A stretch of 64,000 bases of DNA from Pseudomonadota bacterium (GTDB taxonomy: Bacteria; Chloroflexota; UBA5177), in the NCBI GenBank assembly GCA_021324655.1, contig JAJPIP010000039.1, forward strand, positions 1 to 64,000, read 5' to 3'. A program made the translations under genes and the position numbers. The notes below the pieces were generated by a model. It was not told where the DNA came from. It ran no database searches and worked only from the letters and a program-made list of their open reading frames with translations. Positions 1-64,000 of this stretch are shown piece by piece. Every line of letters starts with the position of its first letter. Position 1 is the stretch's first letter.

Positions 1-441
1 GGTCCGCGGTGGCATATGAGGGTTCCATATGACCTCCCAGAGGTGACCGTCGGGATCTCGGAAATAGCCGGAGTAAATGCCCCACGGACGCTCACGTGGC
101 GGGTCGGCGACGGTCGCTCCCGCCGCTTGTGCCCGAGAGAGAAGTGCATCGACATCTACTTTGGTCGCGACCAGCTGCCCGATGCTGAACTCACCCGGTG
201 CCGGAGGCGTTAGTGCGATCTTGGCATCCTTCGCCAGCTCGGTTCGCGGGTAGAGTGCGAGAAGCAAACCGCCATGAAGCTCGAACACGGCGGTAGACCC
301 GGCGGGTGTGCTGTCATCCCCACCCCACTCCGTGCCGATTATCCCCTGGGTCGGTAGCCCAAGCCCATCCCGATAGAAGGCGAGCGCCTGCTCCAGATCG
401 GCGACAGCCAGCGTAATGACGTCGATTCGCGCATCCATCAT
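1..441 (-). CDS. VOC (glyoxalase/bleomycin resistance) family protein, cut by window edge
   Basis: Reading the minus strand from the ATG-ATG at 441 gives an open frame that runs off the left edge (147 codons visible). It begins MMDARIDVITLAVADLEQAL, has the usual strand-helix start followed by FYRDGLGLP, and ends in view with FRDPDGHLWEVIWNP, the classic C-terminal signature of vicinal-oxygen-chelate proteins. The chemistry is not predictable: the family covers glyoxalases, dioxygenases and resistance proteins. It lies 60 bases downstream of the SDR gene on the same strand and may be co-transcribed with it. The C-terminus is outside the window. Confidence 0.85.
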   Translation of the reverse strand, partial: MMDARIDVITLAVADLEQALAFYRDGLGLPTQGIIGTEWGGDDSTPAGSTAVFELHGGLLLALYPRTELAKDAKIALTPPAPGEFSIGQLVATKVDVDALLSRAQAAGATVADPPRERPWGIYSGYFRDPDGHLWEVIWNPHMPPRT

Positions 442-501
442 CTGCCCTTCCCTTGCCCGGACGTTGCCGACGAGCCCCGTCCGCAAGCGTGCGGGCCGGA
501 C

Positions 502-1446
502 TCAGCGGAACTCATCGATGCCCAGCCCGTCCTCTCGGTCCCAACCATAGGCGTCAACGTAGCCCCAGCAGTCGGGCCGGCTCCCATCAATGTCGGTGAC
601 GCCGTAGGCGTCGGCAAGTTGGCGAGCGCTCATGATAGTGCCCGCCCACCGCGAGGCATCGGGGTCCTGAGCGAGCGCGGCGACGCCCCGGGCAACATAG
701 GTGGGCGACTCCGAAATCCCGAATCCGGGAGTCTTGGCGCAGGCGTCCCGCCAGTTTTCCTCTTTGACCCCAAAACCCTCCAGCATCCGCTCGGACCGCA
801 ACCAGCCCGGCGTGACGCCGAGGGCGGTCACCGGCAGATCCTCAAGCTCCGCGCTCAGCCCAATCACGATCCGCTCCACGTTGGCCTTGACGAGGTCGTA
901 GTAGAACCCCACGTTCCGGCGGAACTCGGCGTTCGCCCGGGAGGTACCGTCTGTCACCTCGACCACGAGCCCCCGGGTGCTCCGCGCCTGCGCCGTGCGC
1001 AGCATCAGTGGGATGGCCGCTCGACACGTGATGAGATGCGTGTGCACCCCCATCTGCAGCATTCGCAACCCGCCGGCCCAGTCGTGCTCCCAGAGCGGCT
1101 TGTCCCACTCCATGTACCGATCGCCGCCAAAGATGTCGTTGACCAGCACGTCGAGCCGGCCGTGGTCGCGCTCGATGCGGGCGATGAGCGCGGCCACCGC
1201 AGCCGGGTCTTCGTGATCGACGACGAGCGCTTCGCCTGCCCGACCGGTCGCCGCCATCAGCTCGCCGGTCTCCTCGATGGTCTCCGGTCTGTCCATCTCG
1301 GAGCGGCCGGAGGAGCGGCTGCTGCGGCCAGTGGCGAACACGACGTAGCCCCCGCGAGCCAATTCGACGGCAATGGCCCGGCCCGCTCCGCGCGTGGCAC
1401 CCGCTACCAGCGCCACGGTTGTCTCGCGGTCTGCCTCCCGGCTCAT
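502..1446 (-). CDS. SDR family NAD(P)-dependent oxidoreductase
   Basis: This 314-residue protein is a short-chain dehydrogenase/reductase. The glycine-rich nucleotide-binding motif is close to the N-terminus (VALVAGATRGAGRAIAVELA), the segment LDVLVNDIFGGD corresponds to the NNAG region, and the catalytic region carries FYYDLVKANVERIV, i.e. Y-x3-K. It is longer than the usual 250 residues, with an extended C-terminus containing a WGYVDAYGWDRED stretch. The substrate is not predictable. It is divergent from the CopD-like gene at 1629 and upstream of the VOC gene on its own strand. Confidence 0.9.
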   Translation of the reverse strand: MSREADRETTVALVAGATRGAGRAIAVELARGGYVVFATGRSSRSSGRSEMDRPETIEETGELMAATGRAGEALVVDHEDPAAVAALIARIERDHGRLDVLVNDIFGGDRYMEWDKPLWEHDWAGGLRMLQMGVHTHLITCRAAIPLMLRTAQARSTRGLVVEVTDGTSRANAEFRRNVGFYYDLVKANVERIVIGLSAELEDLPVTALGVTPGWLRSERMLEGFGVKEENWRDACAKTPGFGISESPTYVARGVAALAQDPDASRWAGTIMSARQLADAYGVTDIDGSRPDCWGYVDAYGWDREDGLGIDEFR

Positions 1447-1628
1447 GCCGTCAGTCTAGCGCAGCGGTGAGCGGGCTCCGCTCGGACCGAGAAGACCGCC
1501 AGTCCTTCCCAGCGTGCAAGAGAGGAAGGCATCGTGCAGGCCGCTGCCCCCTCATTACGGGAAGAGGTCCGGACTTCCGGCCGAGCCTCTTCTTGTTGAC
1601 GGTCGCCAGAGTGTACAAGAGGATCGTG

Positions 1629-2072
1629 TTGACGCCGTCCGGTGCCAATCTCGTTCTCTGGGTCCACATCCTTGCCGCCTGCGTCTGGATTGGTGGGCAG
1701 ATCGTGCTCGCGATGCTGGTGCCGCTCTTGCGGCGTGACCGGGCGATCCTGGCAGCAGCGGGCCGGCGGTACCAGCTGGTGGCCTGGGCCGCGTTCGCGG
1801 TCCTCATCGCGACCGGCCTTGGGAATATGGCCAATGCCGGGATTTCGAGTCACGATCTGACCACAACTCCCACCGGGCGCACGCTCACCGTCAAGCTTGG
1901 TTTCGTCGCACTCTCCGGCGTTGCAGCGGCGCTCCATGCATTCGTCGTCGCACCGCGCGCGGGTGAGAGACCGACATCCGTGCTTCGAGCGGCATCCGGG
2001 ATTCTCGGTGTCGTGGCTCTGCTTGCCGCCATGCTCGCGGCGCTCTATGGCGTTCTCATTGCGGAGGCGTAG
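1629..2072 (+). CDS. CopD-like four-helix membrane protein
   Basis: A protein of about 147 residues with four hydrophobic segments. The first contains LWVHILAACVWIGGQIVLAML, the His...W-x-GG arrangement typical of CopD-type or related copper-resistance/heme-associated membrane domains. The long open frame starts much further upstream, but that part overlaps the SDR gene and has no membrane character. I chose the TTG at 1629, five bases after AGAGGA (1618-1623); the GTG at 1626 is the alternative. Function is inferred from the fold only. Confidence 0.7.
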   Translation: MTPSGANLVLWVHILAACVWIGGQIVLAMLVPLLRRDRAILAAAGRRYQLVAWAAFAVLIATGLGNMANAGISSHDLTTTPTGRTLTVKLGFVALSGVAAALHAFVVAPRAGERPTSVLRAASGILGVVALLAAMLAALYGVLIAEA

Positions 2073-2208
2073 TCGAGACACGTCCTCCGGAGACAGAACC
2101 TCCACCAGGTCGCGGCCTGATTCGTGGCACGCCGTCCTCGACGGTCGCAGTGGACTTAGACCCCAGGGAAGAGGCTACTGACATTCCCGAGAGCGCTGGT
2201 GCCCGGCC

Positions 2209-3360
2209 CTACTCACGCATGCCAGCAGGCAGATACACCGTGAAGACGGCACCCTCGCCCTCCCGGCTCGCCACACTCACACAGCCGTCGTGCATCTCGA
2301 CGATCTGACGCACGCCGGCGAGCCCGATGCCGGACCCGGGCACATCGACGCCGACATTGGTTCCGCGGTAGAAGGGATCGAAGATGCGGTCGATCTCACT
2401 CTCGGGGATTCCTACTCCGGCGTCGGTCACGCGCAGGACGGCACGCACCTCTCCCGCTGCCTCCTGCCTGGAGACCGCGATGATCACCGGCTCGTAAGAC
2501 GGGCTGTACTTCAAGGCGTTCGACAGCAGGTTATCCACGACGCGGAGGAGCCGCGTCTCGTCCCACAGACCCACGACCGGCCGCGGCCCTTTGAGGACGA
2601 TCCGCTCTCGGTCACGGGCGTCGGGCTGATTTTCGATCGCGTGCCGTGCCACGTCGACGAGGTCGACTTGCCGGCGATGGAGCGGAATCGCGTCTCCTCG
2701 CACGCGCGTCGCATCCAGAAGAGCCTCGATCATATCGGTCATCCGGCTCGCCGTCTGCACGATCTGTTCGGCGCTGTCGGTGAGCCGGGAATCACTGCCC
2801 TTTACCGCGTGAAGGCGTCGCAGGAGGAGTTGAGCATGACCGCGGATCGCGGTGAGAGGAGTTCGAAGGTCGTGCGAGATGGTCAGAAGGAGTTGGTCTT
2901 TGGCATGCATCAACTCGCGTTCCGCTCGCTGAGCACGGGCCCGTTCCGTGACATCGCGGATGACGGACACCATGGCGCGCCGCTCTCCATCCTGTTCGAG
3001 AAATGTGTATCGCACGTCTACCAGCCGGTCTTCCCCGTCGCGATGTCGCACCGCCGCCTCCACTCCGCGTGGATCCACGGCATCCGTGAAATAGCGCCGG
3101 TACTCTTCCTCGGCTTGTTCCCGGAACTCCGGCGGGAAGATCACGGCGAACGAGCGCCCCACGACCTCACTCTCGTCGTAGCCGTACAGATCGCAATAGG
3201 CCGGATTGACGGCGAGCACGGTCCCCTCGCGATCGGAGAGCGCCATGGCATCAACTGACGATTCCCAGAGTGCCTTGAAGAGAGACCGGATCGAGCCCTG
3301 ATCGTCAGGCTGCAGCAGAAGACCCGGCCAATCCAGATCAGTCCTTGATGGCGTTGTCAC
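2209..3360 (-). CDS. PAS-domain sensor histidine kinase
   Basis: A 383-residue cytoplasmic kinase without obvious transmembrane segments. A PAS domain (about 25-140, with GTVLAVNPAYCDLYGY) is followed by a HisKA domain with the phospho-accepting His163 in ISHDLRTPLTAIRG, then a HATPase_c domain with N box (DNLLSNALKYSP) and G boxes (DAGVGIPESEIDRIFDPF and GSGIGLAGVRQIVE). No cognate response regulator is adjacent, so it is an orphan kinase here. The PAS domain suggests sensing of redox, light or a small ligand, but no cofactor residues can be assigned. It is convergent with the CopD-like gene. Confidence 0.93.
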   Translation of the reverse strand: MTTPSRTDLDWPGLLLQPDDQGSIRSLFKALWESSVDAMALSDREGTVLAVNPAYCDLYGYDESEVVGRSFAVIFPPEFREQAEEEYRRYFTDAVDPRGVEAAVRHRDGEDRLVDVRYTFLEQDGERRAMVSVIRDVTERARAQRAERELMHAKDQLLLTISHDLRTPLTAIRGHAQLLLRRLHAVKGSDSRLTDSAEQIVQTASRMTDMIEALLDATRVRGDAIPLHRRQVDLVDVARHAIENQPDARDRERIVLKGPRPVVGLWDETRLLRVVDNLLSNALKYSPSYEPVIIAVSRQEAAGEVRAVLRVTDAGVGIPESEIDRIFDPFYRGTNVGVDVPGSGIGLAGVRQIVEMHDGCVSVASREGEGAVFTVYLPAGMRE

Positions 3361-3662
3361 ACGACCTCCACGACTGGTCCGCGGGGGATCGTGCCTCAGT
3401 CGTTCCCCGCGCTCTGTGATTGTATGACGACACGTGGCAGAGACGGCGAGGGTTTGCGAGAGGGGTCATCGGATGCGCCGGTCGGGCTGATACGACGCGT
3501 GCGACGCGATCATCCCGCAAGCGCGGTGACTATCGGCCCGTCCCGAGATCCGCAGGTCCTACGGCCCTCGTCTCGTGCGGGGAAGCGTGATTGTATACGG
3601 AGCGTAACCACGCGCTGGACGCGAGTCTTTCCCGGTGACGTGGCATCGAAACAACACCGACG
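3361..3662. other. Intergenic region between divergent genes, nothing clear
   Basis: About 300 bases separate the PAS kinase (minus strand) from the J-domain gene (plus strand). Short open frames exist on both strands but none has a recognisable product or a convincing ribosome-binding site. I could not pick a reliable promoter pair for either direction. Confidence 0.5.
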
Positions 3663-4334
3663 ATGCAGAGTCTCATTTTTCCCGGTCTCATCGCCCTGTT
3701 CCTGCTGTCGTCAGCGGGACTGGGCGCCGACATCATGCTCGAGCGCCGGAAGCGGCGGGCCGGCGCCATCGCTGGACATGGCGACTCCGGCGCGCGAGTA
3801 CGGCGCGAGGTGGTCATGCCGCCACATGTTGAACCTCGTGTGCCCGGATCACCGAGCGCGCCCACGCCGAACTGGAACAGCGGCGCTCGACAGACCTCGA
3901 TATCGGGGATGTACCGCGCGCAATACGGCGCCTCCGAAGTCTTCCTTCCTGACGGCCATCCCTTCGCGGCGGGCCGGCCGTCTAATGGTTTCGTGCGGCT
4001 CGACCTGGAGGAGGAAGCCCTCCCGGACTATTACGGCCTGCTGGATGTGCCACTCACCTCAACCGACCACGAGCTGGAGCAGGCATACCGCCGCCACGTC
4101 GCGGCCATCCATCCCGATCGCTTCTTTGGCGACCCCGCGCGCTACGCCACCAGTGTCGAGCGCCTGAAGGAATTGAATGAAGCCATGACCGTCCTGCGCG
4201 ACCCCTTCACTCGTTCGCTGTATGACATCAAGTACCGCTCACATCTCGCGCCGACCTCGGCACGCTCGCGGATACTGCGGCGAACGCCGGCGTCCGGCCC
4301 GGTGATGACCCGGGCGGCCTGGAAGACGGTATGA
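3663..4334 (+). CDS. Membrane-anchored J-domain protein
   Basis: A 223-residue protein. An N-terminal hydrophobic segment (about 5-22, LIFPGLIALFLLSSAGLGAD) is followed by basic residues, an unstructured linker, and a J-domain at about 121-180 starting DYYGLLDVPLT and carrying the HPD tripeptide (AAIHPDRFFGD) needed to stimulate DnaK ATPase. No G/F-rich or zinc-finger region follows, so it is not a classical DnaJ. The domain order suggests a J-domain held at the membrane facing the cytoplasm. No clear Shine-Dalgarno precedes the ATG. It overlaps the next gene by four bases (ATGA), implying coupled translation. Confidence 0.85.
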   Translation: MQSLIFPGLIALFLLSSAGLGADIMLERRKRRAGAIAGHGDSGARVRREVVMPPHVEPRVPGSPSAPTPNWNSGARQTSISGMYRAQYGASEVFLPDGHPFAAGRPSNGFVRLDLEEEALPDYYGLLDVPLTSTDHELEQAYRRHVAAIHPDRFFGDPARYATSVERLKELNEAMTVLRDPFTRSLYDIKYRSHLAPTSARSRILRRTPASGPVMTRAAWKTV

Positions 4335-4879
4335 CTCGGCCTGTCGGTTACCCCGCTTCACCGCTGCTGGGAGGCTTGATCGAGTTAGATGACACGGCGG
4401 CCGAGGTCAGGAACGGCCCGGTGGCGGAATATCAGGCGCTCCTCCGGGTGATCGGCGCCGTCCTTGACGATCTGGATGCACACGACGTGACTCTCATCGA
4501 AGGAATCAATTCGTTCTCGGTTAGCTACCGTCACGGCGTGACACGGGAGGTGCGCGATCTCACCTTTGGCGATCTCTTGACCGCCTATGTGACGCGCCGC
4601 GGGGAGCGTAAACTTCTGGGCACACCGAGTAAAGGCCGCTACCAGGATTTGCTCCGCGCTCTCGGCTTCGAGCTGGAATCCGCCGGCGCCCGCCGCCTCG
4701 TGTTGACAGAGGATGGAGACAACGTCTCCATCGAGTTCGAAACGGGGAACGCCGAGGCGAGTCTGGTGGGACACCATCACGTGATTCTGACGCCGGCGAT
4801 GGCAGAAACCATCCTTCAACGAGCGCATAGCCGGCGTCAGAGGCGTCGGAGCCGTCTCCTCTCCTTCCTTCCCTCATAG
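4331..4879 (+). CDS. Unknown protein translationally coupled to the J-domain gene
   Basis: A 182-residue soluble protein that I do not recognise. It has no signal peptide or membrane segment. The N-terminal half is acidic and predicted to be mostly helical; the C-terminus is strongly basic (HSRRQRRRSRLL). Its ATG overlaps the stop codon of the J-domain gene in an ATGA arrangement, so the two are almost certainly one transcript and possibly one complex. A role as a client-specific adaptor of the J-protein is only a guess. Confidence 0.75.
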   Translation: MTRPVGYPASPLLGGLIELDDTAAEVRNGPVAEYQALLRVIGAVLDDLDAHDVTLIEGINSFSVSYRHGVTREVRDLTFGDLLTAYVTRRGERKLLGTPSKGRYQDLLRALGFELESAGARRLVLTEDGDNVSIEFETGNAEASLVGHHHVILTPAMAETILQRAHSRRQRRRSRLLSFLPS

Positions 4880-4947
4880 GGAAGCCTCAGCGCGTCGCGC
4901 CGGGTCGCGGCCGAGTATCCCGCCGCGGATTCACACGGCGGAAGACA

Positions 4948-6423
4948 CTAGATGGGAACAGCCTGCTCGTAGTAGGTAATGTCCTCGCGGGACCCGCCCC
5001 CGCCGCCGCGAATCGTCCGGAAGTCCTCCACAAACTCGATGCTTCGCAGCCACTTGACCATCTTGAACCCCACCTGTGTCTCCGCGCGCAGGCGGAGTGG
5101 AGCGCCGTGCCGTTCCGGCAGCGGTTTGCCGTTCATCTCGTACGCCAGGATGAATTGCGGCTTCTGGGCCAGCCGCACGTCCAGCGATTCGTAATATGGC
5201 TGATTGCTTGCATCGTCCTGGTACGACCGAAAAACCATATAGCGCGCCCCGGGTAGCGGCTGACACATCTCGACAACCGTCTGAAGTGGAATGCCGCCCC
5301 ACTCCGCGATCCCCGTCCAGCCTTGGATGCAGTTGTGCCGCACGATCTGCTCGCTCTTGTCCATGCCCCTTATCTGGTCAAGGGTGAACGACCGCGGATG
5401 TTCGACCAGCCCGCACACCTCGAGCCGCCAGTCCCGGAACCCGCCGTCACGCAGCCGAGCATACTCATCGGAGGTCGGAGGATATCCATTGATGGCGTGG
5501 TAGGGGGAGATTTGATCATGGCGGAAGTGCATGCGTGGGTTGGCATGGAGCGTCAGCCACCGCAGGAGCGGGCGGATGACCGGGCCGAGGACGGCTTTGG
5601 TCTCCCTCACGTGGGCGCGCGACCAGCGCGAGCTGGCCCAGTAGATGAAGACGATGGCCGCGTTGATCAGGATCGCTATGCCGAGGGCAAGGGTGTGGTT
5701 GCCGTTGGGTGTCCCGAAGATCATGTCGTCGAGGTTGCGGCCAAGGTAGGTATGAGCGACCATGGCGCCGTGCATGAGGATGAAGACGACGAAGGCACAC
5801 ATGCCGAGGAAGTGGATGCTCCGCGCGCCCTGCCGGCCACCGAACAGTGCAGGCAGCCACGGCTGGCTGGCCTCCATGGCGGGAGATTGGGCGAGACCGG
5901 ACAGGATGAGTAGGGGGGCCAGCAGGAACACGACAGCAAAGTACGTGAGCTGCTGCAGCGGATCGAAGGGGTGGAACTCCGAGAGGGGCGGCGTCTGGAA
6001 GGTGGCATAGGTGATCAGGTCGTGCCAGGCATGCGGGAAGATCGACCAGGAGGTGGGCACCAGCCGATCCCACTCGCCCGTGACGAAGAGCCCGATCACA
6101 TAGGCCAGGCCATTGGCGATCCAGAAGACAACGGAGAAGAAGTGCCAGTGGCGCCCCGCGCTGAGGTTCTCGGCACCGGGCTGCGCAAGCCACGGCGTGA
6201 CGTAGATCTCTTGCTCAATCGACGTCCAGTCGCCTCCCGGTTGGAGCTTTCTCCGCGTGAACTTGAGCCATTCGGTCCCGGGAATGGAATGATCGTTCCA
6301 GTAGAGGCGGGGGTACGCCCCAAGGATCTGAATGCCGGCGCGGATCAGGAAGCCGATGAAGAGGACGTTGATCCAATGAGTCGCGCGGATCCAGAGGGGG
6401 AACTCACTGGCGAGGTGGTGCAT
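4948..6423 (-). CDS. Cytochrome b domain fused to sulfite-oxidase-type molybdopterin domain
   Basis: This 491-residue protein joins two parts normally encoded separately. Residues about 1-265 are a multi-helix membrane cytochrome b of the hydrogenase/thiosulfate-reductase type, with candidate heme ligands including His16, His92/94, His204, His218 and His224. Residues about 330-475 match the oxidoreductase molybdopterin-binding domain of the YedY/sulfite oxidase family, with Cys365 in RHNCIQGW as the expected molybdenum ligand. The likely role is electron transfer between a membrane quinone pool and a Mo-site substrate such as sulfite, a sulfoxide or nitrate; the sequence does not say which or in what direction. 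There is no Tat signal, so the orientation of the Mo domain is unresolved. Confidence 0.88.
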   Translation of the reverse strand: MHHLASEFPLWIRATHWINVLFIGFLIRAGIQILGAYPRLYWNDHSIPGTEWLKFTRRKLQPGGDWTSIEQEIYVTPWLAQPGAENLSAGRHWHFFSVVFWIANGLAYVIGLFVTGEWDRLVPTSWSIFPHAWHDLITYATFQTPPLSEFHPFDPLQQLTYFAVVFLLAPLLILSGLAQSPAMEASQPWLPALFGGRQGARSIHFLGMCAFVVFILMHGAMVAHTYLGRNLDDMIFGTPNGNHTLALGIAILINAAIVFIYWASSRWSRAHVRETKAVLGPVIRPLLRWLTLHANPRMHFRHDQISPYHAINGYPPTSDEYARLRDGGFRDWRLEVCGLVEHPRSFTLDQIRGMDKSEQIVRHNCIQGWTGIAEWGGIPLQTVVEMCQPLPGARYMVFRSYQDDASNQPYYESLDVRLAQKPQFILAYEMNGKPLPERHGAPLRLRAETQVGFKMVKWLRSIEFVEDFRTIRGGGGGSREDITYYEQAVPI

Positions 6424-6434
6424 GCATGCGAACG

Positions 6435-6755
6435 CTATCCGTTGTCATCCAGGAAGGCGGGCTTGCGCGCGTATTCGGCATCGACCTTGGCCTTGGTCGT
6501 GTTGAGTGTGATTCGGTCACCGGGCGTGACGGTCTGCACGGCACTGAAGGGGATGTAGAGTTCCGTCGCTCCGATCCCCATCACGCCCCCTTCATTCACC
6601 TTGAATACCGAGCCCTGGCTGGTAGACGGCGGGGTCATCGCGTTGCCCTGGCTCCTGGCCTGCACGGTATAGACATCCGCAACCGTGCCGATCTTTTCAC
6701 CGGTCGCGTCATACACATCCATCCCGTTCTGAACGGTCTGCTCGTTGGTCACCAT
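6435..6755 (-). CDS. Small PRC-barrel/DUF2171-like protein
   Basis: A 106-residue soluble protein starting MVTNEQTVQNGMDVYDATGE. It contains the short beta pattern GEKIGTVADVYTV and YIPFSAVQTVTPGDRITLNT seen in PRC-barrel and DUF2171 proteins. The ATG at 6755 is preceded by AAGGAGGGAACG, a strong ribosome-binding site, which decides against a longer frame that starts upstream. Its function is unknown; proteins of this type are common in stress clusters, and a larger PRC-barrel protein lies at 9.9 kb. It is downstream of the anti-sigma gene on the same strand. Confidence 0.75.
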   Translation of the reverse strand: MVTNEQTVQNGMDVYDATGEKIGTVADVYTVQARSQGNAMTPPSTSQGSVFKVNEGGVMGIGATELYIPFSAVQTVTPGDRITLNTTKAKVDAEYARKPAFLDDNG

Positions 6756-6908
6756 CGTTCCCTCCTTCACGGGTGCTCTGGCCGGTGGCCGGCAACCCAT
6801 CCATGCTGTGCGGTGTGCGAAAGCTGTCAGCGGAGCAACAACCATGCCGCTCGGCGGACAAAACGACAGAGTGCCTTGCCGTCCGACGTCCTTCCAGGAA
6901 CCGCGTTC

Positions 6909-8156
6909 TCACTGTGTACTGGGCACGAAACTCAACCATGTGGCGGGATGTGGGTGTCTCGCCAGCAGCACGCGGCCGGAAAACCGATAACTCGGAACGA
7001 GATAGGCCCCATGATGCAGGGTCGTCACAAGAATCTCGGCGACACTCACGTGCGCCACTCCGCCCGTGCCGGGCACCTTCAGGTTGTGCCCAATGGCCGC
7101 AATGACGACCGGCACGGCATGCTGCCGAATCTCATCCCACGCCTCGGAGGTCGGAATCGCGCCCAGGGTGGTCCGGCTGGCCACCGGCGGCCAGATCCAC
7201 GCCTCGATCACGCTCCGGTTTGGCGCAACCCAGAGTGTCGCCTCCGGGATCGCCGAGGCACGGACGCCTCTCCACCCCAGGGCGATCTCACGGAGAAGCG
7301 GGGCGCGTGGCACGATACTGATCCCAATGAGCGGCATGTCGCGGCCGGGCCAGCCGAGACGCGTGAGCCAACGGCGAGCGGCAAGCACGGCCTGACCAGC
7401 GCCGAGCGGATGATTAGCGTGGGGAAGCTGGAAGTTCCGCCTGTCGTGGTAGATGACCTCGCCGGTGGCTTCGGAGATGGCGAGGCTGTGCACGGGGCGG
7501 CCGGAGTGACCGCCGCCGTCCTGAGCAACAATCCAATCGGTCTCGTCGATCCGGATGCGGCGAGCTGCCGCGTGGATATGAAGCAGACGGTGTACTTGCG
7601 CCATGACGCGAGGAGGCGGCCCGAGGCGATAGGCCGCGACCGCTGCCGGACCGAGTGGCAAGGCGTGCGCAGTCAGTGAGAGCCGCCCGGCGTACGGAGA
7701 CGCCGGGCGTGGGTGGATGAGGCTGACCGTCGCCTGCATCGAGCGCACCAGGATCTCCGACGTGGGAAGGTTGAACAGCAGATCAGCGCGTGTCGTACGA
7801 GGGATGGCAAATGCCGGTCTCGCCGGCCTCTCCACCAGGGAAACGAGAAGAACCGCGAGGACGGCAATGACCGTGGCCATGGCACTGATCCACACAGGGC
7901 GCCGCAGCAGGAGGGGGGCGGCCGGAGCTATCGGGCGGGATGCCAGCAGATGCTCGCGAAGTGCGCGCGCGAAGGTGGGGTGCGGCGCCACTTCCTCACC
8001 GTAGACCAGGTGATCGCGCAGCGCCTGCCGGAAGCCGGCGCTCACGATGCCCTCGACGCTCTCCTGTTCTCGCATCAAGGGGGCGAGGCGGCGCAGATCG
8101 TCCGCGAGCCGGCGCTCCGACTCAGAGAGTCCGTCGAGATCTCGATCGTCATCCAT
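6909..8156 (-). CDS. Anti-sigma-factor-like membrane protein
   Basis: A 415-residue protein with a cytoplasmic N-terminal region of about 87 residues, one transmembrane helix (about 88-108) and a large extracytoplasmic domain. The N-terminal part has two similar short segments (FRQALRDHL and FARALREHL), a pattern common in proteins encoded beside ECF sigma factors. The ATG at 8156 overlaps the stop of the sigma gene by 8 bases (ATGGATGA). Position, topology and overlap make it the probable anti-sigma factor for the upstream gene. The outer domain is unrecognised and is presumably the sensor. Confidence 0.75.
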   Translation of the reverse strand: MDDDRDLDGLSESERRLADDLRRLAPLMREQESVEGIVSAGFRQALRDHLVYGEEVAPHPTFARALREHLLASRPIAPAAPLLLRRPVWISAMATVIAVLAVLLVSLVERPARPAFAIPRTTRADLLFNLPTSEILVRSMQATVSLIHPRPASPYAGRLSLTAHALPLGPAAVAAYRLGPPPRVMAQVHRLLHIHAAARRIRIDETDWIVAQDGGGHSGRPVHSLAISEATGEVIYHDRRNFQLPHANHPLGAGQAVLAARRWLTRLGWPGRDMPLIGISIVPRAPLLREIALGWRGVRASAIPEATLWVAPNRSVIEAWIWPPVASRTTLGAIPTSEAWDEIRQHAVPVVIAAIGHNLKVPGTGGVAHVSVAEILVTTLHHGAYLVPSYRFSGRVLLARHPHPATWLSFVPSTQ

Positions 8157-8694
8157 GATCCGGCTCATCCTCGCCGCCGATGCTGCCCCGCAGTAGCCGC
8201 AGCGCGCGGCGCAGCAGCTGCTTGACCGCCCCCTCGCTGCGACCCATGCGCCGGGCCACTTCGGTGAAAGGCTGATCTTCGTAGAAGCGCAAGCGCACGA
8301 CCTGTTGGTGATCCTCAGGGAGAGTTGCCAGGTGCTCAAGGAGCCAGTACGCCTCCTCCCATTCGGCGAGGAAGCTGTCGTCATGCAGACGCGCCAGGTC
8401 GTCGTCACGCAAGGGGGACGCCTGAGTTCGCCGAGCGCGGTCGATGATGGAGTTCGCGGCGATGCGAAGCAGCCAGGCAGAAAAAGGAAGGCCGCGATCC
8501 TCATAGCGGTCGATCGCGGCCAGAGCCTTCTCAAACGTCTCGGCCGTCAGGTCCTCCGCCTCTTCGCGCGACGCGCTGTACTTGCGGCAGAAAGCGTAAG
8601 CCCGAGGCAAGTACACATCGTATAACTCTCCAAACGCCGCACGATCGCCGCGCCGCGCACGCGCGATGACGTCGGGAAGCACCTCACTCGGCAT
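8149..8694 (-). CDS. ECF-type RNA polymerase sigma factor
   Basis: About 181 residues from the ATG at 8694 (an in-frame GTG at 8784 is also possible). Region 2 is visible as AEDLTAETFEKAL followed by FSAWLLRIAANSIID. Region 4 is visible as LPEDHQQVVRLRFYEDQPF and the helix-turn-helix EVARRMGRSEGAVKQLLRRA. Region 3 is absent, as expected for the ECF group. It is co-transcribed and overlapping with the anti-sigma-like gene. The minus strand upstream carries TTGACA (8831-8836), followed after about 18 bases by TATCTA, a possible housekeeping promoter. Confidence 0.92.
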   Translation of the reverse strand: MPSEVLPDVIARARRGDRAAFGELYDVYLPRAYAFCRKYSASREEAEDLTAETFEKALAAIDRYEDRGLPFSAWLLRIAANSIIDRARRTQASPLRDDDLARLHDDSFLAEWEEAYWLLEHLATLPEDHQQVVRLRFYEDQPFTEVARRMGRSEGAVKQLLRRALRLLRGSIGGEDEPDHG

Positions 8695-8760
8695 GGCTTT
8701 TCGCACTGTCGCGCCCCATAGTAGGCGCGCATCGCCGGATAGGCCGCCTGTCGGGTCGGC

Positions 8761-8795
8761 CGTACCTTTTTGGCGGCCCCACACGTTTTAACAGT
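8761..8795 (+). promoter_or_regulatory. Shared upstream element, copy 1
   Basis: The stretch begins CGTACCTTTTTGGCGGCC and ends with ACGTTTTA. A very similar stretch occurs at 15101-15134, where the first ten bases are identical and ACGTTT recurs at nearly the same offset. It lies between the divergent sigma factor gene and the channel-like gene at 8965, so either could be the target. Confidence 0.4.
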
Positions 8796-8964
8796 CGGGT
8801 GTGGTCTAGATAACGCCATAAATGTCGCTCTGTCAAGTAATGGCACGTATCTTGCGACGGTCAAGGGCGGGACACGATTGAGACGTCCGACGCCGGCCAC
8901 GTGTGAGGGCAGGAGCGGGTATCGATCACGCTTGTGTCTCTATTTCAGTAAGCGGAGGAAGTGT

Positions 8965-9795
8965 ATGCCCGCAGTCCACAGTTGGGGTTCTGCCATCCAG
9001 AGTTCCGTTGCCTCAGGCTTCGCGATTCTGTTGAGCGGTATCCCCAAGATCATTGGGTTCCTGCTGATTCTGATCATCGGCTGGATCATCGCGTCGCTCA
9101 TTGCCGCGATCGTCGACCGCCTGCTCCACGCCGTCAAATTCAACGACGTGGCTGAGCGCTCCGGCGTCGCCGGCTTTGTGCGCGACATGGGAGTGAACAC
9201 CGATTCGTCCGGAGTTCTCTCGACTATCGTCAAATGGTTCATCCGGCTGATCGTGCTGGTGGCGGCCTTTGACGCCCTCGGTCTGCCGACCGTCTCGCAC
9301 GTCCTGAATTCGTTCCTGCTCTGGATCCCGAATCTGGTCGTCGCGCTCGTGGTTCTGGTGATCGGCGGCCTGATCGCCAAGGCTCTGTCTGCCGTCGTGC
9401 GCGGAGCCACCGCGGAATCCGGCCTCGGCAACCCCAATCTCCTGGCAACGCTTACGAAGTGGACGGTCTGGGGTTTCGCCTTCATCGTCGCCCTGAATCA
9501 GATCGGGATCGCCGCGACCCTCGTCGACACGCTCTTCATGGGCTTTGTCGGCGCCATGGCCCTCGCCTTCGGCCTGGCATTCGGTCTCGGTGGGCGCGAG
9601 ACGGCGTCCCGTATTGTCCAGGGCTGGTATCAGCAGTCACAACAGGCGCAGATGCAGCAGGCAGCGCAGGCCGCGGTACAGCAGACACAGCTGCAGGGTA
9701 ACGAGATGCCCGGCACGGGACCGGCCGGCGCTCAGCCGGCCGCGCCCGACGGGAGGACCGTCCAGATCGAGACCAGACCCACGAACCAGCCCTAG
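8965..9795 (+). CDS. Conserved TM-helix (mechanosensitive channel-like) membrane protein
   Basis: A 276-residue protein starting at the ATG 8965, preceded by AGCGGAGGAA. It has about five hydrophobic segments; helix-loop repeats such as IPKIIGFLLILIIGWIIASL and IPNLVVALVVLVIGGLIAKAL match the conserved TM-helix repeat of small MscS-related proteins. The C-terminal 70 residues are soluble and rich in Gln, Ala and Pro. The beta domain of full MscS is missing. It begins a plus-strand stress cluster with the PRC-barrel/DUF2382 genes. A role in osmotic stress is inferred from the family. Confidence 0.82.
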   Translation: MPAVHSWGSAIQSSVASGFAILLSGIPKIIGFLLILIIGWIIASLIAAIVDRLLHAVKFNDVAERSGVAGFVRDMGVNTDSSGVLSTIVKWFIRLIVLVAAFDALGLPTVSHVLNSFLLWIPNLVVALVVLVIGGLIAKALSAVVRGATAESGLGNPNLLATLTKWTVWGFAFIVALNQIGIAATLVDTLFMGFVGAMALAFGLAFGLGGRETASRIVQGWYQQSQQAQMQQAAQAAVQQTQLQGNEMPGTGPAGAQPAAPDGRTVQIETRPTNQP

Positions 9796-9905
9796 CCCGT
9801 TCGGCCCGCATGCCTGGCCCGACATGGGCCGGGAACCGCTATGGCCCGCCGGCAAGACCGACTCGCACGTCACTAACGGCAGAAAGCGCGTAATGGAGGT
9901 TTCTA

Positions 9906-10724
9906 GTGAACACTGATAGCCAGACAATGACCGATCAGGACACGACCCGGCTCTTTGGTTACGAGGTCGACGACAGCACCGGGAACAAGATAGGGGATGT
10001 TGACGGCGCGTGGGTCGACGACGCGACCGGCAAGCTCGAGTTCATCGCCGTGCGCACCGGCTGGCTCTTCGGCAAGGACCACCTCATCCCGATCGAGCAG
10101 GCACAGATCGACGATCAGAACCGGACAATCCAGGTGCCCTACAGTGGGGACCAGATCAAGAACGGCCCGAGTTTCGATCCGAGCGACGAGTTGAGTCCGG
10201 ACGACGAAGAGCAGATCTATAGCTACTATGGCGTGCAGCGCTCGACCTCCACGAGCCCCACAGGCTACGCCGCAGGGACAACAGGCCCAGGAATGACGTC
10301 CGGCGCCGGCACCACGGCCGGGACCGGGGAACAAGAGATCGAGGTTCCTCTCAGTGAGGAAGAGCTCGTCGTCGGGAAGCGGCAGGTGCAGGCCGGCAAC
10401 GTCCGCCTGCGGAAGATCGTGAGGACCGAGCACGAGGAGGTTCCTGTCCAGCTCACCAGGGAAGAGGTCGACATCGAGCGCGTTCCGGCCGCCGAAGCAC
10501 AGAGCATGACGGTCCCGGACAACGCCTTCCAGGAAGAGACGATCGACGTTCCGGTGATGGAAGAGGAGCCCGTTGCGGCCAAGGAGGCTCACGTTACAGG
10601 TGCGGTGCGCCTGGAGAAGGAAGCAGAGACGACCACGCGCACCGTGGGCGCCGACGTCCGCAGGGAAGACGTCGAATTAGACGCAGAAGGCAACCCCAAC
10701 GTCGAGAACGACCTGGGCGCATAG
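9906..10724 (+). CDS. PRC-barrel and DUF2382 domain stress protein
   Basis: A 272-residue protein starting with GTG at 9906 after ATGGAGG. Residues about 14-100 form a PRC-barrel (LFGYEVDDSTGNKIGDVDGAW, then LIPIEQAQID). After a Gly/Thr-rich linker, residues about 140-255 match DUF2382, an acidic domain with repeated EIEVPLSEEELVVGKRQV and ETIDVPVMEEEPVA strands. Proteins of this architecture are linked to general stress, but their biochemistry is not settled. A hairpin follows the stop codon, separating it from the next gene. Confidence 0.9.
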   Translation: MNTDSQTMTDQDTTRLFGYEVDDSTGNKIGDVDGAWVDDATGKLEFIAVRTGWLFGKDHLIPIEQAQIDDQNRTIQVPYSGDQIKNGPSFDPSDELSPDDEEQIYSYYGVQRSTSTSPTGYAAGTTGPGMTSGAGTTAGTGEQEIEVPLSEEELVVGKRQVQAGNVRLRKIVRTEHEEVPVQLTREEVDIERVPAAEAQSMTVPDNAFQEETIDVPVMEEEPVAAKEAHVTGAVRLEKEAETTTRTVGADVRREDVELDAEGNPNVENDLGA

Positions 10725-10737
10725 CCACCCTCGCCGG

Positions 10738-10766
10738 GGAAGGGGAGGCGCCTGGCCTCCCCTTCC
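10738..10766 (+). terminator. Hairpin after the PRC/DUF2382 gene
   Basis: An 11-base perfect stem (GGAAGGGGAGG at 10738-10748 pairing with 10756-10766) with a 7-base loop lies 13 bases after the stop codon. It is followed by a pyrimidine-rich run rather than a clean T-tract, so it may act as a leaky terminator or an mRNA-stabilising structure ahead of the gene at 10788. Confidence 0.6.
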
Positions 10767-10787
10767 TCCTCCTCTAGGAGGCGCACC

Positions 10788-11060
10788 GTGCACACGACTG
10801 TCCAGCACCCGACGTGGGAATACATTCTGGTGCGCGCTGAGTACGTCGAGAGGATGCGGGGTGAACAGTTTCAGCGTGTGACCGTCGTGCATGGCCCGGA
10901 TGACGTGGGGCAGGAGCTGCACGACGTTCCGCTCTCCCAGGCCCTCGCCGCGCTGGGAGCCGAGGGCTGGGAGCTGGCCGGGATCGACCCCGTCATCAAG
11001 GAGGGCCTGCACACACCGGGCGCGTGGTACGTACTGAAACGGCAATCACAGCCAACGTGA
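10788..11060 (+). CDS. Small DUF4177-like protein
   Basis: A 90-residue protein starting with GTG at 10788, preceded by CTAGGAGG. It reads TWEYILVRAEYVER at the start and LAALGAEGWELAGIDPV in the second half, followed by a beta strand AWYVLKRQ. This short alpha-beta layout with the GWEL motif is typical of DUF4177-type proteins of unknown function. It sits in the stress cluster between two DUF2382 proteins. Confidence 0.7.
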   Translation: MHTTVQHPTWEYILVRAEYVERMRGEQFQRVTVVHGPDDVGQELHDVPLSQALAALGAEGWELAGIDPVIKEGLHTPGAWYVLKRQSQPT

Positions 11061-11087
11061 CTGCAAAGCCGATCGGAAGGAGACACC

Positions 11088-11366
11088 GTGGAGAGAGATA
11101 GGGACACGGGCGACGGGGTCAACGATGAGGAGGAGAGTACAACGACCGTTGGAGAGGTACGAGACCTGGGGGATGTCATCGAAATTCCCATCGTGGAGGA
11201 AGAGGTCGAGGTCATCAAGCGTCCCGTCGTCAAGGAAGTGCTCCGGATCCGGAAGAGGCGCGTCACCGAGGAGCACACTGTCGAGGCGGACGTACGAGAG
11301 GAACACCTGGTCGTCAAGGAAACCCCGGACAACGGCCGCCCGGAAAATGACGCGGACCGTGACTGA
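11088..11366 (+). CDS. Single DUF2382 domain protein
   Basis: A 92-residue, highly charged protein starting with GTG at 11088 after GGAAGGAGA. It contains only the strand pattern of DUF2382 (VIEIPIVEEEVEVIKRPVV, then LRIRKRRVTEEHTVEADVREE). It is a stand-alone version of the C-terminal domain of the protein at 9906 and lies 27 bases after the preceding gene, so it is probably in the same operon. The family is associated with stress; function is unknown. Confidence 0.8.
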   Translation: MERDRDTGDGVNDEEESTTTVGEVRDLGDVIEIPIVEEEVEVIKRPVVKEVLRIRKRRVTEEHTVEADVREEHLVVKETPDNGRPENDADRD

Positions 11367-11476
11367 GTGAGCCTCTCCCGACAGCTGGATCTGACTCACG
11401 ACGCGACCTTTGGTCGAGGTGGCAGAGCAGTGGCCCGCATGGCGCGGCGAAGGACAGGTCATGGGTCACCAGCTTC

Positions 11477-12235
11477 ATGCCCCGGCGCGGCGAGGCCGAC
11501 ACGGTTAGAGTCGTGAGGTTCACGTACCTGGCGGCCGCCGGCGCCGTCGCAGCAGGTAGCGCGCTGTTCAGCCTCCGCGCTTCGGATGGGCTTGCCGCCC
11601 ACAAACATCACCACCACCGGCGGCACCGGTCTTCACTCATACCCGGCCGGCCGGCTCCCCGGGAGGAAACCTACAAACGATGCGGACCCTGGGGCAACGG
11701 TGGAGACAGCGTCTCCAACTACTTGCGTAATCGCATCGATCCTGCCACGCGTCCACACCACTTGACCTTCCGCCAGTTCATTGCCCTTGACGTTCCCAAG
11801 GGAGTTGCGACGACGCCGATGAAGCACTGGCCGGCGGCCGGCCGGCGACGCGTCTATCGCCACGAGGGCATGGCGGCAAGCCTCGAAGGGTACATCACAA
11901 CGCTCGCGGTCGGCCCTAAAGAGCCGGCCAATTGCATGGGCAAAGCGGGATACGACTGGCACATTCGGCTCGGACGAAGTCCGGGGGCACCTGAAAGGTC
12001 GACCATCATCACGGAAGCGACACCCCGCGTGCGGGCGCGCGAGCGCGGCTTCAGTCTGCGGGTCCTCGATCGATATCGGCGCAAGCATGTCCGGGTGCGC
12101 ATCACTGGATGGCTCTTTCTCGACAACGACCATTCCACCGACCTCGACCGGCAGCGCGCGACCCTCTGGGAGATCCATCCCGTCACCCGCATCCAGGTCT
12201 GGGACAGGGGACACTGGAGAACCATCGCCGGTTAG
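11477..12235 (+). CDS. Secreted protein of unknown function
   Basis: A protein of up to 252 residues with an N-terminal hydrophobic segment (TYLAAAGAVAAGSALFSL), then a His/Arg-rich stretch (HKHHHHRRHRS), suggesting export. The C-terminal part contains VRITGWLFLDNDH and RATLWEIHPVTRIQVWD, a combination I associate with exported beta-rich proteins of unknown role; an OB-like fold is possible. A GTG at 11513 would place the signal peptide nearer the start and may be the true initiation site, although neither start has a strong ribosome-binding site. Confidence 0.7.
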   Translation: MPRRGEADTVRVVRFTYLAAAGAVAAGSALFSLRASDGLAAHKHHHHRRHRSSLIPGRPAPREETYKRCGPWGNGGDSVSNYLRNRIDPATRPHHLTFRQFIALDVPKGVATTPMKHWPAAGRRRVYRHEGMAASLEGYITTLAVGPKEPANCMGKAGYDWHIRLGRSPGAPERSTIITEATPRVRARERGFSLRVLDRYRRKHVRVRITGWLFLDNDHSTDLDRQRATLWEIHPVTRIQVWDRGHWRTIAG

Positions 12236-12476
12236 GGAAGGAACGAGTCGGGGTCCGATTCGTCGGTATCAGACAGCAAAAGGATGCGAGCACGGGTCAC
12301 GGTTCGGGCGGCGGATAGGCCGCCGGCTGTCATGGTGTCGGGGAGCGGGCGGTAGACTTCATGAAGCGAGACAACATGGAACCCGGGCATGCCAGAGCTC
12401 TCCGGGCGTCGCGGAGCGCAACCGTGGCCGACGGGCGAGGGCAACCTGTCCTTGAAGACCGCTCAGGAAGGGCATC

Positions 12477-13142
12477 ATGAAGTTTCTTCTCACGTCCGCC
12501 GGCATCAAAAACACGAGCATTCACCACGCGCTGGTCGACCTCCTGGGTCAACCGATTGCCGAGTCCAGCGCCCTCTGCATTCCCACCGGGATGTATCCCT
12601 TCCCCAACGGGGGTATTGGGGCGTACCGGTTCATCAGCGGAACCGCCTCCAGCCCCATGTGCGAACTGGGGTGGAAGTCCCTGGGAGTACTGGAGCTCAC
12701 TGCGCTGCCCAGCATCGATGAAGAGGCGTGGGTCGGTGCAGTCCAGGAAACCGATGCCCTGCTGGTGTGGGGCGGCGATGTCCTCTATCTCTGCGACTGG
12801 ATGCGGCGGTCGGGACTGGCCGCCCTCTTGCCGTCGCTATCCGAGACGGTCTACGTGGGGGTGAGCGCCGGCAGTATGGTGACAGCCCCTACTTTCGGAG
12901 AGACGTACCACGACCCGACGACACCCTTCGTGATTGAGAAGGGGCTGGGATTGGTCGACTTTGCCTTGCTTCCGCACCTCGACCACGAGGACCACCCGGA
13001 AAGTACCACGGCCAGGGTGGAACGCATGGCCGCCGACATACCTGTGCCGACCTACGGGATTGACGATCAGACGGCCATCAAAGTGGTCGACGGCACCGTC
13101 GACGTCGTCTCCGAGGGGCACTGGAAACTCTTTGCCCCCTAA
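12477..13142 (+). CDS. Peptidase E (S51 family) protein
   Basis: A 221-residue cytoplasmic protein starting at ATG 12477, with AGGAAGGGC upstream. The family signature is clear: LLVWGGDVLYL at about 95-105 and the nucleophile elbow GVSAGSM with Ser130. Peptidase E releases N-terminal Asp from dipeptides; S51 relatives also include cyanophycinases. The length fits the dipeptidase branch. It is convergent with the VOC gene at 13312 and has no clear operon partner. Confidence 0.87.
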   Translation: MKFLLTSAGIKNTSIHHALVDLLGQPIAESSALCIPTGMYPFPNGGIGAYRFISGTASSPMCELGWKSLGVLELTALPSIDEEAWVGAVQETDALLVWGGDVLYLCDWMRRSGLAALLPSLSETVYVGVSAGSMVTAPTFGETYHDPTTPFVIEKGLGLVDFALLPHLDHEDHPESTTARVERMAADIPVPTYGIDDQTAIKVVDGTVDVVSEGHWKLFAP

Positions 13143-13311
13143 GACGCTGGGTCGGTCACGAGCCCGTCGTCCCCCAGTCGGACCCAGTCCAGAGCAGTCC
13201 CCTTACCCATGAAGTAACACTCGTCCACGACCACAGAAAGGGTAATCGCGTGGGTCGCCGACACCCACCACGTCAAGAGGGCCAAGGAGCAACGTCGGCG
13301 ACGAGAACCCT

Positions 13312-13731
13312 TCAGCCGAGGCAGAACTCATTGCCTTCCGGGTCGGACATCACGATGTGGTGGCGGGGGAACGGTTGAAGCACCGAGGCCCCTGCCGCGA
13401 CGAGCCGATCGGCTTCCTCGGTGATGCGGGCCCAGCGCTCGTCCTCGGTCCCGTCTCCCCCAACCTTGACATCAATATGCAGGCGGTTCTTGGCTATCTT
13501 CGGCTCGGGCACCTGCAGGAGGGACAGCCGCGGCCCGGCGCCTGTCGGATCGTGCAGCCACGCCCCCTGATCCCACTCCTCCTCGGGGACCCGATAGTGG
13601 GCGAGCCACTCCTCCCGACTGGTAAAGGGCGGGGGCGGCGGCGCGTCCTCGTACCCGAGAGCAAGCTTCCAGAACTGGGCGAGAGCAGGGGCGTTCGCGC
13701 AATCGAGCGTCAGGCCGATCTTCCGTGTCAT
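13312..13731 (-). CDS. VOC family protein
   Basis: A 139-residue protein starting MTRKIGLTLDCANAPALAQF, with ATG at 13731 and GGGAGA upstream. The segments FWKLALGYEDA, RLHIDVKV and HHIVMSDPEGNEFCLG match glyoxalase-like VOC proteins, including the terminal Glu that often binds metal. An open frame continues upstream into the acetyltransferase gene, but that is the product of the frameshift described there. The substrate is unknown. Confidence 0.88.
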   Translation of the reverse strand: MTRKIGLTLDCANAPALAQFWKLALGYEDAPPPPPFTSREEWLAHYRVPEEEWDQGAWLHDPTGAGPRLSLLQVPEPKIAKNRLHIDVKVGGDGTEDERWARITEEADRLVAAGASVLQPFPRHHIVMSDPEGNEFCLG

Positions 13732-13820
13732 CTCACATCTCCCGCTTTGGTCGTGTGCACTTTGGCCGCGTCGTCCGGACTCCACGTCAAGGAATGTCCT
13801 CTCGAAGGTGATGCGCTGAG

Positions 13821-14286
13821 TCAGAGCGCCCTGGTCAACACGATGCCCGGCTCGCCGTCCTGCACAGACTGGCCACAACGCTCCCATCCGCACGCCTCGT
13901 AGCATGCCCCGGCGTGCTCTGTGAACACCCCCCAGCCTCTCGACAGCCTGTGCCGCCGCGAACGACTCGAGGGCCCGAAGCAGGCGGTGGCCAACCTCCC
14001 GCCCCCGGTACTCCGGCCGGACCACCAGCCCACAGACCCACGGAGACCGATCACGCAGCGCCTCGATGTCGAACTCGTGGAGTTGCACCGTTCCGATGGC
14101 CACCCCATCGATGACGGCGACGAAGCCGGCCGCGACCACGGTGGTCAGACGGCAATTGCGTGCAGCGTCACGCCGCCGACGGGTATGCTCCTCGTCCGGG
14201 AGAGCCGAGCCCCACTCGCGCCCGGCAATCTCCACGACCTCCGCCACAAGCTCCGGGCAAGCGGAGAGGCACTCCACCGCGATCAT
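13821..14286 (-). pseudogene. GNAT acetyltransferase with a single-base frameshift
   Basis: From ATG 14286 the minus strand encodes a GNAT N-acetyltransferase. VCGLVVRPEYRGREVGHRLL is the acetyl-CoA-binding motif A. Just after AVERLG the frame changes: removing one base from the G6 run (C6 on the plus strand, 13928-13933) restores LGVFTEHAGACYEACGWERC and a stop at 13821, the standard GNAT C-terminus. As written, the reading frame instead runs on into the downstream VOC gene. This is either a real disruption or a homopolymer sequencing error. Confidence 0.75.
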
Positions 14287-14427
14287 CACTATCAGTGTCC
14301 CATGGAGTCCTCGTCAGCGGCACCGGTCACCGTCCCTGTGGTCGTGAACACGCTTCCAGATGGGTCCCTGCCGGACCTCCGGACATGCGATCGCGTCGCC
14401 TGGGGGTGGCCCACTCCGAGCTTGATC

Positions 14428-14769
14428 CTATTGCAATCCGATGCACTTAGTGATCCTGCCATCCTCTACACGGTAGGCTGAAATGATAGAGAAGTCCGGT
14501 ACGGGCTCCGCAAGGACGAGGCCCGTCGTGTGCTCCTCCTGCACCACCCAGGCGCCAACGTGGATGCGAGTGAGTATCTCTGCGTGGACGTTGGGGCTCT
14601 GGGGAAGGAACGCGCCAAAGTGCGTCCTGATTGCCTCCTGTCCCCGAGCGAAGACAGTACCCGCATCGTTCTGCATAATGGCGTCCGTGCGAAAGCAGCC
14701 GGCAACCCGGTCCGCGTCCCTTGCGTTAAACGCCTCGATGAATTCCTCCACGACCTGCACGGGGTCCAT
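14428..14769 (-). CDS. SnoaL-like (NTF2-fold) protein
   Basis: A 113-residue protein starting MDPVQVVEEFIEAFNARDAD, with GAGGAG six bases upstream of ATG 14769 (an ATG at 14775 is too close to that site). The helix start, the segment VAGCFRTDAIMQNDAGTVFARGQEAIRTHF and the C-terminal ISAYRVEDGRITKCIGL are typical of SnoaL-like/nuclear-transport-factor-2 folds. Such proteins range from polyketide cyclases to limonene epoxide hydrolases; no specific chemistry can be assigned. Confidence 0.82.
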   Translation of the reverse strand: MDPVQVVEEFIEAFNARDADRVAGCFRTDAIMQNDAGTVFARGQEAIRTHFGAFLPQSPNVHAEILTRIHVGAWVVQEEHTTGLVLAEPVPDFSIISAYRVEDGRITKCIGLQ

Positions 14770-14775
14770 GAGCAT

Positions 14776-15100
14776 CTCCTCCTCACGACGTCGGCGTGCG
14801 CTCAACGTACCACCTCCAGGCGGGCCCACTATTGCAAACCACCGCGGGAGAAACGGCGTCGCCAGCTCGGGGGCGCAGTCGAAGCCCGTCTCACCGCACT
14901 GCGGTACAGCGGGCCGCTGAAACGTCGCGCACGGCAGCCACTCCATCTCCTCGCCGACACCTTCAGACGCAGTATCTTTCAGTCTCCGGGGTTCATGCTA
15001 CGCGCTAAGTGGTCGGTAAGGTGGATGTCGTGGCTGACCGGCCCTATCGTCGTGAACCAGCTCCATAGTCCGCAACCGAATAGCCCCGGCCCCACAGACC
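14776..15100. other. Intergenic stretch, nothing supported
   Basis: About 325 bases upstream of the SnoaL-like gene hold only open frames with no recognisable domain and no good ribosome-binding site. A shared regulatory-looking element begins at 15101. Confidence 0.5.
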
Positions 15101-15134
15101 CGTACCTTTTGGGGGCCTCGAAACGTTTAGTAAG
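15101..15134 (+). promoter_or_regulatory. Shared upstream element, copy 2
   Basis: This stretch begins CGTACCTTTTGGGGGCCTCG and contains ACGTTTAG, closely matching 8761-8795. It ends about 44 bases before the start of the small frameshifted gene at 15178, a typical distance for promoter or activator sequences. Confidence 0.4.
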
Positions 15135-15177
15135 AGTGGTGAAAGTAGCGAGAAAGTGAGCGTCTGAGGAGAATAAA

Positions 15178-15347
15178 ATGGCGAGGACCACGAAAAAAGT
15201 CAGGTCTTGAACCAGACAGCACGTCCGTCGGGGACGCAGCGACAAGGGAGATTGCAGCAGGCGCAGCAAACGGCTCTGGAGACCACCCAGGAAGCAATCG
15301 ACAGAGCGAAGGAAGAAGCCAGGAAGCAAGGTCTGGGCACCCGGTAG
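15178..15347 (+). pseudogene. Small gene with frameshift in an A6 run
   Basis: ATG 15178 has an excellent ribosome-binding site (GAGGAGA, then five bases), but the frame stops after ten codons. One extra A in the A6 run at 15193-15198 would give MARTTKKSQVLNQTA and continue in frame to the TAG at 15345, about 56 residues, ending in a charged helix (EAIDRAKEEARKQG). The good initiation site and clean continuation suggest a real small gene. The shift may be a sequencing error, programmed slippage or a mutation. The product is unrecognised. Confidence 0.5.
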
Positions 15348-15376
15348 GGTACAGGCGTTAGAGACGAGAGGAAGCC

Positions 15377-15856
15377 ATGCTCGACAGCCTCATTCAGCAG
15401 TTTGCCGGCGGTGGCCACGAATCGATGGGGAGCGAACAAGCGCAGACCGGCGTGAGCCAGATGCTCCAGGCAGCACCCAACGAACATGGAATCGGCGCGA
15501 TCGCCGACGCACTGGGGACACTCGGGGCCGGTGGGTTCGGCCGAAGCGTGCAACAGGGTGCCGCGAGTGCGAGCCCTCCCCAGCGGAACGCGCTGGTAGA
15601 CACGCTGCTCAACGCTGTCGCCGGCGGAGGTGGATCGCCGAACCGGGTACGGTCGCAGCTTGGAATCGGTGGATCTTCAGTCACTCCTCAGGAGTTGGGC
15701 ACCCTGGCCGAGTACGTGGGAGCAAACCACAGTGATGCCCTGGCGCGTGAAATGGGAACCCAAGTCGGGAGCGGTCAGCACGGGGGCCTCGTGAGCCTGC
15801 TGGGCGATCCCATGGTGCGGCAGATCGGAGTGAGTCTCGCCAAGAGAATGTTGTAG
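15377..15856 (+). CDS. Unknown Gly/Ala-rich protein, possibly DUF937-like
   Basis: A 159-residue soluble protein starting MLDSLIQQFAGGG, 29 bases after the small frameshifted gene. It is rich in Gly, Ala, Gln and Ser, with short amphipathic helices and Gly-rich linkers (AGGGGSPNRV). The start and composition resemble DUF937/YidB-type proteins, but this is weak. The ribosome-binding site GAGAGGAAGCC supports the ATG. No function can be given. Confidence 0.7.
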   Translation: MLDSLIQQFAGGGHESMGSEQAQTGVSQMLQAAPNEHGIGAIADALGTLGAGGFGRSVQQGAASASPPQRNALVDTLLNAVAGGGGSPNRVRSQLGIGGSSVTPQELGTLAEYVGANHSDALAREMGTQVGSGQHGGLVSLLGDPMVRQIGVSLAKRML

Positions 15857-15876
15857 GGAGCTGGATAGGCCATGAC

Positions 15877-16260
15877 TCAGCTCAACAAGCGGCGGATGTT
15901 GCCGACGCTCTCGTCCAGCACCCGATTGATTTCTTCCTCGTCTCCAGTGTGTTCCACGAACAGGTGGATCGTGACCGACGCGCCGTCGCCCGCTCCCGCT
16001 ACCTGGATCCACCCTCGATAGCCTCGGCTGCTTTCTCCGCCCCATTCCATGCGCCGTTGCTCGCGGTCAGCGCGAAAGCGCGCATCACCCTCCTCGTGCC
16101 GGCCCTCGACATCAGCCGCGACGTGAAGCCGGTCGGCTCCCGTCGGCTCCGACGTCGTCATCGTGGCGACATACCTTGGCAGGTTTCTGGGGTCGGCCAG
16201 AACCCGAAACGCATCATCCGGACTCGCCGGCACGGTGGTCGTTCGCTCGAACTCGGGCAT
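15877..16260 (-). CDS. SRPBCC (START-like) family protein
   Basis: A 127-residue protein starting MPEFERTTTVPASPDDAFRVLADPRNLPRY in outline: the beta strand, short helices and DPxNLPRY motif of SRPBCC/polyketide-cyclase-like proteins. The central strands and a long C-terminal helix (INRVLDESVGNIRRLL) complete the fold. The family binds hydrophobic ligands; the ligand here is unknown. It is convergent with the gene at 15377. Confidence 0.82.
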   Translation of the reverse strand: MPEFERTTTVPASPDDAFRVLADPRNLPRYVATMTTSEPTGADRLHVAADVEGRHEEGDARFRADREQRRMEWGGESSRGYRGWIQVAGAGDGASVTIHLFVEHTGDEEEINRVLDESVGNIRRLLS

Positions 16261-16394
16261 GTCGAACTCCTCCCGAAGAGTGCGTAAGCAACTCTATCCA
16301 CAGCATAGCCGCGGTGGATCCGGGTCCTATGTCCTGCAGCCTCTCAGGCTCCGCTCCCATCGTCGTTGTAAGTCAGGCGTCGAGAAGGCGAATC

Positions 16395-16411
16395 TCAGGT
16401 CTGCACCCGAT
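16395..16411 (+). promoter_or_regulatory. 17-base shared element upstream of the gene at 16491
   Basis: TCAGGTCTGCACCCGAT lies 96 bases before the ATG of the membrane protein gene at 16491. The same element with one mismatch lies at 18892-18908, 94 bases before the small gene that opens the cytochrome b cluster. Matching sequence and distance suggest common regulation. Confidence 0.45.
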
Positions 16412-16490
16412 ACGACGATGACCGAGACCTCCTTAGGCTGATGGTGTCAAGCAAGAGGTCCAGCCGGACCCGAACTAGGAGGAAGTCATC

Positions 16491-17090
16491 ATGACTCGTG
16501 AGATTCGCTGGCGCATCCTGACCCTGCAGATCATCGCTACCCTCGTCCTCGCCTTTATGGCCGGTGTCACCTTCTGGGCGCATAGCTTCACCCAGTCCCA
16601 GGTCACTCAACAGCTCACGGCCCAGCAGATCGTCTTCCCGCCGGCCGCCAGCCCGGCCCTCAAGGCTCTGCCGGCCGTTGATGCCTCAGCCATGAGCCGG
16701 TATGCCGGCCAGACCATGACCACGGGCGATCAGGCCAAGGTCTATGCCGATCACTTCATCGCCGTTCATTTGAAGGAGATCGGCCAGGGCAAGACCTACG
16801 CCTACTGGAGCGGCAAGGCGCTGGCCGAGAAGACCACCAATCCCACTCAGTTTGCCAAGGATGAGGGCATCGCCCAGACCATGTTCCAGGGCACCACGCT
16901 GCGCTCCATGCTCCTGAATGCCTGGGCCTTCTACTTTGTGGGTAGCATCGCTCTCTATGCCGCCATCGGTCTGACCATCGGCACCATCCTCACGTTCCTC
17001 GCCTTCCTCTATGAGCTCCTCGTCGAGCCCCAGCGTGAAGGCGTCGTCGATCTCAAGTCCCGGAAAGTCTCCGCTCCCTTGGCTGTCTAA
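16491..17090 (+). CDS. Two-helix membrane protein of unknown function
   Basis: A 199-residue protein with a transmembrane helix near the N-terminus (about 10-30), an extracytoplasmic domain of roughly 115 residues, and a second long hydrophobic region (about 145-180). The outer domain has QAKVYADHFIAVHL and GKTYAYWSG, then RSMLLNAWAFYFV. This layout resembles an actinobacterial two-helix family often misnamed aromatic ring-opening dioxygenase LigA; nothing here supports dioxygenase activity. AGGAGGAAG precedes the ATG. A strong terminator follows. Confidence 0.75.
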   Translation: MTREIRWRILTLQIIATLVLAFMAGVTFWAHSFTQSQVTQQLTAQQIVFPPAASPALKALPAVDASAMSRYAGQTMTTGDQAKVYADHFIAVHLKEIGQGKTYAYWSGKALAEKTTNPTQFAKDEGIAQTMFQGTTLRSMLLNAWAFYFVGSIALYAAIGLTIGTILTFLAFLYELLVEPQREGVVDLKSRKVSAPLAV

Positions 17091-17108
17091 CCCTTCCCTC
17101 TCAAGTCA

Positions 17109-17133
17109 GGGCTCGGCCGAATCGGCCGAGCCC
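17109..17133 (+). terminator. Rho-independent-type terminator
   Basis: A perfect 10-base stem (GGGCTCGGCC at 17109-17118 with its complement at 17124-17133) and a 5-base loop lie 18 bases after the stop of the gene at 16491. A short T-rich stretch follows shortly after. It closes the transcript before the TlpA-like gene. Confidence 0.8.
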
Positions 17134-17315
17134 CTTCGCGTTTTGTAAGGGCCCTGGGCGGTGTGCAACCGCCCCAGCTGCCGGGCCCCGGCGCGGATTC
17201 ATCCCCAGGCGGCAGCGAAATCAGGCGGAGACCTGATGTCCAGGAGATGGCTCGGGCGGCACAGTAACGGCTGTACGGCCATGAACCGCGCCTGAACTCA
17301 TCGAGGAGGATCACA

Positions 17316-18047
17316 GTGAAGAACCAGGCAGTCAGGTCTCAGCCCATGACCCCCGCCCAACGGCGGGCCATGGATCGCACGCAGAAACGGCATCCGCGAC
17401 AGCAGCGACCTGGAATCCTCCACCAGGTATCGCGCGGGAATATCATCGCCGGCTTTGTAACCATCGCAATCGTCGTCGGAGCGCTCGTCTATGCCCTGGT
17501 GCGTACCAGCACCGCCGTGTCGACTCCGGGACTCACAAGTCCCGAGTCCCTCAACCCCGCTCCCTCGCAACCTGCCGTGGGCACACGCGCCCCGAACTTC
17601 GCGCTGCGCGACAATTCTGGACAACTACACACCCTGGCGGCGCAGCAAGGGCATCCCGTGCTTGTCGAGTTCTTCGCGGTTTGGTGTCCCGTCTGCCAGG
17701 GTGAAGCTCCCATCATGGCGCAGATCACCCGCAACTACGTCCCAAAGGGTGTCCGCGTCTGGAGCATTCTGGCCAGTCCCTATGGTCCCAACTACGACCT
17801 CAGTGGGCGCACCGATCTCACTCTCGCCAAGTCGGCCGATCTCGCGTGGTTCGCGCACCGATTCGACGTGCAGCATCCGCAGTTGATCGATCCCACCTTC
17901 GCGACGGTCAATCGATACGGCGTCGGCGCCTATCCCGGGCTGTACGTCGTGAACCCGAAAGGCGTGATTACGTACGCCGCTGAAGGACATCGTGACTACT
18001 CGACACTGGCACGTGCCCTCGACCACGCTCTCAGGGCGGCCCGCTAG
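17316..18047 (+). CDS. Membrane-anchored thioredoxin (TlpA-like) protein
   Basis: A 243-residue protein starting with GTG 17316 after GAGGAGGA. A basic cytoplasmic N-terminus (about 1-40) is followed by one membrane helix (about 42-62) and an extracytoplasmic thioredoxin domain with the active site Cys124-Pro-Val-Cys127 in AVWCPVCQ. It probably reduces or exchanges disulfides outside the cell membrane. Its stop codon overlaps the GTG start of a MauE-like gene, so the pair likely forms a membrane thiol-redox relay analogous to MauD/MauE. The redox gene cluster at 19-24 kb lies just downstream. Confidence 0.87.
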   Translation: MKNQAVRSQPMTPAQRRAMDRTQKRHPRQQRPGILHQVSRGNIIAGFVTIAIVVGALVYALVRTSTAVSTPGLTSPESLNPAPSQPAVGTRAPNFALRDNSGQLHTLAAQQGHPVLVEFFAVWCPVCQGEAPIMAQITRNYVPKGVRVWSILASPYGPNYDLSGRTDLTLAKSADLAWFAHRFDVQHPQLIDPTFATVNRYGVGAYPGLYVVNPKGVITYAAEGHRDYSTLARALDHALRAAR

Positions 18048-18595
18048 TGGTCGCTCTGAAGCTCCGGGACTGTCTCCTGCCGGCGAGCCTCGTGTTGGCG
18101 CGCCTGTGCGTCGGTGGCATCTTCCTGATCGCTGCGGTGGGCAAAGTACAGTCTCCCGGCGCCTTTGCCGATGCGATTCGCGCTTTTCACCTGCTCCCAC
18201 CCGCGCTCGTGCTCCCGACGGCCTACGCTCTGCCCTGGATCGAACTGCTCGTCGCTCTCTACGTTCTGACCGGATTCCTTGCCCGCCCGGCGGCCCTGGC
18301 CGCCGGTGGGCTGCTGCTCGTCTTCACGGCGGCGCTCCTTGACTCGCTCATGACCGGCAACACGAATCACGCGTGCGGCTGCTTCGGGCCGGGCGCCGGT
18401 GCCTATCCCATCCTCGCGCTTGTTTCCGGCGGCTCAACCGTGACGCGGTGGGACGTCGTCCGGGATCTCATCCTTGCCGGAATGGCCGCCTTGATCGCCG
18501 CTGGTGGTGCCGGGACGTTATCGGTCGATCGCATCCGGCAACCTCGTCACAGCCGTGCGGAAGCCTACAAAGCCCGCCGGCGCGCCCATTCCTAG
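18047..18595 (+). CDS. MauE/DoxX family membrane protein
   Basis: A 182-residue protein with four hydrophobic segments, overlapping the TlpA-like gene by one base at GTG 18047. The start LARLCVGGIFLIAAVGKVQSP and the segment WIELLVALYVLTGFLARP are typical of MauE/DoxX. A Cys pair (Cys110 and Cys112 in HACGCFGP) sits in the loop after the third helix, as in MauE proteins thought to pass reducing equivalents to a thioredoxin-like partner. The tail is basic. The thiol-relay role is an inference from family and coupling. Confidence 0.85.
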   Translation: MVALKLRDCLLPASLVLARLCVGGIFLIAAVGKVQSPGAFADAIRAFHLLPPALVLPTAYALPWIELLVALYVLTGFLARPAALAAGGLLLVFTAALLDSLMTGNTNHACGCFGPGAGAYPILALVSGGSTVTRWDVVRDLILAGMAALIAAGGAGTLSVDRIRQPRHSRAEAYKARRRAHS

Positions 18596-18611
18596 CCGGC
18601 AACCCACGTAA

Positions 18612-18938
18612 CTCAGGCCGTCCTCTCTTACAACTCAGGTCGCCACCCGCTACCCAGAAGCCTGTCACGTCCAGCGGCTCGCCGATCCAGATGGCGAGCT
18701 CATGCTCGTCCACGACGCGGGTATATCGGACGTCGTGATGGCCAGCCACGGACGCAGCGGACTCTCCCGGGTTCTACTGGGCAGCGTCGCCGATTCCCTC
18801 ATCGAAGCGCTGGATATCCCGATCGTAGTCGCGCCGGCACTTGCCACGAACCGGCTCCCCGTCTACGTGTCATCCGTCCAGAGGGTCAAAATCAGGTCTT
18901 CACCCGATGTTGCATCGGCCGGTGCTCCCGCACACTAG
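18612..18938 (+). pseudogene. Remnant of a universal stress protein
   Basis: The frame from 18612 has no good start but contains the second half of a UspA domain: VATRYPEACHV, then DAGISDVVMASHGRSGLSRVLLGSVADSLIE and DIPIVVAP. The G-x2-G-x9-G(S/T) ATP-binding signature is intact. The first 60-70 residues are missing and the preceding sequence does not supply them, so this looks like a truncated gene. Its tail overlaps the shared element at 18892-18908. Confidence 0.6.
18892..18908 (+). promoter_or_regulatory. 17-base shared element upstream of the cytochrome b cluster
   Basis: TCAGGTCTTCACCCGAT lies 94 bases before the ATG at 18986 and differs at one base from the copy at 16395-16411. It may bind a regulator shared by the two transcripts; the NarL-type regulator at 22779 is a candidate by proximity only. 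Confidence 0.45.
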
Positions 18939-18985
18939 CTCGTGGACGCCGCGCCAGGCGTCGACGCGAGGAGGACATTAAGTAC

Positions 18986-19126
18986 ATGAACGGAGTCCAG
19001 GACTACGTCGGGTGGGGATTCGTCCACATCTCGATCGGCAATCTCGTCGTGATCATCCTCATGATCCTCATCTTCGCCCTGGCCGTCCTGCTGCCGTTTC
19101 CGGGCGGACAGGAGAGCGAACGATGA
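18986..19126 (+). CDS. 46-residue single-helix membrane protein opening the cytochrome b cluster
   Basis: A short gene with a ribosome-binding site (GAGGAGG upstream) encoding MNGVQDYVGWGFVHISIGNL in outline, with one transmembrane helix (NLVVIILMILIFALAVLLPF) and a short charged tail. Its TGA overlaps the ATG of the cytochrome b gene (ATGA at 19123-19126), so translation is coupled. By size and position it is a candidate small subunit of the complex, comparable in kind to the single-helix subunits of b6f complexes, though no homology can be claimed. Confidence 0.7.
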   Translation: MNGVQDYVGWGFVHISIGNLVVIILMILIFALAVLLPFPGGQESER

Positions 19127-19731
19127 GCATGACACGACGAACCCAGGAGGCGCTTGCCAGCAATCTTCCCTATGAAGAACTGCTGCCGTCCGAACAACCT
19201 GCCTATGTGCACAGTTATGTCTATCTGTTCGGCGTGGCCACCATCGCCGGTTTCATCGTGCTGATCGCCACGGGGATCATCCTTGCCGCGTTCGGCCCGC
19301 AGTGGTGGCATTTCTCGGCGGTAGGTCACTTCTTCAACGGCCTGCACTTCTGGGCGGTGCAAGCGTTCTTCTTCTTCATGGTCGTGCATCTCTGGGCCAC
19401 TTTCTTTCAGGGCGCGTGGCGTGACGGTCGCGGCACGACCTGGGCGGTCGGCGTCATCACCTTCCTGGTGTCGATCCTGACTGCCTTTACCGGGTATCTG
19501 TCGCAGCAGAACTTCGACGCGCAGTGGATCGCGGTGCAGGCCAAGGACGCGATGAACTCGGTCGGAGTCGGCGCGTTCTTCAACGTCCTGAACTTTGGAC
19601 AGATGTACGGCTTCCACATCGTCATCCTGCCCATTGCCGTCGCCATTCTCATCGCTATCCACCTGACGATGGTGCGACTACGCGGTGTCGTGAAGCCGTA
19701 CCCAATCGACGGCACGGAGGTACAACGATGA
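19123..19731 (+). CDS. Cytochrome b N-terminal (b6-type) subunit
   Basis: A 202-residue, four-helix protein corresponding to the heme-binding half of cytochrome b. The ligand pairs are His75-x13-His89 and His165-x14-His180. The 14-residue spacing of the second pair is that of cytochrome b6 rather than mitochondrial-type cytochrome b. It ends after the fourth helix, with the C-terminal half encoded by the next gene, overlapping by four bases. The expected role is transmembrane electron transfer from quinol through two b hemes. No Cys is present in the N-terminal segment for a b6f-type heme cn. Confidence 0.9.
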   Translation: MSMTRRTQEALASNLPYEELLPSEQPAYVHSYVYLFGVATIAGFIVLIATGIILAAFGPQWWHFSAVGHFFNGLHFWAVQAFFFFMVVHLWATFFQGAWRDGRGTTWAVGVITFLVSILTAFTGYLSQQNFDAQWIAVQAKDAMNSVGVGAFFNVLNFGQMYGFHIVILPIAVAILIAIHLTMVRLRGVVKPYPIDGTEVQR

Positions 19732-20723
19732 TGTCGCGCAAGCACGCCTACTACCGGGGCGTTCGCATGGCGCCCTATGACCTGGTCAAGGAGTTTCTGG
19801 TCGCGCTTGGCGTCGTCACTCTGCTGGTCGTGATTCTCGCGGCGGTCCTCTCATCGCCCGACGTGCGCCCGCTCACCCTCCAGAGCATCGCGACGACGGA
19901 CCCCCAGAGCTACGTTCAGACCGCTCTCAACGAACTCGACGGCAGTAGCGGCATCTCGGACTACGGGCCACCGTACAACAACGGCACCGGCGCCGTGCAG
20001 TATATCGGTCCGATCTCGATTCAGCAGTTGATCGGCGTCCACATCCCGGTGAGCACGGCTCAGGACTTTGTGCTCGGACCGCTTGCGCAGGTTGCTCCCA
20101 CCAATCCGAGCTGGAAGGTAGCGCTCGACCGTTACAACGCGGCGCCGGCCAGACAGCAGACGGCATGGACAAACGCGTACAACACAGCGCTCGGTAAAGC
20201 CACCGAGTCCGGACCGCATCTCTCGGTTGCCCGCTGCGCCTGCGGTCCTGTGACCACGATGATGAAGGCCATGCTCGCCCTCGGACAGCGGGGCGCGATG
20301 GACGGTCTCCTGCTGACCAATCGGCAGTTCTACCAGACGGACTACACCCGTCCGCTTCTGTTCACGGCCGATCCCGACAACAACGTCGTCAACGCCAGGG
20401 CCACCTCGCTCCACCTGCTCGGCAGCCAATGGGGCGTGATGAATGAGACCGGTAATTACCCGGGCCAGGCGTGGCTCTGGCTGTACTCGCTCTTCTATCA
20501 GATCCCGCCGTACACGACGGCATGGGCGGCCAACACCGATGCCCTCGCCATCCTCAGCATCACGGTCCTGAGCTTGGTCTTGCTGTTCCTTCCCTGGATT
20601 CCAGGATTGAACCGGCTCCCACGCTATCTCGGGGTGCACCGCTTGATCTGGAGGGACTGGTATCGGGAGGAGAAACAGAAAGCCGCGCGGACGGCGAAAC
20701 ATAATGCCGAGGTGGAGGCGTGA
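19728..20723 (+). CDS. Cytochrome b C-terminal-like subunit with large extramembrane insert
   Basis: A 331-residue protein starting MMSRKHAYYRGVRMAPYDLVKEF. One helix (about 25-48) is followed by an extracytoplasmic region of some 220 residues, then a C-terminal hydrophobic helix (about 280-302) and a charged tail. The layout matches the C-terminal subunit of split cytochrome b seen in Chloroflexota and related groups. The canonical PEWY motif is replaced by PGQAWLWLYSLFYQIPPY. A C-x-C pair (RCACGPV) lies in the insert, but there is no CxxCH heme c motif. It overlaps both neighbours by four bases. Confidence 0.8.
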   Translation: MMSRKHAYYRGVRMAPYDLVKEFLVALGVVTLLVVILAAVLSSPDVRPLTLQSIATTDPQSYVQTALNELDGSSGISDYGPPYNNGTGAVQYIGPISIQQLIGVHIPVSTAQDFVLGPLAQVAPTNPSWKVALDRYNAAPARQQTAWTNAYNTALGKATESGPHLSVARCACGPVTTMMKAMLALGQRGAMDGLLLTNRQFYQTDYTRPLLFTADPDNNVVNARATSLHLLGSQWGVMNETGNYPGQAWLWLYSLFYQIPPYTTAWAANTDALAILSITVLSLVLLFLPWIPGLNRLPRYLGVHRLIWRDWYREEKQKAARTAKHNAEVEA

Positions 20724-20947
20724 CGGTGAACTGGACTCACCTGCGAGCGCACCTCTTCACCCTCGCCGCGACCGTGATGGGGATCGCCGGCATGGGCTTG
20801 GTCTTCAGCGGCACCATGGCGGCCAGCTTCTCTGAGGCCAGTCGCGGCGTTCCCCTGCTCCTGATCGGCCTCTGGTGGGCCGGCCGGGAGCTGGGCCGCA
20901 GCATGGAAGCGAGCCGCCGTCGCAAGGTCGGTCCGGGACAGACATGA
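20720..20947 (+). CDS. Small two-helix membrane protein of the cytochrome b operon
   Basis: A 75-residue protein with GTG 20720 overlapping the stop of the preceding gene. Two hydrophobic segments (about 10-32 and 42-57) are followed by a basic tail (EASRRRKVGPGQ). It is unrecognised. Coupling to the cytochrome b genes suggests an accessory subunit or assembly factor. Confidence 0.65.
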   Translation: MTVNWTHLRAHLFTLAATVMGIAGMGLVFSGTMAASFSEASRGVPLLLIGLWWAGRELGRSMEASRRRKVGPGQT

Positions 20948-20951
20948 GCCG

Positions 20952-21176
20952 ATGAGCCCATCTGAGTCCGGCAAGCGGTCGGTCGCGTGGCAGTGGATAT
21001 ATCTCGCCCTCCCCGTGACCGCGTGCGTCCTCGTCGTCGTCGTCGGTATCGGACTCGCCAGCTTCATCCGCGTCATCGATCCCTTGTTCGTTGAGGTGCT
21101 GGCGATTGGGATGCTCATCGCGCTCGGTCTCGCCTCCGCCTACGCGGTTTCCCGCGGCCTGTCCGCGCGGAAGTAA
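20952..21176 (+). CDS. Second small two-helix membrane protein of the cytochrome b operon
   Basis: A 74-residue protein beginning five bases after the preceding stop. It has two transmembrane helices (about 14-37 and 44-66) with short polar ends. It is unrecognised. Together with the genes at 18986 and 20720 it gives three small membrane proteins around the split cytochrome b, a pattern expected of a multi-subunit complex. Confidence 0.65.
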   Translation: MSPSESGKRSVAWQWIYLALPVTACVLVVVVGIGLASFIRVIDPLFVEVLAIGMLIALGLASAYAVSRGLSARK

Positions 21177-21188
21177 CGACGGTCGCAC

Positions 21189-22760
21189 GTGGGGCATCCA
21201 AACCGGATATACTTAAGGGATCAATATGTCAAGGGATGGGACGACCGAACGACGGTGAACGTAAAGAACCTGCGGCTCATCACGATCGTCCTCCCGATCG
21301 CGTACATCCTCGCCATTGAGCTCTTCAGCCTGTTTGTCTTGCTGCCGGTGACGGGCCGCAACGCGGTCTTGCGCCTGCTCATGATTTTCGGCCTACTCGT
21401 GGTGGGAAGCGTGCCCTTCTCGTTCTGGGTCTTCGCCGCCATCGATCGACGCATGACCGACCTGGCGGACGCCAACGCCGAGATCGAGCGCCGAAACCGG
21501 GAATTGCGAGCGACAAACACGGCCATCACCTCAATCTCGCACGCTCTCAACCTCTCAGAGGTGCTTCAGACGATCGCCGACGTCGCGCGCGAGCTGGCGA
21601 GCTCCCGATACGCAGCGCTGGGCGTGGCGGATGAGTCGGGCCGAATTCTGCAGTTCATCACGTCCGGTATCACGTCGGAACAGCGCGCCGCGATCGGCCC
21701 TCTGCCAGAGGGGCACGGGCTCCTGGCTGCCCTCATTCACGAGGCTCAACCGCTACGCATTCCCAACATCGCGAAGGATCCCCGGAGCCACGGATTCCCG
21801 CCCAACCATCCACCGATGACGAATCTCCTGGGTGTCCCTATCTTCCTGCATGGAAAGCCTGTCGGTGACCTCTACCTCACGGACAAAATCGGTGCGGCCG
21901 AGTTCACGCAGGAAGATCAGGATCTGATCATGCTGCTGGCCAATCACGCCGCGATCGCCATCGAAAACGCGCGTCTCTATGAGGAGGCCGAGGAGTCCCG
22001 CGAGCGGCTCCAGACATTGAACACGACCCTGGAGGAGAGGGTGGCGGAGCGCACGCGCGAGATCGAGAGGTACAGCAAGGACCTGACCACGCGCGTGTTG
22101 CGAGCGCAGGAGGAAGAACGAAAGCGCATCGCCCGGGAGCTGCATGACGACACCGCCCAGTCACTCTCCACGCTCCTTATCAACCTTGACGTGATTCAGC
22201 CCGAGATTCCGGAGACTGACGGGATCCTACGCTCGGGTTTCGACCGCGTTCGCGCCATCGCCCAGCGCACCCTGGACGCGACACGCGCTCTCTCGCATGA
22301 CCTTCGCCCGACCATCCTGGACGACTTCGGCTTGATAGCCGCGCTCAGATGGTATGCCGAGGAGTACTCGCGAACCTTCGGCATCCCGGTGACCGTTCGG
22401 TCTGATTCCATTCCCCCCGGCACGCTCTCGCCGGAGGCGGAGCTGGCGCTCTTTCGGATCGCTCAGGAAGCCCTAACCAACACGGGAAAATACGCCCGCG
22501 CCACGCGGGCTGACGTGAAGATGACGATCGATGGTGAGATGGCCACGCTCACCGTCGAAGACGACGGTCAGGGCTTCGACGTCGATGGGCGGACCGGTCC
22601 GACGCGCCACGGCGGACTGGGGCTGTACGGGATGGTGGAACGCGCCCAACTCCTCGGCGGAACATTACACCTGGCCTCTCAGGTCGGGCAGGGAACCTGC
22701 GTGACGGCCGTGATACCGATCGTGGCGGTGGACTCGGCCGTCGGCGCGGCCGAGGCGTAA
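21189..22760 (+). CDS. GAF-domain sensor histidine kinase (HisKA_3, NarX-like)
   Basis: A 523-residue kinase counted from GTG 21189; GTG 21255 is an alternative, and a TATACT at 21208-21213 could be a -10 box for that shorter form. Two membrane helices (about 30-52 and 60-84) form a small N-terminal anchor, then a GAF domain (about 120-262), a coiled coil, and a HisKA_3 domain with His319 in ARELHDDTAQSLSTLL. The HATPase_c domain carries DDGQGFD and GGLGLYGMVERA. It directly precedes its likely partner, the NarL-type regulator at 22779. The GAF domain may sense redox or gas; no ligand residues can be assigned. Confidence 0.92.
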   Translation: MGHPNRIYLRDQYVKGWDDRTTVNVKNLRLITIVLPIAYILAIELFSLFVLLPVTGRNAVLRLLMIFGLLVVGSVPFSFWVFAAIDRRMTDLADANAEIERRNRELRATNTAITSISHALNLSEVLQTIADVARELASSRYAALGVADESGRILQFITSGITSEQRAAIGPLPEGHGLLAALIHEAQPLRIPNIAKDPRSHGFPPNHPPMTNLLGVPIFLHGKPVGDLYLTDKIGAAEFTQEDQDLIMLLANHAAIAIENARLYEEAEESRERLQTLNTTLEERVAERTREIERYSKDLTTRVLRAQEEERKRIARELHDDTAQSLSTLLINLDVIQPEIPETDGILRSGFDRVRAIAQRTLDATRALSHDLRPTILDDFGLIAALRWYAEEYSRTFGIPVTVRSDSIPPGTLSPEAELALFRIAQEALTNTGKYARATRADVKMTIDGEMATLTVEDDGQGFDVDGRTGPTRHGGLGLYGMVERAQLLGGTLHLASQVGQGTCVTAVIPIVAVDSAVGAAEA

Positions 22761-22778
22761 CACCTTGAGGAGAAAGTA

Positions 22779-23429
22779 ATGGATACAAAGGTCCTCCTGG
22801 TCGATGACCATGCGATCTTGCGAGACGGTTTGCGGATGGTCCTCGACGCCCAGCCCGATCTGAAAGTCGTTGGGGAAGCCGAGGACGGCCGACGGGCCCT
22901 TGAGATGGTGGAAGCTCTCCACCCGACAGTCGTCGTGATGGATATTGCGATGCCGAACATGAACGGTGCAGAGGCGACCCGTCAGATCAAGCGCCGGTTT
23001 CCCGGCGTCCGTGTGCTCATTCTCACCATGCACGAGAACCAGCAGTATCTCTCTCAGATTGTGAGCGCGGGCGCCATCGGCTGCGTCTTGAAGAGATCAG
23101 CGGGGAGCGAGTTGGTCACCGCGGTGCGGGCCGCGGCCCGTGGCGAGAGCTACTTCTCGCCGTCCCTCGCCACCATGCTCCTGGATAGCTATCGGATGCA
23201 GCTGTTGGGTGAGGGCGAGGATGAATCAAGTCTCCTCACCGAGCGCGAGCGGGAAGTCCTGCAACTGGTCGCGGAGGGCAAGAACAACCAGGAGATCGCT
23301 GACATACTGGTCGTCTCCATCAAGACGGTCCAGACCCACCGCATGCACCTCATGGAAAAGCTGAATGCGCATGACCGGACCGAGCTGGTGAAGCACGCGA
23401 TCCGGCTGGGCATGGTGACGGCCGAGTGA
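22779..23429 (+). CDS. NarL/LuxR-type response regulator
   Basis: A 216-residue regulator starting MDTKVLLVDDHAILRDGLRM, preceded by GAGGAGA. The receiver domain has acidic residues at positions 9-10, the phospho-acceptor Asp55 (VVVMDIAMPN) and a conserved Lys (LKRSAG). The C-terminal LuxR helix-turn-helix begins LTEREREVLQLVAEGKNNQEIADIL. It is 18 bases after the kinase gene. By position it is likely to control the cytochrome b cluster or the convergent DoxX-Rieske gene. Confidence 0.95.
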   Translation: MDTKVLLVDDHAILRDGLRMVLDAQPDLKVVGEAEDGRRALEMVEALHPTVVVMDIAMPNMNGAEATRQIKRRFPGVRVLILTMHENQQYLSQIVSAGAIGCVLKRSAGSELVTAVRAAARGESYFSPSLATMLLDSYRMQLLGEGEDESSLLTEREREVLQLVAEGKNNQEIADILVVSIKTVQTHRMHLMEKLNAHDRTELVKHAIRLGMVTAE

Positions 23430-23457
23430 CATCAGCACCATGTCCGACGGGGGGCAG

Positions 23458-24582
23458 TCAGGCGATGTAGATATCGCCCTTGGCGTCGACTTTAAAGGCG
23501 ATCTTGCTGAGGGGCGCGGGAGGTGGACCGGCGACGACCTGGGCGCCGTGCGCCGGGTCATACTCGCCGCCGTGGCACGGACAAATGATGAGCTTCTGCG
23601 ACGGATCGTATTGCACCTCACAGCCGGCGTGGGTGCAAACCGCGTCGTACGCGTACACGTGGGTCTGATCGGTGCGGACCACGATCACTGGGTCGCCGGT
23701 CGCCGGGTCTTGCGTCATTCCGGCGCTGTTCGGCGGCAGCGCGCTGATATTCCCGACCTTCTTCATGCCGGCGGGCGCTCCGCCTGAACCGATTCCCCCC
23801 GATCCCGTTCCCTGCGACGGAGGTGCAGTGCCTTGCGATCCCTTCGTCCCCAGGGACTGACCGGCTCCACTCGCCGCACCTACCGGTCCGGCGTGGTCGG
23901 CGATGCCGAGGAGGACCAGCAGTCCGGTGAGGGCCGTCCCGATGATGGCCTCACGCCGGGTCATGCGTGGTTGATTGAAGACGGGGTGCGTTTCCGGCCC
24001 GAGCGCCAGCCGCCGGAGCCCCGGCTCGACGTCGGGCAGGACGCGATAGTCGACCAGACGCCCGAGCGAGTAAGGACCGGGGCCGGTGAGGGCCAGCGTC
24101 AGCCAGGCAATCACAAACACGATGTCGGACCCCATGAAGTAGGGATATGTGTGCCAGCTGGCGGACAGGAAGAAGGTCAAGTTCAGAATCAGGCCGACTA
24201 CGGCTGCGAGGCGGGTCAAGATGCCGAGCAGCACACAGACTCCGATCGTGAACTCGGCCAGGATGGTGAGCCACCCGACGGCCACGGCATGCTCCATCGC
24301 ATGTAGCAAGAACACCCGGATAGGCGACCCGCGGCTGAAGGCCAGCAATTGTGCGCCGATATAGGTGCTGGACCCCGGGTGGAAAAAACCTGGGTCGCTC
24401 AGCTTCTGGATGGCCGCATACAGGAAGGTGATTCCCAGGAAAGCGCGCAGCGGCAAGATGGTAACGGCAGGGATAGCATGGGCCCCCTCAGGAACCGGTT
24501 GCTGATCGACCAGCAGGTCGGGTTGTGATACGGAGTGCGGGCCGCGTGGCTGCTGCTGGCGTGAATGGGACATGAGCGACAT
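23458..24582 (-). CDS. DoxX membrane domain fused to a Rieske [2Fe-2S] domain
   Basis: A 374-residue protein. Residues about 42-180 form a DoxX-like four-helix domain (RAFLGITFLYAAIQKLSDP). A further helix at about 213-229 is preceded by TRREAIIG, an internal twin-arginine-like motif. After a Gly/Ser-rich linker, residues about 275-372 form a Rieske domain. Box I is Cys316-Thr-His318-Ala-Gly-Cys321 and box II is Cys334-Pro-Cys336-His337-Gly-Gly, so cluster ligands and the disulfide pair are all present. The Ser of the usual CPCHGS is Gly, while the following Tyr341 is kept. It converges on the kinase/regulator pair and is a candidate partner of the split cytochrome b. Confidence 0.9.
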   Translation of the reverse strand: MSLMSHSRQQQPRGPHSVSQPDLLVDQQPVPEGAHAIPAVTILPLRAFLGITFLYAAIQKLSDPGFFHPGSSTYIGAQLLAFSRGSPIRVFLLHAMEHAVAVGWLTILAEFTIGVCVLLGILTRLAAVVGLILNLTFFLSASWHTYPYFMGSDIVFVIAWLTLALTGPGPYSLGRLVDYRVLPDVEPGLRRLALGPETHPVFNQPRMTRREAIIGTALTGLLVLLGIADHAGPVGAASGAGQSLGTKGSQGTAPPSQGTGSGGIGSGGAPAGMKKVGNISALPPNSAGMTQDPATGDPVIVVRTDQTHVYAYDAVCTHAGCEVQYDPSQKLIICPCHGGEYDPAHGAQVVAGPPPAPLSKIAFKVDAKGDIYIA

Positions 24583-24608
24583 GCAATCCTTGCTGGCGGC
24601 GTTACGGT

Positions 24609-24614
24609 ATTATA
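24609..24614 (-). promoter_or_regulatory. Candidate -10 box for the DoxX-Rieske gene
   Basis: The minus strand reads TATAAT here, 27 bases before the start codon at 24582. No good -35 was found at 17 bases, so the promoter may need an activator. The same short divergent gap contains the palindrome ATAGCTAT (24627-24634) and leads to a PadR-type regulator gene on the other side. Confidence 0.45.
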
Positions 24615-24654
24615 TCCACAATGGTTATAGCTATCATGCGGTGAGGAGGATGAC

Positions 24655-25011
24655 GTGGCACGAGTGAGCGGTAGCTCGGCTCTGACTCCGGCGATGTTCG
24701 ACATCCTGCTTGCCCTGACGGATGGTGAGCGACACGGCTACGCGATCATGCAAGAGATCGCCGGTCGTGTGGCCCAGAGCCGGCGTCTTGGCCCGGGGAC
24801 TCTCTACCGTTCCATTCATCAGCTTCTCGAACTGGGTCTGATCGAGGAGTCGAGGAATCGACCCGACCCCAGCATTGAAGATGAGCGGCGCCGCTATTAC
24901 CGCATCACCGCCGCGGGAGTCGCGGCCGCACGCAACGAAGCCCGGCGCCTGGACGAGATCGTCCGCACGGCGCGCGCCAAACATCTGTTGGATTCGAGTG
25001 GCGCGGCGTGA
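24655..25011 (+). CDS. PadR-family transcriptional regulator
   Basis: A 118-residue protein with GTG start 24655 after GAGGAGGA. The winged helix-turn-helix is clear: MFDILLALTDGERHGYAIMQEIAGRV, LGPGTLYRSIHQLLELGLIEES and RRYYRITAAG. PadR proteins are usually repressors released by phenolic or other ligands. It is divergent from the DoxX-Rieske fusion across 72 bases, so that gene is a plausible target. It overlaps the next gene by four bases (GTGA). Confidence 0.9.
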   Translation: MARVSGSSALTPAMFDILLALTDGERHGYAIMQEIAGRVAQSRRLGPGTLYRSIHQLLELGLIEESRNRPDPSIEDERRRYYRITAAGVAAARNEARRLDEIVRTARAKHLLDSSGAA

Positions 25012-25253
25012 CGCCGGAGAGCCGTTTCGTCGAACGCGTCTATTCCCGCCTTCTCTTCCTCTATTCGCGCCCTTTCCGGGATGCGTACGGCTCCGACATG
25101 CTCCAGACTTTCTCGACATCTCTTCGCGCGGCGCGTGCATCCGGCCAGAGTAGCCGTTTCCTGCGATCGCCGTTGAGCGATCTCGTCCATACCGCCCTCG
25201 CGGAGCGTGTCTTCTTCCGCTCTGTTGCCGGGAGCACCGGCGCTCGGCCGTAG
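25008..25253 (+). CDS. Small protein coupled to PadR regulator
   Basis: An 81-residue protein starting GTG 25008 in the stop codon of the padR-like gene. It contains ERVYSRLLFLYSRPFRDAYGSDMLQTF, a segment like the N-terminal prefix found on permeases and on small proteins encoded beside PadR regulators. It has no membrane helices. It may be a stand-alone or truncated form of such a prefix. Function is unknown. Confidence 0.65.
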   Translation: MTPESRFVERVYSRLLFLYSRPFRDAYGSDMLQTFSTSLRAARASGQSSRFLRSPLSDLVHTALAERVFFRSVAGSTGARP

Positions 25254-25336
25254 CAGAGACCCTCCCGCCGCCACACCGGGCGGCAGAAGGCCTCTACTAC
25301 GCGATTCAGCACCATGTGGGCGAACGGCTCGCCTGG

Positions 25337-26452
25337 CTACTGATTGGCCGGCATCTCTCCCAGCGTCACCCGGAGGGTGCGGTTCGTTCCGTTGCGATTG
25401 AGGGTGACGTTAACCGTCTGACCCGGGTGAGCACGGGCCAGCGCGGTGAGCAGGTCATCGGATGAGGAAATTGTCATGCCGTTGACCCCGGTGATGACGT
25501 CGCCGGACTGGATACCGGCGCGCGCGGCGGGAGTTCCCGAGCCGACCTGGTTCACAATCGCTCCCTGGACATTGGAACCGGAGGAACCGCCGCCGGAGAA
25601 GGGACCAGAGCCGTTACCCTGGCCCGACGACCCGTCGCCGGCGGACACTCCCAGGTAGGCACGTCCCGTGTGCTGGACCTTTCCTGCCGCAATGATCTGC
25701 CTGGCCACGGTCACGACCCGGCTGCTCGGGATGGCGAATCCCACGTCCTGGGCCGGCGTCCCGTCGCCGGCACTGGTCTGGACCATCGTCGGGATGCCCA
25801 CGACGCGCCCGTCCAGGGCAACCAGTGCGCCTCCCGAGTTGCCGGGATTGATAGGTGCCGAGGTCTGGATAGCGTTGGGGAGGTAGGCGCCACTCGGCTC
25901 TTGCTCGACGCGGTTGAGCCCGCTGATGACCCCAAACGTGACACTGCTCTGGAGGCCGAGGGGGTTGCCGATAGCGAGGACCGCCTCGGCCGGGGCAGCC
26001 GATGCGGCAAAGGCTGCAGCCGGCAACCCCGTGGCATTGACATGAATGACGGCGAGATCATCGGCGGTGTCGGTCCCCTTGATGGTGGCGGCCAGGATCC
26101 GCCCGCTGTGGAGGGTGACGCGAATAGTTGACGCGCCCGAGACTACATGCGCGTTCGTCACGATATCGCCGTTGGCGTCGAAGATGACGCCTGAACCGGT
26201 ACCGTTGCCCACATTGTTGACGTAGACCACCGATCGAACCGTGCGGTTGTAGGCGTTCTGGATGGCGGTATCGATCGAGTCCGCGGTGATCGCCGGCGCG
26301 GCGGCCCTGTCCGTCGCGGCGTGCGCCGCCCGGACCTTCGTCGACTTAGCCACAACGGGCGTGCTGGAGAACAACGGGCGGACGGCGATTCCAAGTGCCG
26401 TCCCGAGCGTGATCAACCCGGCGGCGGCGACGGGAAGTGCATACCTTGGCAT
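25337..26452 (-). CDS. HtrA/DegP-type trypsin-like serine protease with PDZ domain
   Basis: About 371 residues from ATG 26452, which has AGGAGA upstream; a longer frame upstream lacks one. An N-terminal membrane anchor or signal (about 5-24) is followed by the protease domain with triad His102 (NAHVVSG), Asp132 (DDLAVIHV) and Ser206 (PGNSGGAL). A PDZ domain occupies about 275-365 (AGIQSGDVITGVNGMTI). It probably degrades misfolded proteins outside the membrane. It is divergent from an OmpR-type two-component pair, a common arrangement for envelope-stress proteases. Confidence 0.93.
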   Translation of the reverse strand: MPRYALPVAAAGLITLGTALGIAVRPLFSSTPVVAKSTKVRAAHAATDRAAAPAITADSIDTAIQNAYNRTVRSVVYVNNVGNGTGSGVIFDANGDIVTNAHVVSGASTIRVTLHSGRILAATIKGTDTADDLAVIHVNATGLPAAAFAASAAPAEAVLAIGNPLGLQSSVTFGVISGLNRVEQEPSGAYLPNAIQTSAPINPGNSGGALVALDGRVVGIPTMVQTSAGDGTPAQDVGFAIPSSRVVTVARQIIAAGKVQHTGRAYLGVSAGDGSSGQGNGSGPFSGGGSSGSNVQGAIVNQVGSGTPAARAGIQSGDVITGVNGMTISSSDDLLTALARAHPGQTVNVTLNRNGTNRTLRVTLGEMPANQ

Positions 26453-26783
26453 GGGACTACTCTCCTGTGGACTATACGGTGGCCAGTTTGGTGTGCCGTG
26501 CCGCGCGGCCGGCCGCGGCCCGGATCCTTCCAGGGAGGTCATGGACCGTGTCTACCATGAACATTCCCGGCTCGTTCGCTTGCAAACGGTCGGTCCACCG
26601 GCGTGGCTCCGCCACCGGGACCTGTAAGCGACGTGTCATAGAGAAAACCTCCAGCAGCATGAATGCAGCTTTGCTTTGAGCATGCCGGTGCCACTTGAGA
26701 ACTGCGTGGGACCAAGATGAGAAAACGCTTAGTGCGGCGCCGGGCGCGTCCAGCGCCGAGCCTGAGCTGATCGGCCCCGCGAT

Positions 26784-26816
26784 TCCCATCTGACTCTCAT
26801 CCGGCTTTCATACAGT
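26784..26816 (+). promoter_or_regulatory. Three tandem 11-base repeats, candidate OmpR-family operator
   Basis: TCCCATCTGAC, TCTCATCCGGC and TTTCATACAGT follow each other without a gap, each with CAT at the same position. Tandem 11-base direct repeats are the binding pattern of OmpR/PhoB-type regulators, and the array ends 26 bases before the start of such a regulator (26843). Autoregulation, with possible control of the divergent protease gene, is the simplest reading. Confidence 0.6.
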
Positions 26817-26842
26817 GACCTTAGAAGACGGGAACGATACCG

Positions 26843-27517
26843 ATGCACATCCTTGTTGTCGAAGACGAAAAGCGTCTGGCGATGCTGCTCCGACGCGTTC
26901 TGCTGGAAGAGCGCCACACGGTCGACATGGCCAACGATGGGAACAAAGGCTATGAGCTGGCGGCGAGCGGCACCTACGACCTCGTCATACTGGACATCAT
27001 GTTGCCGGGCATGGACGGTATCGCCATCTGCCGTGAGATGCGTGATGACGGGGTCGAGACGCCTGTCCTTATGTTGACGGCGCGCAGCGCGATCGAAGAT
27101 CGGGTCGCCGGCTTGAATGTCGGCGCCGACGATTACCTTGTCAAGCCGTTCGCCATGGAGGAGTTGCTGGCCCGTGTCAACGCGCTGCTCCGCCGGCGCG
27201 ACCGCGGCCTCGAGGTGTCACCGGAACTCCACGTGGGAGATCTCGCCCTCGATCTCGTGCGGCATGAGGTCCGCCGCGGTGGGCGCATCATCGAGCTAAC
27301 CGCGAAAGAGTTCGCCCTCCTCGAGTTCCTCATGCGCCATCCGGGACAGGTTCTCACCCGCACGCAGATCACCGACCACGTCTGGCGCTATGACCTGGAG
27401 TCGCTCTCGAACGTCGTGGACACCTACATTCACTACCTGCGAGACAAGGTGGATCGCGGCTTTCCGCGCCGGCTGATTCGCACCGTACGCGGGGTCGGAT
27501 ACAAGATCGAGGCGTAG
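26843..27517 (+). CDS. OmpR/PhoB-type response regulator
   Basis: A 224-residue regulator starting MHILVVEDEKRLAMLL. The receiver has Asp51 in VILDIMLPGMDG, a Thr in MLTARS and the Lys in VKPFAMEELL. The C-terminal winged helix contains ELTAKEFALLEFLMRHPGQVLTR and the wing RGVGYKIEA. It is followed after two bases by its kinase. Tandem repeats upstream suggest autoregulation. Confidence 0.96.
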   Translation: MHILVVEDEKRLAMLLRRVLLEERHTVDMANDGNKGYELAASGTYDLVILDIMLPGMDGIAICREMRDDGVETPVLMLTARSAIEDRVAGLNVGADDYLVKPFAMEELLARVNALLRRRDRGLEVSPELHVGDLALDLVRHEVRRGGRIIELTAKEFALLEFLMRHPGQVLTRTQITDHVWRYDLESLSNVVDTYIHYLRDKVDRGFPRRLIRTVRGVGYKIEA

Positions 27518-27519
27518 CC

Positions 27520-28917
27520 ATGCTGCGCGATGCGATTGACCGAGCCGTGGAACCAGCTCGTCGAGTGCGCTATCTACTGCCGCGGTCCACGGATCCGACC
27601 GGACGCATGTTCAGCACGATCCGGCGGCGCCTGACCCTCTGGTATATCGGCATACTGGCAGCGGCACTGGTGTTCTTCGGGGTGGTCCTGTACCTCACAG
27701 CGAATGCCGCGCTGCTGAATCCCATCCACAGGCAAGCGCAGGATGATATCGGCACCATGGCCCATAGCTGGCAGGTTTTGCCCGGAACGGCCTGCCTGGT
27801 CGATCCACATGAGATCAGCAGCCCCTTATGGGCCTGCTACAACTCGCACGGGCAGCTCGTCAACGCCGGCCGCCTGGACCAGTACGCACCGCCTTTCGTT
27901 GGCCCATCCGCCGCGGATCAGGCCCTCGCGGCCGGTTCGTCCTCTGACACGATCGGCGGTGGACCATTCGGCACCATCGAACGGACAGCGGTCCGGGTAT
28001 CGGCCAACGGGCAGGTGCTGGGGATCGTTCAGGTAGGCGTTCCGGTTGGACCACAGCTGACCGTCCTGCACGAATTACTGACATACCTTCTCGCCATCGG
28101 CGGTGCTGCCCTGTTCCTGGCGGCCGTCGGCGGCCTGTTTCTGTCCGCCATCGCCCTCCATCCGGCGCGGCTCGCCTACCGGCGGCAGCGCGAGTTCGTT
28201 GCCGACGCCGCACACGAGTTGCGGACCCCGCTCTCTCTCTTGCACGCCGACGCCGACGTGCTGCTGCGAGGCCGGTCACGGCTGGATCCCGGCGATGTCG
28301 AGCTTGTCGAGGACATGGTGACCGAGACGAACCATCTCACCGCGCTTGCCAATCATCTGCTCGATCTGGCGCGCCTCGACGTCGGACAGATGCCGCTCGA
28401 GCAGGATGTCATCGACCTGGCTGCGCTGGCGATGGAATTGACCCGACGTGCCGGGCCGCTCGCGGCAGAGAAGGGCGTCAGCCTTCACGTCGACGCACCG
28501 CATCCGATCCTGGTCATCGGCGACCGCCTCTTGATTGAGGAAGCGGCGCTTGTTCTCCTGGACAACGCCATCAAGTACAACCATGAGGGCGGAGACGTGC
28601 ACGTTCGCGCCCGGCGAGCCGACGATCGGGCCCACTTTGAGGTCCGTGATACCGGAATCGGAGTGAGTGCCGAGAATCTCCCGCACCTCGGTGAGCGGTT
28701 CTTCCGCGTGGACAAAGCCCGGTCACGTCAGGCGGGCGGAGCCGGGCTGGGCATCTCGATTGCCAGGACGATCGCCGAGCGCCATGGAGGGCGGCTGCGG
28801 CTGGCCAGTGCACTGGGTGAGGGTACAGAAGCCGCGCTGACTCTCCCCGCTGCCGGGGGAGGAGCCGTGCCGGCAACGGATGCTGTGGCGTCCGCCGGAC
28901 CCGCGCCCACGCCATAG
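27520..28917 (+). CDS. Membrane sensor histidine kinase
   Basis: A 465-residue kinase (an internal ATG at 27607 would remove the first 29 residues). Two membrane helices (about 42-64 and 188-212) flank an extracytoplasmic sensor domain of about 120 residues. The HisKA domain has the phospho-accepting His in VADAAHELRTPLSLLHAD, and the HATPase domain has LDNAIKYNHEGG and GAGLGISIARTIAERHGG. The C-terminus is Ala/Pro-rich. It is the partner of the regulator at 26843. Confidence 0.94.
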   Translation: MLRDAIDRAVEPARRVRYLLPRSTDPTGRMFSTIRRRLTLWYIGILAAALVFFGVVLYLTANAALLNPIHRQAQDDIGTMAHSWQVLPGTACLVDPHEISSPLWACYNSHGQLVNAGRLDQYAPPFVGPSAADQALAAGSSSDTIGGGPFGTIERTAVRVSANGQVLGIVQVGVPVGPQLTVLHELLTYLLAIGGAALFLAAVGGLFLSAIALHPARLAYRRQREFVADAAHELRTPLSLLHADADVLLRGRSRLDPGDVELVEDMVTETNHLTALANHLLDLARLDVGQMPLEQDVIDLAALAMELTRRAGPLAAEKGVSLHVDAPHPILVIGDRLLIEEAALVLLDNAIKYNHEGGDVHVRARRADDRAHFEVRDTGIGVSAENLPHLGERFFRVDKARSRQAGGAGLGISIARTIAERHGGRLRLASALGEGTEAALTLPAAGGGAVPATDAVASAGPAPTP

Positions 28918-28937
28918 ACGAGAGAGGCGTGTCGGCC

Positions 28938-31028
28938 TCACGGACGGATCTTGAGCACCTTATTGGCCATGGCGGTGACCGAGACGAGACTGAGGGTCAC
29001 GTGGGACGTCAGGGTCCCGACCCGGTTCTTGCTCGTGAATCGGAGGTTCGCTTCCATCACCGGATTCCCCTGATACGTGCCATGCGTCAGCGTCACGGTC
29101 TTGATGACCTGCCCGTTCTCGCGGAGGCTGACCTTCCCCGTCACCCGATTGCTACCCCCCGCCAGGTACCGGACGATCAGCTGACCGGTCTCACCAAGCT
29201 TCAGGCTCGAGGTTGCGGCGAGCTTCCCGTTGACTTTGTGGAGCAGCAGCACTTTCCTGATGGTGACGGACGGAGTGGGAGCCGGCGTCGGCGTGGATGT
29301 CGACCCCCCGAGCGCTCTCACGCCGTTCACGAATCCCACGCCATCCATCGAGCCCCAACCGGTCGCAAAGTCCCAACCTGCCGTCGCCGGATAGTAGAGA
29401 TTATCGCCGGTTGTCACGTCGTGGAACGGCGAGGGCGAGAGCGAGGACGCATGCTGTCCGAGGAGGTAGACCGTGGGATTGAGGAATCCGAGCCGGTGCC
29501 CGACAGCCTGGTTGACGATAGCGGCGAAGCCGGCCCAGAGCGGAGCCGAGATGCTGGTCCCTCCTCCCACCGTCCAACCGGTTCCATGACGGGACAGGAC
29601 CGTGTAGAGCAGCAGACCCGTGTTGGGGTCGGCATCGGCCGAGACATCAGGCATCTGGCGCCGGCCGTTAGTGTATTGATTGTCCACGCCGGGCCCGGTC
29701 TGCCAGCTCGGTCGAGCGAACGCGCCGCTGAGTCCGCCGCCGCTGCCGGCCGGCCCTTGATTGGATGAGCTGATCGACCACGCCGACTCGCTCTGGTACG
29801 CCGTCCCATTGGCGTCAAGCGAGGTACCGCCCACACCCGTGACATACGGATCAGATGCGGGATAGTCGACGCTCAGCGCCGTGTTGTTGGAGTCAACCGA
29901 GGAGTCGTCGTAGGCCCCGGAATCTCCAGAGGCGGCAAACCACGCCTGTCCCTGGGCCGCGGCCTCCTGGAGGATTTGATGGAACGCGTACAGGTCCGAG
30001 TCGGGGATCTGATCCTCGGGCGAGCCCCAGCTTGTCGTGACGATCTGCGCCTTGTCGTCGGTGACGATCCGGTTGTACAGATCAATGGCGCTCTGGTTCG
30101 ACTGCTCGTTGGGCGCCTCGTAGACGATGACTTTCGCGCCCGGAGCCATCCCCTCCGTGGTCTCGATGTCGGCCTCCGTCTCGTTCTGCCCGTTTGCCGC
30201 TCCGGTTCGGGCCGTGCCGTCTACCGACACCCTGGAGATCGCATTCGACAGGCCGTAGCGCTTATCGAAGGTCGAGACATCTCCCGGGGAATAGCCGGCA
30301 AACGTGGCAATGCCGATGGTCTGGCCGGCTCCCGTGTCTCCTGCGGCGCGCAGGGGCGCGACGTCGTAGATCGCCGCCAGATCGGCCGGCGAGTAGGACT
30401 GCAACGAGGCCTGAAGAAGTCCGGGTGCCGGCTCCTCAGGAGCGGAGTTTGTCAGCCCCGAGATCGACACAATGCTGGAAGCGATCCCGGCGGGAACGGC
30501 CGCGGCACCGGCATTCGCGAAGAAGGTGCGTGCGCCCAGGCGATAGGTGAAGAGCTGTGTGCCAAACGACCGCTGGATCCGCGTCACTGTGCCGCGGGCC
30601 CGAATCTGCATTCCATTGGCCGAGACTCCGACGACGCGGAGTCCTTGACTCTGCAGCCAGCTCGCGACCTCCCGGCGAGCTGCCGGACTCGGCGCGTACC
30701 GCGCCGCGAACTGTACCGGAGTCAAAAAGTGATGGTACAGGGACGAACCTGGATCGTAGACCGCAGCCAGGAATGTCTGCAACGCCGTGAGATTCCTCAC
30801 GCGAAGCGTGACGGTAACGGTCATCTGTCGGGTCGGACTCAGTCGACCCAGCCGCCGCGCGCGGCCCAGGTCGGGAACACGAGTCCCGGCGAGCGGGATG
30901 CCCGCCACTGACGTGGGAGACGGCCGCGAGCCGGCCAGAGCGGTCACCGGAAGCAGACTGGCCGCGAGTAGCGCTGCAGTCCCCATCCGGGCGGCGGCAC
31001 GGAAAATCCGAGGGGCACGCTGGATCAT
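28938..31028 (-). CDS. Sedolisin (peptidase S53) pro-enzyme
   Basis: A 696-residue secreted acid protease. A signal peptide (about 1-32) precedes the activation propeptide (about 65-200, with the SSLYHHFLTPVQFAARYAPS signature) and the catalytic domain. All key residues are visible: Glu283 and Asp287 four apart, Asp369 in the oxyanion segment ASGDSGA, and Ser492 in GGTSISAPLW, with a Ca-binding C-terminal region (FHDVTTGDN). About 120 further residues form a beta-rich extension after a Thr/Pro linker. It probably degrades external protein at low pH. Confidence 0.94.
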   Translation of the reverse strand: MIQRAPRIFRAAARMGTAALLAASLLPVTALAGSRPSPTSVAGIPLAGTRVPDLGRARRLGRLSPTRQMTVTVTLRVRNLTALQTFLAAVYDPGSSLYHHFLTPVQFAARYAPSPAARREVASWLQSQGLRVVGVSANGMQIRARGTVTRIQRSFGTQLFTYRLGARTFFANAGAAAVPAGIASSIVSISGLTNSAPEEPAPGLLQASLQSYSPADLAAIYDVAPLRAAGDTGAGQTIGIATFAGYSPGDVSTFDKRYGLSNAISRVSVDGTARTGAANGQNETEADIETTEGMAPGAKVIVYEAPNEQSNQSAIDLYNRIVTDDKAQIVTTSWGSPEDQIPDSDLYAFHQILQEAAAQGQAWFAASGDSGAYDDSSVDSNNTALSVDYPASDPYVTGVGGTSLDANGTAYQSESAWSISSSNQGPAGSGGGLSGAFARPSWQTGPGVDNQYTNGRRQMPDVSADADPNTGLLLYTVLSRHGTGWTVGGGTSISAPLWAGFAAIVNQAVGHRLGFLNPTVYLLGQHASSLSPSPFHDVTTGDNLYYPATAGWDFATGWGSMDGVGFVNGVRALGGSTSTPTPAPTPSVTIRKVLLLHKVNGKLAATSSLKLGETGQLIVRYLAGGSNRVTGKVSLRENGQVIKTVTLTHGTYQGNPVMEANLRFTSKNRVGTLTSHVTLSLVSVTAMANKVLKIRP

Positions 31029-31202
31029 GACGCTGGGAACCTTCCAGGCGGCGCGGAGAAGTGGGGAAACACCGCCATGCTCTTAACGTACGAAAAAAGG
31101 ATGACCGGACGGTGACAGGACGGTGTGAACTTTCTCATGAGAAGCGCATGTTCACGCGGACCGAAACGTGCACTGCGATCGGCGGAGTAAGTCCCGGACC
31201 CA

Positions 31203-32282
31203 ATGGCGTTGCCGGAAAGACAGCCACCAGCGGATGGGCCACACGCGCGTCGTCAGGACGCGCCGGTCTGGCGATCGGCCGCTATTGCTGCCCTGGCGCT
31301 CGCTCTGGCCCTGGGATCTCTGGCAATCATCTGGTTCCTCGCGACCCCGCTCGCCATCTTCTTCGTGGCGATCGTCATCGCCGAGGCCCTCACGCCGGTT
31401 GTGCGGCGCGTTGAGCGGTGGATGCCGCGTCCGGTGGGCGTCGTGGCCATCTTCCTTCTGCTCGGGCTCATCCTGGCGGGCCTGTTTCTCCTCATCATTC
31501 CGCCCTTGGTGGTCCAGACCCAGCAGGCCATCAAAGATCTGCCGCAGCTCCTCACGAAGGTTGGCGACCTCGTCAACCGGCTGGCACCGGGTGAGGGGAC
31601 GCGTCTCGTGCACTCCCTCGAAGCAAACGCGCCGACGTACCTCCATGCCGCCGCTGCGCCGCCCCTGTCAGCCCTCGCGGCGCTCGCCGTCTTCGTCCAG
31701 ATCATGTTCCTGGCGGCGTACTGGCTGATCGCCACGCCCGGACTCTACCGCTTCGCCCTCTCGCTGTTTCCACCGCGGCAACAACAGTACGCGCGCGAGG
31801 TGTTCCGTGAGATGGGAGAAGCGATGGGAGGGTATGTGCGGGGGACGGTGCTGGATGCCGCCATCGTGGCGGCCATCACGTACGTGTTCCTCCTCCTGAT
31901 GGGAGTCAGGTACCCGCTGGTCCTTGCCCTACTCGCTTTCCTTGGGGAATTTGTCCCGCTGATCGGGCCGACAGTTGCGGAGATTCCGGCAGCGGGATTG
32001 GCCCTCCTCCTCTCTCCGATCCACGCGATCATCGTCGTCGTGTTCTACACGGTCCTGCAGCAAGTGGACGGCAATGTGATCCTGCCGCTCATCCTGAGGA
32101 GTCAGGCGAAGATCTCACCGCTCCTGGTGACGGCTGCGGTGTTTACCGGGGCATGGGTCGCCGGCATCGTCGGCGCGTTAGTCGCTATCCCGCTGGCGGC
32201 CACGCTGAAAGTGATCGCCGTCCGGGTAGTCGCCCCGGCGATCCGCCACTGGTCGGGGGCCGCCGAGCCGGAACGGGGGTAG
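31203..32282 (+). CDS. AI-2E family transporter
   Basis: A 359-residue membrane protein with about seven to eight helices. The layout is that of the AI-2E/PerM family: paired N-terminal helices, a long amphipathic middle region (QQAIKDLPQLLTKVGDLVNRL) and the conserved C-terminal segment with LGEFVPLIGPTVAEIPA and QQVDGNVILPLILRSQ. Members export signals, ions or other solutes; the substrate cannot be inferred. It is divergent from the sedolisin gene. Confidence 0.9.
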   Translation: MALPERQPPADGPHARRQDAPVWRSAAIAALALALALGSLAIIWFLATPLAIFFVAIVIAEALTPVVRRVERWMPRPVGVVAIFLLLGLILAGLFLLIIPPLVVQTQQAIKDLPQLLTKVGDLVNRLAPGEGTRLVHSLEANAPTYLHAAAAPPLSALAALAVFVQIMFLAAYWLIATPGLYRFALSLFPPRQQQYAREVFREMGEAMGGYVRGTVLDAAIVAAITYVFLLLMGVRYPLVLALLAFLGEFVPLIGPTVAEIPAAGLALLLSPIHAIIVVVFYTVLQQVDGNVILPLILRSQAKISPLLVTAAVFTGAWVAGIVGALVAIPLAATLKVIAVRVVAPAIRHWSGAAEPERG

Positions 32283-32430
32283 CGCCGGAGCCGGGCAAGA
32301 CGTCCGGGACGCCCATCAGGAACTCATTCTGGACGACAAATCCTGATATGCTGTCACTGTCGTCGACTTTGGCATACAAAGGCCCGGGAGTCCGCCGCGC
32401 GACGGACCCGTGGCCCCGGAAGGGTCGGTG

Positions 32431-34062
32431 GTGCACGAGGCGGGACCACGCGAACTCGAGAGGCTATTTCACCAGGGCGTGTTATCACGCCGCCAGCTTC
32501 TGCAAGGCCTCGTCACCATCGGTCTGAGCGCGGCGAGCATCGAGATCCTTTTCGGCTCCGAGACGGGAACAGTCGAGGCACAAGTCCCACGTCCCCGCTA
32601 TCTCGTCCTGATCGTGCTGGACGGCTTTCGCCCTGACTACTTGCAGCTCGCCGAGATGCCCGCGTATCGAGCGCTGGCGGCGGCCGGCACGGTGTACGAG
32701 CGGGCGTGGGTCGGTCAGCTGGAGAGTGAGACCCCGGTCGGGCATGCCACGCTCAGCACCGGCGCTCTCCCTCGCAATCATGGAATCATCGGGTTCGAGT
32801 GGCGTGACCCCGCAAGCCTTCTCGAGGTCAAGGACGGGTGGGAGCAGGGCGCGGCGCTGGGCCAGGTAGGTCGGGATCTCGCGGCACACCATGTCACCTC
32901 CATTCCGGAGGCCGTCAAACGTGCCAATCCCGGCGCTGTCGTGGTGAGCCTGTCGTCCGAAAAGGTCTACGCCGCCGACGCTATGTCCGCGCGCGCCGCC
33001 GACTACGTCCTGTACCACCAGTTCAGCGGTAACCGGTTGTCGCCGGCTGCCCTCCCGGGACAATCTCCCGACGTCGACTTCTTCGCAGGCAAGCACCTCA
33101 CCCTGCCACTGCCACTGGCGCACTTCACCGACTGGGACTATCTCTCGTCGCAACTCGCCCTCGCCGCCCTCGCGCGCTATCGCCCCGAGGTCCTGATGGT
33201 CAATCTCCCCGGCAGTGACGTGTACGGTCACAAGTACGGCGGCCCAAACAGTCCCGGCATCATGACCCATGTCGTGGCAGGCCAGGATCGGGCGATCGGC
33301 CGCATCGTTCGGGCCTACCAGAGCGCCGGCATCTATGATCAGACGCTCTTCGTCGTCACGGCTGACCACGCGATGGTCCCCAACACGCATGCGGTCGGTC
33401 CTGACCAGATCGGAGCCGCCGTTCGGCAGGCCGGAGCACGCGTGCAGTTCCACACGGGTGGGAGCGGGAAGTACATCTACCTGCAGCCGCCCTTCCGGAC
33501 GCGAGCGAAAGAGGTGGCGCAGGCAGTCGCAAAGATTCCGGGCGTCGTCGCCGGCTACTATCGCACTGCGTCCGGCGACTACGTCCTGGCCGCCGGGTCG
33601 ATCCCGGCCGAATTGGACGCCGCCTACCGCGGCCTGATCGCCACGTTCACCGGCCCTACCGCGCCTGATGTGGTCGCGCCGTATCGAGAGAACACGATAG
33701 GCACTACCCTCCCGCAACTGTACGGAAATCACGGCGGGCTGAGCTGGGGCGTCCAACACGTCCCCTTGCTACTGACCGGCCCCGGCGTGCGCGCCGGGAT
33801 CCGCTCGCATGCGCCGGCGCGGCTCGTGGATGTGGCGCCGACCGTGCTGCGCTTGCTCGGTCTCACCTGGCCAGGTCTGGACGGCCTCGTCCTCGCCGAT
33901 GCTCTGGTCGATGCCAATGCGGCCGAGGTCGCGGCGCAGCGGCTGCTTACGAGATCGTTGGGTCTTCATCAGGAGGCGCTGATCGAGCGATCGCTGAGCG
34001 ACGTCGCCGGTGATCGTCAAACGCACGCCGCGCCTCCGCCCCCGATCTCCGCCCAGCCTTGA
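32431..34062 (+). CDS. Tat-exported alkaline phosphatase/phosphodiesterase family protein
   Basis: About 543 residues from GTG 32431, six bases after GGAAGGG; in-frame GTGs at 32410 and 32428 are alternatives. A Tat-type signal (SRRQLLQGLVTIGLSAAS) leads to a type I phosphodiesterase/nucleotide pyrophosphatase domain. Metal and nucleophile features are visible: LIVLDGFRPDY, the Thr-containing PVGHATLSTGALPRNHG, TADHAM and GNHGGLSW. The C-terminal segment VPLLLTGPGVRAG-x-RSHAPARLVD is shared with the protein at 62527. It is likely a periplasmic or cell-surface phosphoesterase of unknown substrate. Confidence 0.88.
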   Translation: MHEAGPRELERLFHQGVLSRRQLLQGLVTIGLSAASIEILFGSETGTVEAQVPRPRYLVLIVLDGFRPDYLQLAEMPAYRALAAAGTVYERAWVGQLESETPVGHATLSTGALPRNHGIIGFEWRDPASLLEVKDGWEQGAALGQVGRDLAAHHVTSIPEAVKRANPGAVVVSLSSEKVYAADAMSARAADYVLYHQFSGNRLSPAALPGQSPDVDFFAGKHLTLPLPLAHFTDWDYLSSQLALAALARYRPEVLMVNLPGSDVYGHKYGGPNSPGIMTHVVAGQDRAIGRIVRAYQSAGIYDQTLFVVTADHAMVPNTHAVGPDQIGAAVRQAGARVQFHTGGSGKYIYLQPPFRTRAKEVAQAVAKIPGVVAGYYRTASGDYVLAAGSIPAELDAAYRGLIATFTGPTAPDVVAPYRENTIGTTLPQLYGNHGGLSWGVQHVPLLLTGPGVRAGIRSHAPARLVDVAPTVLRLLGLTWPGLDGLVLADALVDANAAEVAAQRLLTRSLGLHQEALIERSLSDVAGDRQTHAAPPPPISAQP

Positions 34063-34118
34063 ATCGCCTCACCCTCTACGTTCGTTGGCGGAGGAGGACA
34101 GTCCTACGCGACAACAAA

Positions 34119-34150
34119 CCCGGGGCCCGCTCTTGCGAGCGGGCCCCGGG
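34119..34150 (-). terminator. Strong terminator of the ribonucleotide reductase gene
   Basis: A perfect 14-base stem (CCCGGGGCCCGCTC at 34119-34132 with its complement at 34137-34150) with a 4-base loop lies 29 bases beyond the stop of the gene at 34180. On the minus strand it is followed by TTTGTTGT. It also separates the convergent phosphodiesterase transcript. Confidence 0.85.
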
Positions 34151-34179
34151 GCGGAGACCAGGCGGTTATACGATGTAGC

Positions 34180-36543
34180 TCAGCACTCGCTGTGGCCGCA
34201 GAAGTGGCACTTCTTGCAGCCCTCTTCGTGCACGAAGGTAGCCCAGCCGCAGGATGGACAGAGATCTCCATTGGTCTGCGTGCCGAGCGGGAGTTCCGGC
34301 AATACGGTGAGCAGCCCCTGGTCGCGCACCTCGCCTTCCACTTGCTCGCGGTACTCGTCGAGCACCTGAGCCAGGGCGTCGGGCAGGGAGAGAACGCGCT
34401 GCGCGCCGAAGCCCACGGAGCGGCTGCCGCCGATGCCGCTGAGCTGGTCGACGATCTGTGCGATCTTCTCGCGCTGGGTGAGCGTCGACGGAACACGCAG
34501 GACCAGTGAGATCAACCGCCCCAACGCCTCCGCGAACGCCATGACGTCGCTACCGGAGCTGCCGATATTCACGAACGCCTCCAGCGGCTCGCCGCTCTCA
34601 TCCATGTTGACGGTGACGTACGCAGTGCCCAGAGGCGTGTGCACGCGGTGGGTCTCGCCGTAGACCTTGCGCGGCCGCGGCTTGATCGTCGGCAGCCCGG
34701 GGAGAGACGCCTGCGCCGGGCGCTGCTCGGCCGACTCGTCCGCCTTCTTCTCGTCGATGCCGACATTCAGCACCTGTGCCCCCTTGGACCCGTCACGGAA
34801 AACGGTAATCCCAAGGCAGCCGAGATCCCAGGCGAGGTCATACGCGTGCTCGACGTCGGCGCGCGTCGCTTCGTTCGGCAGGTTGATGGTTTTGGACACG
34901 CCATTGTCGGTGTGACGCTGGAAGGCGGCCTGGTGCCGCACGTGCCAGGTCGGTGCAATTTCGTGCGCCGTCTTGAAGACCGCCTGCATATCGTCCGGCA
35001 CGCCGTCCAGCCCGTGCACCATTCCCTGCGCACTCACCCGGTCCATCAGATCCTCGCTGTCGATGCCGCGGCGCTTCGCCGCCTCCACGAAGATCGGATT
35101 GACGAACGTCAGCTTGCGGTCATCCACCTTGTGCTGGAAGGCCAGCGCGAAGATCGGCTCGACCCCGCTGGAGGCGTCGGCGATGATCGAGATCGTCCCG
35201 GTCGGGGCGATCGTGGTGACCGTCGAGTTGCGGAGGGGTGGACCGTCGCGGTAGATGCTGCGATCCCAGTTGGGAAACGGGCCGCGCTCCCGCGCCAATT
35301 CCTGCGACGCCTCGTGCCCCACGCGCTCCACGAAGCTCCAGAGGCGATCGGCCAGCTGGGTGGCCTGGTCACTGTCGTAGGGGATACCCAGCTCGAAGAG
35401 GAGATCGGCCCATCCCATGATCCCGAGCCCGATGCGCCGGTTGGCCTTCACCATCTCGTCGATCTCGGGCAGCGGATACGGGTTGACCTCGATGACGTCG
35501 TCGAGGAAACGCACGCTCAGACGGACGGCGCGCTCCATCTCGTTCCAGTCAATCACCTTCCCGTCCGGCGTCTCGGTCACAAAGCGGGCCACGTTCAGGG
35601 AGCCGAGATTGCATGCCTCGTTTGGGAGAAGCGGCTGCTCGCCGCAGGGGTTTGTCGCCTCGATCAGGCCCACCTCCGGCGTCGGATTGGCGGGGCTCGC
35701 GTTGATCCGGTCGATGAAGACCAGACCGGGATCCCCCGTCCGCCACGCCGAGTCGATGATCTTGTCCCAGACGTCCCGAGCGCTCAGGCGGGTCACGACC
35801 TCCTTGCTGTGCGGATCAACGAGCTCGTAGTAGTCATCGCTCCGCAAGGCATCCATAAAGGCGTCGGTCATGGCGACGGAGATGTTGAAGTTCGTGATGC
35901 CCCCGTCGTTCTTGCACTCGATGAACTCGAGGATGTCCGGGTGGTCGACCCGCAGAATGCCCATGTTGGCCCCGCGGCGTGTCCCACCTTGCTTCACCGC
36001 TTCCGTGGCGGCGTTATAAACACGCAAAAAAGACACGGGGCCGCTCGCCCGGCCACCGCTTCGGGATACGAGGCTGTTCTTGCGCCGAATGCGGGAGAAG
36101 GCGAAGCCGGTGCCGCCACCACTCTGGTGAATGATGGCCGCGTTCTTGAGGGTGTCGAAGATTTCGGGGATCGAGTCGCCCACCGGCAGCACGTAGCAGG
36201 CGGAGTACTGCAGCCCGTTCCCGGTCCCGGCATTCATCAGCGTCGGCGAGTTGGGCATGAATTTCCGCTCGAGCAGGAGCCCATAGAACTCCTCGGCGAC
36301 GGCCCGGGCGCGTGCCTCCCCGCTCCAGGGAATCTCGGCACAGGCGATGGCTGTCGACACGCGCCAGCACATCTCGTCCGGCGTTTCGACGACCTCGCCG
36401 TTCTCTTTGCGGAGATAGCGTTCCCTCAGAACCCGCTGCGCCGACTCGGACCACTGCCCCTCGCCGCGCGGGCGGGGCCAGGCCGGCTGCGGCCCCTGTT
36501 GACTATCGGCTGCCTGGATTGCTCGCTGCACATCAAGTTCCAT
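34180..36543 (-). CDS. nrdJ: Coenzyme-B12-dependent (class II) ribonucleotide reductase
   Basis: A 787-residue protein that reduces ribonucleotides using adenosylcobalamin. The barrel core shows [25 protein letters not shown], the phosphate loop [23 protein letters not shown] and the active-site [20 protein letters not shown]. The C-terminus ends in a Cys-rich [23 protein letters not shown] segment, as in the widespread Cys-rich-tailed NrdJ type. The length is in the short range for the family. A strong promoter with NrdR-like boxes lies upstream, and the 35-base leader is too short for a cobalamin riboswitch. A terminator follows. Confidence 0.95.
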
Positions 36544-36585
36544 CTGTTACTCCATCGCCGCCCCGTATGTAGGGCCCATAAGTCC

Positions 36586-36614
36586 ATCCTAGACACAACA
36601 TGCAGTGGTGTCAA
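36586..36614 (-). promoter_or_regulatory. Promoter of the ribonucleotide reductase gene
   Basis: The minus strand has a perfect TTGACA (36614-36609), a spacer of exactly 17 bases and TAGGAT (36591-36586). Transcription would start near 36578, about 35 bases before the ATG at 36543. Confidence 0.8.
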
Positions 36615-36636
36615 CGATGAAATCTAGATATTGTTG
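36593..36636 (-). promoter_or_regulatory. Pair of NrdR-box-like sequences
   Basis: ACACAACATGCAGTGG (36593-36608) and AATCTAGATATTGTTG (36621-36636) match the published NrdR box pattern ACACwATATATwGTGT at about 12 and 11 of 16 positions. The first fills the spacer between -10 and -35, and the second lies just upstream of the -35. Start-to-start spacing is 28 bases, a little less than the usual 31-32, so the assignment is tentative. Confidence 0.5.
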
Positions 36637-36772
36637 TGAGCGAGGCAACTCAGCCACTACATAGTGCGGCATACCGTATCACTCTCATACTAGTACGCGT
36701 GTTCTACAATGTCAAGCTCTATGATGAGGTGACGCTGCCGCGCGATCGGCGCCGGATGGGGAGGTCTGCGAC

Positions 36773-38047
36773 GTGCTCGATGCCGATTTTGCCCTCTTCA
36801 ACGTGGATCAGTTGGTCACCGTCGCGCCGGGATGTCACCCGGCCGCCCGGGGCGACCTCGGCGTTATCGAGCGCGGCGCTCTGGCCGCCCGTGACGGGAC
36901 GATCGTGTGGGTCGGGCCGATGGAGGAGTTCGACCGGAACGTCGCCCTGGCCGCCGATGCTCTCGTCGTCAACACACACGGCCGAACCGTCCTGCCGGGG
37001 TTTGTGGACCCACACACACATCTGATCTTTGCGGGCGACCGCTCGGGTGATTTCTACGCACGCGCCCTCGGGGCGCGGTACGCCGAGCAGCTGGGGAGCG
37101 GAGGGCTCATGCAGACAGTGGATGCAACGCGTGCTGCGTCCGACGACGAGCTGCTCGACCTCGCGTACCTGCGCGCCGAAACGTTTCTGCGGTATGGGAC
37201 GACCACCATCGAAGCGAAAACCGGCTATGGGCTGACCGAAGCCGACGAACTGCGCGGCCTGCGCGTGTTGACGCGGCTCCAGCACCTTTCACCCCTCAAG
37301 ATCATTCCGGCGTTCCTGGGAGCCCATGTCGTCCCCGCCGAGTTCCACGGTGACGCCCGCGCGTACATCGAGGCCGTGGTCTCATGGCTGCCCGCCGTGC
37401 GGGACCACGCCCGCTTCGTCGATGCCTGGTTCGACGAGGGTGCATTCGACGTGGAGGACGGGCGCCGCGTCCTCTCCGCGGCACGCGAGCTGGGATTCGA
37501 GCTGACGGCGCATGCCAACGAATTGGGACCACACGGCGGGGCGCGGGCGGCGGCGGAACTGCAGGCGCGCTCCGTCGATCACGTGGTGTATCTCGACGAC
37601 GCCGATATCGAGGCCCTCCGACGCAACGGCACGGTAGCAGTTCTGCTGCCCGGCACTACCTTCTTCCTGAACCACGACACCTACGCGCCCGCGCGCCGCT
37701 TGCTGGACGCCGGCGTGCGCGTCGCTCTCGGCACAGACTTCAACCCGGGCACGTCGTACACCCAGAACATGCAGTTCATCCTCACGCTGGCCGTGCTCAA
37801 ACTGGGCATGACGCCGGAGGAAGCGATTCGGGCCGCCACCGTCGACGCCGCCGCTGCCGTGGATCTCGAGGACCGCGTGGGCTCTCTCGCTCCCGGAAAG
37901 TCCTGTAATCTTGCCGTCTTCCGCCTCAACCACTACCGCCATATCCCGTATCACTACGCCATGAACACGGTGGAGACCGTGGTGGCCGGCGGGCAGCTCG
38001 TCGTGGACAACGGCCAGATCATTACCCAGCCGCTCGTTACCGCGTGA
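36773..38047 (+). CDS. hutI: Imidazolonepropionase
   Basis: A 424-residue amidohydrolase that opens imidazolone propionate to N-formimino-glutamate in histidine breakdown. It starts at GTG 36773 after GGGGAGG. The metal site is visible as DPHTHLIFAGDRSGDF, with further signatures TTIEAKTGYGL, LTAHANELGPHGG and LGTDFNPGTSY. The length is normal for the family. Its stop overlaps the GTG of a Nudix gene, which in turn overlaps ftcD, so the three form one operon. The upstream steps (HutH, HutU) are not in the window. Confidence 0.95.
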   Translation: MLDADFALFNVDQLVTVAPGCHPAARGDLGVIERGALAARDGTIVWVGPMEEFDRNVALAADALVVNTHGRTVLPGFVDPHTHLIFAGDRSGDFYARALGARYAEQLGSGGLMQTVDATRAASDDELLDLAYLRAETFLRYGTTTIEAKTGYGLTEADELRGLRVLTRLQHLSPLKIIPAFLGAHVVPAEFHGDARAYIEAVVSWLPAVRDHARFVDAWFDEGAFDVEDGRRVLSAARELGFELTAHANELGPHGGARAAAELQARSVDHVVYLDDADIEALRRNGTVAVLLPGTTFFLNHDTYAPARRLLDAGVRVALGTDFNPGTSYTQNMQFILTLAVLKLGMTPEEAIRAATVDAAAAVDLEDRVGSLAPGKSCNLAVFRLNHYRHIPYHYAMNTVETVVAGGQLVVDNGQIITQPLVTA

Positions 38048-38523
38048 TCCGGCAGGCGCTGCGCCGCGTCTGGTCGCTTCCCTGGCCGGAACCGATGCGC
38101 CAGGCGGCTCCCCTCGTGCTCCGCCTCCCGCTGATCCGGCAGATCGCTCTCCCCCACTTCATGGTCGGCGTGGTCGGCGTTATCCGAAATGATGCCGGCG
38201 AGGTCCTGATGTTACATCACACCTACCGGGGGAATGAGCCGTGGGGACTGCCCACCGGTTTCATGGAGCACGGTGAGCAGCCGCGCGACGCGTTGGTGCG
38301 AGAGATCGCCGAGGAGACGGGGTACGATGTACGGCTCGACGCGACGGCGCATGTGTATGCCCTCACCGACCGACCCCTGCTCAACATCGTTTACACCGGC
38401 CGCTACGTCGCCGGCACTTTCCGCCCGTCGGATGAGATCTCCGAGGCGCGCTTCGTCGCGCCGGAAGCGCTCCCGGCGCTCGGGGCGGACCACGATATTC
38501 TCTCTGAGCTGCTCCGGCCGTGA
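38044..38523 (+). CDS. Nudix hydrolase inside the histidine-degradation operon
   Basis: A 159-residue protein with a full Nudix box at 72-94 (G-x5-E-x7-REIAEETGY). The N-terminal 40 residues (WSLPWPEPMRQAAPLVLRLPLIRQ) are an extension seen in some Nudix proteins. It overlaps hutI and ftcD by four bases at each end (GTGA). The substrate is unknown; the position suggests a link to folate or formimino-glutamate metabolism but does not prove it. Confidence 0.9.
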   Translation: MIRQALRRVWSLPWPEPMRQAAPLVLRLPLIRQIALPHFMVGVVGVIRNDAGEVLMLHHTYRGNEPWGLPTGFMEHGEQPRDALVREIAEETGYDVRLDATAHVYALTDRPLLNIVYTGRYVAGTFRPSDEISEARFVAPEALPALGADHDILSELLRP

Positions 38524-39407
38524 GCCTCCTCGAGGCCGTCCCGAACTTCTCGGAGGGCCGACGATCGGAGGTCATCGGCCGGCTCACCGCCGCGGCCGAT
38601 GTCCCCGGCGTGCGTCTGCTGGACGTTCACTCCGACCCCGATCACAACCGCACCGTCCTGACGTTGGCGGGCGAGGCGGAGCCGCTCAGCGACGCGCTGT
38701 TCCATACCATCGCCGTCGCGGTGGCCGAGATCGACCTACGGCATCACAACGGCGTCCACCCGCGCATCGGTGCCGCCGACGTCGTCCCTTTCGTTCCGGT
38801 CCTCGACACCCCGATGGGAGACGCGGTCGCCGCCGCGCACGCCCTGGCTAACCGGGTCGCTTCCGAGCTGCGCCTACCGGTCTATCTCTACGACGCCGCC
38901 GCCCGCCGGCCGGAATACATCCGTCTCGAGAACATTCGTCGCGGCGGCTTCGAGACGCTGCGCGACGCCATCGCCACCCGGCCGCCGGACCTCGGGCCGG
39001 CCCAGGTTCACCCATCGGCCGGCGCCGTCGTCATCGGTGCACGGCAGCCACTCATTGCCTATAACATCTACCTTGACACCGACGACCTCGCCGTAGGACG
39101 TGCCATAGCGCGCCGCGTTCGGGCCAGCTCGGGAGGGCTTCCGGCTGTCAAAGCGCTGGCCCTGCTCATCCCCCGCCGCGGCCAGGTTCAGATCTCCATG
39201 AACCTGACGAACTTTCACGAGACGTCCATTCCTACAGTATTCGAGGTGGTCCGGGAGGAAGCGGCCGCGCGCGGGACGCGGATCGTGGCATCGGAGTTCG
39301 TCGGGCTCGTCCCGCTTGACGCTCTACTCAACGTCGTCAATGCGGCGCTCGCCGGCGACTTGACCCTCCAGAGCGTGCTCGATCTTCGGCTTCTGGACGG
39401 GGGATAG
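38520..39407 (+). CDS. ftcD: Glutamate formimidoyltransferase
   Basis: A 295-residue protein, starting GTG 38520 in the Nudix stop codon. It carries the family N-terminus (LLEAVPNFSEGRR and DVHSDPDHNRTVLTLAG), the segment LRHHNGVHPRIGAADVVPFVP and VQISMNLTNFHETSIPTVFE. It transfers the formimino group from N-formimino-glutamate, the product of HutI, to tetrahydrofolate. Only the transferase domain is present; the cyclodeaminase domain of the bifunctional enzyme is absent. Confidence 0.94.
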   Translation: MSLLEAVPNFSEGRRSEVIGRLTAAADVPGVRLLDVHSDPDHNRTVLTLAGEAEPLSDALFHTIAVAVAEIDLRHHNGVHPRIGAADVVPFVPVLDTPMGDAVAAAHALANRVASELRLPVYLYDAAARRPEYIRLENIRRGGFETLRDAIATRPPDLGPAQVHPSAGAVVIGARQPLIAYNIYLDTDDLAVGRAIARRVRASSGGLPAVKALALLIPRRGQVQISMNLTNFHETSIPTVFEVVREEAAARGTRIVASEFVGLVPLDALLNVVNAALAGDLTLQSVLDLRLLDGG

Positions 39408-39449
39408 AGTCTTGTCGCCGTTCCCTCTGGGTTGGTAGGATGCCATGTC

Positions 39450-40325
39450 GTGCGCCTGCCTCCGTCCCCACTCTTTCCCCTCCTGCTGATCGCCACCGTC
39501 GTGGCCGGCTGCGGATCGAAGGTGGGTGCGACCCACGGTCCCACGCACACGCCGCGGCCCACGGCGGGTGTTCAACTGGCGACCGCCGGTCCCGCGACGT
39601 CGACCGCTCCGTCGCCCACGCCGAAACCGAAGACGAAGGCCAGGGGAACGTCCACGCCCACGGCACAGCCGACGCCCGGCCTGACACCAACCGTCGTCGC
39701 GGCGGCTCCGGGCGTTGTGGCAGCGAGCGTCACGCCCGCCCGTGTAGTTCCCGGAGCGCCGATTACGCTCTCGGTCACGACGAGTGGGGCGATCTCTCGC
39801 GTCGAGATGTACATCGGGAGCGGTCTGCCCGGCGCCTCTCCACCCACGACCCTCGAGCTGCAGCGGCAGGGCTCCGGGCAATGGGGGACGCAGGGATCAG
39901 CGCCGCACGTCCCCGGCGTCTATCAGTACACGGTCGGCTTCTTCGCCGGTGGCAAGCGCACCATGATCGACAACAATGCCTGGAACATCACGGTCACGGG
40001 GTCGGTCCCGCAGCGACCCGACGACCTGCCGCTCGCGCCCGGGTTCGACTACGGGAATCCCATCGGCGCGATCTTCCAGGCGATGGGACACACCGTGGAT
40101 GGGGCAGAGATTATCAGTACCACCCAGCCCAACGTCTCGCCGAGCTACGTCGCCAACTGGTACACGACGCGCTTACCGCGCGCGGGCTGGACCATTTCCG
40201 GCGCCCCCGCCGCCGGTGCGACCTCTTTCACCATTACCGCCGACACCGGTAGCACACCCGGCTCGCAGGTCTGTATCGTGCAGTATGCGGGCTACACCTT
40301 GCATCTTTACTACGGCACCCTCTAG
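39450..40325 (+). CDS. Lipoprotein of unknown function
   Basis: About 291 residues from GTG 39450 (a TTG at 39432 is also in frame). The signal peptide ends in the lipobox VVAGC, so it is probably lipid-anchored outside the membrane. A Pro/Thr/Ala-rich linker of about 70 residues follows, then a beta-rich domain (VTPARVVPGAPITLSV, an Ig-like start) and a C-terminal domain with NWYTTRLPRAGWTISG. It is unrecognised. It lies between ftcD and a sugar-kinase gene on the same strand. Confidence 0.7.
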   Translation: MRLPPSPLFPLLLIATVVAGCGSKVGATHGPTHTPRPTAGVQLATAGPATSTAPSPTPKPKTKARGTSTPTAQPTPGLTPTVVAAAPGVVAASVTPARVVPGAPITLSVTTSGAISRVEMYIGSGLPGASPPTTLELQRQGSGQWGTQGSAPHVPGVYQYTVGFFAGGKRTMIDNNAWNITVTGSVPQRPDDLPLAPGFDYGNPIGAIFQAMGHTVDGAEIISTTQPNVSPSYVANWYTTRLPRAGWTISGAPAAGATSFTITADTGSTPGSQVCIVQYAGYTLHLYYGTL

Positions 40326-40328
40326 GGG

Positions 40329-41342
40329 ATGAGTGCTCCGTACGGAGACTTGCTCGCCCGCTTCCGTGACCGCCGTGTCCTGGTACTCGGCGATATCGTG
40401 GCCGATGAGTATCTCATCGGGCGACCCGAGCGGCTCTCGCGTGAGGCACCCGTCCTCATTCTCCAGTACACGTCCAGCTTTGTCCGGCCGGGTGGCGCCA
40501 CCAACGTCGCCTACAACATCGCGGCGCTGGGAGCAGGCGCCTCTCTCGTCGGCGTGATCGGTGACGACGAGATGGGTCGGCGGCTGCGTGGCGTGCTCGA
40601 AAAGGCGGGTATCCGGACGGAGTGCCTCCTCACCGACACCAGCCGGCCGACGTCCACCGCCACGCGCGTCCTGGCGAAGGGCGCGCAGGAGGCGCAGCAG
40701 CAAGTGGTACGCATCGATCGCATCGACCGGCATCCGGTGGATGGTCCGGTCCTTGACCGCATGATCGACCAATTGCGCGCCGAGCTCGAGAGTTACCAGG
40801 CGCTGCTGATTTCCGACTACGAGAACGGGGTCATCTCTCAGGAGGTGATCGACGCGTGCCTGCCCCGAGCTCGCACGCTTGACCTGCCCGTCATCGTCGA
40901 TTCTCACGGGGATCTCTTCCGCTTCAAAGGCGTCACCGCTGCGACGCCGAACCAACCGGAGGCGGAGAGTACGCTCGGCACACGGTTCCACGACGACGAC
41001 GACCTGGAAGCGGGCGGGCGCCGGCTCGTGGACGGGATGGATGCGTGCGGTATTCTGATCACGCGCGGCAGCGAAGGCATCGTGCTCTTTGAGCGCGATG
41101 CGCCCACCTACCGGATTCCGGTCGCCCTACCCGACAACGCCGTGGTGGATGTGACCGGCGCCGGAGATACGGTCTCCGCTGTCTTCACGCTCGCGGTGTC
41201 GTCCGGAGCTACCATGCGCGACGCTGCCTTCCTCAGCAACATCGCGGGTCAGGCCGTCGTTCAGCGCCTGGGCGCTGCCACCCTCACACCTCGGGAACTG
41301 CTCGACGCGGCGGCCGCCTCGCCCCTGTCCCGCCCAACCTGA
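40329..41342 (+). CDS. PfkB-family kinase, heptose-7-phosphate-kinase-like
   Basis: A 337-residue ribokinase-fold protein starting three bases after the lipoprotein stop. It shows VLVLGDIVADEYLIGRPERLSREAPV and the Gly-rich GGATNVAYNIAALG, both typical of the kinase half of HldE/RfaE, and the catalytic DVTGAGDTVSAVF motif. The adenylyltransferase half is absent, so it resembles HldA-like stand-alone kinases. The substrate may be a heptose phosphate or another sugar. Confidence 0.85.
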   Translation: MSAPYGDLLARFRDRRVLVLGDIVADEYLIGRPERLSREAPVLILQYTSSFVRPGGATNVAYNIAALGAGASLVGVIGDDEMGRRLRGVLEKAGIRTECLLTDTSRPTSTATRVLAKGAQEAQQQVVRIDRIDRHPVDGPVLDRMIDQLRAELESYQALLISDYENGVISQEVIDACLPRARTLDLPVIVDSHGDLFRFKGVTAATPNQPEAESTLGTRFHDDDDLEAGGRRLVDGMDACGILITRGSEGIVLFERDAPTYRIPVALPDNAVVDVTGAGDTVSAVFTLAVSSGATMRDAAFLSNIAGQAVVQRLGAATLTPRELLDAAAASPLSRPT

Positions 41343-41348
41343 CCCCCG

Positions 41349-41354
41349 TATAAT
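41349..41354 (+). promoter_or_regulatory. TATAAT box giving a probable leaderless transcript
   Basis: A perfect TATAAT ends eight bases before the ATG at 41363. Transcription from it would start at or within two bases of the start codon, so the asparaginase mRNA would have essentially no leader. No Shine-Dalgarno precedes this ATG, which fits. No clear -35 was found. Confidence 0.55.
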
Positions 41355-41362
41355 GGGCGCGC

Positions 41363-42418
41363 ATGAGCACGTCGCTGCGGCCGTCGTTTCGTATCGAGGT
41401 TCCCGAAGACGCTTACTCCGGTGATGTGCCGTTAGCCGCCACGCTGCGCGGTGATTATGTCAATGCGCTCTACCGTGGAGTGGCCGCAATGTGCACTCCC
41501 GATGGCGAGACGATCGTCGCGCTCGGCGACGCAGGGCAGCCGGCTTTTTTGCGCTCGGCCGCCAAGCCGTTTCAGGTCATGCCCGCCATCCTCAGTGGCG
41601 GCGTTGACCGCTTCGGCATCACAGAGCGCGAGCTGGCGGTGCTTTGCGCATCTCATATTGCCGAGCCGCGCCACATGGACGCGGTGCTGTCGGTTCTCGG
41701 GAAGATCGGACTGGGCGAAGAGCATCTGCGCTGCGGGATTCATCCGCCGATCCACGAGCCCACGGCCCGGGACCGCGCGCGGCGCGGCATCGAGCCGTCC
41801 CCCGTGTGCAACAACTGTAGCGGAGCTCATGCCGGCCAGCTGGTCGCGTGCCGCGCCGAGGGCTGGCCGGTTGACGACTACGGCAATCCCGGCCATCCAC
41901 TGCAAGTCTGGATACGTCGTATCGTGGCGGCATTCGCTGGACTCGAGGACGTCCCATTTGCCGTCGACAACTGTGCGATTCCGACCTTCCGTGTGCCGGT
42001 GGATCGAGGTGCCGTCATGTTTGCCCGGCTCGCCACGGGAGAAGCAGTACCCTCCGACCTCTCCGCGGCCGCCGCGCGGGTCGTCGCCGCCATGACTCGT
42101 CATCCGGGCATGGTTGGCGGAGAAGGGCGGTTCGACACCGTTCTGATGTCGGCGGCGGGCGGATCTGTCGTCGCCAAAGGCGGGGCGGAAGCTTTTCAGG
42201 GGATCGGCATCAGCCCCGAGCGCCTGGGGCTGGCCGTGAAGATCAGCAGCGGAGCAGCCGCGGCCTCGGTCGTCGCCCTTCGCTTGCTGTCCGACCTGGG
42301 TCTGATGCCGGCGCAGCGTGATGGGTTGCAGCCGTTTATCGAGCCCGAGATTTACAACCACCAGGGGGCGCTCGTTGGTCGCATGGTGCCTCTGATCCAT
42401 GTCGAGAGAGGCGCATGA
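41363..42418 (+). CDS. Asparaginase II family protein
   Basis: A 351-residue protein of the thermolabile/type II-like asparaginase family (the AnsA-II group unrelated to the classical bacterial periplasmic enzyme). It carries RSAAKPFQVMPAILSGG, CASHIAEPRHMDAV, CGIHPPIHEP and NNCSGAHAGQLVACRAEGWP, all hallmarks of the family. It would release ammonia from asparagine in the cytoplasm. Its stop overlaps the ATG of the ligase gene (ATGA). It is probably transcribed from a leaderless promoter. Confidence 0.92.
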   Translation: MSTSLRPSFRIEVPEDAYSGDVPLAATLRGDYVNALYRGVAAMCTPDGETIVALGDAGQPAFLRSAAKPFQVMPAILSGGVDRFGITERELAVLCASHIAEPRHMDAVLSVLGKIGLGEEHLRCGIHPPIHEPTARDRARRGIEPSPVCNNCSGAHAGQLVACRAEGWPVDDYGNPGHPLQVWIRRIVAAFAGLEDVPFAVDNCAIPTFRVPVDRGAVMFARLATGEAVPSDLSAAAARVVAAMTRHPGMVGGEGRFDTVLMSAAGGSVVAKGGAEAFQGIGISPERLGLAVKISSGAAAASVVALRLLSDLGLMPAQRDGLQPFIEPEIYNHQGALVGRMVPLIHVERGA

Positions 42419-43509
42419 AGCGCAAAGTTCGCGTCGGTCTCATCTTCGGCGGCCGCTCCGGCGAGCACACGGTTTCACTTGCATCCGCCAACTCCGTTCT
42501 GCGGGCGCTCGACCCCGAGCGGTATGAGGCGGTTCCCATCGGTATCACCCGCGAAGGTCAGTGGCTGATCGCGGAGAGTGGCCGCGATCTCCTCGCCAAC
42601 CCGGAAGTGACCCTGGAGCTGCCCGACACCGCCGAGGCGATGCTTGACGTGACGCATCACGGCATCATCCCGGTCAATCATCGCGGCGGCATTGATCGTC
42701 ATGATACGGCGGTCGACGTGTGCTTCCCGTTGCTCCACGGTCCCAACGGCGAGGACGGTACCCTCCAGGGGTTGCTCGAGCTGGCCGACCTCCCGTACGT
42801 CGGGTCCGGCGTCTTCGCTTCAGCGGCGTCGATGGACAAAGGGCAGATGAAGCGCCTCTTCCGTGACGCCGGCCTCCCCCAGGTTCCCTGGGTCACGCTC
42901 CGTGGCCGTGAGTGGGAGCGCGACGCAGACGGGGTGGTGGCGCGCATCGAGGCGGAACTGAGCTATCCCGTCTTTGTGAAGCCCTGCAATCTGGGGTCCA
43001 GCGTCGGGATTACGAAGGCGGTCGATGGCGAGGCCTTACGTGCCTCCATCGCGGTCGCTCTGGCGCACGATCGCCGGGTCATCGTGGAACAGGGGGTTGA
43101 TGCGCGCGAAGTCGAGGTTGGCGTGCTGGGCAATGATGAGCCTCTGGTCTCCGTGCCGGGCGAAGTGATTCCGCATAACGAGTTCTATGACTATGAATCG
43201 AAGTATACCGACGGTCTGGCGGACCTGATCATCCCGGCGAGGATCAGCGACGAGCAGCGGGCGACGATCAATGAGATTGCTGTGCGGGCATTTGAAACAG
43301 TGGACGCGGCCGGTCTGGCACGCGTAGACTTCTTCATTCGGCGATCTGATGGAGCCATCCTGTTGAACGAGATCAACACGATCCCCGGTTTCACGCAGAC
43401 GAGCATGTATCCCAAACTCTGGGAAGCCAGTGGGGTTCCGTATCCGGAACTCATCGGCCGGCTGATCCAGTTCGCGATCGACCGCCACCGGGACAAGCCG
43501 TCGCGGTGA
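42415..43509 (+). CDS. ddl: D-alanine--D-alanine ligase
   Basis: A 364-residue ATP-grasp enzyme that makes the D-Ala-D-Ala dipeptide of peptidoglycan. The N-terminal domain has VGLIFGGRSGEHTVSLASANSV in two overlapping motifs, then FPLLHGPNGEDGTLQGLLEL, the ATP-grasp segment FVKPCNLGSSVGITKA and the C-terminal EINTIPGFTQTSMYPKLWEA. All are canonical for Ddl. The length is normal. The gene overlaps both its neighbours by four bases. Peptidoglycan synthesis is therefore expected in this organism. Confidence 0.96.
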   Translation: MKRKVRVGLIFGGRSGEHTVSLASANSVLRALDPERYEAVPIGITREGQWLIAESGRDLLANPEVTLELPDTAEAMLDVTHHGIIPVNHRGGIDRHDTAVDVCFPLLHGPNGEDGTLQGLLELADLPYVGSGVFASAASMDKGQMKRLFRDAGLPQVPWVTLRGREWERDADGVVARIEAELSYPVFVKPCNLGSSVGITKAVDGEALRASIAVALAHDRRVIVEQGVDAREVEVGVLGNDEPLVSVPGEVIPHNEFYDYESKYTDGLADLIIPARISDEQRATINEIAVRAFETVDAAGLARVDFFIRRSDGAILLNEINTIPGFTQTSMYPKLWEASGVPYPELIGRLIQFAIDRHRDKPSR

Positions 43510-44417
43510 GCCGGCCGTCTCGAGGCACTCTGCTCCTTCTCACCTCCGTCGCCGCCATCCTCTGTCTCATTCCGGCGGCCGTCGCCCACTCACAGCAGCC
43601 GATCGGCATTGTGATGTACAAGGGCATCTGCTTCCAGGTACCCGGCTACACGCACGTCGCCTGCCCGCCGACGCCGGTGCCGACGGCCCCGTCCATCTTT
43701 CCCGTCAAATCTCTCGCCGTCAACGGTAGCCTCACCAGCCCGTACGGAGTGAAGACGTACTCGGTCAGCATCACCTCGATGATCGCGTGTTTTCCGGAAG
43801 ACGAGCCGATTGACGTCGGAACGCTGGGAAGCCCCGGCGAAGCGGTCCTCTCACCGGCCACGCCCGGTCCTCTGCAGAGCCCGAACATGTACGTCGTGAC
43901 GCCGAACCCGCAGGGACAGGCGACGCTCAGCCTGGAGGTGTGGACGCAGCGCGTCGGACCGGAGGGAGTGGCGGTGCAGGCATACTGGCCCCGGGAAAAC
44001 GTCCTGCAGATCGTACCGGTCATCGCGGCGACGCTTCCGACCGTGGGCCCAGGTACCGCGACACCCACCGCGACCGCAGTGCCGGGCGGTCCGCTACCGA
44101 CCGCCACTGCCGTGCCCGTGCCGCTCTTCACACGGGTCTGTGTCAGTCCGCGCACGCTTCCGGTCGGAGGAACCGGCAACGCGTACGTCCAAACGGCACC
44201 CGGCGCGATCTGTACCTTCAACATCGCGTTTTCCGACGGCACGTCGCTCACAAGTCCGCCGGAACAGATCGGCAGCACCGGGGTTACCGGCATCAGCTTC
44301 TCCGTGCCGACGGACGCCACGGCCGGCACGGTGTCGGCGACCTGTACCCTCGGAACCGGCGCCAGCACGGCGGCGACTCCGGTCCCTATCGCTCCGACTC
44401 CGACTCCCGGCTCGTAA
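43506..44417 (+). CDS. Secreted Pro/Thr-rich protein of unknown function
   Basis: A 303-residue protein, GTG 43506 overlapping the ddl stop. A signal peptide (about 8-29, LLLLTSVAAILCLIPAAVAHS) is followed by two beta-rich regions separated by a linker dominated by Pro, Thr, Ala and Val. It has no enzyme motif. The coupling to ddl may reflect only co-transcription. Function is unknown; a cell-surface role is likely. Confidence 0.75.
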   Translation: MSRPSRGTLLLLTSVAAILCLIPAAVAHSQQPIGIVMYKGICFQVPGYTHVACPPTPVPTAPSIFPVKSLAVNGSLTSPYGVKTYSVSITSMIACFPEDEPIDVGTLGSPGEAVLSPATPGPLQSPNMYVVTPNPQGQATLSLEVWTQRVGPEGVAVQAYWPRENVLQIVPVIAATLPTVGPGTATPTATAVPGGPLPTATAVPVPLFTRVCVSPRTLPVGGTGNAYVQTAPGAICTFNIAFSDGTSLTSPPEQIGSTGVTGISFSVPTDATAGTVSATCTLGTGASTAATPVPIAPTPTPGS

Positions 44418-44518
44418 GCGAGAGCCGCCGCGTCGCGGCGATGACCTGGGATCGCCTGTGTACGCGCGTGTGATCCGATTTCTCTATCCACGCGTAGAGA
44501 CACGATGGAGGCAATGCC

Positions 44519-45637
44519 GTGCATCGTGTCGTAGTGCTCGTAGCGATCTTCCTCGCCTGGCTGAGTCCAGCGACCGGTCCGCGTTCGGCGGCAGCCGGCG
44601 GTCCTGACCTCAGTCGTCTCGTCCGACAGGGGACGGCCCTCGCCGGCCACGATCGGACGGCCGCTCTCTCCTACTTTCGCCGGCACGGACTGCACCCGGA
44701 GCTCGGGCTCGATGGGCGGACGATCACAGTTCGGGTTGGCGGCCGCGAGATCGCGATCCTGCCGTCCTCGGTCACCACTCAGCCCCTACGACGGCACGGT
44801 CTCTCGTCACGGCTGCGGCGACAGGACACGCCGACCTCCCGTCGCGCCATCGTTCTCGAGCCCTTCGCGACCGAGTTAGATCTCGGATCCAACGCCGGCG
44901 TCCCCGAAGTACAGGCATTGCAGTCACTGGGCTATACGGTCACAGCGCTCCGCGACAGTGCGGTCTCGCTCGCCACCATGGCCACCCTCGCCCAGTACTC
45001 AGTGGTGTACATGGAGACCCATTCCGGCGTTCTGTCGAGCGGCGACGCGGTGGTGGCGACCGCACAGACCGACACGACCGGGCTGGACGCGCTCTTCCAC
45101 GACGGCAGTGTCATACAGGTGACGGTGGCGGGCGATCCGACGAAGAAGCTCTACATCGGGATCACCGGCAAATACGTGACACAGCATCTCAACGCTTTCC
45201 CCACCCGCAGCCTTGTCTACCTCAACGGATGTGCGGTCCTGGCTGCCCCGCTGTTTTGGTCGGCGCTGCAGGCACGCGGCGTCTCGACTCTGGTGAGCTG
45301 GGACCACGACGCGATCGACTCGACGGAGGACGAAGCGGCGCGTCTCGTCTTTGAGGACCTCGCCGCCGGCAACACAGTCGTTACCGCCGTGAACGCGGCC
45401 CGGGCGAACGGACTCGGGACCAGTTTCGTGGACGGGACACAAGCACGCCTCGGCTTCCTCGGCGCCGGGTCCCTGACCCTGGCCGCGCCCGCCGTGCTGC
45501 CGGCCGATACCCCCACCGCGACTCCCACGGCGACGTCGGTCGCCAGGACAACCCACCGGCGGCATCGGCCGCCCTGTACACACCGCCGCAAAACTCGCTG
45601 CCGTCGTCACACGAAAAAACGACACAAGGGAGGATAA
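44519..45637 (+). CDS. Secreted protein with possible caspase-like His/Cys dyad
   Basis: A 372-residue protein starting GTG 44519 with GGAGG seven bases upstream. A signal peptide (about 1-26) is followed by a region (about 110-330) with alternating strands and helices. VVYMETHSGV contains His168 at the end of a strand, and LVYLNGCAVL contains Cys238 at the end of another. This arrangement is that of clan CD cysteine peptidases (caspase, gingipain, CHAT). Residues further on (GVSTLVSWDHDAID) fit that fold. The tail is very basic (HRRKTRCRRHTKKRHK). Peptidase activity is unproven. Confidence 0.7.
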   Translation: MHRVVVLVAIFLAWLSPATGPRSAAAGGPDLSRLVRQGTALAGHDRTAALSYFRRHGLHPELGLDGRTITVRVGGREIAILPSSVTTQPLRRHGLSSRLRRQDTPTSRRAIVLEPFATELDLGSNAGVPEVQALQSLGYTVTALRDSAVSLATMATLAQYSVVYMETHSGVLSSGDAVVATAQTDTTGLDALFHDGSVIQVTVAGDPTKKLYIGITGKYVTQHLNAFPTRSLVYLNGCAVLAAPLFWSALQARGVSTLVSWDHDAIDSTEDEAARLVFEDLAAGNTVVTAVNAARANGLGTSFVDGTQARLGFLGAGSLTLAAPAVLPADTPTATPTATSVARTTHRRHRPPCTHRRKTRCRRHTKKRHKGG

Positions 45638-45697
45638 GCAACGAGACGATACGCCGCCTTCACCGACATATCACAGGTTTATGCAAAGGAGTCACAG

Positions 45698-46564
45698 ATG
45701 AGCGAAGAAGACATGACTCGACAGCGGCAGGGCATGCAGACGTACCTGACGGCACGGGTCAGCCGGGCGAAGCTCCTGGCCACGCTTGGCGCGGGAACGA
45801 TTGCGGCAGCCGGCCTTCCGAGCCTCGCGTCCGCGCAGTCGAGCACGGAAACCGTCCAGGACATCATTAACATCGCCGATACGGCCGAGCATCTGGCCAT
45901 CACCCTGCTGACCGCCGCCGTCAACAATGCCTCGACCCTGGGCATCAGCGGGCTCGTGCTGGACGTCGTGCAGGCCGCCCTCGTGGAGGAGGTCTACCAC
46001 GCCGAGTTCCTGGAATCGGCCGGGGCCAAGACGCTTACCGACACCTTTACCGTCCCTGATCCCAAGATCCTGACCGACTTCACGACCTTCTTCAACACGG
46101 TGCAGACGCTCGAGACCGCCTTCGTCGGCGCCTACCTGGCTGCGGTCGGCGAGTTCACGAGTCTCAATCAACCGACGCTCGCCAAGTATGCGTTCGAGAT
46201 TGGCGCTGTCGAAGCCGAGCATCGGACGCTGGCGCGCGCGGCGCTCGCGCTGGCCAGCAGCAGCAACACGGCCGATGTGCCCCCGAACAACGTTGCCTTC
46301 GAGTCCCGGCCGTTCAACACCGTCGGCGACGCGGCCAAGGCCCTGCAGACTGCCGGGTTCATCGGCGGCAGCGGGACCCAGGTCACGTATCCCGGTACAT
46401 CCGCTGCTCTCACGGCGGCGGGCGCGATGGCATCCGCCGTGATGAACCAGACCGTGACCAATGCCACGCCCACTCGGGCCTATCCGGCACCGTCACATCA
46501 TCACGGCCGCCGGCACGCGGGCCGCAGTCACCACCACAGCGGCCCACGCCATGGCCGCCACTAA
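45698..46564 (+). CDS. Exported ferritin-like domain protein, His-rich tail
   Basis: A 288-residue protein with AAAGGAG before ATG 45698. A signal-like segment (SRAKLLATLGAGTIAAAGLPSLASA) precedes a four-helix ferritin-like domain. Carboxylate/His motifs are at DTAEHLAITLL, EEVYHAEFLESAG and EAEHRTLARAAL, which could form a di-iron site. The last 40 residues hold many His and Arg (SHHHGRRHAGRSHHH), probably binding metal. It is followed 20 bases later by a close paralogue. Confidence 0.85.
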   Translation: MSEEDMTRQRQGMQTYLTARVSRAKLLATLGAGTIAAAGLPSLASAQSSTETVQDIINIADTAEHLAITLLTAAVNNASTLGISGLVLDVVQAALVEEVYHAEFLESAGAKTLTDTFTVPDPKILTDFTTFFNTVQTLETAFVGAYLAAVGEFTSLNQPTLAKYAFEIGAVEAEHRTLARAALALASSSNTADVPPNNVAFESRPFNTVGDAAKALQTAGFIGGSGTQVTYPGTSAALTAAGAMASAVMNQTVTNATPTRAYPAPSHHHGRRHAGRSHHHSGPRHGRH

Positions 46565-46584
46565 ACAGAGGGAAGGAGCTGGAC

Positions 46585-47349
46585 GTGACTGACGAGATGA
46601 ATTCGAACTACGAAGCCGCCATGCGGCGCTACCTCGGCTCGCAGGTCAGCCGGGCGAAAGTCCTTGCTGGTGCCGGAGTCGGGCTTGCCCTCGCCGCCGT
46701 GCCCTCGATCGCCGGCGCTCAGACGCCCGCCGTCGAGCAGACGGCGGACATCATCAACATCGCCGATACGGCCGAGCATCTGGCCATCACCCTGCTGACC
46801 GCGGCGGTCAACAATGCCTCGACACTCAATCTGAATGGGCTCGTGCTCCAGATCGTGCAGGCCGCCCTCGCGGAGGAGGTCTACCACGCCGAGTTCCTGG
46901 AATCAGCGGGGGCCAAGACGCTTACCGATACCTTCACGGTGCCTGATCCCAAGATCCTGACCGACTTCACGACGTTCTTCAACACGGTTCAAACTCTGGA
47001 GACGGCGTTCGTGGCGGCGTACTTGCGGGCCTCGTACGAGTTCTCCGCGGCGGGCAACGCGCAGCTCGCGCAATACGCCATGGAAATCGGCGGTGTCGAG
47101 GCGGAGCATCGGGCCCTGGCTCGCGCTGCACTGGCGCTCGCCAGCAGCAGCAACACGGCCGATGTGCCGCCGAATAACGTCGCCTTCGAGTCCGACCTCT
47201 TCAATTCCGTCGCGGATGCCGCGAAGGCACTGCAAGCAGCCGGATTCATTGGCGGCAGCGGGACCCAGGTCACCTACCCCGGAACGGCCGCCGCTCTATC
47301 GGCTGCCGGCGCCATGGCGTCGGCCGTCACCAATCAGAAGCCGACGTAA
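46585..47349 (+). CDS. Exported ferritin-like domain protein, second copy
   Basis: A 254-residue paralogue of the preceding gene, GTG 46585 after GGAAGGAG. The signal-like segment (SRAKVLAGAGVGLALAAVPSIAGA) and the ferritin-like motifs (DTAEHLAITLL, EEVYHAEFLESAG, EAEHRALARAAL) are the same, and several blocks are identical at DNA level, showing a recent tandem duplication or gene conversion. It lacks the His-rich tail. A strong terminator follows. Confidence 0.85.
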   Translation: MTDEMNSNYEAAMRRYLGSQVSRAKVLAGAGVGLALAAVPSIAGAQTPAVEQTADIINIADTAEHLAITLLTAAVNNASTLNLNGLVLQIVQAALAEEVYHAEFLESAGAKTLTDTFTVPDPKILTDFTTFFNTVQTLETAFVAAYLRASYEFSAAGNAQLAQYAMEIGGVEAEHRALARAALALASSSNTADVPPNNVAFESDLFNSVADAAKALQAAGFIGGSGTQVTYPGTAAALSAAGAMASAVTNQKPT

Positions 47350-47373
47350 CCCCTTCCGGCCGGAGAAGACGAG

Positions 47374-47400
47374 GGAGCCCCGCCGGTTCGGCGGGGCTCC
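47374..47400. terminator. Bidirectional terminator
   Basis: A perfect 11-base stem (GGAGCCCCGCC at 47374-47384 with its complement at 47390-47400) and a 5-base loop lie between the convergent ferritin-like and glycosyltransferase genes. Confidence 0.85.
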
Positions 47401-47418
47401 TTCCGCGTGTGAGCCCGC

Positions 47419-48351
47419 CTACGCCTCGCTGACCCGCTGGTCGTCGTCCGGCATGCTAGCCGAAACGGCCGTGCCGGCGGCACCGGGCAGGACCGATCGA
47501 TCGGACGCGCGGCGCCGGTGAGCGTGCCCACCGTGAGGGCGCGCGGACCGGCGCTCAACACCGTCCCAGCCGAAGCCGGGCCGCGGGTCGCTGGCGATGC
47601 CGGGAGCCCGGCGATCGATGCGCGATTCGAACAGGATCGTCTTGAGCACGCGCAGGCCGTCGCTCCAGGCGCGTAGGTTACTCGAGCCGTGGACACGCTG
47701 CCCTTCATGACTCGGCACCTCGAAGATGACGAGACCGGCTTTCGCGGCACGGATCGAGATGAGCGTCTCGACCTCGAACCCGTCGCAATCCACATTGAGG
47801 TGCGGCAGGCAATCGCGCCAGAAGGCGACGTAGCCATAGCAGAGATCGGTATAGCGCGCGCCATAAAGGAGGTTCACGAGGCGGCAGAGACCATGATTGC
47901 CCATCGCACGGAGGTGGGTCAGATCGGTGCTGCCGCCACCCGACGCGAAGCGGCTCCCCTTGGCCAGGTCGGCGCCCGTCAGCAGGGCCGCGACGAAGCG
48001 CGGCACCTCGGCCGGGTCGGTCGATCCGTCGGCGTCGAGCATCGCCACGATCTCGCCGCGCGAGGCGGCAAATCCGCAGGCGAGGGCATTCCCTTTCCCC
48101 CGGCCCGTCTGGCGGACGATCTTGATGTCCGGGCGCAACTGCTGTGCAACCTCCACCGTCCCGTCGGTGGACCCCCCATCGACCAGGATGACTTCAAAGA
48201 CATCCGCCGGCATGCGCGTCAGCACGTACGGAAGATTTCTTGCCTCGTTGAGCGCCGGTATGACGACGCTGACCGCCGGCTTCTCGCCGTGCAGGGCACG
48301 CCGCGCCGGTAGCAACTGGGCCGCCGGCCCTACCTTGAACACCATGGTCAA
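47419..48351 (-). CDS. Family 2 glycosyltransferase
   Basis: A 310-residue cytoplasmic protein with a GT-A fold: VSVVIPALNEARNLPYVL at the start of the domain, ILVDGGSTDGTVEVA, the DxD motif in AMLDADGSTDP, and RGKGNALACGFAASRG. The segment TDLCYGYVAFWRD is typical of polyprenyl-phosphate sugar transferases of the DPM1/DPG synthase type. No C-terminal membrane helices are visible. The last 60 residues are basic and of low complexity. The donor and acceptor are unknown. Confidence 0.9.
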   Translation of the reverse strand: MTMVFKVGPAAQLLPARRALHGEKPAVSVVIPALNEARNLPYVLTRMPADVFEVILVDGGSTDGTVEVAQQLRPDIKIVRQTGRGKGNALACGFAASRGEIVAMLDADGSTDPAEVPRFVAALLTGADLAKGSRFASGGGSTDLTHLRAMGNHGLCRLVNLLYGARYTDLCYGYVAFWRDCLPHLNVDCDGFEVETLISIRAAKAGLVIFEVPSHEGQRVHGSSNLRAWSDGLRVLKTILFESRIDRRAPGIASDPRPGFGWDGVERRSARPHGGHAHRRRASDRSVLPGAAGTAVSASMPDDDQRVSEA

Positions 48352-48530
48352 CCCCCCAACGCGCAGTATGCGGGCGATTTCCTTGTGGGCCTATGGTCAT
48401 TCGGCCCATCTGGAAAGGGGTGTTTAGTCCTGTTCACACGCCGGCGGGAGGCGCATTCCGCCCCGTACTTCCCGTGTGTATATTGCGGGTGCACGGATGC
48501 CGCGACAACGGACGGAGCAGGGAGGCAGCC

Positions 48531-49475
48531 ATGACAACTATGGGACGCACCATTCACGTCAACCGCAACCAGCGACACCTGGCCTGGGATAAGTCCATCC
48601 AGCCCGTTGTGCGAATCGAATCGGGCGATGTCGTCGAGTTCGACATGCCGGAGTCCTCGGGCGGCCAGGTCGGCCCGGACAGCACCGTGCAGACCATTCG
48701 CGATCTGGACTTCACCCAGGTTGATCCCGTGAACGGCCCCGTGTACGTAGAAGGGGCCAAACCAGGCGATACCCTTCAGATCGACATTCTGGACCTTCAA
48801 CCGGCGGACTGGGGTTGGACGGCCATCGTCCCGGGCTTCGGGCTCCTCGCGGACGAGTTTCCCGATCCTGCTATCAAGGTCTGGCACTTCGAGGACGGCT
48901 CGGCGGAGTTCGCGCCGGGGATTCGCATTCCCCTCGAACCGTTCTGCGGGGAGACCGGAGTCGCGCCCGGCGAGGAGGGCGCCCTGTCCACGATTCCGCC
49001 GTACAGCACCGGCGGCAACATGGATACCAAACACCTCACGAAAGGCGCCACCCTCTATCTACCGGTCCAGACCGACGGGGCCCTCTTCTCCATGGGGGAC
49101 GGGCACGCCGCGCAGGGCGACGGTGAGGTGTGTGGCGTGGCCATTGAGACGCCGATGCGGGCGACGGTGCGTCTGACCGTTCGGACCGACCATCCAGTGG
49201 AGCAGCCGCAATTTCTGACTGCCGGTCCGCTCAACCGGCGCACCAATACGGCACCTTATTACGCGACGGACGGAGTTGATCCCGACCTGATGGAGGCGGC
49301 GCGGAAGGCGGTTCGCAGCATGATCAAGTATCTGCAGCGGACGTATGACCTGTCACGCGACGATGCCTACATGCTGTGCAGCGTGGCTGCCGACCTCAAG
49401 ATTTGCGAGATTGTCGACGCGCCGCACTGGCTGGTGGGCGCCTTCCTGCCGCAAAGCATCTTCCAGCAGCGCTAA
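48531..49475 (+). CDS. Acetamidase/formamidase family protein
   Basis: A 314-residue protein from ATG 48531, preceded by GGGAGGC; a longer upstream frame is not needed. Family motifs are FSMGDGHAAQGDGEVCGVAIE and STGGNMDTKHLTKG, with GPVYVEGAKPGDTLQIDI near the N-terminus. The enzymes release ammonia from formamide or acetamide. It is followed 36 bases later by an amino-acid permease gene, which suggests nitrogen scavenging. Formamide can arise in one branch of histidine degradation, but here FtcD provides another route. Confidence 0.92.
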   Translation: MTTMGRTIHVNRNQRHLAWDKSIQPVVRIESGDVVEFDMPESSGGQVGPDSTVQTIRDLDFTQVDPVNGPVYVEGAKPGDTLQIDILDLQPADWGWTAIVPGFGLLADEFPDPAIKVWHFEDGSAEFAPGIRIPLEPFCGETGVAPGEEGALSTIPPYSTGGNMDTKHLTKGATLYLPVQTDGALFSMGDGHAAQGDGEVCGVAIETPMRATVRLTVRTDHPVEQPQFLTAGPLNRRTNTAPYYATDGVDPDLMEAARKAVRSMIKYLQRTYDLSRDDAYMLCSVAADLKICEIVDAPHWLVGAFLPQSIFQQR

Positions 49476-49511
49476 TCTCGCTTCTCGTCTCATCGCGTAC
49501 AGGAGTGTCCC

Positions 49512-50972
49512 ATGACTCACGACGCGACGTCTGCGCCCGAGGTGTCACCCTACGTTTCCGCCGAGCGCGAATTGGAAGCCCTTGGATACAAGCAGGAGCT
49601 AAACCGGGGTCTTTCCGTCATCGGCACGATCGCTCTGTCCCTCTCCGACATCACGCCCACCGCATCTCTGTTGGTCATCGGACCTGTGGTGATCGCCACA
49701 GCCGGCACCGCATCGGTCTGGTCCTATCTGCTGGGCGGATTCATTGCTCTCAACGTCGCTCTCTGCATGGGTGAGTTGGGGTCGATGTTCCCCGTCGCAG
49801 GCGGACTGTACTCGATCGTGACACGCGTGCTGGGACGTCCCATCGGCTTCCTCGCTCTGCTCGACTACGTCGGACAGGCCGTGTTCTTACCGGCGAGTAT
49901 CGCGCTCGGCATCGGTACCTATATCAGCTCGCTCTTTCCGACGATCAGTACCAACGTGGCCGCCACCGTCATCATGGTCGCCGTCACTCTCATCGCGCTG
50001 ATTCGGATCAATCAGAACGCGATCATCACCGGGATCTTTCTGCTGCTGGAGTTGGCAGTCGTCTCGAGCATGGCGGTCGCCGGATTCACGCACTGGCGCC
50101 AGCCGTTTTCGATCCTCAGCCACCCCGTCATGACGAACGGACGCGGCGGGCTGACCGGCGTCGGCGTCAGTCTCGTCATCGCGGCCATCGCGACGGCGCT
50201 GTTCTCGGTCAACGGCTATGACAGCGCCATCAATTTCTCTGAAGAGACGGAAGGGGAGGCCTCGCACGTTGGACAGGCCGTGGTGATCGCGGCCTCGACC
50301 GGCATCTTTTTCGAGTTGGTTCCGTTCATTGCCATCGTCTTCGGCGCCGGCTCCCTGGCCGCCTTCCTGGCATCCGCGACACCGTTGACCGATGCCGTCG
50401 GCGGCGCCTTCGGCTCCGGCTTCAAGAACGTGGTGACCGTCGGCGCGATCATCGCCATCTTCAACGCCTCGCTGGCCATTACGCTTCAATTCGCCCGCGT
50501 GATGTTTGCCAGCGGACGCGACCGCGCGTGGCCGGGTCCGATCAGCGACGCGTTCGCTCAGGTCTGGGGCGCAACCAGGGCTCCCTGGGTCGCAACTCTC
50601 TTTGTGGGAGTCCTCGCTTCGGCCCTGTGTCTCCAGGGCAAACTTGCCACGGTCGTCACTTTCACCGCCGTGCTGATCATCGTCCTGTATGCTCTGATCG
50701 CGATTTCTGCCCTGGTCAGCCACCGGACGCAGAGGCAGTTGCCACGCCCCTGGCGTATGCCGCTCTTCCCTATTCCTCCGATCATCGCCCTCGCCGGAGT
50801 GGGTATCGCCCTGAGCCAGCAGAAAGTGAGCGACCTGCTCATCGTGCTCGGCATCTTCGTGGCGGGCGCAATCTACTATGGTCTGTTCATTTACCCGCGT
50901 CAGGATCGCTACTGGTACATGACAACCAACCCCGAGGCTGAGCTCGCGGCCCTGGACAACGAGTCGGTGTAA
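49512..50972 (+). CDS. APC-family amino-acid permease
   Basis: A 486-residue membrane protein with about twelve hydrophobic segments. The first helices read LSVIGTIALSLSDITPTASLLVIGP and IALNVALCMGELGSMFPVAGGLYSIV; the latter contains the conserved ELGSMFPVAGG segment of the amino acid-polyamine-organocation superfamily. It is probably co-transcribed with the formamidase gene. The substrate is likely an amino acid or amine. Confidence 0.92.
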   Translation: MTHDATSAPEVSPYVSAERELEALGYKQELNRGLSVIGTIALSLSDITPTASLLVIGPVVIATAGTASVWSYLLGGFIALNVALCMGELGSMFPVAGGLYSIVTRVLGRPIGFLALLDYVGQAVFLPASIALGIGTYISSLFPTISTNVAATVIMVAVTLIALIRINQNAIITGIFLLLELAVVSSMAVAGFTHWRQPFSILSHPVMTNGRGGLTGVGVSLVIAAIATALFSVNGYDSAINFSEETEGEASHVGQAVVIAASTGIFFELVPFIAIVFGAGSLAAFLASATPLTDAVGGAFGSGFKNVVTVGAIIAIFNASLAITLQFARVMFASGRDRAWPGPISDAFAQVWGATRAPWVATLFVGVLASALCLQGKLATVVTFTAVLIIVLYALIAISALVSHRTQRQLPRPWRMPLFPIPPIIALAGVGIALSQQKVSDLLIVLGIFVAGAIYYGLFIYPRQDRYWYMTTNPEAELAALDNESV

Positions 50973-50993
50973 AAAACGCCGGGCTCGTTGTCC

Positions 50994-51557
50994 TCATGCG
51001 GGCATCGCAGGCCTGGAACGGCGCCGATAAGCGCGCGTTTTGGCTCGGTTGCCGCACTCCGCCATCGAACACCACGCTCCGGACCGGTTCTTCGAGCGAT
51101 CGTAGAACACCCAGCGGCAGGTGTCATCGCGACACGCCTTGAGACGCTGCCATGTGCCGGCCTGCATCGCCTCATACACGTCGGCAAGAAGGCGCCCCAT
51201 GGCTCCCGGCACTCCACCCAACGTCGTCACCAATTGCCCTCCATCAGGCGCAAGGCGGATGTGGACGCCGGCATCGGCCGCGGCGCGATTCAGAAAGTCC
51301 CAACTCTCCGGCGACGCGGTCCCGTGATTGTTGGCGAAAGCCAGGTCACGCAGGGCGGCGCGGACCCTGCGTGCCAGAGCGACGTCGTTCGCTCCGGTGG
51401 GTTCGGTCTCCGCCAGTACACCCCACTCGACCAGCCAGGATCGGAGCGCATCCGGCGTCCTGAGGTCGTCCGTTCGGTTCTCTAGATCCTCTGAATTAAT
51501 GAAGGCCTGAATTCGACGCAGGGCGCCGGGCGCCTTCGAATCGCTCTCATCCACCAT
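50994..51557 (-). CDS. CGNR zinc-finger (ABATE domain) protein
   Basis: A 187-residue protein starting MVDESDSKAPGALRRIQAF. The N-terminal ABATE-like region (INSEDLENRTDDLRTPDALRSWL) is followed by the C-terminal CGNR domain with Cys residues in CRDDTCRWVFYDRSKNRSGAWCSM and the eponymous CGNRAKTRAYRRR. These proteins are regarded as stress-induced transcription regulators. It sits on the far side of a striking inverted repeat from the unknown gene at 51815. Confidence 0.93.
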   Translation of the reverse strand: MVDESDSKAPGALRRIQAFINSEDLENRTDDLRTPDALRSWLVEWGVLAETEPTGANDVALARRVRAALRDLAFANNHGTASPESWDFLNRAAADAGVHIRLAPDGGQLVTTLGGVPGAMGRLLADVYEAMQAGTWQRLKACRDDTCRWVFYDRSKNRSGAWCSMAECGNRAKTRAYRRRSRPAMPA

Positions 51558-51697
51558 GATCTCTGAATCACTCGTCTTTTATTGTCCTCTCCGCACCCTG
51601 CGACCGCCAAGCGCGCCAGGTGGCGCCGCTCGGCCTCGCGGAGGAGCTCCTCGCGCCGCAGCCGAGCCATCTCCGCCGTCATTACTGCCCACCACAT
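51482..51697 (-). CDS. Possible small protein overlapping the CGNR gene start
   Basis: A 71-codon frame from ATG 51697, with AGGAAGGAG about eight bases upstream. The first half (MWWAVMTAEMARLRREELL and onwards) is an amphipathic, charged helix like other tiny high-GC bacterial proteins; the second half is less convincing. It overlaps the CGNR frame by 76 bases. It could serve as a translated leader coupling to the CGNR gene. Confidence 0.35.
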   Translation of the reverse strand: MWWAVMTAEMARLRREELLREAERRHLARLAVAGCGEDNKRRVIQRSWWMRAIRRRPAPCVEFRPSLIQRI

Positions 51698-51749
51698 CGA
51701 GAGCTCCTTCCTGCTCACCCCGTCTCGACACCGCCAAAACTACTATGGA

Positions 51750-51787
51750 GGTGTTGCAACACCATCATAATTGGTATGATGGTGTTG
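51750..51787. promoter_or_regulatory. Divergent operator-promoter with perfect inverted repeats
   Basis: CAACACCATCATA (51757-51769) is repeated in perfect inversion at 51775-51787 with a 5-base spacer. The left arm also forms a second perfect palindrome with GGTGTTG (51750-51756). On both strands the inner part of the repeat reads TATGAT, a good -10, so promoters for both directions may lie within it. On the minus strand TTGCTC lies 17 bases upstream of that -10. Confidence 0.7.
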
Positions 51788-51814
51788 AGCAAGCAGAATA
51801 GCAGGAGGTTCGAT

Positions 51815-52234
51815 ATGCATAGCCCGCTGCACGCCTTGGCCGCCGCGGTTCCGGGAGCGCACCGTGAACGCGCGACCCTCGCCGATTTGCAGAACGTCAT
51901 CGACCGGTTGGACGCGACGTTGAGAACAGCCGGGGCGGGACGGAGGCCGCTACTCGACGTCGCCAACGAAGTAGGGCCGGCGACCCGTATCCTGTCGGCG
52001 CTCGCTGCCGATCATCGGCGGCTTCGGGGGCGATCCCCGGCCGTGCGGATTGCCGAGGCCGCTGTCTGCGACGCTTTGTCCCTTGAGTACCAAACTCGGC
52101 CGATGGGCAGATACCTGCCCGATCAGTACCTGCGACGCCGGCTATGGGACGTCGTCAGGAAGATGCAGCGTGCCTGCATTACCCTCCGCTGGGAACAAGT
52201 GCGACGTTCATCCAGCGTCACCGCTCCTTGGTAG
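51815..52234 (+). CDS. Unknown protein opposite the CGNR gene
   Basis: A 139-residue protein starting at ATG 51815 with GCAGGAGG upstream. It is mostly helical and contains LDATLRTAGAGRRPLLDVAN and LSALAADHRRLRGRSPAVRIAE, with a C-terminus rich in Arg and Trp. It has no signal peptide, membrane helix or known motif. Sharing an operator-like region with the CGNR gene suggests joint regulation. Function is unknown. Confidence 0.7.
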   Translation: MHSPLHALAAAVPGAHRERATLADLQNVIDRLDATLRTAGAGRRPLLDVANEVGPATRILSALAADHRRLRGRSPAVRIAEAAVCDALSLEYQTRPMGRYLPDQYLRRRLWDVVRKMQRACITLRWEQVRRSSSVTAPW

Positions 52235-52330
52235 TCGAGATTCCGATTCGCGGCAGCGGTGGCGCCTGATTAACTCCGAACCCGCCCCTCTCCGGCGGCG
52301 CACCAAACATAGGACGCGGGTCGCTGCCCA

Positions 52331-54304
52331 TTAGATGTCGACCTGTGTTCCCAGGCTGACCGTACGATCGACGGGCAGACCGAAGTATTCCGCCGGGTTA
52401 GCTGCATTGTGAGCGAGCGCGATGAAGAGGCGTTTCCGCCAGATGTTCATGCCGGGTCGGCGCGTGACCCGCAACGTGATGCGTGAGAGGAAGTAGAGCG
52501 CCTCACTCGCGGCGACCGTGCCCTGCATGCCTTCGATCCCTTGCTCCGCCACACGGTCCAGAGCGGCCGGGAGATCCAGCTCGTCCTGGAAGCCAAATTC
52601 AACTGTAACGTGAACGACGCCGTCGCTCGGGTCGCCCAGATGGTCAACGGTCAGCCGCTTCTCCCAGGGGATGTGCGGGACCTGGGCCGTGCGCTCTGAC
52701 ATGATAACCACGTGCTGGTGGAGCACGCGGTTGTACTCGACGTTGGCACGCAGCGCGAGAGGAGCCGTGTCGCTGCCGGGGTGCGGGAAGACGGCGATGC
52801 CCGGTACGCGGTACAGCTCTTTGTGGCGTAGCGCGGCAAGGAACTCTGCCAGGGAACCCTCCTGCTCCGTGCGGCGCGCCGTCACTATTTCCCGCCCCTT
52901 CTGCCAGGTCGTCATCGTGGTGAAGACCAGCAACGCGATCAGCAGCGTCAACCAGCCGCCGTCCAGGACCTTGGTGAGATTGGCGGCGAAGAAAATGATC
53001 TCAACACCGCCGACCAGCGCCGCAAACAGCGCTACTTTCCAGACCTCCCAGTGCCACTGTACGCGCGCGACGGTCAAAAACAGGGCAGTGGTAATGAGAA
53101 ACGTCCCGGTGACCGCGACGCCGTAGGCAGCGGCCAGGCGAACGGAGTGCCGGAAGGTGAGGGTCACCACCAGAACGGCGAGGAACAGGGCCCAGTTGAC
53201 ACTCGGTACATAGATCTGGCCGACGGTCTGCTCGGACGTATGCCGAATGTGCAGGTGCGGCAGGAATCCAAGGCGAAGCGCTTGCTGTGAAACGGAGTAA
53301 GCGCCCGAAATCACGGCCTGAGAAGCGATCACGGTCGCGGCCGTCGCCAACACCACCATCGGAATCTGCGCCCAGGGAGGGAGTAGCAGAAAAAACGGAT
53401 TGCTGCGCATGGCGGGCGCGCGCAAGACCAGCGCCCCCTGCGCCAGATAGTTGACCACGAGCGCGGGGAACACGACGACAAACCACGCGGAGCGAATCGG
53501 ACCGCGCCCAAAGTGGCCAAGGTCGGCATACAGAGCTTCGGCGCCGGTAATGGCCAGGACCACCGCTCCCATAGCGACGAAACCCGTCCAGGGCTGGGCG
53601 GCGAGGAAGGCGATGCCGTATGTCGGCGACAGGCCCAGCAGGATGCGCGGATTCCGAAACAGCTCCGGCAATCCGGTGACGGCCAGCGCGCCGAACCACA
53701 GCAGCATGACAGGGCCGAAGATGCTGCCGACGCGCTGCGTGCCCCAGCGTTGGACCATGAACAAAAGGGCGAGAATCACGGCGGCGATGGGCACTACGGC
53801 GTCGGCCAGGCGCGGTGCCGGCACCTCGAGCCCCTCGACGGCAGAGAGCACCGAGATCGATGGGGTAATGACGCTGTCGCCATAAAACAGTGCCGCCCCC
53901 AGCACGCCCAGTGTCAGAACAAACGTGACAGGCCCGACGCCGGCTCGCTCCAGCGCCCACCGGGCCATGGCCCCCAGAGCCATGACGCCGCCCTCGCCGT
54001 CGTTGTCGGCCCGCAGAACGAAGACGACGTACTTGAGCGACACGATCAGGATCAGTGACCAGACGACGAGCGAGATAATGCCATAGACGCCGGCCGCGGT
54101 GGGATGGACAGCGCCGTTGTCGATCGTAAAAATGGAGTGAATCGCGTAGAGCGGGCTGGTACCGATGTCCCCGAAGACCACTCCGAGAGCGCCCAGGGCC
54201 AGGGCAGCACGTCCTGCCTGATGCGCCGGTTGTTCGCCGACTTCCGGCCCCGGACTCACGGCGATCGCGGGATCGGGCGGGACTCCCGGTGTCGCCTCCG
54301 CCAC
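52331..54304 (-). CDS. kup: KUP-family potassium uptake transporter
   Basis: About 657 residues from GTG 54304. An earlier in-frame start at 54382 would overlap the neighbouring gene. After a short leader the first helix carries ALALGALGVVFGDIGTSPLYA, the KUP signature, and about twelve helices follow, e.g. VFVLRADNDGEGGVMAL and FYGDSVITPSISVLSAVEGLEV. The C-terminal cytoplasmic domain of about 180 residues (VPGIAVFPHPGSDTAPLAL) is normal for the family. It mediates proton-coupled potassium uptake. Confidence 0.95.
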   Translation of the reverse strand: MAEATPGVPPDPAIAVSPGPEVGEQPAHQAGRAALALGALGVVFGDIGTSPLYAIHSIFTIDNGAVHPTAAGVYGIISLVVWSLILIVSLKYVVFVLRADNDGEGGVMALGAMARWALERAGVGPVTFVLTLGVLGAALFYGDSVITPSISVLSAVEGLEVPAPRLADAVVPIAAVILALLFMVQRWGTQRVGSIFGPVMLLWFGALAVTGLPELFRNPRILLGLSPTYGIAFLAAQPWTGFVAMGAVVLAITGAEALYADLGHFGRGPIRSAWFVVVFPALVVNYLAQGALVLRAPAMRSNPFFLLLPPWAQIPMVVLATAATVIASQAVISGAYSVSQQALRLGFLPHLHIRHTSEQTVGQIYVPSVNWALFLAVLVVTLTFRHSVRLAAAYGVAVTGTFLITTALFLTVARVQWHWEVWKVALFAALVGGVEIIFFAANLTKVLDGGWLTLLIALLVFTTMTTWQKGREIVTARRTEQEGSLAEFLAALRHKELYRVPGIAVFPHPGSDTAPLALRANVEYNRVLHQHVVIMSERTAQVPHIPWEKRLTVDHLGDPSDGVVHVTVEFGFQDELDLPAALDRVAEQGIEGMQGTVAASEALYFLSRITLRVTRRPGMNIWRKRLFIALAHNAANPAEYFGLPVDRTVSLGTQVDI

Positions 54305-54333
54305 GTGTACTCTGCCTTTCCGGCCGGCGTCAG

Positions 54334-54672
54334 TCAGCCGGTGCTTCCCTCCGGAACCGTCATCTCCGTCAGCTTGGACCATTCTGTACCCGGGACCTCG
54401 ACATTAACGATGTCTGGAGTCTCGGCCAGAAGTGACGGCGTCTCACGTATCGCTTTCTTGAAGTGGTCGGAGTTGACATGGTCAAGGCCGGCCTGACCGT
54501 CACGGAACGCTTCGATGAGGACATACTCGTTCGGGTTCTCCACACTGCGTGACCACTCAAACCACAGGTTGCCCGGTTCCCGCCGCGTCGCTTCGGTGAA
54601 GTCGCGTACCACCTCCGCAAAGCTGTCGGCATACTGTGGCCGCACTTTGAACTTTGCCGTGATGAAGATCAT
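54334..54672 (-). CDS. Antibiotic biosynthesis monooxygenase (ABM) domain protein
   Basis: A 112-residue protein from ATG 54672, preceded by AGGAGGC. MIFITAKFKVRPQYADSFAE, the helix TEATRREPGNLWFEWSRSV and YVLIEAFRDGQAGLDHVNSDHF give the dimeric alpha-beta barrel of YgiN/ABM-type proteins, often acting on quinols or as heme-degrading enzymes. The specific reaction is unknown. It lies 29 bases upstream of kup on the same strand. Confidence 0.88.
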   Translation of the reverse strand: MIFITAKFKVRPQYADSFAEVVRDFTEATRREPGNLWFEWSRSVENPNEYVLIEAFRDGQAGLDHVNSDHFKKAIRETPSLLAETPDIVNVEVPGTEWSKLTEMTVPEGSTG

Positions 54673-54810
54673 GGCGTTGCCTCCTGTCAGCCGGCGGCGC
54701 AAGAAGCGAGCCAAAACCACGCTCCTGGCATACGCGGAGGCCGCGCCGACCGGGGGACGCGGCGAGTCATCCTCCGAATGGCAGGAGTAGCATAGGGAGG
54801 ACGGCCCGTC

Positions 54811-55116
54811 ATGATCGTCGAGCAAATTCGATACTACCTCGCCGAAGAGAACCTGGAAGACTTCCTCGCAGCACGGCGCGAGTTGAGCAGTTTGCGCGCT
54901 CGTCTTGATCTTCCCGAGGGACGATCTCTCATTGCGGACCCCGTTCCCGACGAAGGTCCCGCTGTCGTGTGGCAGTGCGGCTATGACGACGAGGGGCAGA
55001 TGGGGCTGGCGGAAGCACGCCTGATGGGGAGTGAGGAATACGCGTCGGCCCGCGAACGCATCAACGCCCTGGTCGAGCGCGTCGTCCTCGAACTCTACAG
55101 CGCGGACGGCGACTAG
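54811..55116 (+). CDS. Small protein, possibly dimeric alpha-beta barrel
   Basis: A 101-residue protein starting MIVEQIRYYLAEENLEDFLAARRELSSLR, with GGGAGGA upstream. The strand at the start, the long helix and the later strand AVVWQCGYDDEGQ are those of ABM/NIPSNAP-like ferredoxin folds. It is divergent from the ABM protein at 54334. It has no catalytic signature. Confidence 0.65.
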   Translation: MIVEQIRYYLAEENLEDFLAARRELSSLRARLDLPEGRSLIADPVPDEGPAVVWQCGYDDEGQMGLAEARLMGSEEYASARERINALVERVVLELYSADGD

Positions 55117-55217
55117 CCCGCCGGCAGCCCCGCCTCACCGTCCCCGCTTCGACGGCGGCCGGCAAGCGTGTTCGCATCCCCTCCCCGCGTAAATCTGCTC
55201 GCACCCGAGGAGCCGGC

Positions 55218-55430
55218 ATGCCGAACCACGCCGCCCCATGTGCAGCCCCAGCTCCCGGCCACGGCCGCTCCCCGGTTCTGAACGACGGCCGCCGACACGC
55301 CTCCGTCTCGTCTCCGGGTGACGTCGACGTTGTAGCGGTGGATCTGCTCGTCGCGATGGCAGAGCTCATCCGCATCTGCGTTGTCGTCATACAACATTTG
55401 ACGTTTGCCAATGACCGAAACACAAAGTAG
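55218..55430 (+). CDS. Doubtful small ORF
   Basis: A 70-codon frame with GAGGAG five bases before ATG 55218. The C-terminal half (VDVVAVDLLVAMAELIRICVVV) is hydrophobic; the first half is of low complexity. It resembles nothing I know and could be noise in the 336-base gap before the response regulator. Confidence 0.25.
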   Translation: MPNHAAPCAAPAPGHGRSPVLNDGRRHASVSSPGDVDVVAVDLLVAMAELIRICVVVIQHLTFANDRNTK

Positions 55431-55433
55431 AGT
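55405..55433 (+). promoter_or_regulatory. Candidate promoter of the single-domain response regulator
   Basis: TTGCCA (55405-55410), a 17-base spacer and TAGAGT (55428-55433) precede the ribosome-binding site AAAGGAG and the ATG at 55453. The leader would be about 13 bases. Confidence 0.45.
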
Positions 55434-55452
55434 GGCGGCAAAAGGAGACACG

Positions 55453-55872
55453 ATGGCGACCGTGCTTATCGTGGAGGACGATGCGTCGCTGCGCGCCCTC
55501 CTGCACGACTTCCTCGCGGCGGCGTGTCTGGATTCCGTGGGAATCGAGTGCCTGGGGCAAATCGAGCGTACCCGACTGCCGCTGTATCCGGACCTCGTCA
55601 TCGTCGACCTCTTGTTCCACGACGGCTCGGGCGTCGAGGCCACCGCCGGCCTCCGCCGGCTCGGCCTGGACGACATCCCGGCCATCGCCTTGACGTCGTC
55701 GCACTTCGCCTCCCGAGAGGTCCGAGACGCCGGATACTTCGCGGCAGTCCTGGAGAAGCCGTTCGATCTGGACGATTTTCTCGCAGTGGTGTCGAGGCTG
55801 GTGCCGGACCAACCGAATAGGTTCGAACGAGAAGATCATCCGGAACGTCTCGTGGCTCGGCAAAGGCGCTGA
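55453..55872 (+). CDS. Single-domain response regulator
   Basis: A 139-residue receiver domain starting MATVLIVEDDASLRALLHDF, with the phospho-acceptor Asp52 in LVIVDLLFHD, a Thr in IALTSSHF and the Lys in VLEKPFDLDD. There is no output domain, so it works as a CheY/Spo0F-like signalling protein or phospho-relay. No kinase lies beside it; the orphan PAS kinase at 2209 is a possible partner only by elimination. Confidence 0.9.
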   Translation: MATVLIVEDDASLRALLHDFLAAACLDSVGIECLGQIERTRLPLYPDLVIVDLLFHDGSGVEATAGLRRLGLDDIPAIALTSSHFASREVRDAGYFAAVLEKPFDLDDFLAVVSRLVPDQPNRFEREDHPERLVARQRR

Positions 55873-56028
55873 GCACCGCGTTTGATAACGGCCTGGCCTC
55901 GGCGTCGCATCGCTATCCGGCCAAGCTGACGCCGAGATATTCCTGGAGCCCGGTCGGCGTCGCCGGCCGCTCAGGTCCTGCAAAGTCAGCCCGGGGGCCC
56001 GCGCATACCCGGAGAGCGGCGTGTCGCT

Positions 56029-56358
56029 CTATCGTTTCCTGACGCCCGGCGGCCGCCGGGGCATGCCGAGACGAACCGACACGCCGAGCACGCCAAGGTC
56101 AAGGCCGATGTGGAACCGAGGACCAGGCGGTGATGTCTCGCTCACGACGACACGCCGGTCGTACTCCGTACGCTGCCCCCGATCGCGCAATACCTCGTAG
56201 GCACGCTGGACTGCCTGGAATCGACCGGTCGCCGCGGGATCGGGGTTGTGATCGGGATGATAGCGGCGGACCAGCCGGTGGTACGCCGTGGTGATCTCGT
56301 CCTCCGAGGCGTCCGGCTCAACCCCGAGGATGCCGTACAAGTCTTCATCCGAGTTCAC
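56029..56358 (-). CDS. Short J-domain protein
   Basis: A 109-residue protein from GTG 56358, preceded by GGGAGGC. The J-domain (LYGILGVEPDASEDEITTAYHRLVRRYHPD in outline) fills the first 70 residues, with the HPD motif in RRYHPDHNP. The remaining 40 residues (FHIGLDLGVLGVSVRLGMPRR) have no known domain. Unlike the J-protein at 3663 it has no membrane anchor. Confidence 0.87.
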   Translation of the reverse strand: MNSDEDLYGILGVEPDASEDEITTAYHRLVRRYHPDHNPDPAATGRFQAVQRAYEVLRDRGQRTEYDRRVVVSETSPPGPRFHIGLDLGVLGVSVRLGMPRRPPGVRKR

Positions 56359-56531
56359 GTTGCCTCCCGCAGACTCTGATGCAGCCTGTCTATACTCCCG
56401 ACCATCGCATTTGTCGTGCCACGCGGGACTCGAACCGATCCTTTCCCGGCCGGTATGTCCCAAGCAGCTATGTGCGAGCGGCGGCGATCTCATAGACGCC
56501 TTCGGCGGTGTGCCGGCGAGGCATTGGCTTT

Positions 56532-56560
56532 GACTTGATACCGTCCGAGCGCTACGATGG
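56532..56560 (+). promoter_or_regulatory. Promoter of the secreted repeat protein gene
   Basis: TTGACT (56532-56537), a spacer of exactly 17 bases and TACGAT (56555-56560) lie about 30 bases before the start of the gene at 56590. Both boxes are close to the housekeeping consensus. Confidence 0.7.
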
Positions 56561-56589
56561 CCGCATCTTGACGGACCGGGGCGGAGGCG

Positions 56590-59037
56590 GTGAGGACGAT
56601 GGCGACAGAGGGGGGCAGTAGACCTAATGTGTCGACGGTGGGCCGGAGCGTCGCCATCCTGCTGGCTGTCATGCTCTCCTTCGCGGTCCAGTCACACCGT
56701 CTCGGCACGGCGACGCCGGTCGCCGCCCACGGCGTCAGGACGCTCGGGCATACAGCCCTCCTGATCGAACCCAATGTTGGACAGGCCAATCCGGCGATCA
56801 GGTTCATCGTTCATGGCCCCGGTTATGAGGCGTTTCTCGGCCGGACCGGCATCGCATTCGTGTCGACCCCTCTGTCACGCCGGCGCGCGCGCATGACGCC
56901 CCCCGGCCTCACGCGGCCCCTCAGCGCGCACCGGCCCATCCAACCGACAGTCCAGGCCATCGCCGTCCAGTTTTCCGGCGCCAATCCCGACGCGCGAGCG
57001 ATTGCAACCAGGAGGCAAGCGGCCCATGTCAATTACTTCCTCGGATCGCGGCCGCGGCACTGGCACACCGACATCCCCACCTATGGTGCCGTGCTCTACC
57101 GTCATCTCTATCCCGGGATCGATCTCCAATATGTGGCAGGGCGAACCCTGGAATACCGCTGGATCATTCACCCCGGCGCGAATCCCGCCCGCATCGCCAT
57201 GCGCCTCCACGACCCGCTCCGCGGCGACGGAAGGGCTGTCTTCACCATCGTGCGGGGCGCGCTCCGGGCGGGAAACATCCGTGGAGCCCTGGTCGCATCG
57301 CCGCCACGCGCGAACCAACCTGCCCTCCATTCCCCCGTCCACGTCTCTTTCCGAGTTGATGGGCCGATCGCTCGCCTTCACGTCGGGCGGTATGACCACA
57401 AGCGGACGCTCGTCGTGGATCCGCAGCTGGTTTACACCTATCTCATCGGCGGCATCGGACAGGTACAAACCTATAACTCCATAGCTGTCGATGCCTCGGG
57501 CGCCGCCTACGTGGTCGGAGACACCGATGCCCCCGACTTCCTGACGGTCAATCCCTTCCAGGGGAGCATCAGCGGGGCGGCATGCCAGGCGAACACCGAA
57601 TCGGAGCCCTGCCCCGATGCCTTTGTCATGAAGATCGCGCCGAATGGCCGGGACGTGGTGTACAGCACGTACCTTGGCGGCAGCCAGATAGAGAGTGGGA
57701 ATGCCGTTGCGGTGGATCCGGCAGGCGAGGCAACCGTCACGGGGGCGACGCTCTCCGCCGATTTCCCCACCGCCCATGCTCTGCTGCCCTCGTTCAGGGG
57801 AGGTGACATATTTGGTGATGCGTTTGTCACCCGGTTGAGCGCGCCGGGCGATGGCCTGGTCTTCAGCACCTACCTCGGCGGCAGCCAGGATGACAGCGGG
57901 CAAGCCGTCGCGGTCGATGGCTCCGGAGACACGTACGTCACCGGCAATACGCGATCCGACGACTTCCCGACCCGCCAACCTCTTCAGGGTCAGCGGGCGC
58001 CTGGAACCTGTACCTACGATCTGCAAACTAACACGCTCACTCTGCCCTGTGAAGACGCCTTCGTCACCGAACTGAGCCCGACTGACCAGCTACTCTTCAG
58101 CACGTACTTTGGCGGTGATAGCGACGATGAGAGCAGCGGCATTGCGGTCGACGGAACCGGGGACATCTACGTCTCGGGTGTCACCGGATCGGATGACCTG
58201 GGTGTCACGGCGAATCCGTTTCAAGGATTGACGGTCTCCGGCTCCAAGAACGATGGATTCGTCCTCAAGCTCGCTCCCTCGGGCAGACAGAGGTTGTACT
58301 CGCTGTACTTCCCTATCCAGGCATATGGCATCGCTTGTGCTCCGGGCGGTGATGTCATCGTCGTGGGAACCGCCGACGAGACAGACGACGTCACGGGAAG
58401 CAGCGGAGCATTCCAGCCCGCAGCGTTAGGCGGGCAGGACGCGTACGTCGCGCGGCTCAACGCAACAGGGAGTGCCGTGAGATACGCCACCTTCCTCGGC
58501 GGGTCCGATGATGACATAGGCCTGGCGGTGGCTAGTGACTCTGCCGGTGATGCATACGTGGTCGGAGGGACGGCCTCTACCGACTTTCCACAGAAAGGCT
58601 CCTTCGGGTCCCCGCCCGTGCCGGGTGATACGGGCGTATCGCCGGGGACGGCGTTCATATCCGAGATCAGCCCCGACGGCGCAAGTCTGGTATACAGCTC
58701 GTATCTCGGCGGAGGTGCCGGCGATCTCGCGTGGGCGGTTGCCGTGGACGACACCGGGTCCGCATACCTCACGGGCGACGTGGGCACTAACGGTTTCCCA
58801 AGCGTGGGAAGCGGAGGAGTCGACCCATCCGATGCCGATGGATTCATCGCCAAGGTATCTGCCGGCTCCGTCCTCCCCACGGTCACCCCATCGCCCACCG
58901 TGACCCCGTCACCAACCCCGAAGCCGGCGGCGACGCCGCGGCCAACCGCTCGGCCGGGAAAGCACAAGTCAAAGCCGTGCCGGAAGGGATACCGCCGCCG
59001 CCACGGCAAGTGCGTGCGCGTCAAGAAGTCGCACTGA
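56590..59037 (+). CDS. Large secreted SBBP-type beta-propeller repeat protein
   Basis: An 815-residue protein (GTG 56590; ATG 56599 also possible) with a signal-like hydrophobic stretch (VAILLAVMLSFAVQSH). An N-terminal domain (about 55-290) contains NYFLGSRPRHWHTDIPTYGAVLYRHLYPGIDL in two pieces, as in proteins with SBBP repeats. About eight repeats follow, each built around YSTYLGGS-x-D-x5-AVAVD-x-G-x-x-YV-TG-x-T-x-S-x-DFP. The C-terminus is a Pro/Thr linker and a basic tail with two Cys (PCRKGYRRRHGKCVRVKK). It is probably surface-attached; its ligand is unknown. Confidence 0.9.
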   Translation: MRTMATEGGSRPNVSTVGRSVAILLAVMLSFAVQSHRLGTATPVAAHGVRTLGHTALLIEPNVGQANPAIRFIVHGPGYEAFLGRTGIAFVSTPLSRRRARMTPPGLTRPLSAHRPIQPTVQAIAVQFSGANPDARAIATRRQAAHVNYFLGSRPRHWHTDIPTYGAVLYRHLYPGIDLQYVAGRTLEYRWIIHPGANPARIAMRLHDPLRGDGRAVFTIVRGALRAGNIRGALVASPPRANQPALHSPVHVSFRVDGPIARLHVGRYDHKRTLVVDPQLVYTYLIGGIGQVQTYNSIAVDASGAAYVVGDTDAPDFLTVNPFQGSISGAACQANTESEPCPDAFVMKIAPNGRDVVYSTYLGGSQIESGNAVAVDPAGEATVTGATLSADFPTAHALLPSFRGGDIFGDAFVTRLSAPGDGLVFSTYLGGSQDDSGQAVAVDGSGDTYVTGNTRSDDFPTRQPLQGQRAPGTCTYDLQTNTLTLPCEDAFVTELSPTDQLLFSTYFGGDSDDESSGIAVDGTGDIYVSGVTGSDDLGVTANPFQGLTVSGSKNDGFVLKLAPSGRQRLYSLYFPIQAYGIACAPGGDVIVVGTADETDDVTGSSGAFQPAALGGQDAYVARLNATGSAVRYATFLGGSDDDIGLAVASDSAGDAYVVGGTASTDFPQKGSFGSPPVPGDTGVSPGTAFISEISPDGASLVYSSYLGGGAGDLAWAVAVDDTGSAYLTGDVGTNGFPSVGSGGVDPSDADGFIAKVSAGSVLPTVTPSPTVTPSPTPKPAATPRPTARPGKHKSKPCRKGYRRRHGKCVRVKKSH

Positions 59038-59142
59038 GGAGCCGCGGCTCCGGGGATAGGCGGTCCACGCCGCAGGCGCAGACCGGCAACGGCATGAGCC
59101 GCCGGACCTTTCGGCCCCGCCTGGCCCCTCCGCCGGTCTTGA

Positions 59143-60006
59143 TCACGGGACGCGATGCCAGCGGTAGCCGCTCTCCTGATTCCCGAGTATCCGGCCCCAT
59201 GGCGGGAACGTCTCGTGGGTGAAGACGACCAGGGCATCGGTCCCGGCTGCGGCGTCAAGCAGCGAGCGTCGCGACGCTCGCATCTGCTCCGGGTCGGCCC
59301 AGGGCACATTCCAGTCAAGGTGCTCGACCTCGGCCGGGTAATGAAAGAGATCGCCGACCGCGTACAGGGAATCACCCCGGGAGGAAACCCGAATGATGGA
59401 ATGCCCCGGCGATTCGCCCGGGGCCGGAATCATCGCCACACCCGGCACGATCTCACGCTCGCCCTCGACCAGATCGAGCAGTCCGGCATCCGCCACGGCA
59501 CGGATGCGCGCCTCCGGCTCCGGTTCCAGATGCTCGGGGGCGGCGTTCTCCCAGTCGGCACGCCCCAGGAAGACACGGGCATTGGGATAGCGCGGGACAA
59601 GCGTCCCATCCCGCTCCACCGCGAGACCGAACACGTGGTCGAAGTGGGAGTGGGTGATAAGGATATGGGTGATGTCCTCCGGTGAGATGCCCAGTTCGGC
59701 CAGACCCCTCACCACTCCCGGAGTGCGCACTGAGCCCGGCCATTCCTCCTCCCAGTACTCATCACGGCGCGAGCCCGGTTCCCCCAGGCCGGTGTCGATC
59801 AAGATCGTGGCGTCGCCCGTCTGAACGACCAGGACGTTGACATCGCCCGGCACGCTGCCCTCGGCATCGGCGTCGATCACCTGGCGCCACACCTCTTCCG
59901 GCACGGTCAACTCGACCTTCCCCGGCATCATGGCATCGTTGATCGCGGTGGCGGTCACATCACCCACGGAACGAGAGTGCACGTACTCATCCATTGCCTT
60001 CATCAT
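59143..60006 (-). CDS. MBL-fold metallo-hydrolase
   Basis: A 287-residue metallo-beta-lactamase-fold protein. The metal motif is T118-HSHFDH, with ILIDTGLGEPG before it, PAPGESPGHSIIRV and YAVGDLFHYP after it, and a late His in VVFTHETFPPWG. The layout is that of lactonase/arylsulfatase-like MBL proteins. The substrate is unknown, with a quorum-signal lactone, organophosphate or thioester possible. It converges on the repeat-protein gene. Confidence 0.9.
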   Translation of the reverse strand: MMKAMDEYVHSRSVGDVTATAINDAMMPGKVELTVPEEVWRQVIDADAEGSVPGDVNVLVVQTGDATILIDTGLGEPGSRRDEYWEEEWPGSVRTPGVVRGLAELGISPEDITHILITHSHFDHVFGLAVERDGTLVPRYPNARVFLGRADWENAAPEHLEPEPEARIRAVADAGLLDLVEGEREIVPGVAMIPAPGESPGHSIIRVSSRGDSLYAVGDLFHYPAEVEHLDWNVPWADPEQMRASRRSLLDAAAGTDALVVFTHETFPPWGRILGNQESGYRWHRVP

Positions 60007-60370
60007 CTCATCCCTATCCGCCGAGCCGCGTCTGAATAAGCCGGGCTGCGCTCAAATCCAGGCGAGCGGGCATTAGGGCTCGTGGATTATCTCGTGGTGG
60101 TCGCCCCGCGTGGCGACCAGCCCGGTGTGATCGACGCCGGCGTCAGGCTGGCCGGCACTCGGGCCGGCCACGACGACCCGGCGATGCCGATCATGCACGA
60201 GCCCTAGGAGCCGGGCATCACAAAACTGAAGAAGTTCGGAGAGAGCCGTTACAGTTGACGACTCGCCGATTTGGCGTAGCGCGTAGCGGGGCGCCAAATC
60301 GCGCGACACGCAGAACGGGGTCGCCCTACGCTGTGGAGATACAACCCAACCACAGCAAGGAGACCCCGTC
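60007..60370. other. Intergenic stretch before the transposase
   Basis: No supported gene lies here. An inverted repeat (CGATTTGGCG at 60267-60276, complement at 60292-60301) with a 15-base loop precedes the transposase and may be part of the element end or a structured leader. I could not identify a matching terminal repeat on the other side. Confidence 0.5.
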
Positions 60371-61408
60371 GTGAGAGAGTGTACCCTGATCCGCAAGCGG
60401 GACGTGGAAGCGGGCGTTCCCTTTACCCTGAAGCATTCGGCGTCCTGGTCCTGGACGCATCAGCCGGCTCAGGAGCGTCACCTGGCACCCGGTGCCCGCG
60501 CTCGCCTCCGCATGCTCCAGTGGCACGAGCAGCACGGTCGCAACGTCAGCCACACCTGTCGCCACTTCGGCGTCGCGCGTCCCACCTTCTACCGCTGGCA
60601 GAGGCGCTACCGCTCCTCCGGTCTGGCCGGCTTACGGGATCGCTCCCACCGTCCCCATCAGGTCCGCTGCCCCTCCTGGACCGTCCAGCAGGTCCTCGCC
60701 GTCCACGCTCTGCGCGAACACTATCCGCGCTGGGGCAAGGCCAAGCTTCAACTGCTCCTGGCCCAGCAGGGGATCAATCTCTCGGTCTCGATGGTCGGAC
60801 GGATCCTCCATCATCTGAAGATGAGCGGCCAGCTCCGGGAGGGGAAACGCAAAGGGGTGCGCACCGTCTCCCGTCCTCGTCCCTATGCCGTCCGCAAACC
60901 CCACGACTATGTCATCCGCTCCCCCGGTGACCTGGTCCAGGTCGATACCAAAGATGTCCGCTTCGGCAACGGCGTGACCTTCAAGCATCTCTCGCTCGTC
61001 GACGACCAGAGTCGCTACGCCGTTGCCGAGATCGGCTCCCGTGCCTCCGCCTCCCAGATCACTGCCCACCTTGACCGCATGTTGGCCCGCCTCCCCTTCG
61101 CCGTCCGTGCCATTCAGGTCGATGGCGGTTCCGAGTTCAAGGCGGACTTCGAGTCCTACTGCCACGACCATGACCTCCGGCTCTTCGTGCTGCCGCCCCG
61201 CTCCCCCAAGCTCAACGGCAAGGTCGAGCGTCTGCAGCGCACCTTTGACGAGGAGTGCTACCAATGCCTCGATGTTCCCGTCCACGTCCCCGAGCTTGCG
61301 GCCGGACTTCATGCCTACGAGCAGGTCTACAATCACGTCCGTCCGCACCGCGCCCTCGGGTATCGCACCCCGGCCCAGTACCTCGCCGACCTGGAGGCAT
61401 CCGCATGA
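60371..61408 (+). CDS. IS481-type DDE transposase
   Basis: A 345-residue transposase starting GTG 60371 after AAGGAGA. An N-terminal helix-turn-helix region (SHTCRHFGVARPTFYRWQRRYRSSGLAGLRDRS in pieces) is followed by a retroviral-integrase-like core. The acidic triad is Asp192 (VQVDTKD), Asp251 (IQVDGGSEF) and Glu286 (LNGKVERLQRTF). The length and all three catalytic residues are intact, so it may be active. Neighbouring genes are not obviously interrupted. Confidence 0.92.
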   Translation: MRECTLIRKRDVEAGVPFTLKHSASWSWTHQPAQERHLAPGARARLRMLQWHEQHGRNVSHTCRHFGVARPTFYRWQRRYRSSGLAGLRDRSHRPHQVRCPSWTVQQVLAVHALREHYPRWGKAKLQLLLAQQGINLSVSMVGRILHHLKMSGQLREGKRKGVRTVSRPRPYAVRKPHDYVIRSPGDLVQVDTKDVRFGNGVTFKHLSLVDDQSRYAVAEIGSRASASQITAHLDRMLARLPFAVRAIQVDGGSEFKADFESYCHDHDLRLFVLPPRSPKLNGKVERLQRTFDEECYQCLDVPVHVPELAAGLHAYEQVYNHVRPHRALGYRTPAQYLADLEASA

Positions 61409-61450
61409 GCGGTGTAACACATCACCTGGACCCATACAAAAACCTGGACC
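60371..61450 (+). mobile_element. IS481-family insertion sequence, ends not defined
   Basis: The element is defined by its transposase. Just after the stop codon the 9-mer ACCTGGACC occurs twice, 18 bases apart (61424-61432 and 61442-61450), which may mark the right end. No inverted copy was seen upstream, and no target duplication could be identified, so the true boundaries are open. Confidence 0.5.
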
Positions 61451-61510
61451 GAAACGGGGAGGCCACGCATAATAGACTCTTTGCACCGAGGAGAGGTGGT
61501 AAGGGCGGTG

Positions 61511-62326
61511 ATGAGCGAGTCCAGCAACGACGGGGTTCTGCAGCGTATGACACAGTTGATTGAGTCATGGGAAGGCCGCCATGATCGCCGCTGCATCTTT
61601 CTTCGCTGCTATGCCGACATGACGGCGGCGACCCTCGGGGCCATCCAGGACAGGCGGTTTCACGACAATCCCTGGACCGGACGGCTCCTGGGCGTGTTTG
61701 TGGGGTACTACTTTCGGGCACTGAACGCCTACGAGCAAGGGATCGCAGCGGTCCCCGCCCCCTGGAAGTGGGCGCATGACCTGACACAACTGCCCACCAC
61801 GCTGCCGGTCGAAGCCCTGGTCCTCGGGATCAACGCCCACATCAACCACGATCTCGCTCTCGCCGTCTCCGATCTGCTTTGCTCCGAGTGGGCCGATCTC
61901 GACGAAGCGGAACGATCCAAGCGGCACGACGACTTCCTCCGGATCAACGACATCATCGCCGAGACCACGCGTCTCGTGCAGCACGATGTGCTCGAGCGCT
62001 ATGACCACTTCTTGCGAGGTGCCGACCCCATCGTTTCCCCGGCGATTCACGGGGCGGAATGGGAGTGCGGACGCCTGATCAAGTGCTGGCGCGATGAGGC
62101 GTGGTCCCACGGCATTCAACTGGTCGAGGCCACATCCGCCGAAGAGCGCGAGAGGCTCCGCCACGCGATCGAACAGGGCGCCGTGCATCGTGTGCGCGTG
62201 GTGATCTCGACGATCGAGCTGCGCCACGAATTGCTGGCGCGCCCGATCGAGGAGTTGGCCCGCCTCCACCCTCACCCGCCGGTGGCAGCTCGATTTCGAT
62301 CGGCACAGGTGACGGCGCAGAGTTAG
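61511..62326 (+). CDS. DUF5995-like protein
   Basis: About 271 residues from ATG 61511. The protein is mainly helical and soluble. It contains CIFLRCYADMTAATLGAI, FVGYYFRALNAYE, WKWAHDLTQLPTTLPVEALVLGINAHINHDLALAV in parts, and AWSHGIQLVEA. The NAHINHDL segment with several conserved His/Asp is characteristic of DUF5995, a family of unknown function that may bind metal. It lies between the transposase and the phosphodiesterase gene. Confidence 0.75.
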   Translation: MSESSNDGVLQRMTQLIESWEGRHDRRCIFLRCYADMTAATLGAIQDRRFHDNPWTGRLLGVFVGYYFRALNAYEQGIAAVPAPWKWAHDLTQLPTTLPVEALVLGINAHINHDLALAVSDLLCSEWADLDEAERSKRHDDFLRINDIIAETTRLVQHDVLERYDHFLRGADPIVSPAIHGAEWECGRLIKCWRDEAWSHGIQLVEATSAEERERLRHAIEQGAVHRVRVVISTIELRHELLARPIEELARLHPHPPVAARFRSAQVTAQS

Positions 62327-62526
62327 GGAATCCCGCTCGCTTGCTTCATTCGGAGGCGGCGAGAATCTGGTGCGTCGCGTTCCGGAACAGACGGTCGTGG
62401 CGCACCGAGTCCCTGGGACTCCCTCTTGACGGTCGGCATCCCAGGCTTCCGCGGCCACGCCTGGGCCGCGGAGGCACGCGGGTCACTTGTCCGTCGCCGT
62501 TCCGGGCTGGCATGCTGTCAGTGCGC

Positions 62527-64000
62527 ATGCGCTGTCTTCTCCTCCTCGTTCTGTTGTCGGTTCTGGCCGGCTGCGCCGCGCTCCCGTCGAGTGACGCGGC
62601 GCCCCTCGCTGCCGGCTCGCCGGCGATCCGCTATGCGGTCGTCCTCGTGCTCGACGGGCTGCCCGGGAGCGACCTCAGGCTGGTGCCCATGCCGCATCTG
62701 CGCCGATTAATGCAACGCGGCGCAACCTTTACCAACGCTTTCGTCGGTCAGGAGCTGGCGAACACGCCGCCCGGTCACGCCACCATCGGCACCGGGATGC
62801 TGCCGAAACATCATGGCGTCGAAGGGTTTCTCTGGGAGGACCCGCGGACGCATCAGGCGTACGATCCGACACAGAACGCCGACGTGATTGCGGACCGTCT
62901 CGAGGCGGTTATCTCTAACCACCACGTGCCGACGCTGGCCGGCCGCCTTCACCGGCGCTTTCCCCACGCCAAGGTCCTCAGCGTGGCGGCGCACAAGTGT
63001 TACGCGTCCGATGCCATGGGCACGGCAGACGCCGACTACATCCTGTGCGCGTTGATCTATCACGATCGCTGGGTCGCGCAGGCCATTCCCGATCATCGGC
63101 CCCCGCCCGGCGCCATCAATAATCCCCACTGGGATGTCCCGATTCCGGCCCCCACCGCCGGCTTCGGTCCGGCAGTGCAGCAGTGGTGGATGGGAACCGA
63201 AAACCGCTGGACCGTCCGCTATGCGCTGTGGGCGTTCCACCGGATCCACTATCCGCGTGTCCTCATGATGAATCTCTCGGAGACCGATGTCCTCGGCCAC
63301 TTTGCTCCCAACCAGCACGTCATGCGCTACTTGCTGCGCGAAGCGGACAGTCTCATCGGCCGGATCATGAACGCCTATCGCCGGGCCGGCCTGCTGGGCC
63401 GCACCGACTTCGTCATCACGGCGGATCATGGGATGGACCACATCCGCCGATTTCTACCGTACTCGGTCATTACCCGCGCGCTCGCCGCGGCGCACGCGAC
63501 GCCGGTGTATGTCGAGCACGATACGGCCGCGGCAATCGGCCTCACCCAGGACGCCAAAGCGCCGGCCGTGGCCCGTAACATCTTTCGCTTCGGTGGTCCG
63601 CTGATCGATGCCACCTACTACAAGGTTGAGACGGGCGGCCACTGGCGATATCGTGCGGCTGCTGTACAGCCCTGGATCTCCTCGGGCGTGCGCGCGGCGT
63701 ACGTACGGTTAGCCGACACGATGGCGGCGGACAGCGGCCCCGACGTGTATGCGGTGTACGCTCCGGGCATCTCCTCGCGTTACTTTCTGGCTCACGGCTA
63801 CCCCTGGCGGGCCGGCCATCTTGGTCCGCAGTGGGCAGACCAACACATTCCGCTGATTCTGTCCGGGCCCGGCGTTCGCGCCGGCGTCGTCTCGCATTAC
63901 CCGGCCCGGCTGGTGGACATCGCTCCGACCGTCGAGTATCTCCTCGGCGTGCGTGCGACGGGCACTGACGGCGTCGTTCTCGCCGGTGTGCTTCGGCATC
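62527..64000 (+). CDS. Lipoprotein alkaline phosphatase/phosphodiesterase, cut by window edge
   Basis: The frame from ATG 62527 (ATG 62512 also possible) runs off the right end with 491 codons visible. The signal peptide ends in the lipobox VLAGC. The enzyme domain shows VVLVLDGLPGSD, the Thr-containing NTPPGHATIGTGMLPKHHG, SETDVLGH, ITADHGMDH and the late IPLILSGPGVRAGVVSHYPARL, as in type I phosphodiesterases. It is a paralogue of the Tat-exported protein at 32431, but is lipid-anchored. The C-terminus is outside the window. Confidence 0.85.
   Translation, partial: MRCLLLLVLLSVLAGCAALPSSDAAPLAAGSPAIRYAVVLVLDGLPGSDLRLVPMPHLRRLMQRGATFTNAFVGQELANTPPGHATIGTGMLPKHHGVEGFLWEDPRTHQAYDPTQNADVIADRLEAVISNHHVPTLAGRLHRRFPHAKVLSVAAHKCYASDAMGTADADYILCALIYHDRWVAQAIPDHRPPPGAINNPHWDVPIPAPTAGFGPAVQQWWMGTENRWTVRYALWAFHRIHYPRVLMMNLSETDVLGHFAPNQHVMRYLLREADSLIGRIMNAYRRAGLLGRTDFVITADHGMDHIRRFLPYSVITRALAAAHATPVYVEHDTAAAIGLTQDAKAPAVARNIFRFGGPLIDATYYKVETGGHWRYRAAAVQPWISSGVRAAYVRLADTMAADSGPDVYAVYAPGISSRYFLAHGYPWRAGHLGPQWADQHIPLILSGPGVRAGVVSHYPARLVDIAPTVEYLLGVRATGTDGVVLAGVLRH

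Follow-up and report, generated by a model that had tools for sequence, protein, structure and literature searches.

Relationships to known systems

We describe here a membrane cytochrome encoded in a 64,000-nucleotide stretch of Chloroflexota DNA (contig JAJPIP010000039.1 of assembly GCA_021324655.1, positions 1 to 64,000; hereafter the window), whose closest described relatives are cytochrome b6 and subunit IV of the b6f complex and the cytochrome b of bc1 complexes, including the actinobacterial QcrB. With these it shares the four-helix dihaem bundle, ligand spacings of 14 and 15 residues, a homologous helix E, and the fold of the model as a whole. It departs from the b6f and bc1 complexes in being without the PEWY motif, helix G, a linked Rieske protein, and a cytochrome c or f, and in having a large p-side domain. 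The best NCBIfam model for its b6 part is ExtP (NF040969), a b-type cytochrome of selenite/tellurite operons, but the score of 63.8 bits is far under the curated cut-off of 290 bits and no ext operon was seen. The same genome encodes an ordinary Chloroflexota Rieske/cytochrome b-c complex on a separate contig (C52); its helices A–E are homologous to those of the cluster's cytochrome, but it has a PDWY motif, a C-terminal cytochrome c, and an adjoining Rieske gene.

In mycobacteria, dormancy is governed by oxygen- and nitric oxide-sensing control, and the hypoxic dormancy regulons have been studied intensively; the redox enzymes switched on by such regulons in uncultured soil bacteria are, to our knowledge, largely unknown. 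The DevS/DosT-DevR (DosR) and OsdKR regulons have a haem GAF kinase in common with the cluster and, in its relatives, DevR-type boxes and neighbours encoding Acg, universal stress proteins (USP), PNPOx and PPDK, although the window's copy is box-less and its regulator is not clearly a DevR. Regulons of the DevR type respond to NO and CO besides hypoxia (PMC4082495). Our searches of the literature yielded neither an account of this cytochrome nor one of any cytochrome b of this kind as a member of a DevR or OsdKR regulon.

Organization of the gene cluster

The features of the cluster and its surroundings are listed in Table 1. ATGA or GTGA overlaps link the first four open reading frames, the fifth follows 5 bp on, and genes for a GAF histidine kinase and a NarL-type regulator come next; the positions and the overlapping or near-touching codons are all as reported in an earlier account made from the DNA letters and predicted proteins (the sequence-only reading). 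We also agree with that account that the DoxX fusion, convergent with the cluster, carries the sole Rieske motif within the window, and that no cytochrome c gene is found there. Its count of three small subunits is not upheld: the 46-residue protein is the N-terminal helix of the cytochrome, to which it is fused in relatives, and the 75- and 74-residue proteins, like the DoxX-Rieske fusion, are local features.

Table 1. Features of the cytochrome cluster and its flanks, in window coordinates
Feature	Coordinates	Strand	Remarks
Companion membrane protein p199, 199 aa	16491..17090	+	An outer domain between two helices; belongs to no known family; conserved together with the cytochrome
Weak DevR-type palindrome TCCGGGTCCTATGTCCTGCA	16319..16338	.	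Lies 172 bp before p199; exceeds the 95% control quantile, alone not significant
Universal stress protein gene remnant	18702..18938	+	Directly upstream of the cytochrome
N-terminal single-helix segment of cytochrome, 46 aa	18986..19126	+	Many homologues have it joined to the following protein in one chain
b6-type four-helix dihaem cytochrome b, 202 aa	19123..19731	+	Predicted haem ligands H75/H89 and H165/H180; p-side H63 also invariant
331-aa continuation of the same polypeptide	19728..20723	+	Helix E, extracytoplasmic domain, one more helix; PEWY replaced by YPGQxWLWLY; helix G absent
Small membrane protein, 75 aa	20720..20947	+	Conservation limited to the window's order
Small membrane protein, 74 aa	20952..21176	+	Homologue in no other locus
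Membrane histidine kinase	21189 (or slightly later)..22760	+	GAF closest to the haem GAF-A of DosT/DevS
NarL/LuxR-type response regulator	22779..23429	+	Closest solved structure VraR; DevR also matches
DoxD/DoxX-Rieske fusion	23458..24582	-	Convergent; one other case, otherwise not kept with the cluster

A b6-type cytochrome with a large outer domain

Many relatives encode as one polypeptide of ~600–650 residues what the window divides between its 46-residue, four-helix and 331-residue proteins. The b6 part and the outer domain are in one frame at 45 of 81 loci, and 40 of these 45 include the N-terminal helix. At least 218 loci (species-level genomes) encode the cytochrome, and from its sequence we recognize a widespread, undescribed membrane protein with predicted haems, akin to half of a respiratory bc complex.

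The b6-type core is readily identified. The four-helix protein matches Pfam Cytochrom_B_N_2 (E 2e-14) as well as b6 structures, its ligand histidines have the b6 spacing, and the homology of helices A–E to cytochrome b is clear (hhalign E 9e-20). All four haem-ligand histidines, on helices B and D, are invariant in 43 of 43 alignment rows. The fold match of the whole predicted structure is to cytochrome b, the best being mycobacterial QcrB (E 2.6e-6), with a TM of 0.61–0.65 against a b6 target. On the p-side there is an invariant or near-invariant block comprising (in the numbering of the L061 homologue) H147, N214, D216, Q218, W219, K225, D226, Y368–N373, W521, N525-E-T-G, P531-G and W535.

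The 331-residue part is more divergent, with no matches in Pfam, NCBIfam or the PDB. It had been read as the C-terminal half of a cytochrome b without PEWY and with a large outer insert; the missing motif and the insert stand, but it is not an intact half, having two helices only. Helix E aligns, and is the only one recovered in a confident profile alignment with cytochrome b; F is weak and G is absent. Across the homologues a PEWY/PDWY-type Qo motif is absent and YPGQ(P/A)WLWLY is in its place, with the stretch past the outer domain weakly resembling the lost PEWY and helix F (hhalign E 0.0065, probability 6%). The outer domain, which has an invariant residue block and no fold match of its own, occupies the p-side loop at the expected docking position of a Rieske protein. 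This points to a cytochrome b fold that can shed its Rieske partner and acquire a different outer domain, a matter relevant to the evolution of bc complexes. The loss of PWG from the cd loop was considered as an argument against Qo function and dropped, because the host's ordinary cytochrome b (LLRWNQDAYW) is also without it. Overall, the earlier account is right in describing a divergent b6-type cytochrome b that lacks PEWY, bears a large extracytoplasmic insert and has a two-component system of its own.

Regulatory context

Comparison of the kinase GAF domain with that of DosT (E 6e-36) indicates that it is a haem GAF domain of the DevS/DosT type, with the haem-site residues kept: a proximal His (codon 21807–21809) and a distal Tyr (codon 21873–21875), equivalents of His149 and Tyr171. 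In the window, the regulator cannot be clearly assigned as a DevR orthologue and none of the cytochrome, kinase and Rieske genes is preceded by a DevR box, so that the regulon link of this copy comes from its kinase and from its relatives, and hypoxic control of it is presumptive. The sequences upstream in the nearest Chloroflexota have no visible motif in common.

Among the relatives, DevR boxes (at least 9 of 10 positions of GGGACN4GTCCC) are present in 24 of 83 regions upstream of cytochrome loci, or 22 of 78 independent ones, against expectations of 1.6 from the same loci and 1.8 from dinucleotide shuffles (maximum 5 in 100 sets). Several are identical to published OsdR sites (e.g. AGGGACCTTCGGCCCC); about 70% of the homologues have no recognisable box. 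Genes for Acg, PNPOx, USP, DevRS, cyd and hydrogenase lie near the cytochrome in relatives. For example, one locus (L050) groups two Acg-family oxidoreductases, DevR, DevS and p199 with the cytochrome, another (L035) has DevR (3c3w, E 5e-86), DevS (E 1e-53) and p199 with it, a third (L189) has USP, PPDK, a Zn-ADH and PNPOx nearby, and a fourth (L054) has cydAB. Regulon marker genes occur at 22 of 80 loci compared to 2 of 40 control regions, the markers having been picked after some of the loci were viewed. This pattern of boxes and neighbours suggests that in many soil bacteria the cytochrome is probably under DevS/DevR (DosR)-like O2/NO-sensing control. The sequence-only reading had overlooked both this type of hypoxia/NO regulon and the co-conserved p199.

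Possible functions

The cluster had been proposed to encode an alternative bc complex, in which the two cytochrome b parts are served by the DoxX-Rieske fusion next to them. The Rieske gene is indeed adjacent and convergent, and one further genome, from the same family, has a homologous Rieske fragment close to its cluster (L106, 1135–1557), but that is the only one of 90 homologous loci with a Rieske protein near the cytochrome gene. PEWY and helix G are missing, there is no cytochrome c, and no recurrent CxxCH neighbour appears among the clustered neighbours of homologous loci. An ordinary Rieske and cytochrome c elsewhere in the genome had been named as evidence against the proposal, and contig C52 provides this in part: a separate Rieske gene there adjoins one for a full cytochrome b that has PDWY and carries a cytochrome c domain fused to it. 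An alternative bc complex is not the best reading of the cluster, and we consider it highly unlikely. The cytochrome could instead be a bc-type quinol oxidase with a modified Qo site, borrowing the Rieske and cytochrome c of the ordinary complex in trans. The clear homology of helices A–E, the resemblance of its cd loop (LSQQNFDSQW) to that of the host's own cytochrome b, and the ordinary cytochrome b C-terminal domain in 11 of 12 Chloroflexota genomes carrying the cluster are all consistent with this, but a big domain fills the Rieske docking region, the PEWY acid has given way to an unrelated invariant block, and the ordinary complex is not linked to the cluster; we regard such borrowing as unlikely.

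Two further possibilities were weighed. The cytochrome might sense redox state or gas through its haem, or act as a relay, for the DevS-type kinase, and not be an enzyme of electron transport. Loci with the window's order, and some actinobacterial ones, do have a kinase next to it, but most actinobacterial loci have none adjacent, the DevS-type GAF is already a known type of sensor, and the invariant polar p-side pocket looks catalytic; this role seems very unlikely. A detoxifying quinone-linked oxidoreductase induced by hypoxia or NO, with a p-side substrate such as superoxide, NO or ferric iron, would have the same anatomy as the reading we prefer, and would suit both the NO and CO responses of DevR-type regulons and the apparently acid, metal-rich habitat of many hosts; a substrate-specific signature was looked for and not found, and we think it rather unlikely.

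We favour, with a probability of about 0.55, a diverged dihaem cytochrome b that works without a Rieske protein, is probably linked to menaquinone, belongs to the hypoxia/NO response and has an outer active site of its own. It would be a stand-alone member of the bc/b6f superfamily in which the Rieske-dependent machinery of quinol oxidation has been lost and the p-side loop joining helix E to the final helix is now filled by the conserved extracytoplasmic domain, and would be produced within an O2/NO/CO-sensing DevS/DevR (DosR)-type response. Electrons may cross the membrane through haems bL and bH between menaquinone on the cytoplasmic side and an outer redox partner or substrate bound in a pocket of invariant ab-loop, cd-loop and outer-domain residues, with p199 as a putative accessory. 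The result would be redox balance of the quinone pool, or of an external acceptor, when O2 is scarce. More tentatively, and somewhat short of an even chance, we speculate that this is a quinone-linked membrane redox enzyme of a class not described before. A dedicated catalytic domain outside the membrane would replace the Rieske/PEWY quinol-oxidation site, p199 would be accessory, and the enzyme would serve DevR/DosR-type hypoxia and dormancy responses in Chloroflexota, Dormibacteria and Actinobacteria of soil and acid habitats. If its tie to the regulon is true, this widespread cytochrome b is a concrete candidate for moving electrons once oxygen runs out. With a conserved protein, its companion gene and a promoter box to define it, the system lends itself to experiment.

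The companion protein p199

All-against-all clustering of neighbours at the homologous loci, used to look for conserved partner genes besides p199, revealed no single obligate one, and a fold search with p199 gave nothing (best E 0.95). In Chloroflexota it co-occurs with the cytochrome (8 of 12 compared to 0 of 49, p 2e-7). In Actinomycetota it is commoner than the cytochrome (25 versus 6–7 of 199), and it was therefore rejected as an obligate subunit. Boxes before p199 score above the 95% control quantile in 11 of 14 cases, using a matrix trained on the cytochrome sites.

Gene organization and distribution

The five membrane ORFs, kinase, regulator and convergent DoxX–Rieske gene described in the sequence-only reading all lie where it placed them. 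ATGA or GTGA overlaps join the first four membrane ORFs and a 5 bp gap precedes the fifth, giving the five an operon-like layout. Pfam (E 2e-14) and similarity to solved b6 proteins both identify the 202-aa protein as a four-helix cytochrome b; its ligand histidines are H75/H89 and H165/H180, the spacings of 14 and 15 being those of b6. For the 331-aa protein no more than two helices are predicted (residues 23–41 and 273–291), and Pfam, NCBIfam and the PDB yield no match.

Features of the cytochrome region and of related loci
Feature	Location	Strand	Remarks
p199	16491–17090	+	199 aa; helix, outer domain, helix
TlpA/ResA-like thioredoxin and MauE/DoxX-like membrane protein	17316–18595	+	between p199 and cytochrome; not conserved with the cluster
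Universal stress protein gene remnant	18702–18938	+	Usp domain reduced to last 39 positions
46-aa helix	18986–19126	+	
202-aa b6 part	19123–19731	+	
331-aa protein	19728–20723	+	
75-aa protein	20720–20947		
74-aa protein	20952–21176		
Kinase	21189–22760		equivalents of DevS His149 (codon 21807–21809) and Tyr171 (codon 21873–21875)
Regulator	22779–23429		
DoxX–Rieske	23458–24582	-	
Ordinary cytochrome b (L116)	10235–11992, contig C52, same genome		PDWY; cytochrome c (CMACH) fused at the C-terminus; directly preceded by a Rieske gene
Chloroflexota locus L107	12598–16208		acetate kinase and phosphoketolase, immediately behind the cytochrome–kinase–regulator run of another Chloroflexota genome

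Relatives of the 331-aa protein are found in 12 of 61 Chloroflexota genomes and at no fewer than 218 places in GTDB species genomes, 80 of which were kept. The b6 and 331-aa parts share a single reading frame at 45 of 81 loci, which at 40 of them also takes in the 46-aa helix at its front, giving proteins of about 600–650 aa; split forms are seen in Chloroflexota, Dormibacteria and some actinobacterial records. To judge from these fusions, the cytochrome is one polypeptide rather than several subunits. Since the 46-aa helix is fused in relatives, the 75-aa protein is seen in the window's order alone and its 74-aa neighbour in the window alone, the "three small subunits" proposed earlier come down to a single N-terminal helix plus two local additions. 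The system is real and widely conserved, and the sequence-only reading of it is partly mistaken. About 20 actinobacterial genomes (e.g. G126, G156, G242) encode stand-alone four-helix relatives of 265–300 aa that are without the outer domain.

Relationship to cytochrome b

The family profile aligns with ordinary Chloroflexota cytochrome b across helices A–E (hhalign E 9e-20), the confident portion stopping within helix E; the C-terminal stretch is weakly similar to the PEWY region and helix F (E 0.0065, probability 6%), and helix G is absent from the family. PEWY is indeed missing, as had been claimed, with YPGQ(P/A)WLWLY standing in its place. When modelled with AlphaFold2 (pLDDT 78, pTM 0.77), the fused homologue L061 matches cytochromes b in Foldseek, mycobacterial QcrB being best (E 2.6e-6), with target TM-scores of 0.61–0.65 against b6. 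The four ligand histidines are invariant, as are H147 of the ab loop, N214/D216/Q218/W219/K225/D226 of the cd loop (L061 numbering), and the outer-domain motifs YGPPYN and WGVMNETG..PG..W. With sidedness taken from known cytochrome b topology, these loop and outer-domain residues would all lie on the haem bL (p) side, and because of this we propose an outer redox site.

The cytochrome is a variant within the cytochrome b superfamily, and not a new bc complex. The genes give the latter no support: a Rieske motif occurs in the flanks of only one of 90 homologous loci, in a genome from the window's own family, and cytochrome c was not found as a recurrent neighbor. Of the eight Rieske matches in the window's genome, one adjoins an ordinary cytochrome b that carries PDWY and a fused CxxCH cytochrome c. 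The ordinary cytochrome b C-terminal domain is also present in 11 of the 12 Chloroflexota genomes carrying the cluster. This comes close to what the sequence-only reading had named as evidence against itself, namely homologues of the two cytochrome b genes consistently accompanied by a separate ordinary Rieske and cytochrome c elsewhere in the genome.

Regulatory setting

Among solved structures, the GAF domain of the window kinase comes closest to the haem GAFs of DosT (E 6e-36) and DevS (E 2e-33). The DevS domain has a proximal His149 and a distal Tyr171 (PMC4082495); the kinase keeps equivalents of both, their codons being counted along the structure-match alignment. A DevR-type setting is clearer in relatives than in the window. 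At locus L035, DevR (3c3w E 5e-86), DevS (E 1e-53), p199 and the cytochrome follow one another, and L050 has the same order with two confirmed Acg-family FMN oxidoreductase genes ahead. L189 is surrounded by genes for universal stress proteins, pyruvate phosphate dikinase, Zn-alcohol dehydrogenase and PNPOx, gene types also found in the OsdR regulon table (PMC5069765); cydAB lies close to L054 and a hydrogenase close to L069. Compared with 40 control regions drawn from their own genomes, the loci are enriched in PNPOx (15 versus 0), DevR (12 versus 1) and p199 (11 versus 0), and 22 of 80 loci have at least one marker versus 2 of 40 controls (p 0.002). Because the markers were chosen after some loci had been viewed, these figures are no more than supportive.

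A promoter test is independent of marker choice, as it is based on DevR half-sites. Of 83 upstream regions, 24 match GGGACN4GTCCC at nine or more of its 10 positions, where 1.6 (same loci) or 1.8 (dinucleotide shuffles; maximum 5 in 100 sets) are expected; seven boxes are perfect versus 0.07 expected, and among 78 upstream regions not similar to one another, 22 are positive. Many boxes lie 120–175 bp ahead of the start, and several share an identical core with published OsdR sites, AGGGACCTTCGGCCCC. The window's own cytochrome upstream region has no DevR box. In its family a second cytochrome copy has one (L111): genome G004 apparently carries two copies (contigs C261/C301 and C240), the second 45% identical and with the DevR-type box.

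Proposed function

The system combines a dihaem-capable membrane bundle that has lost Rieske/PEWY chemistry and has an invariant p-side pocket with DevR-type regulation or neighbourhood in many relatives. We favor, at a probability of roughly 0.55, a Rieske-less dihaem cytochrome b acting in a hypoxia/NO-type response, the regulatory part of this reading being stronger than the enzymology. Electrons would pass via bL and bH, linking cytoplasmic-side menaquinone with an outer partner that may dock at the new outer domain, and expression would rise on loss of O2 from, or binding of NO/CO to, the haem kinase. The link to dormancy-type regulation renders the system testable.

The companion protein p199

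The membrane protein p199 has no family in Pfam or NCBIfam and no match in a fold search. It lies near the cytochrome at 14 loci. Within Chloroflexota, p199 is confined to genomes that also encode the cytochrome (all eight of its genomes, against none of the 49 lacking the cytochrome; p 2e-7), and a second collection has it in 26 of 40 cytochrome-bearing genomes. Among 199 sampled Actinomycetota p199 is commoner than the cytochrome (25 versus 6–7, shared in 3–4, p 0.03–0.005), and at L185 a DevRS-like island without the cytochrome combines p199 with a P-type ATPase, a DevS-like kinase and two NarL-type regulators. A co-regulated or accessory protein is a better reading of p199 than a fixed subunit. 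With a matrix trained on cytochrome-upstream boxes, 11 of 14 p199 upstream regions, some belonging to closely related p199 genes, score above the 95% control quantile, and the Chloroflexota locus L122 has two high scores before p199.
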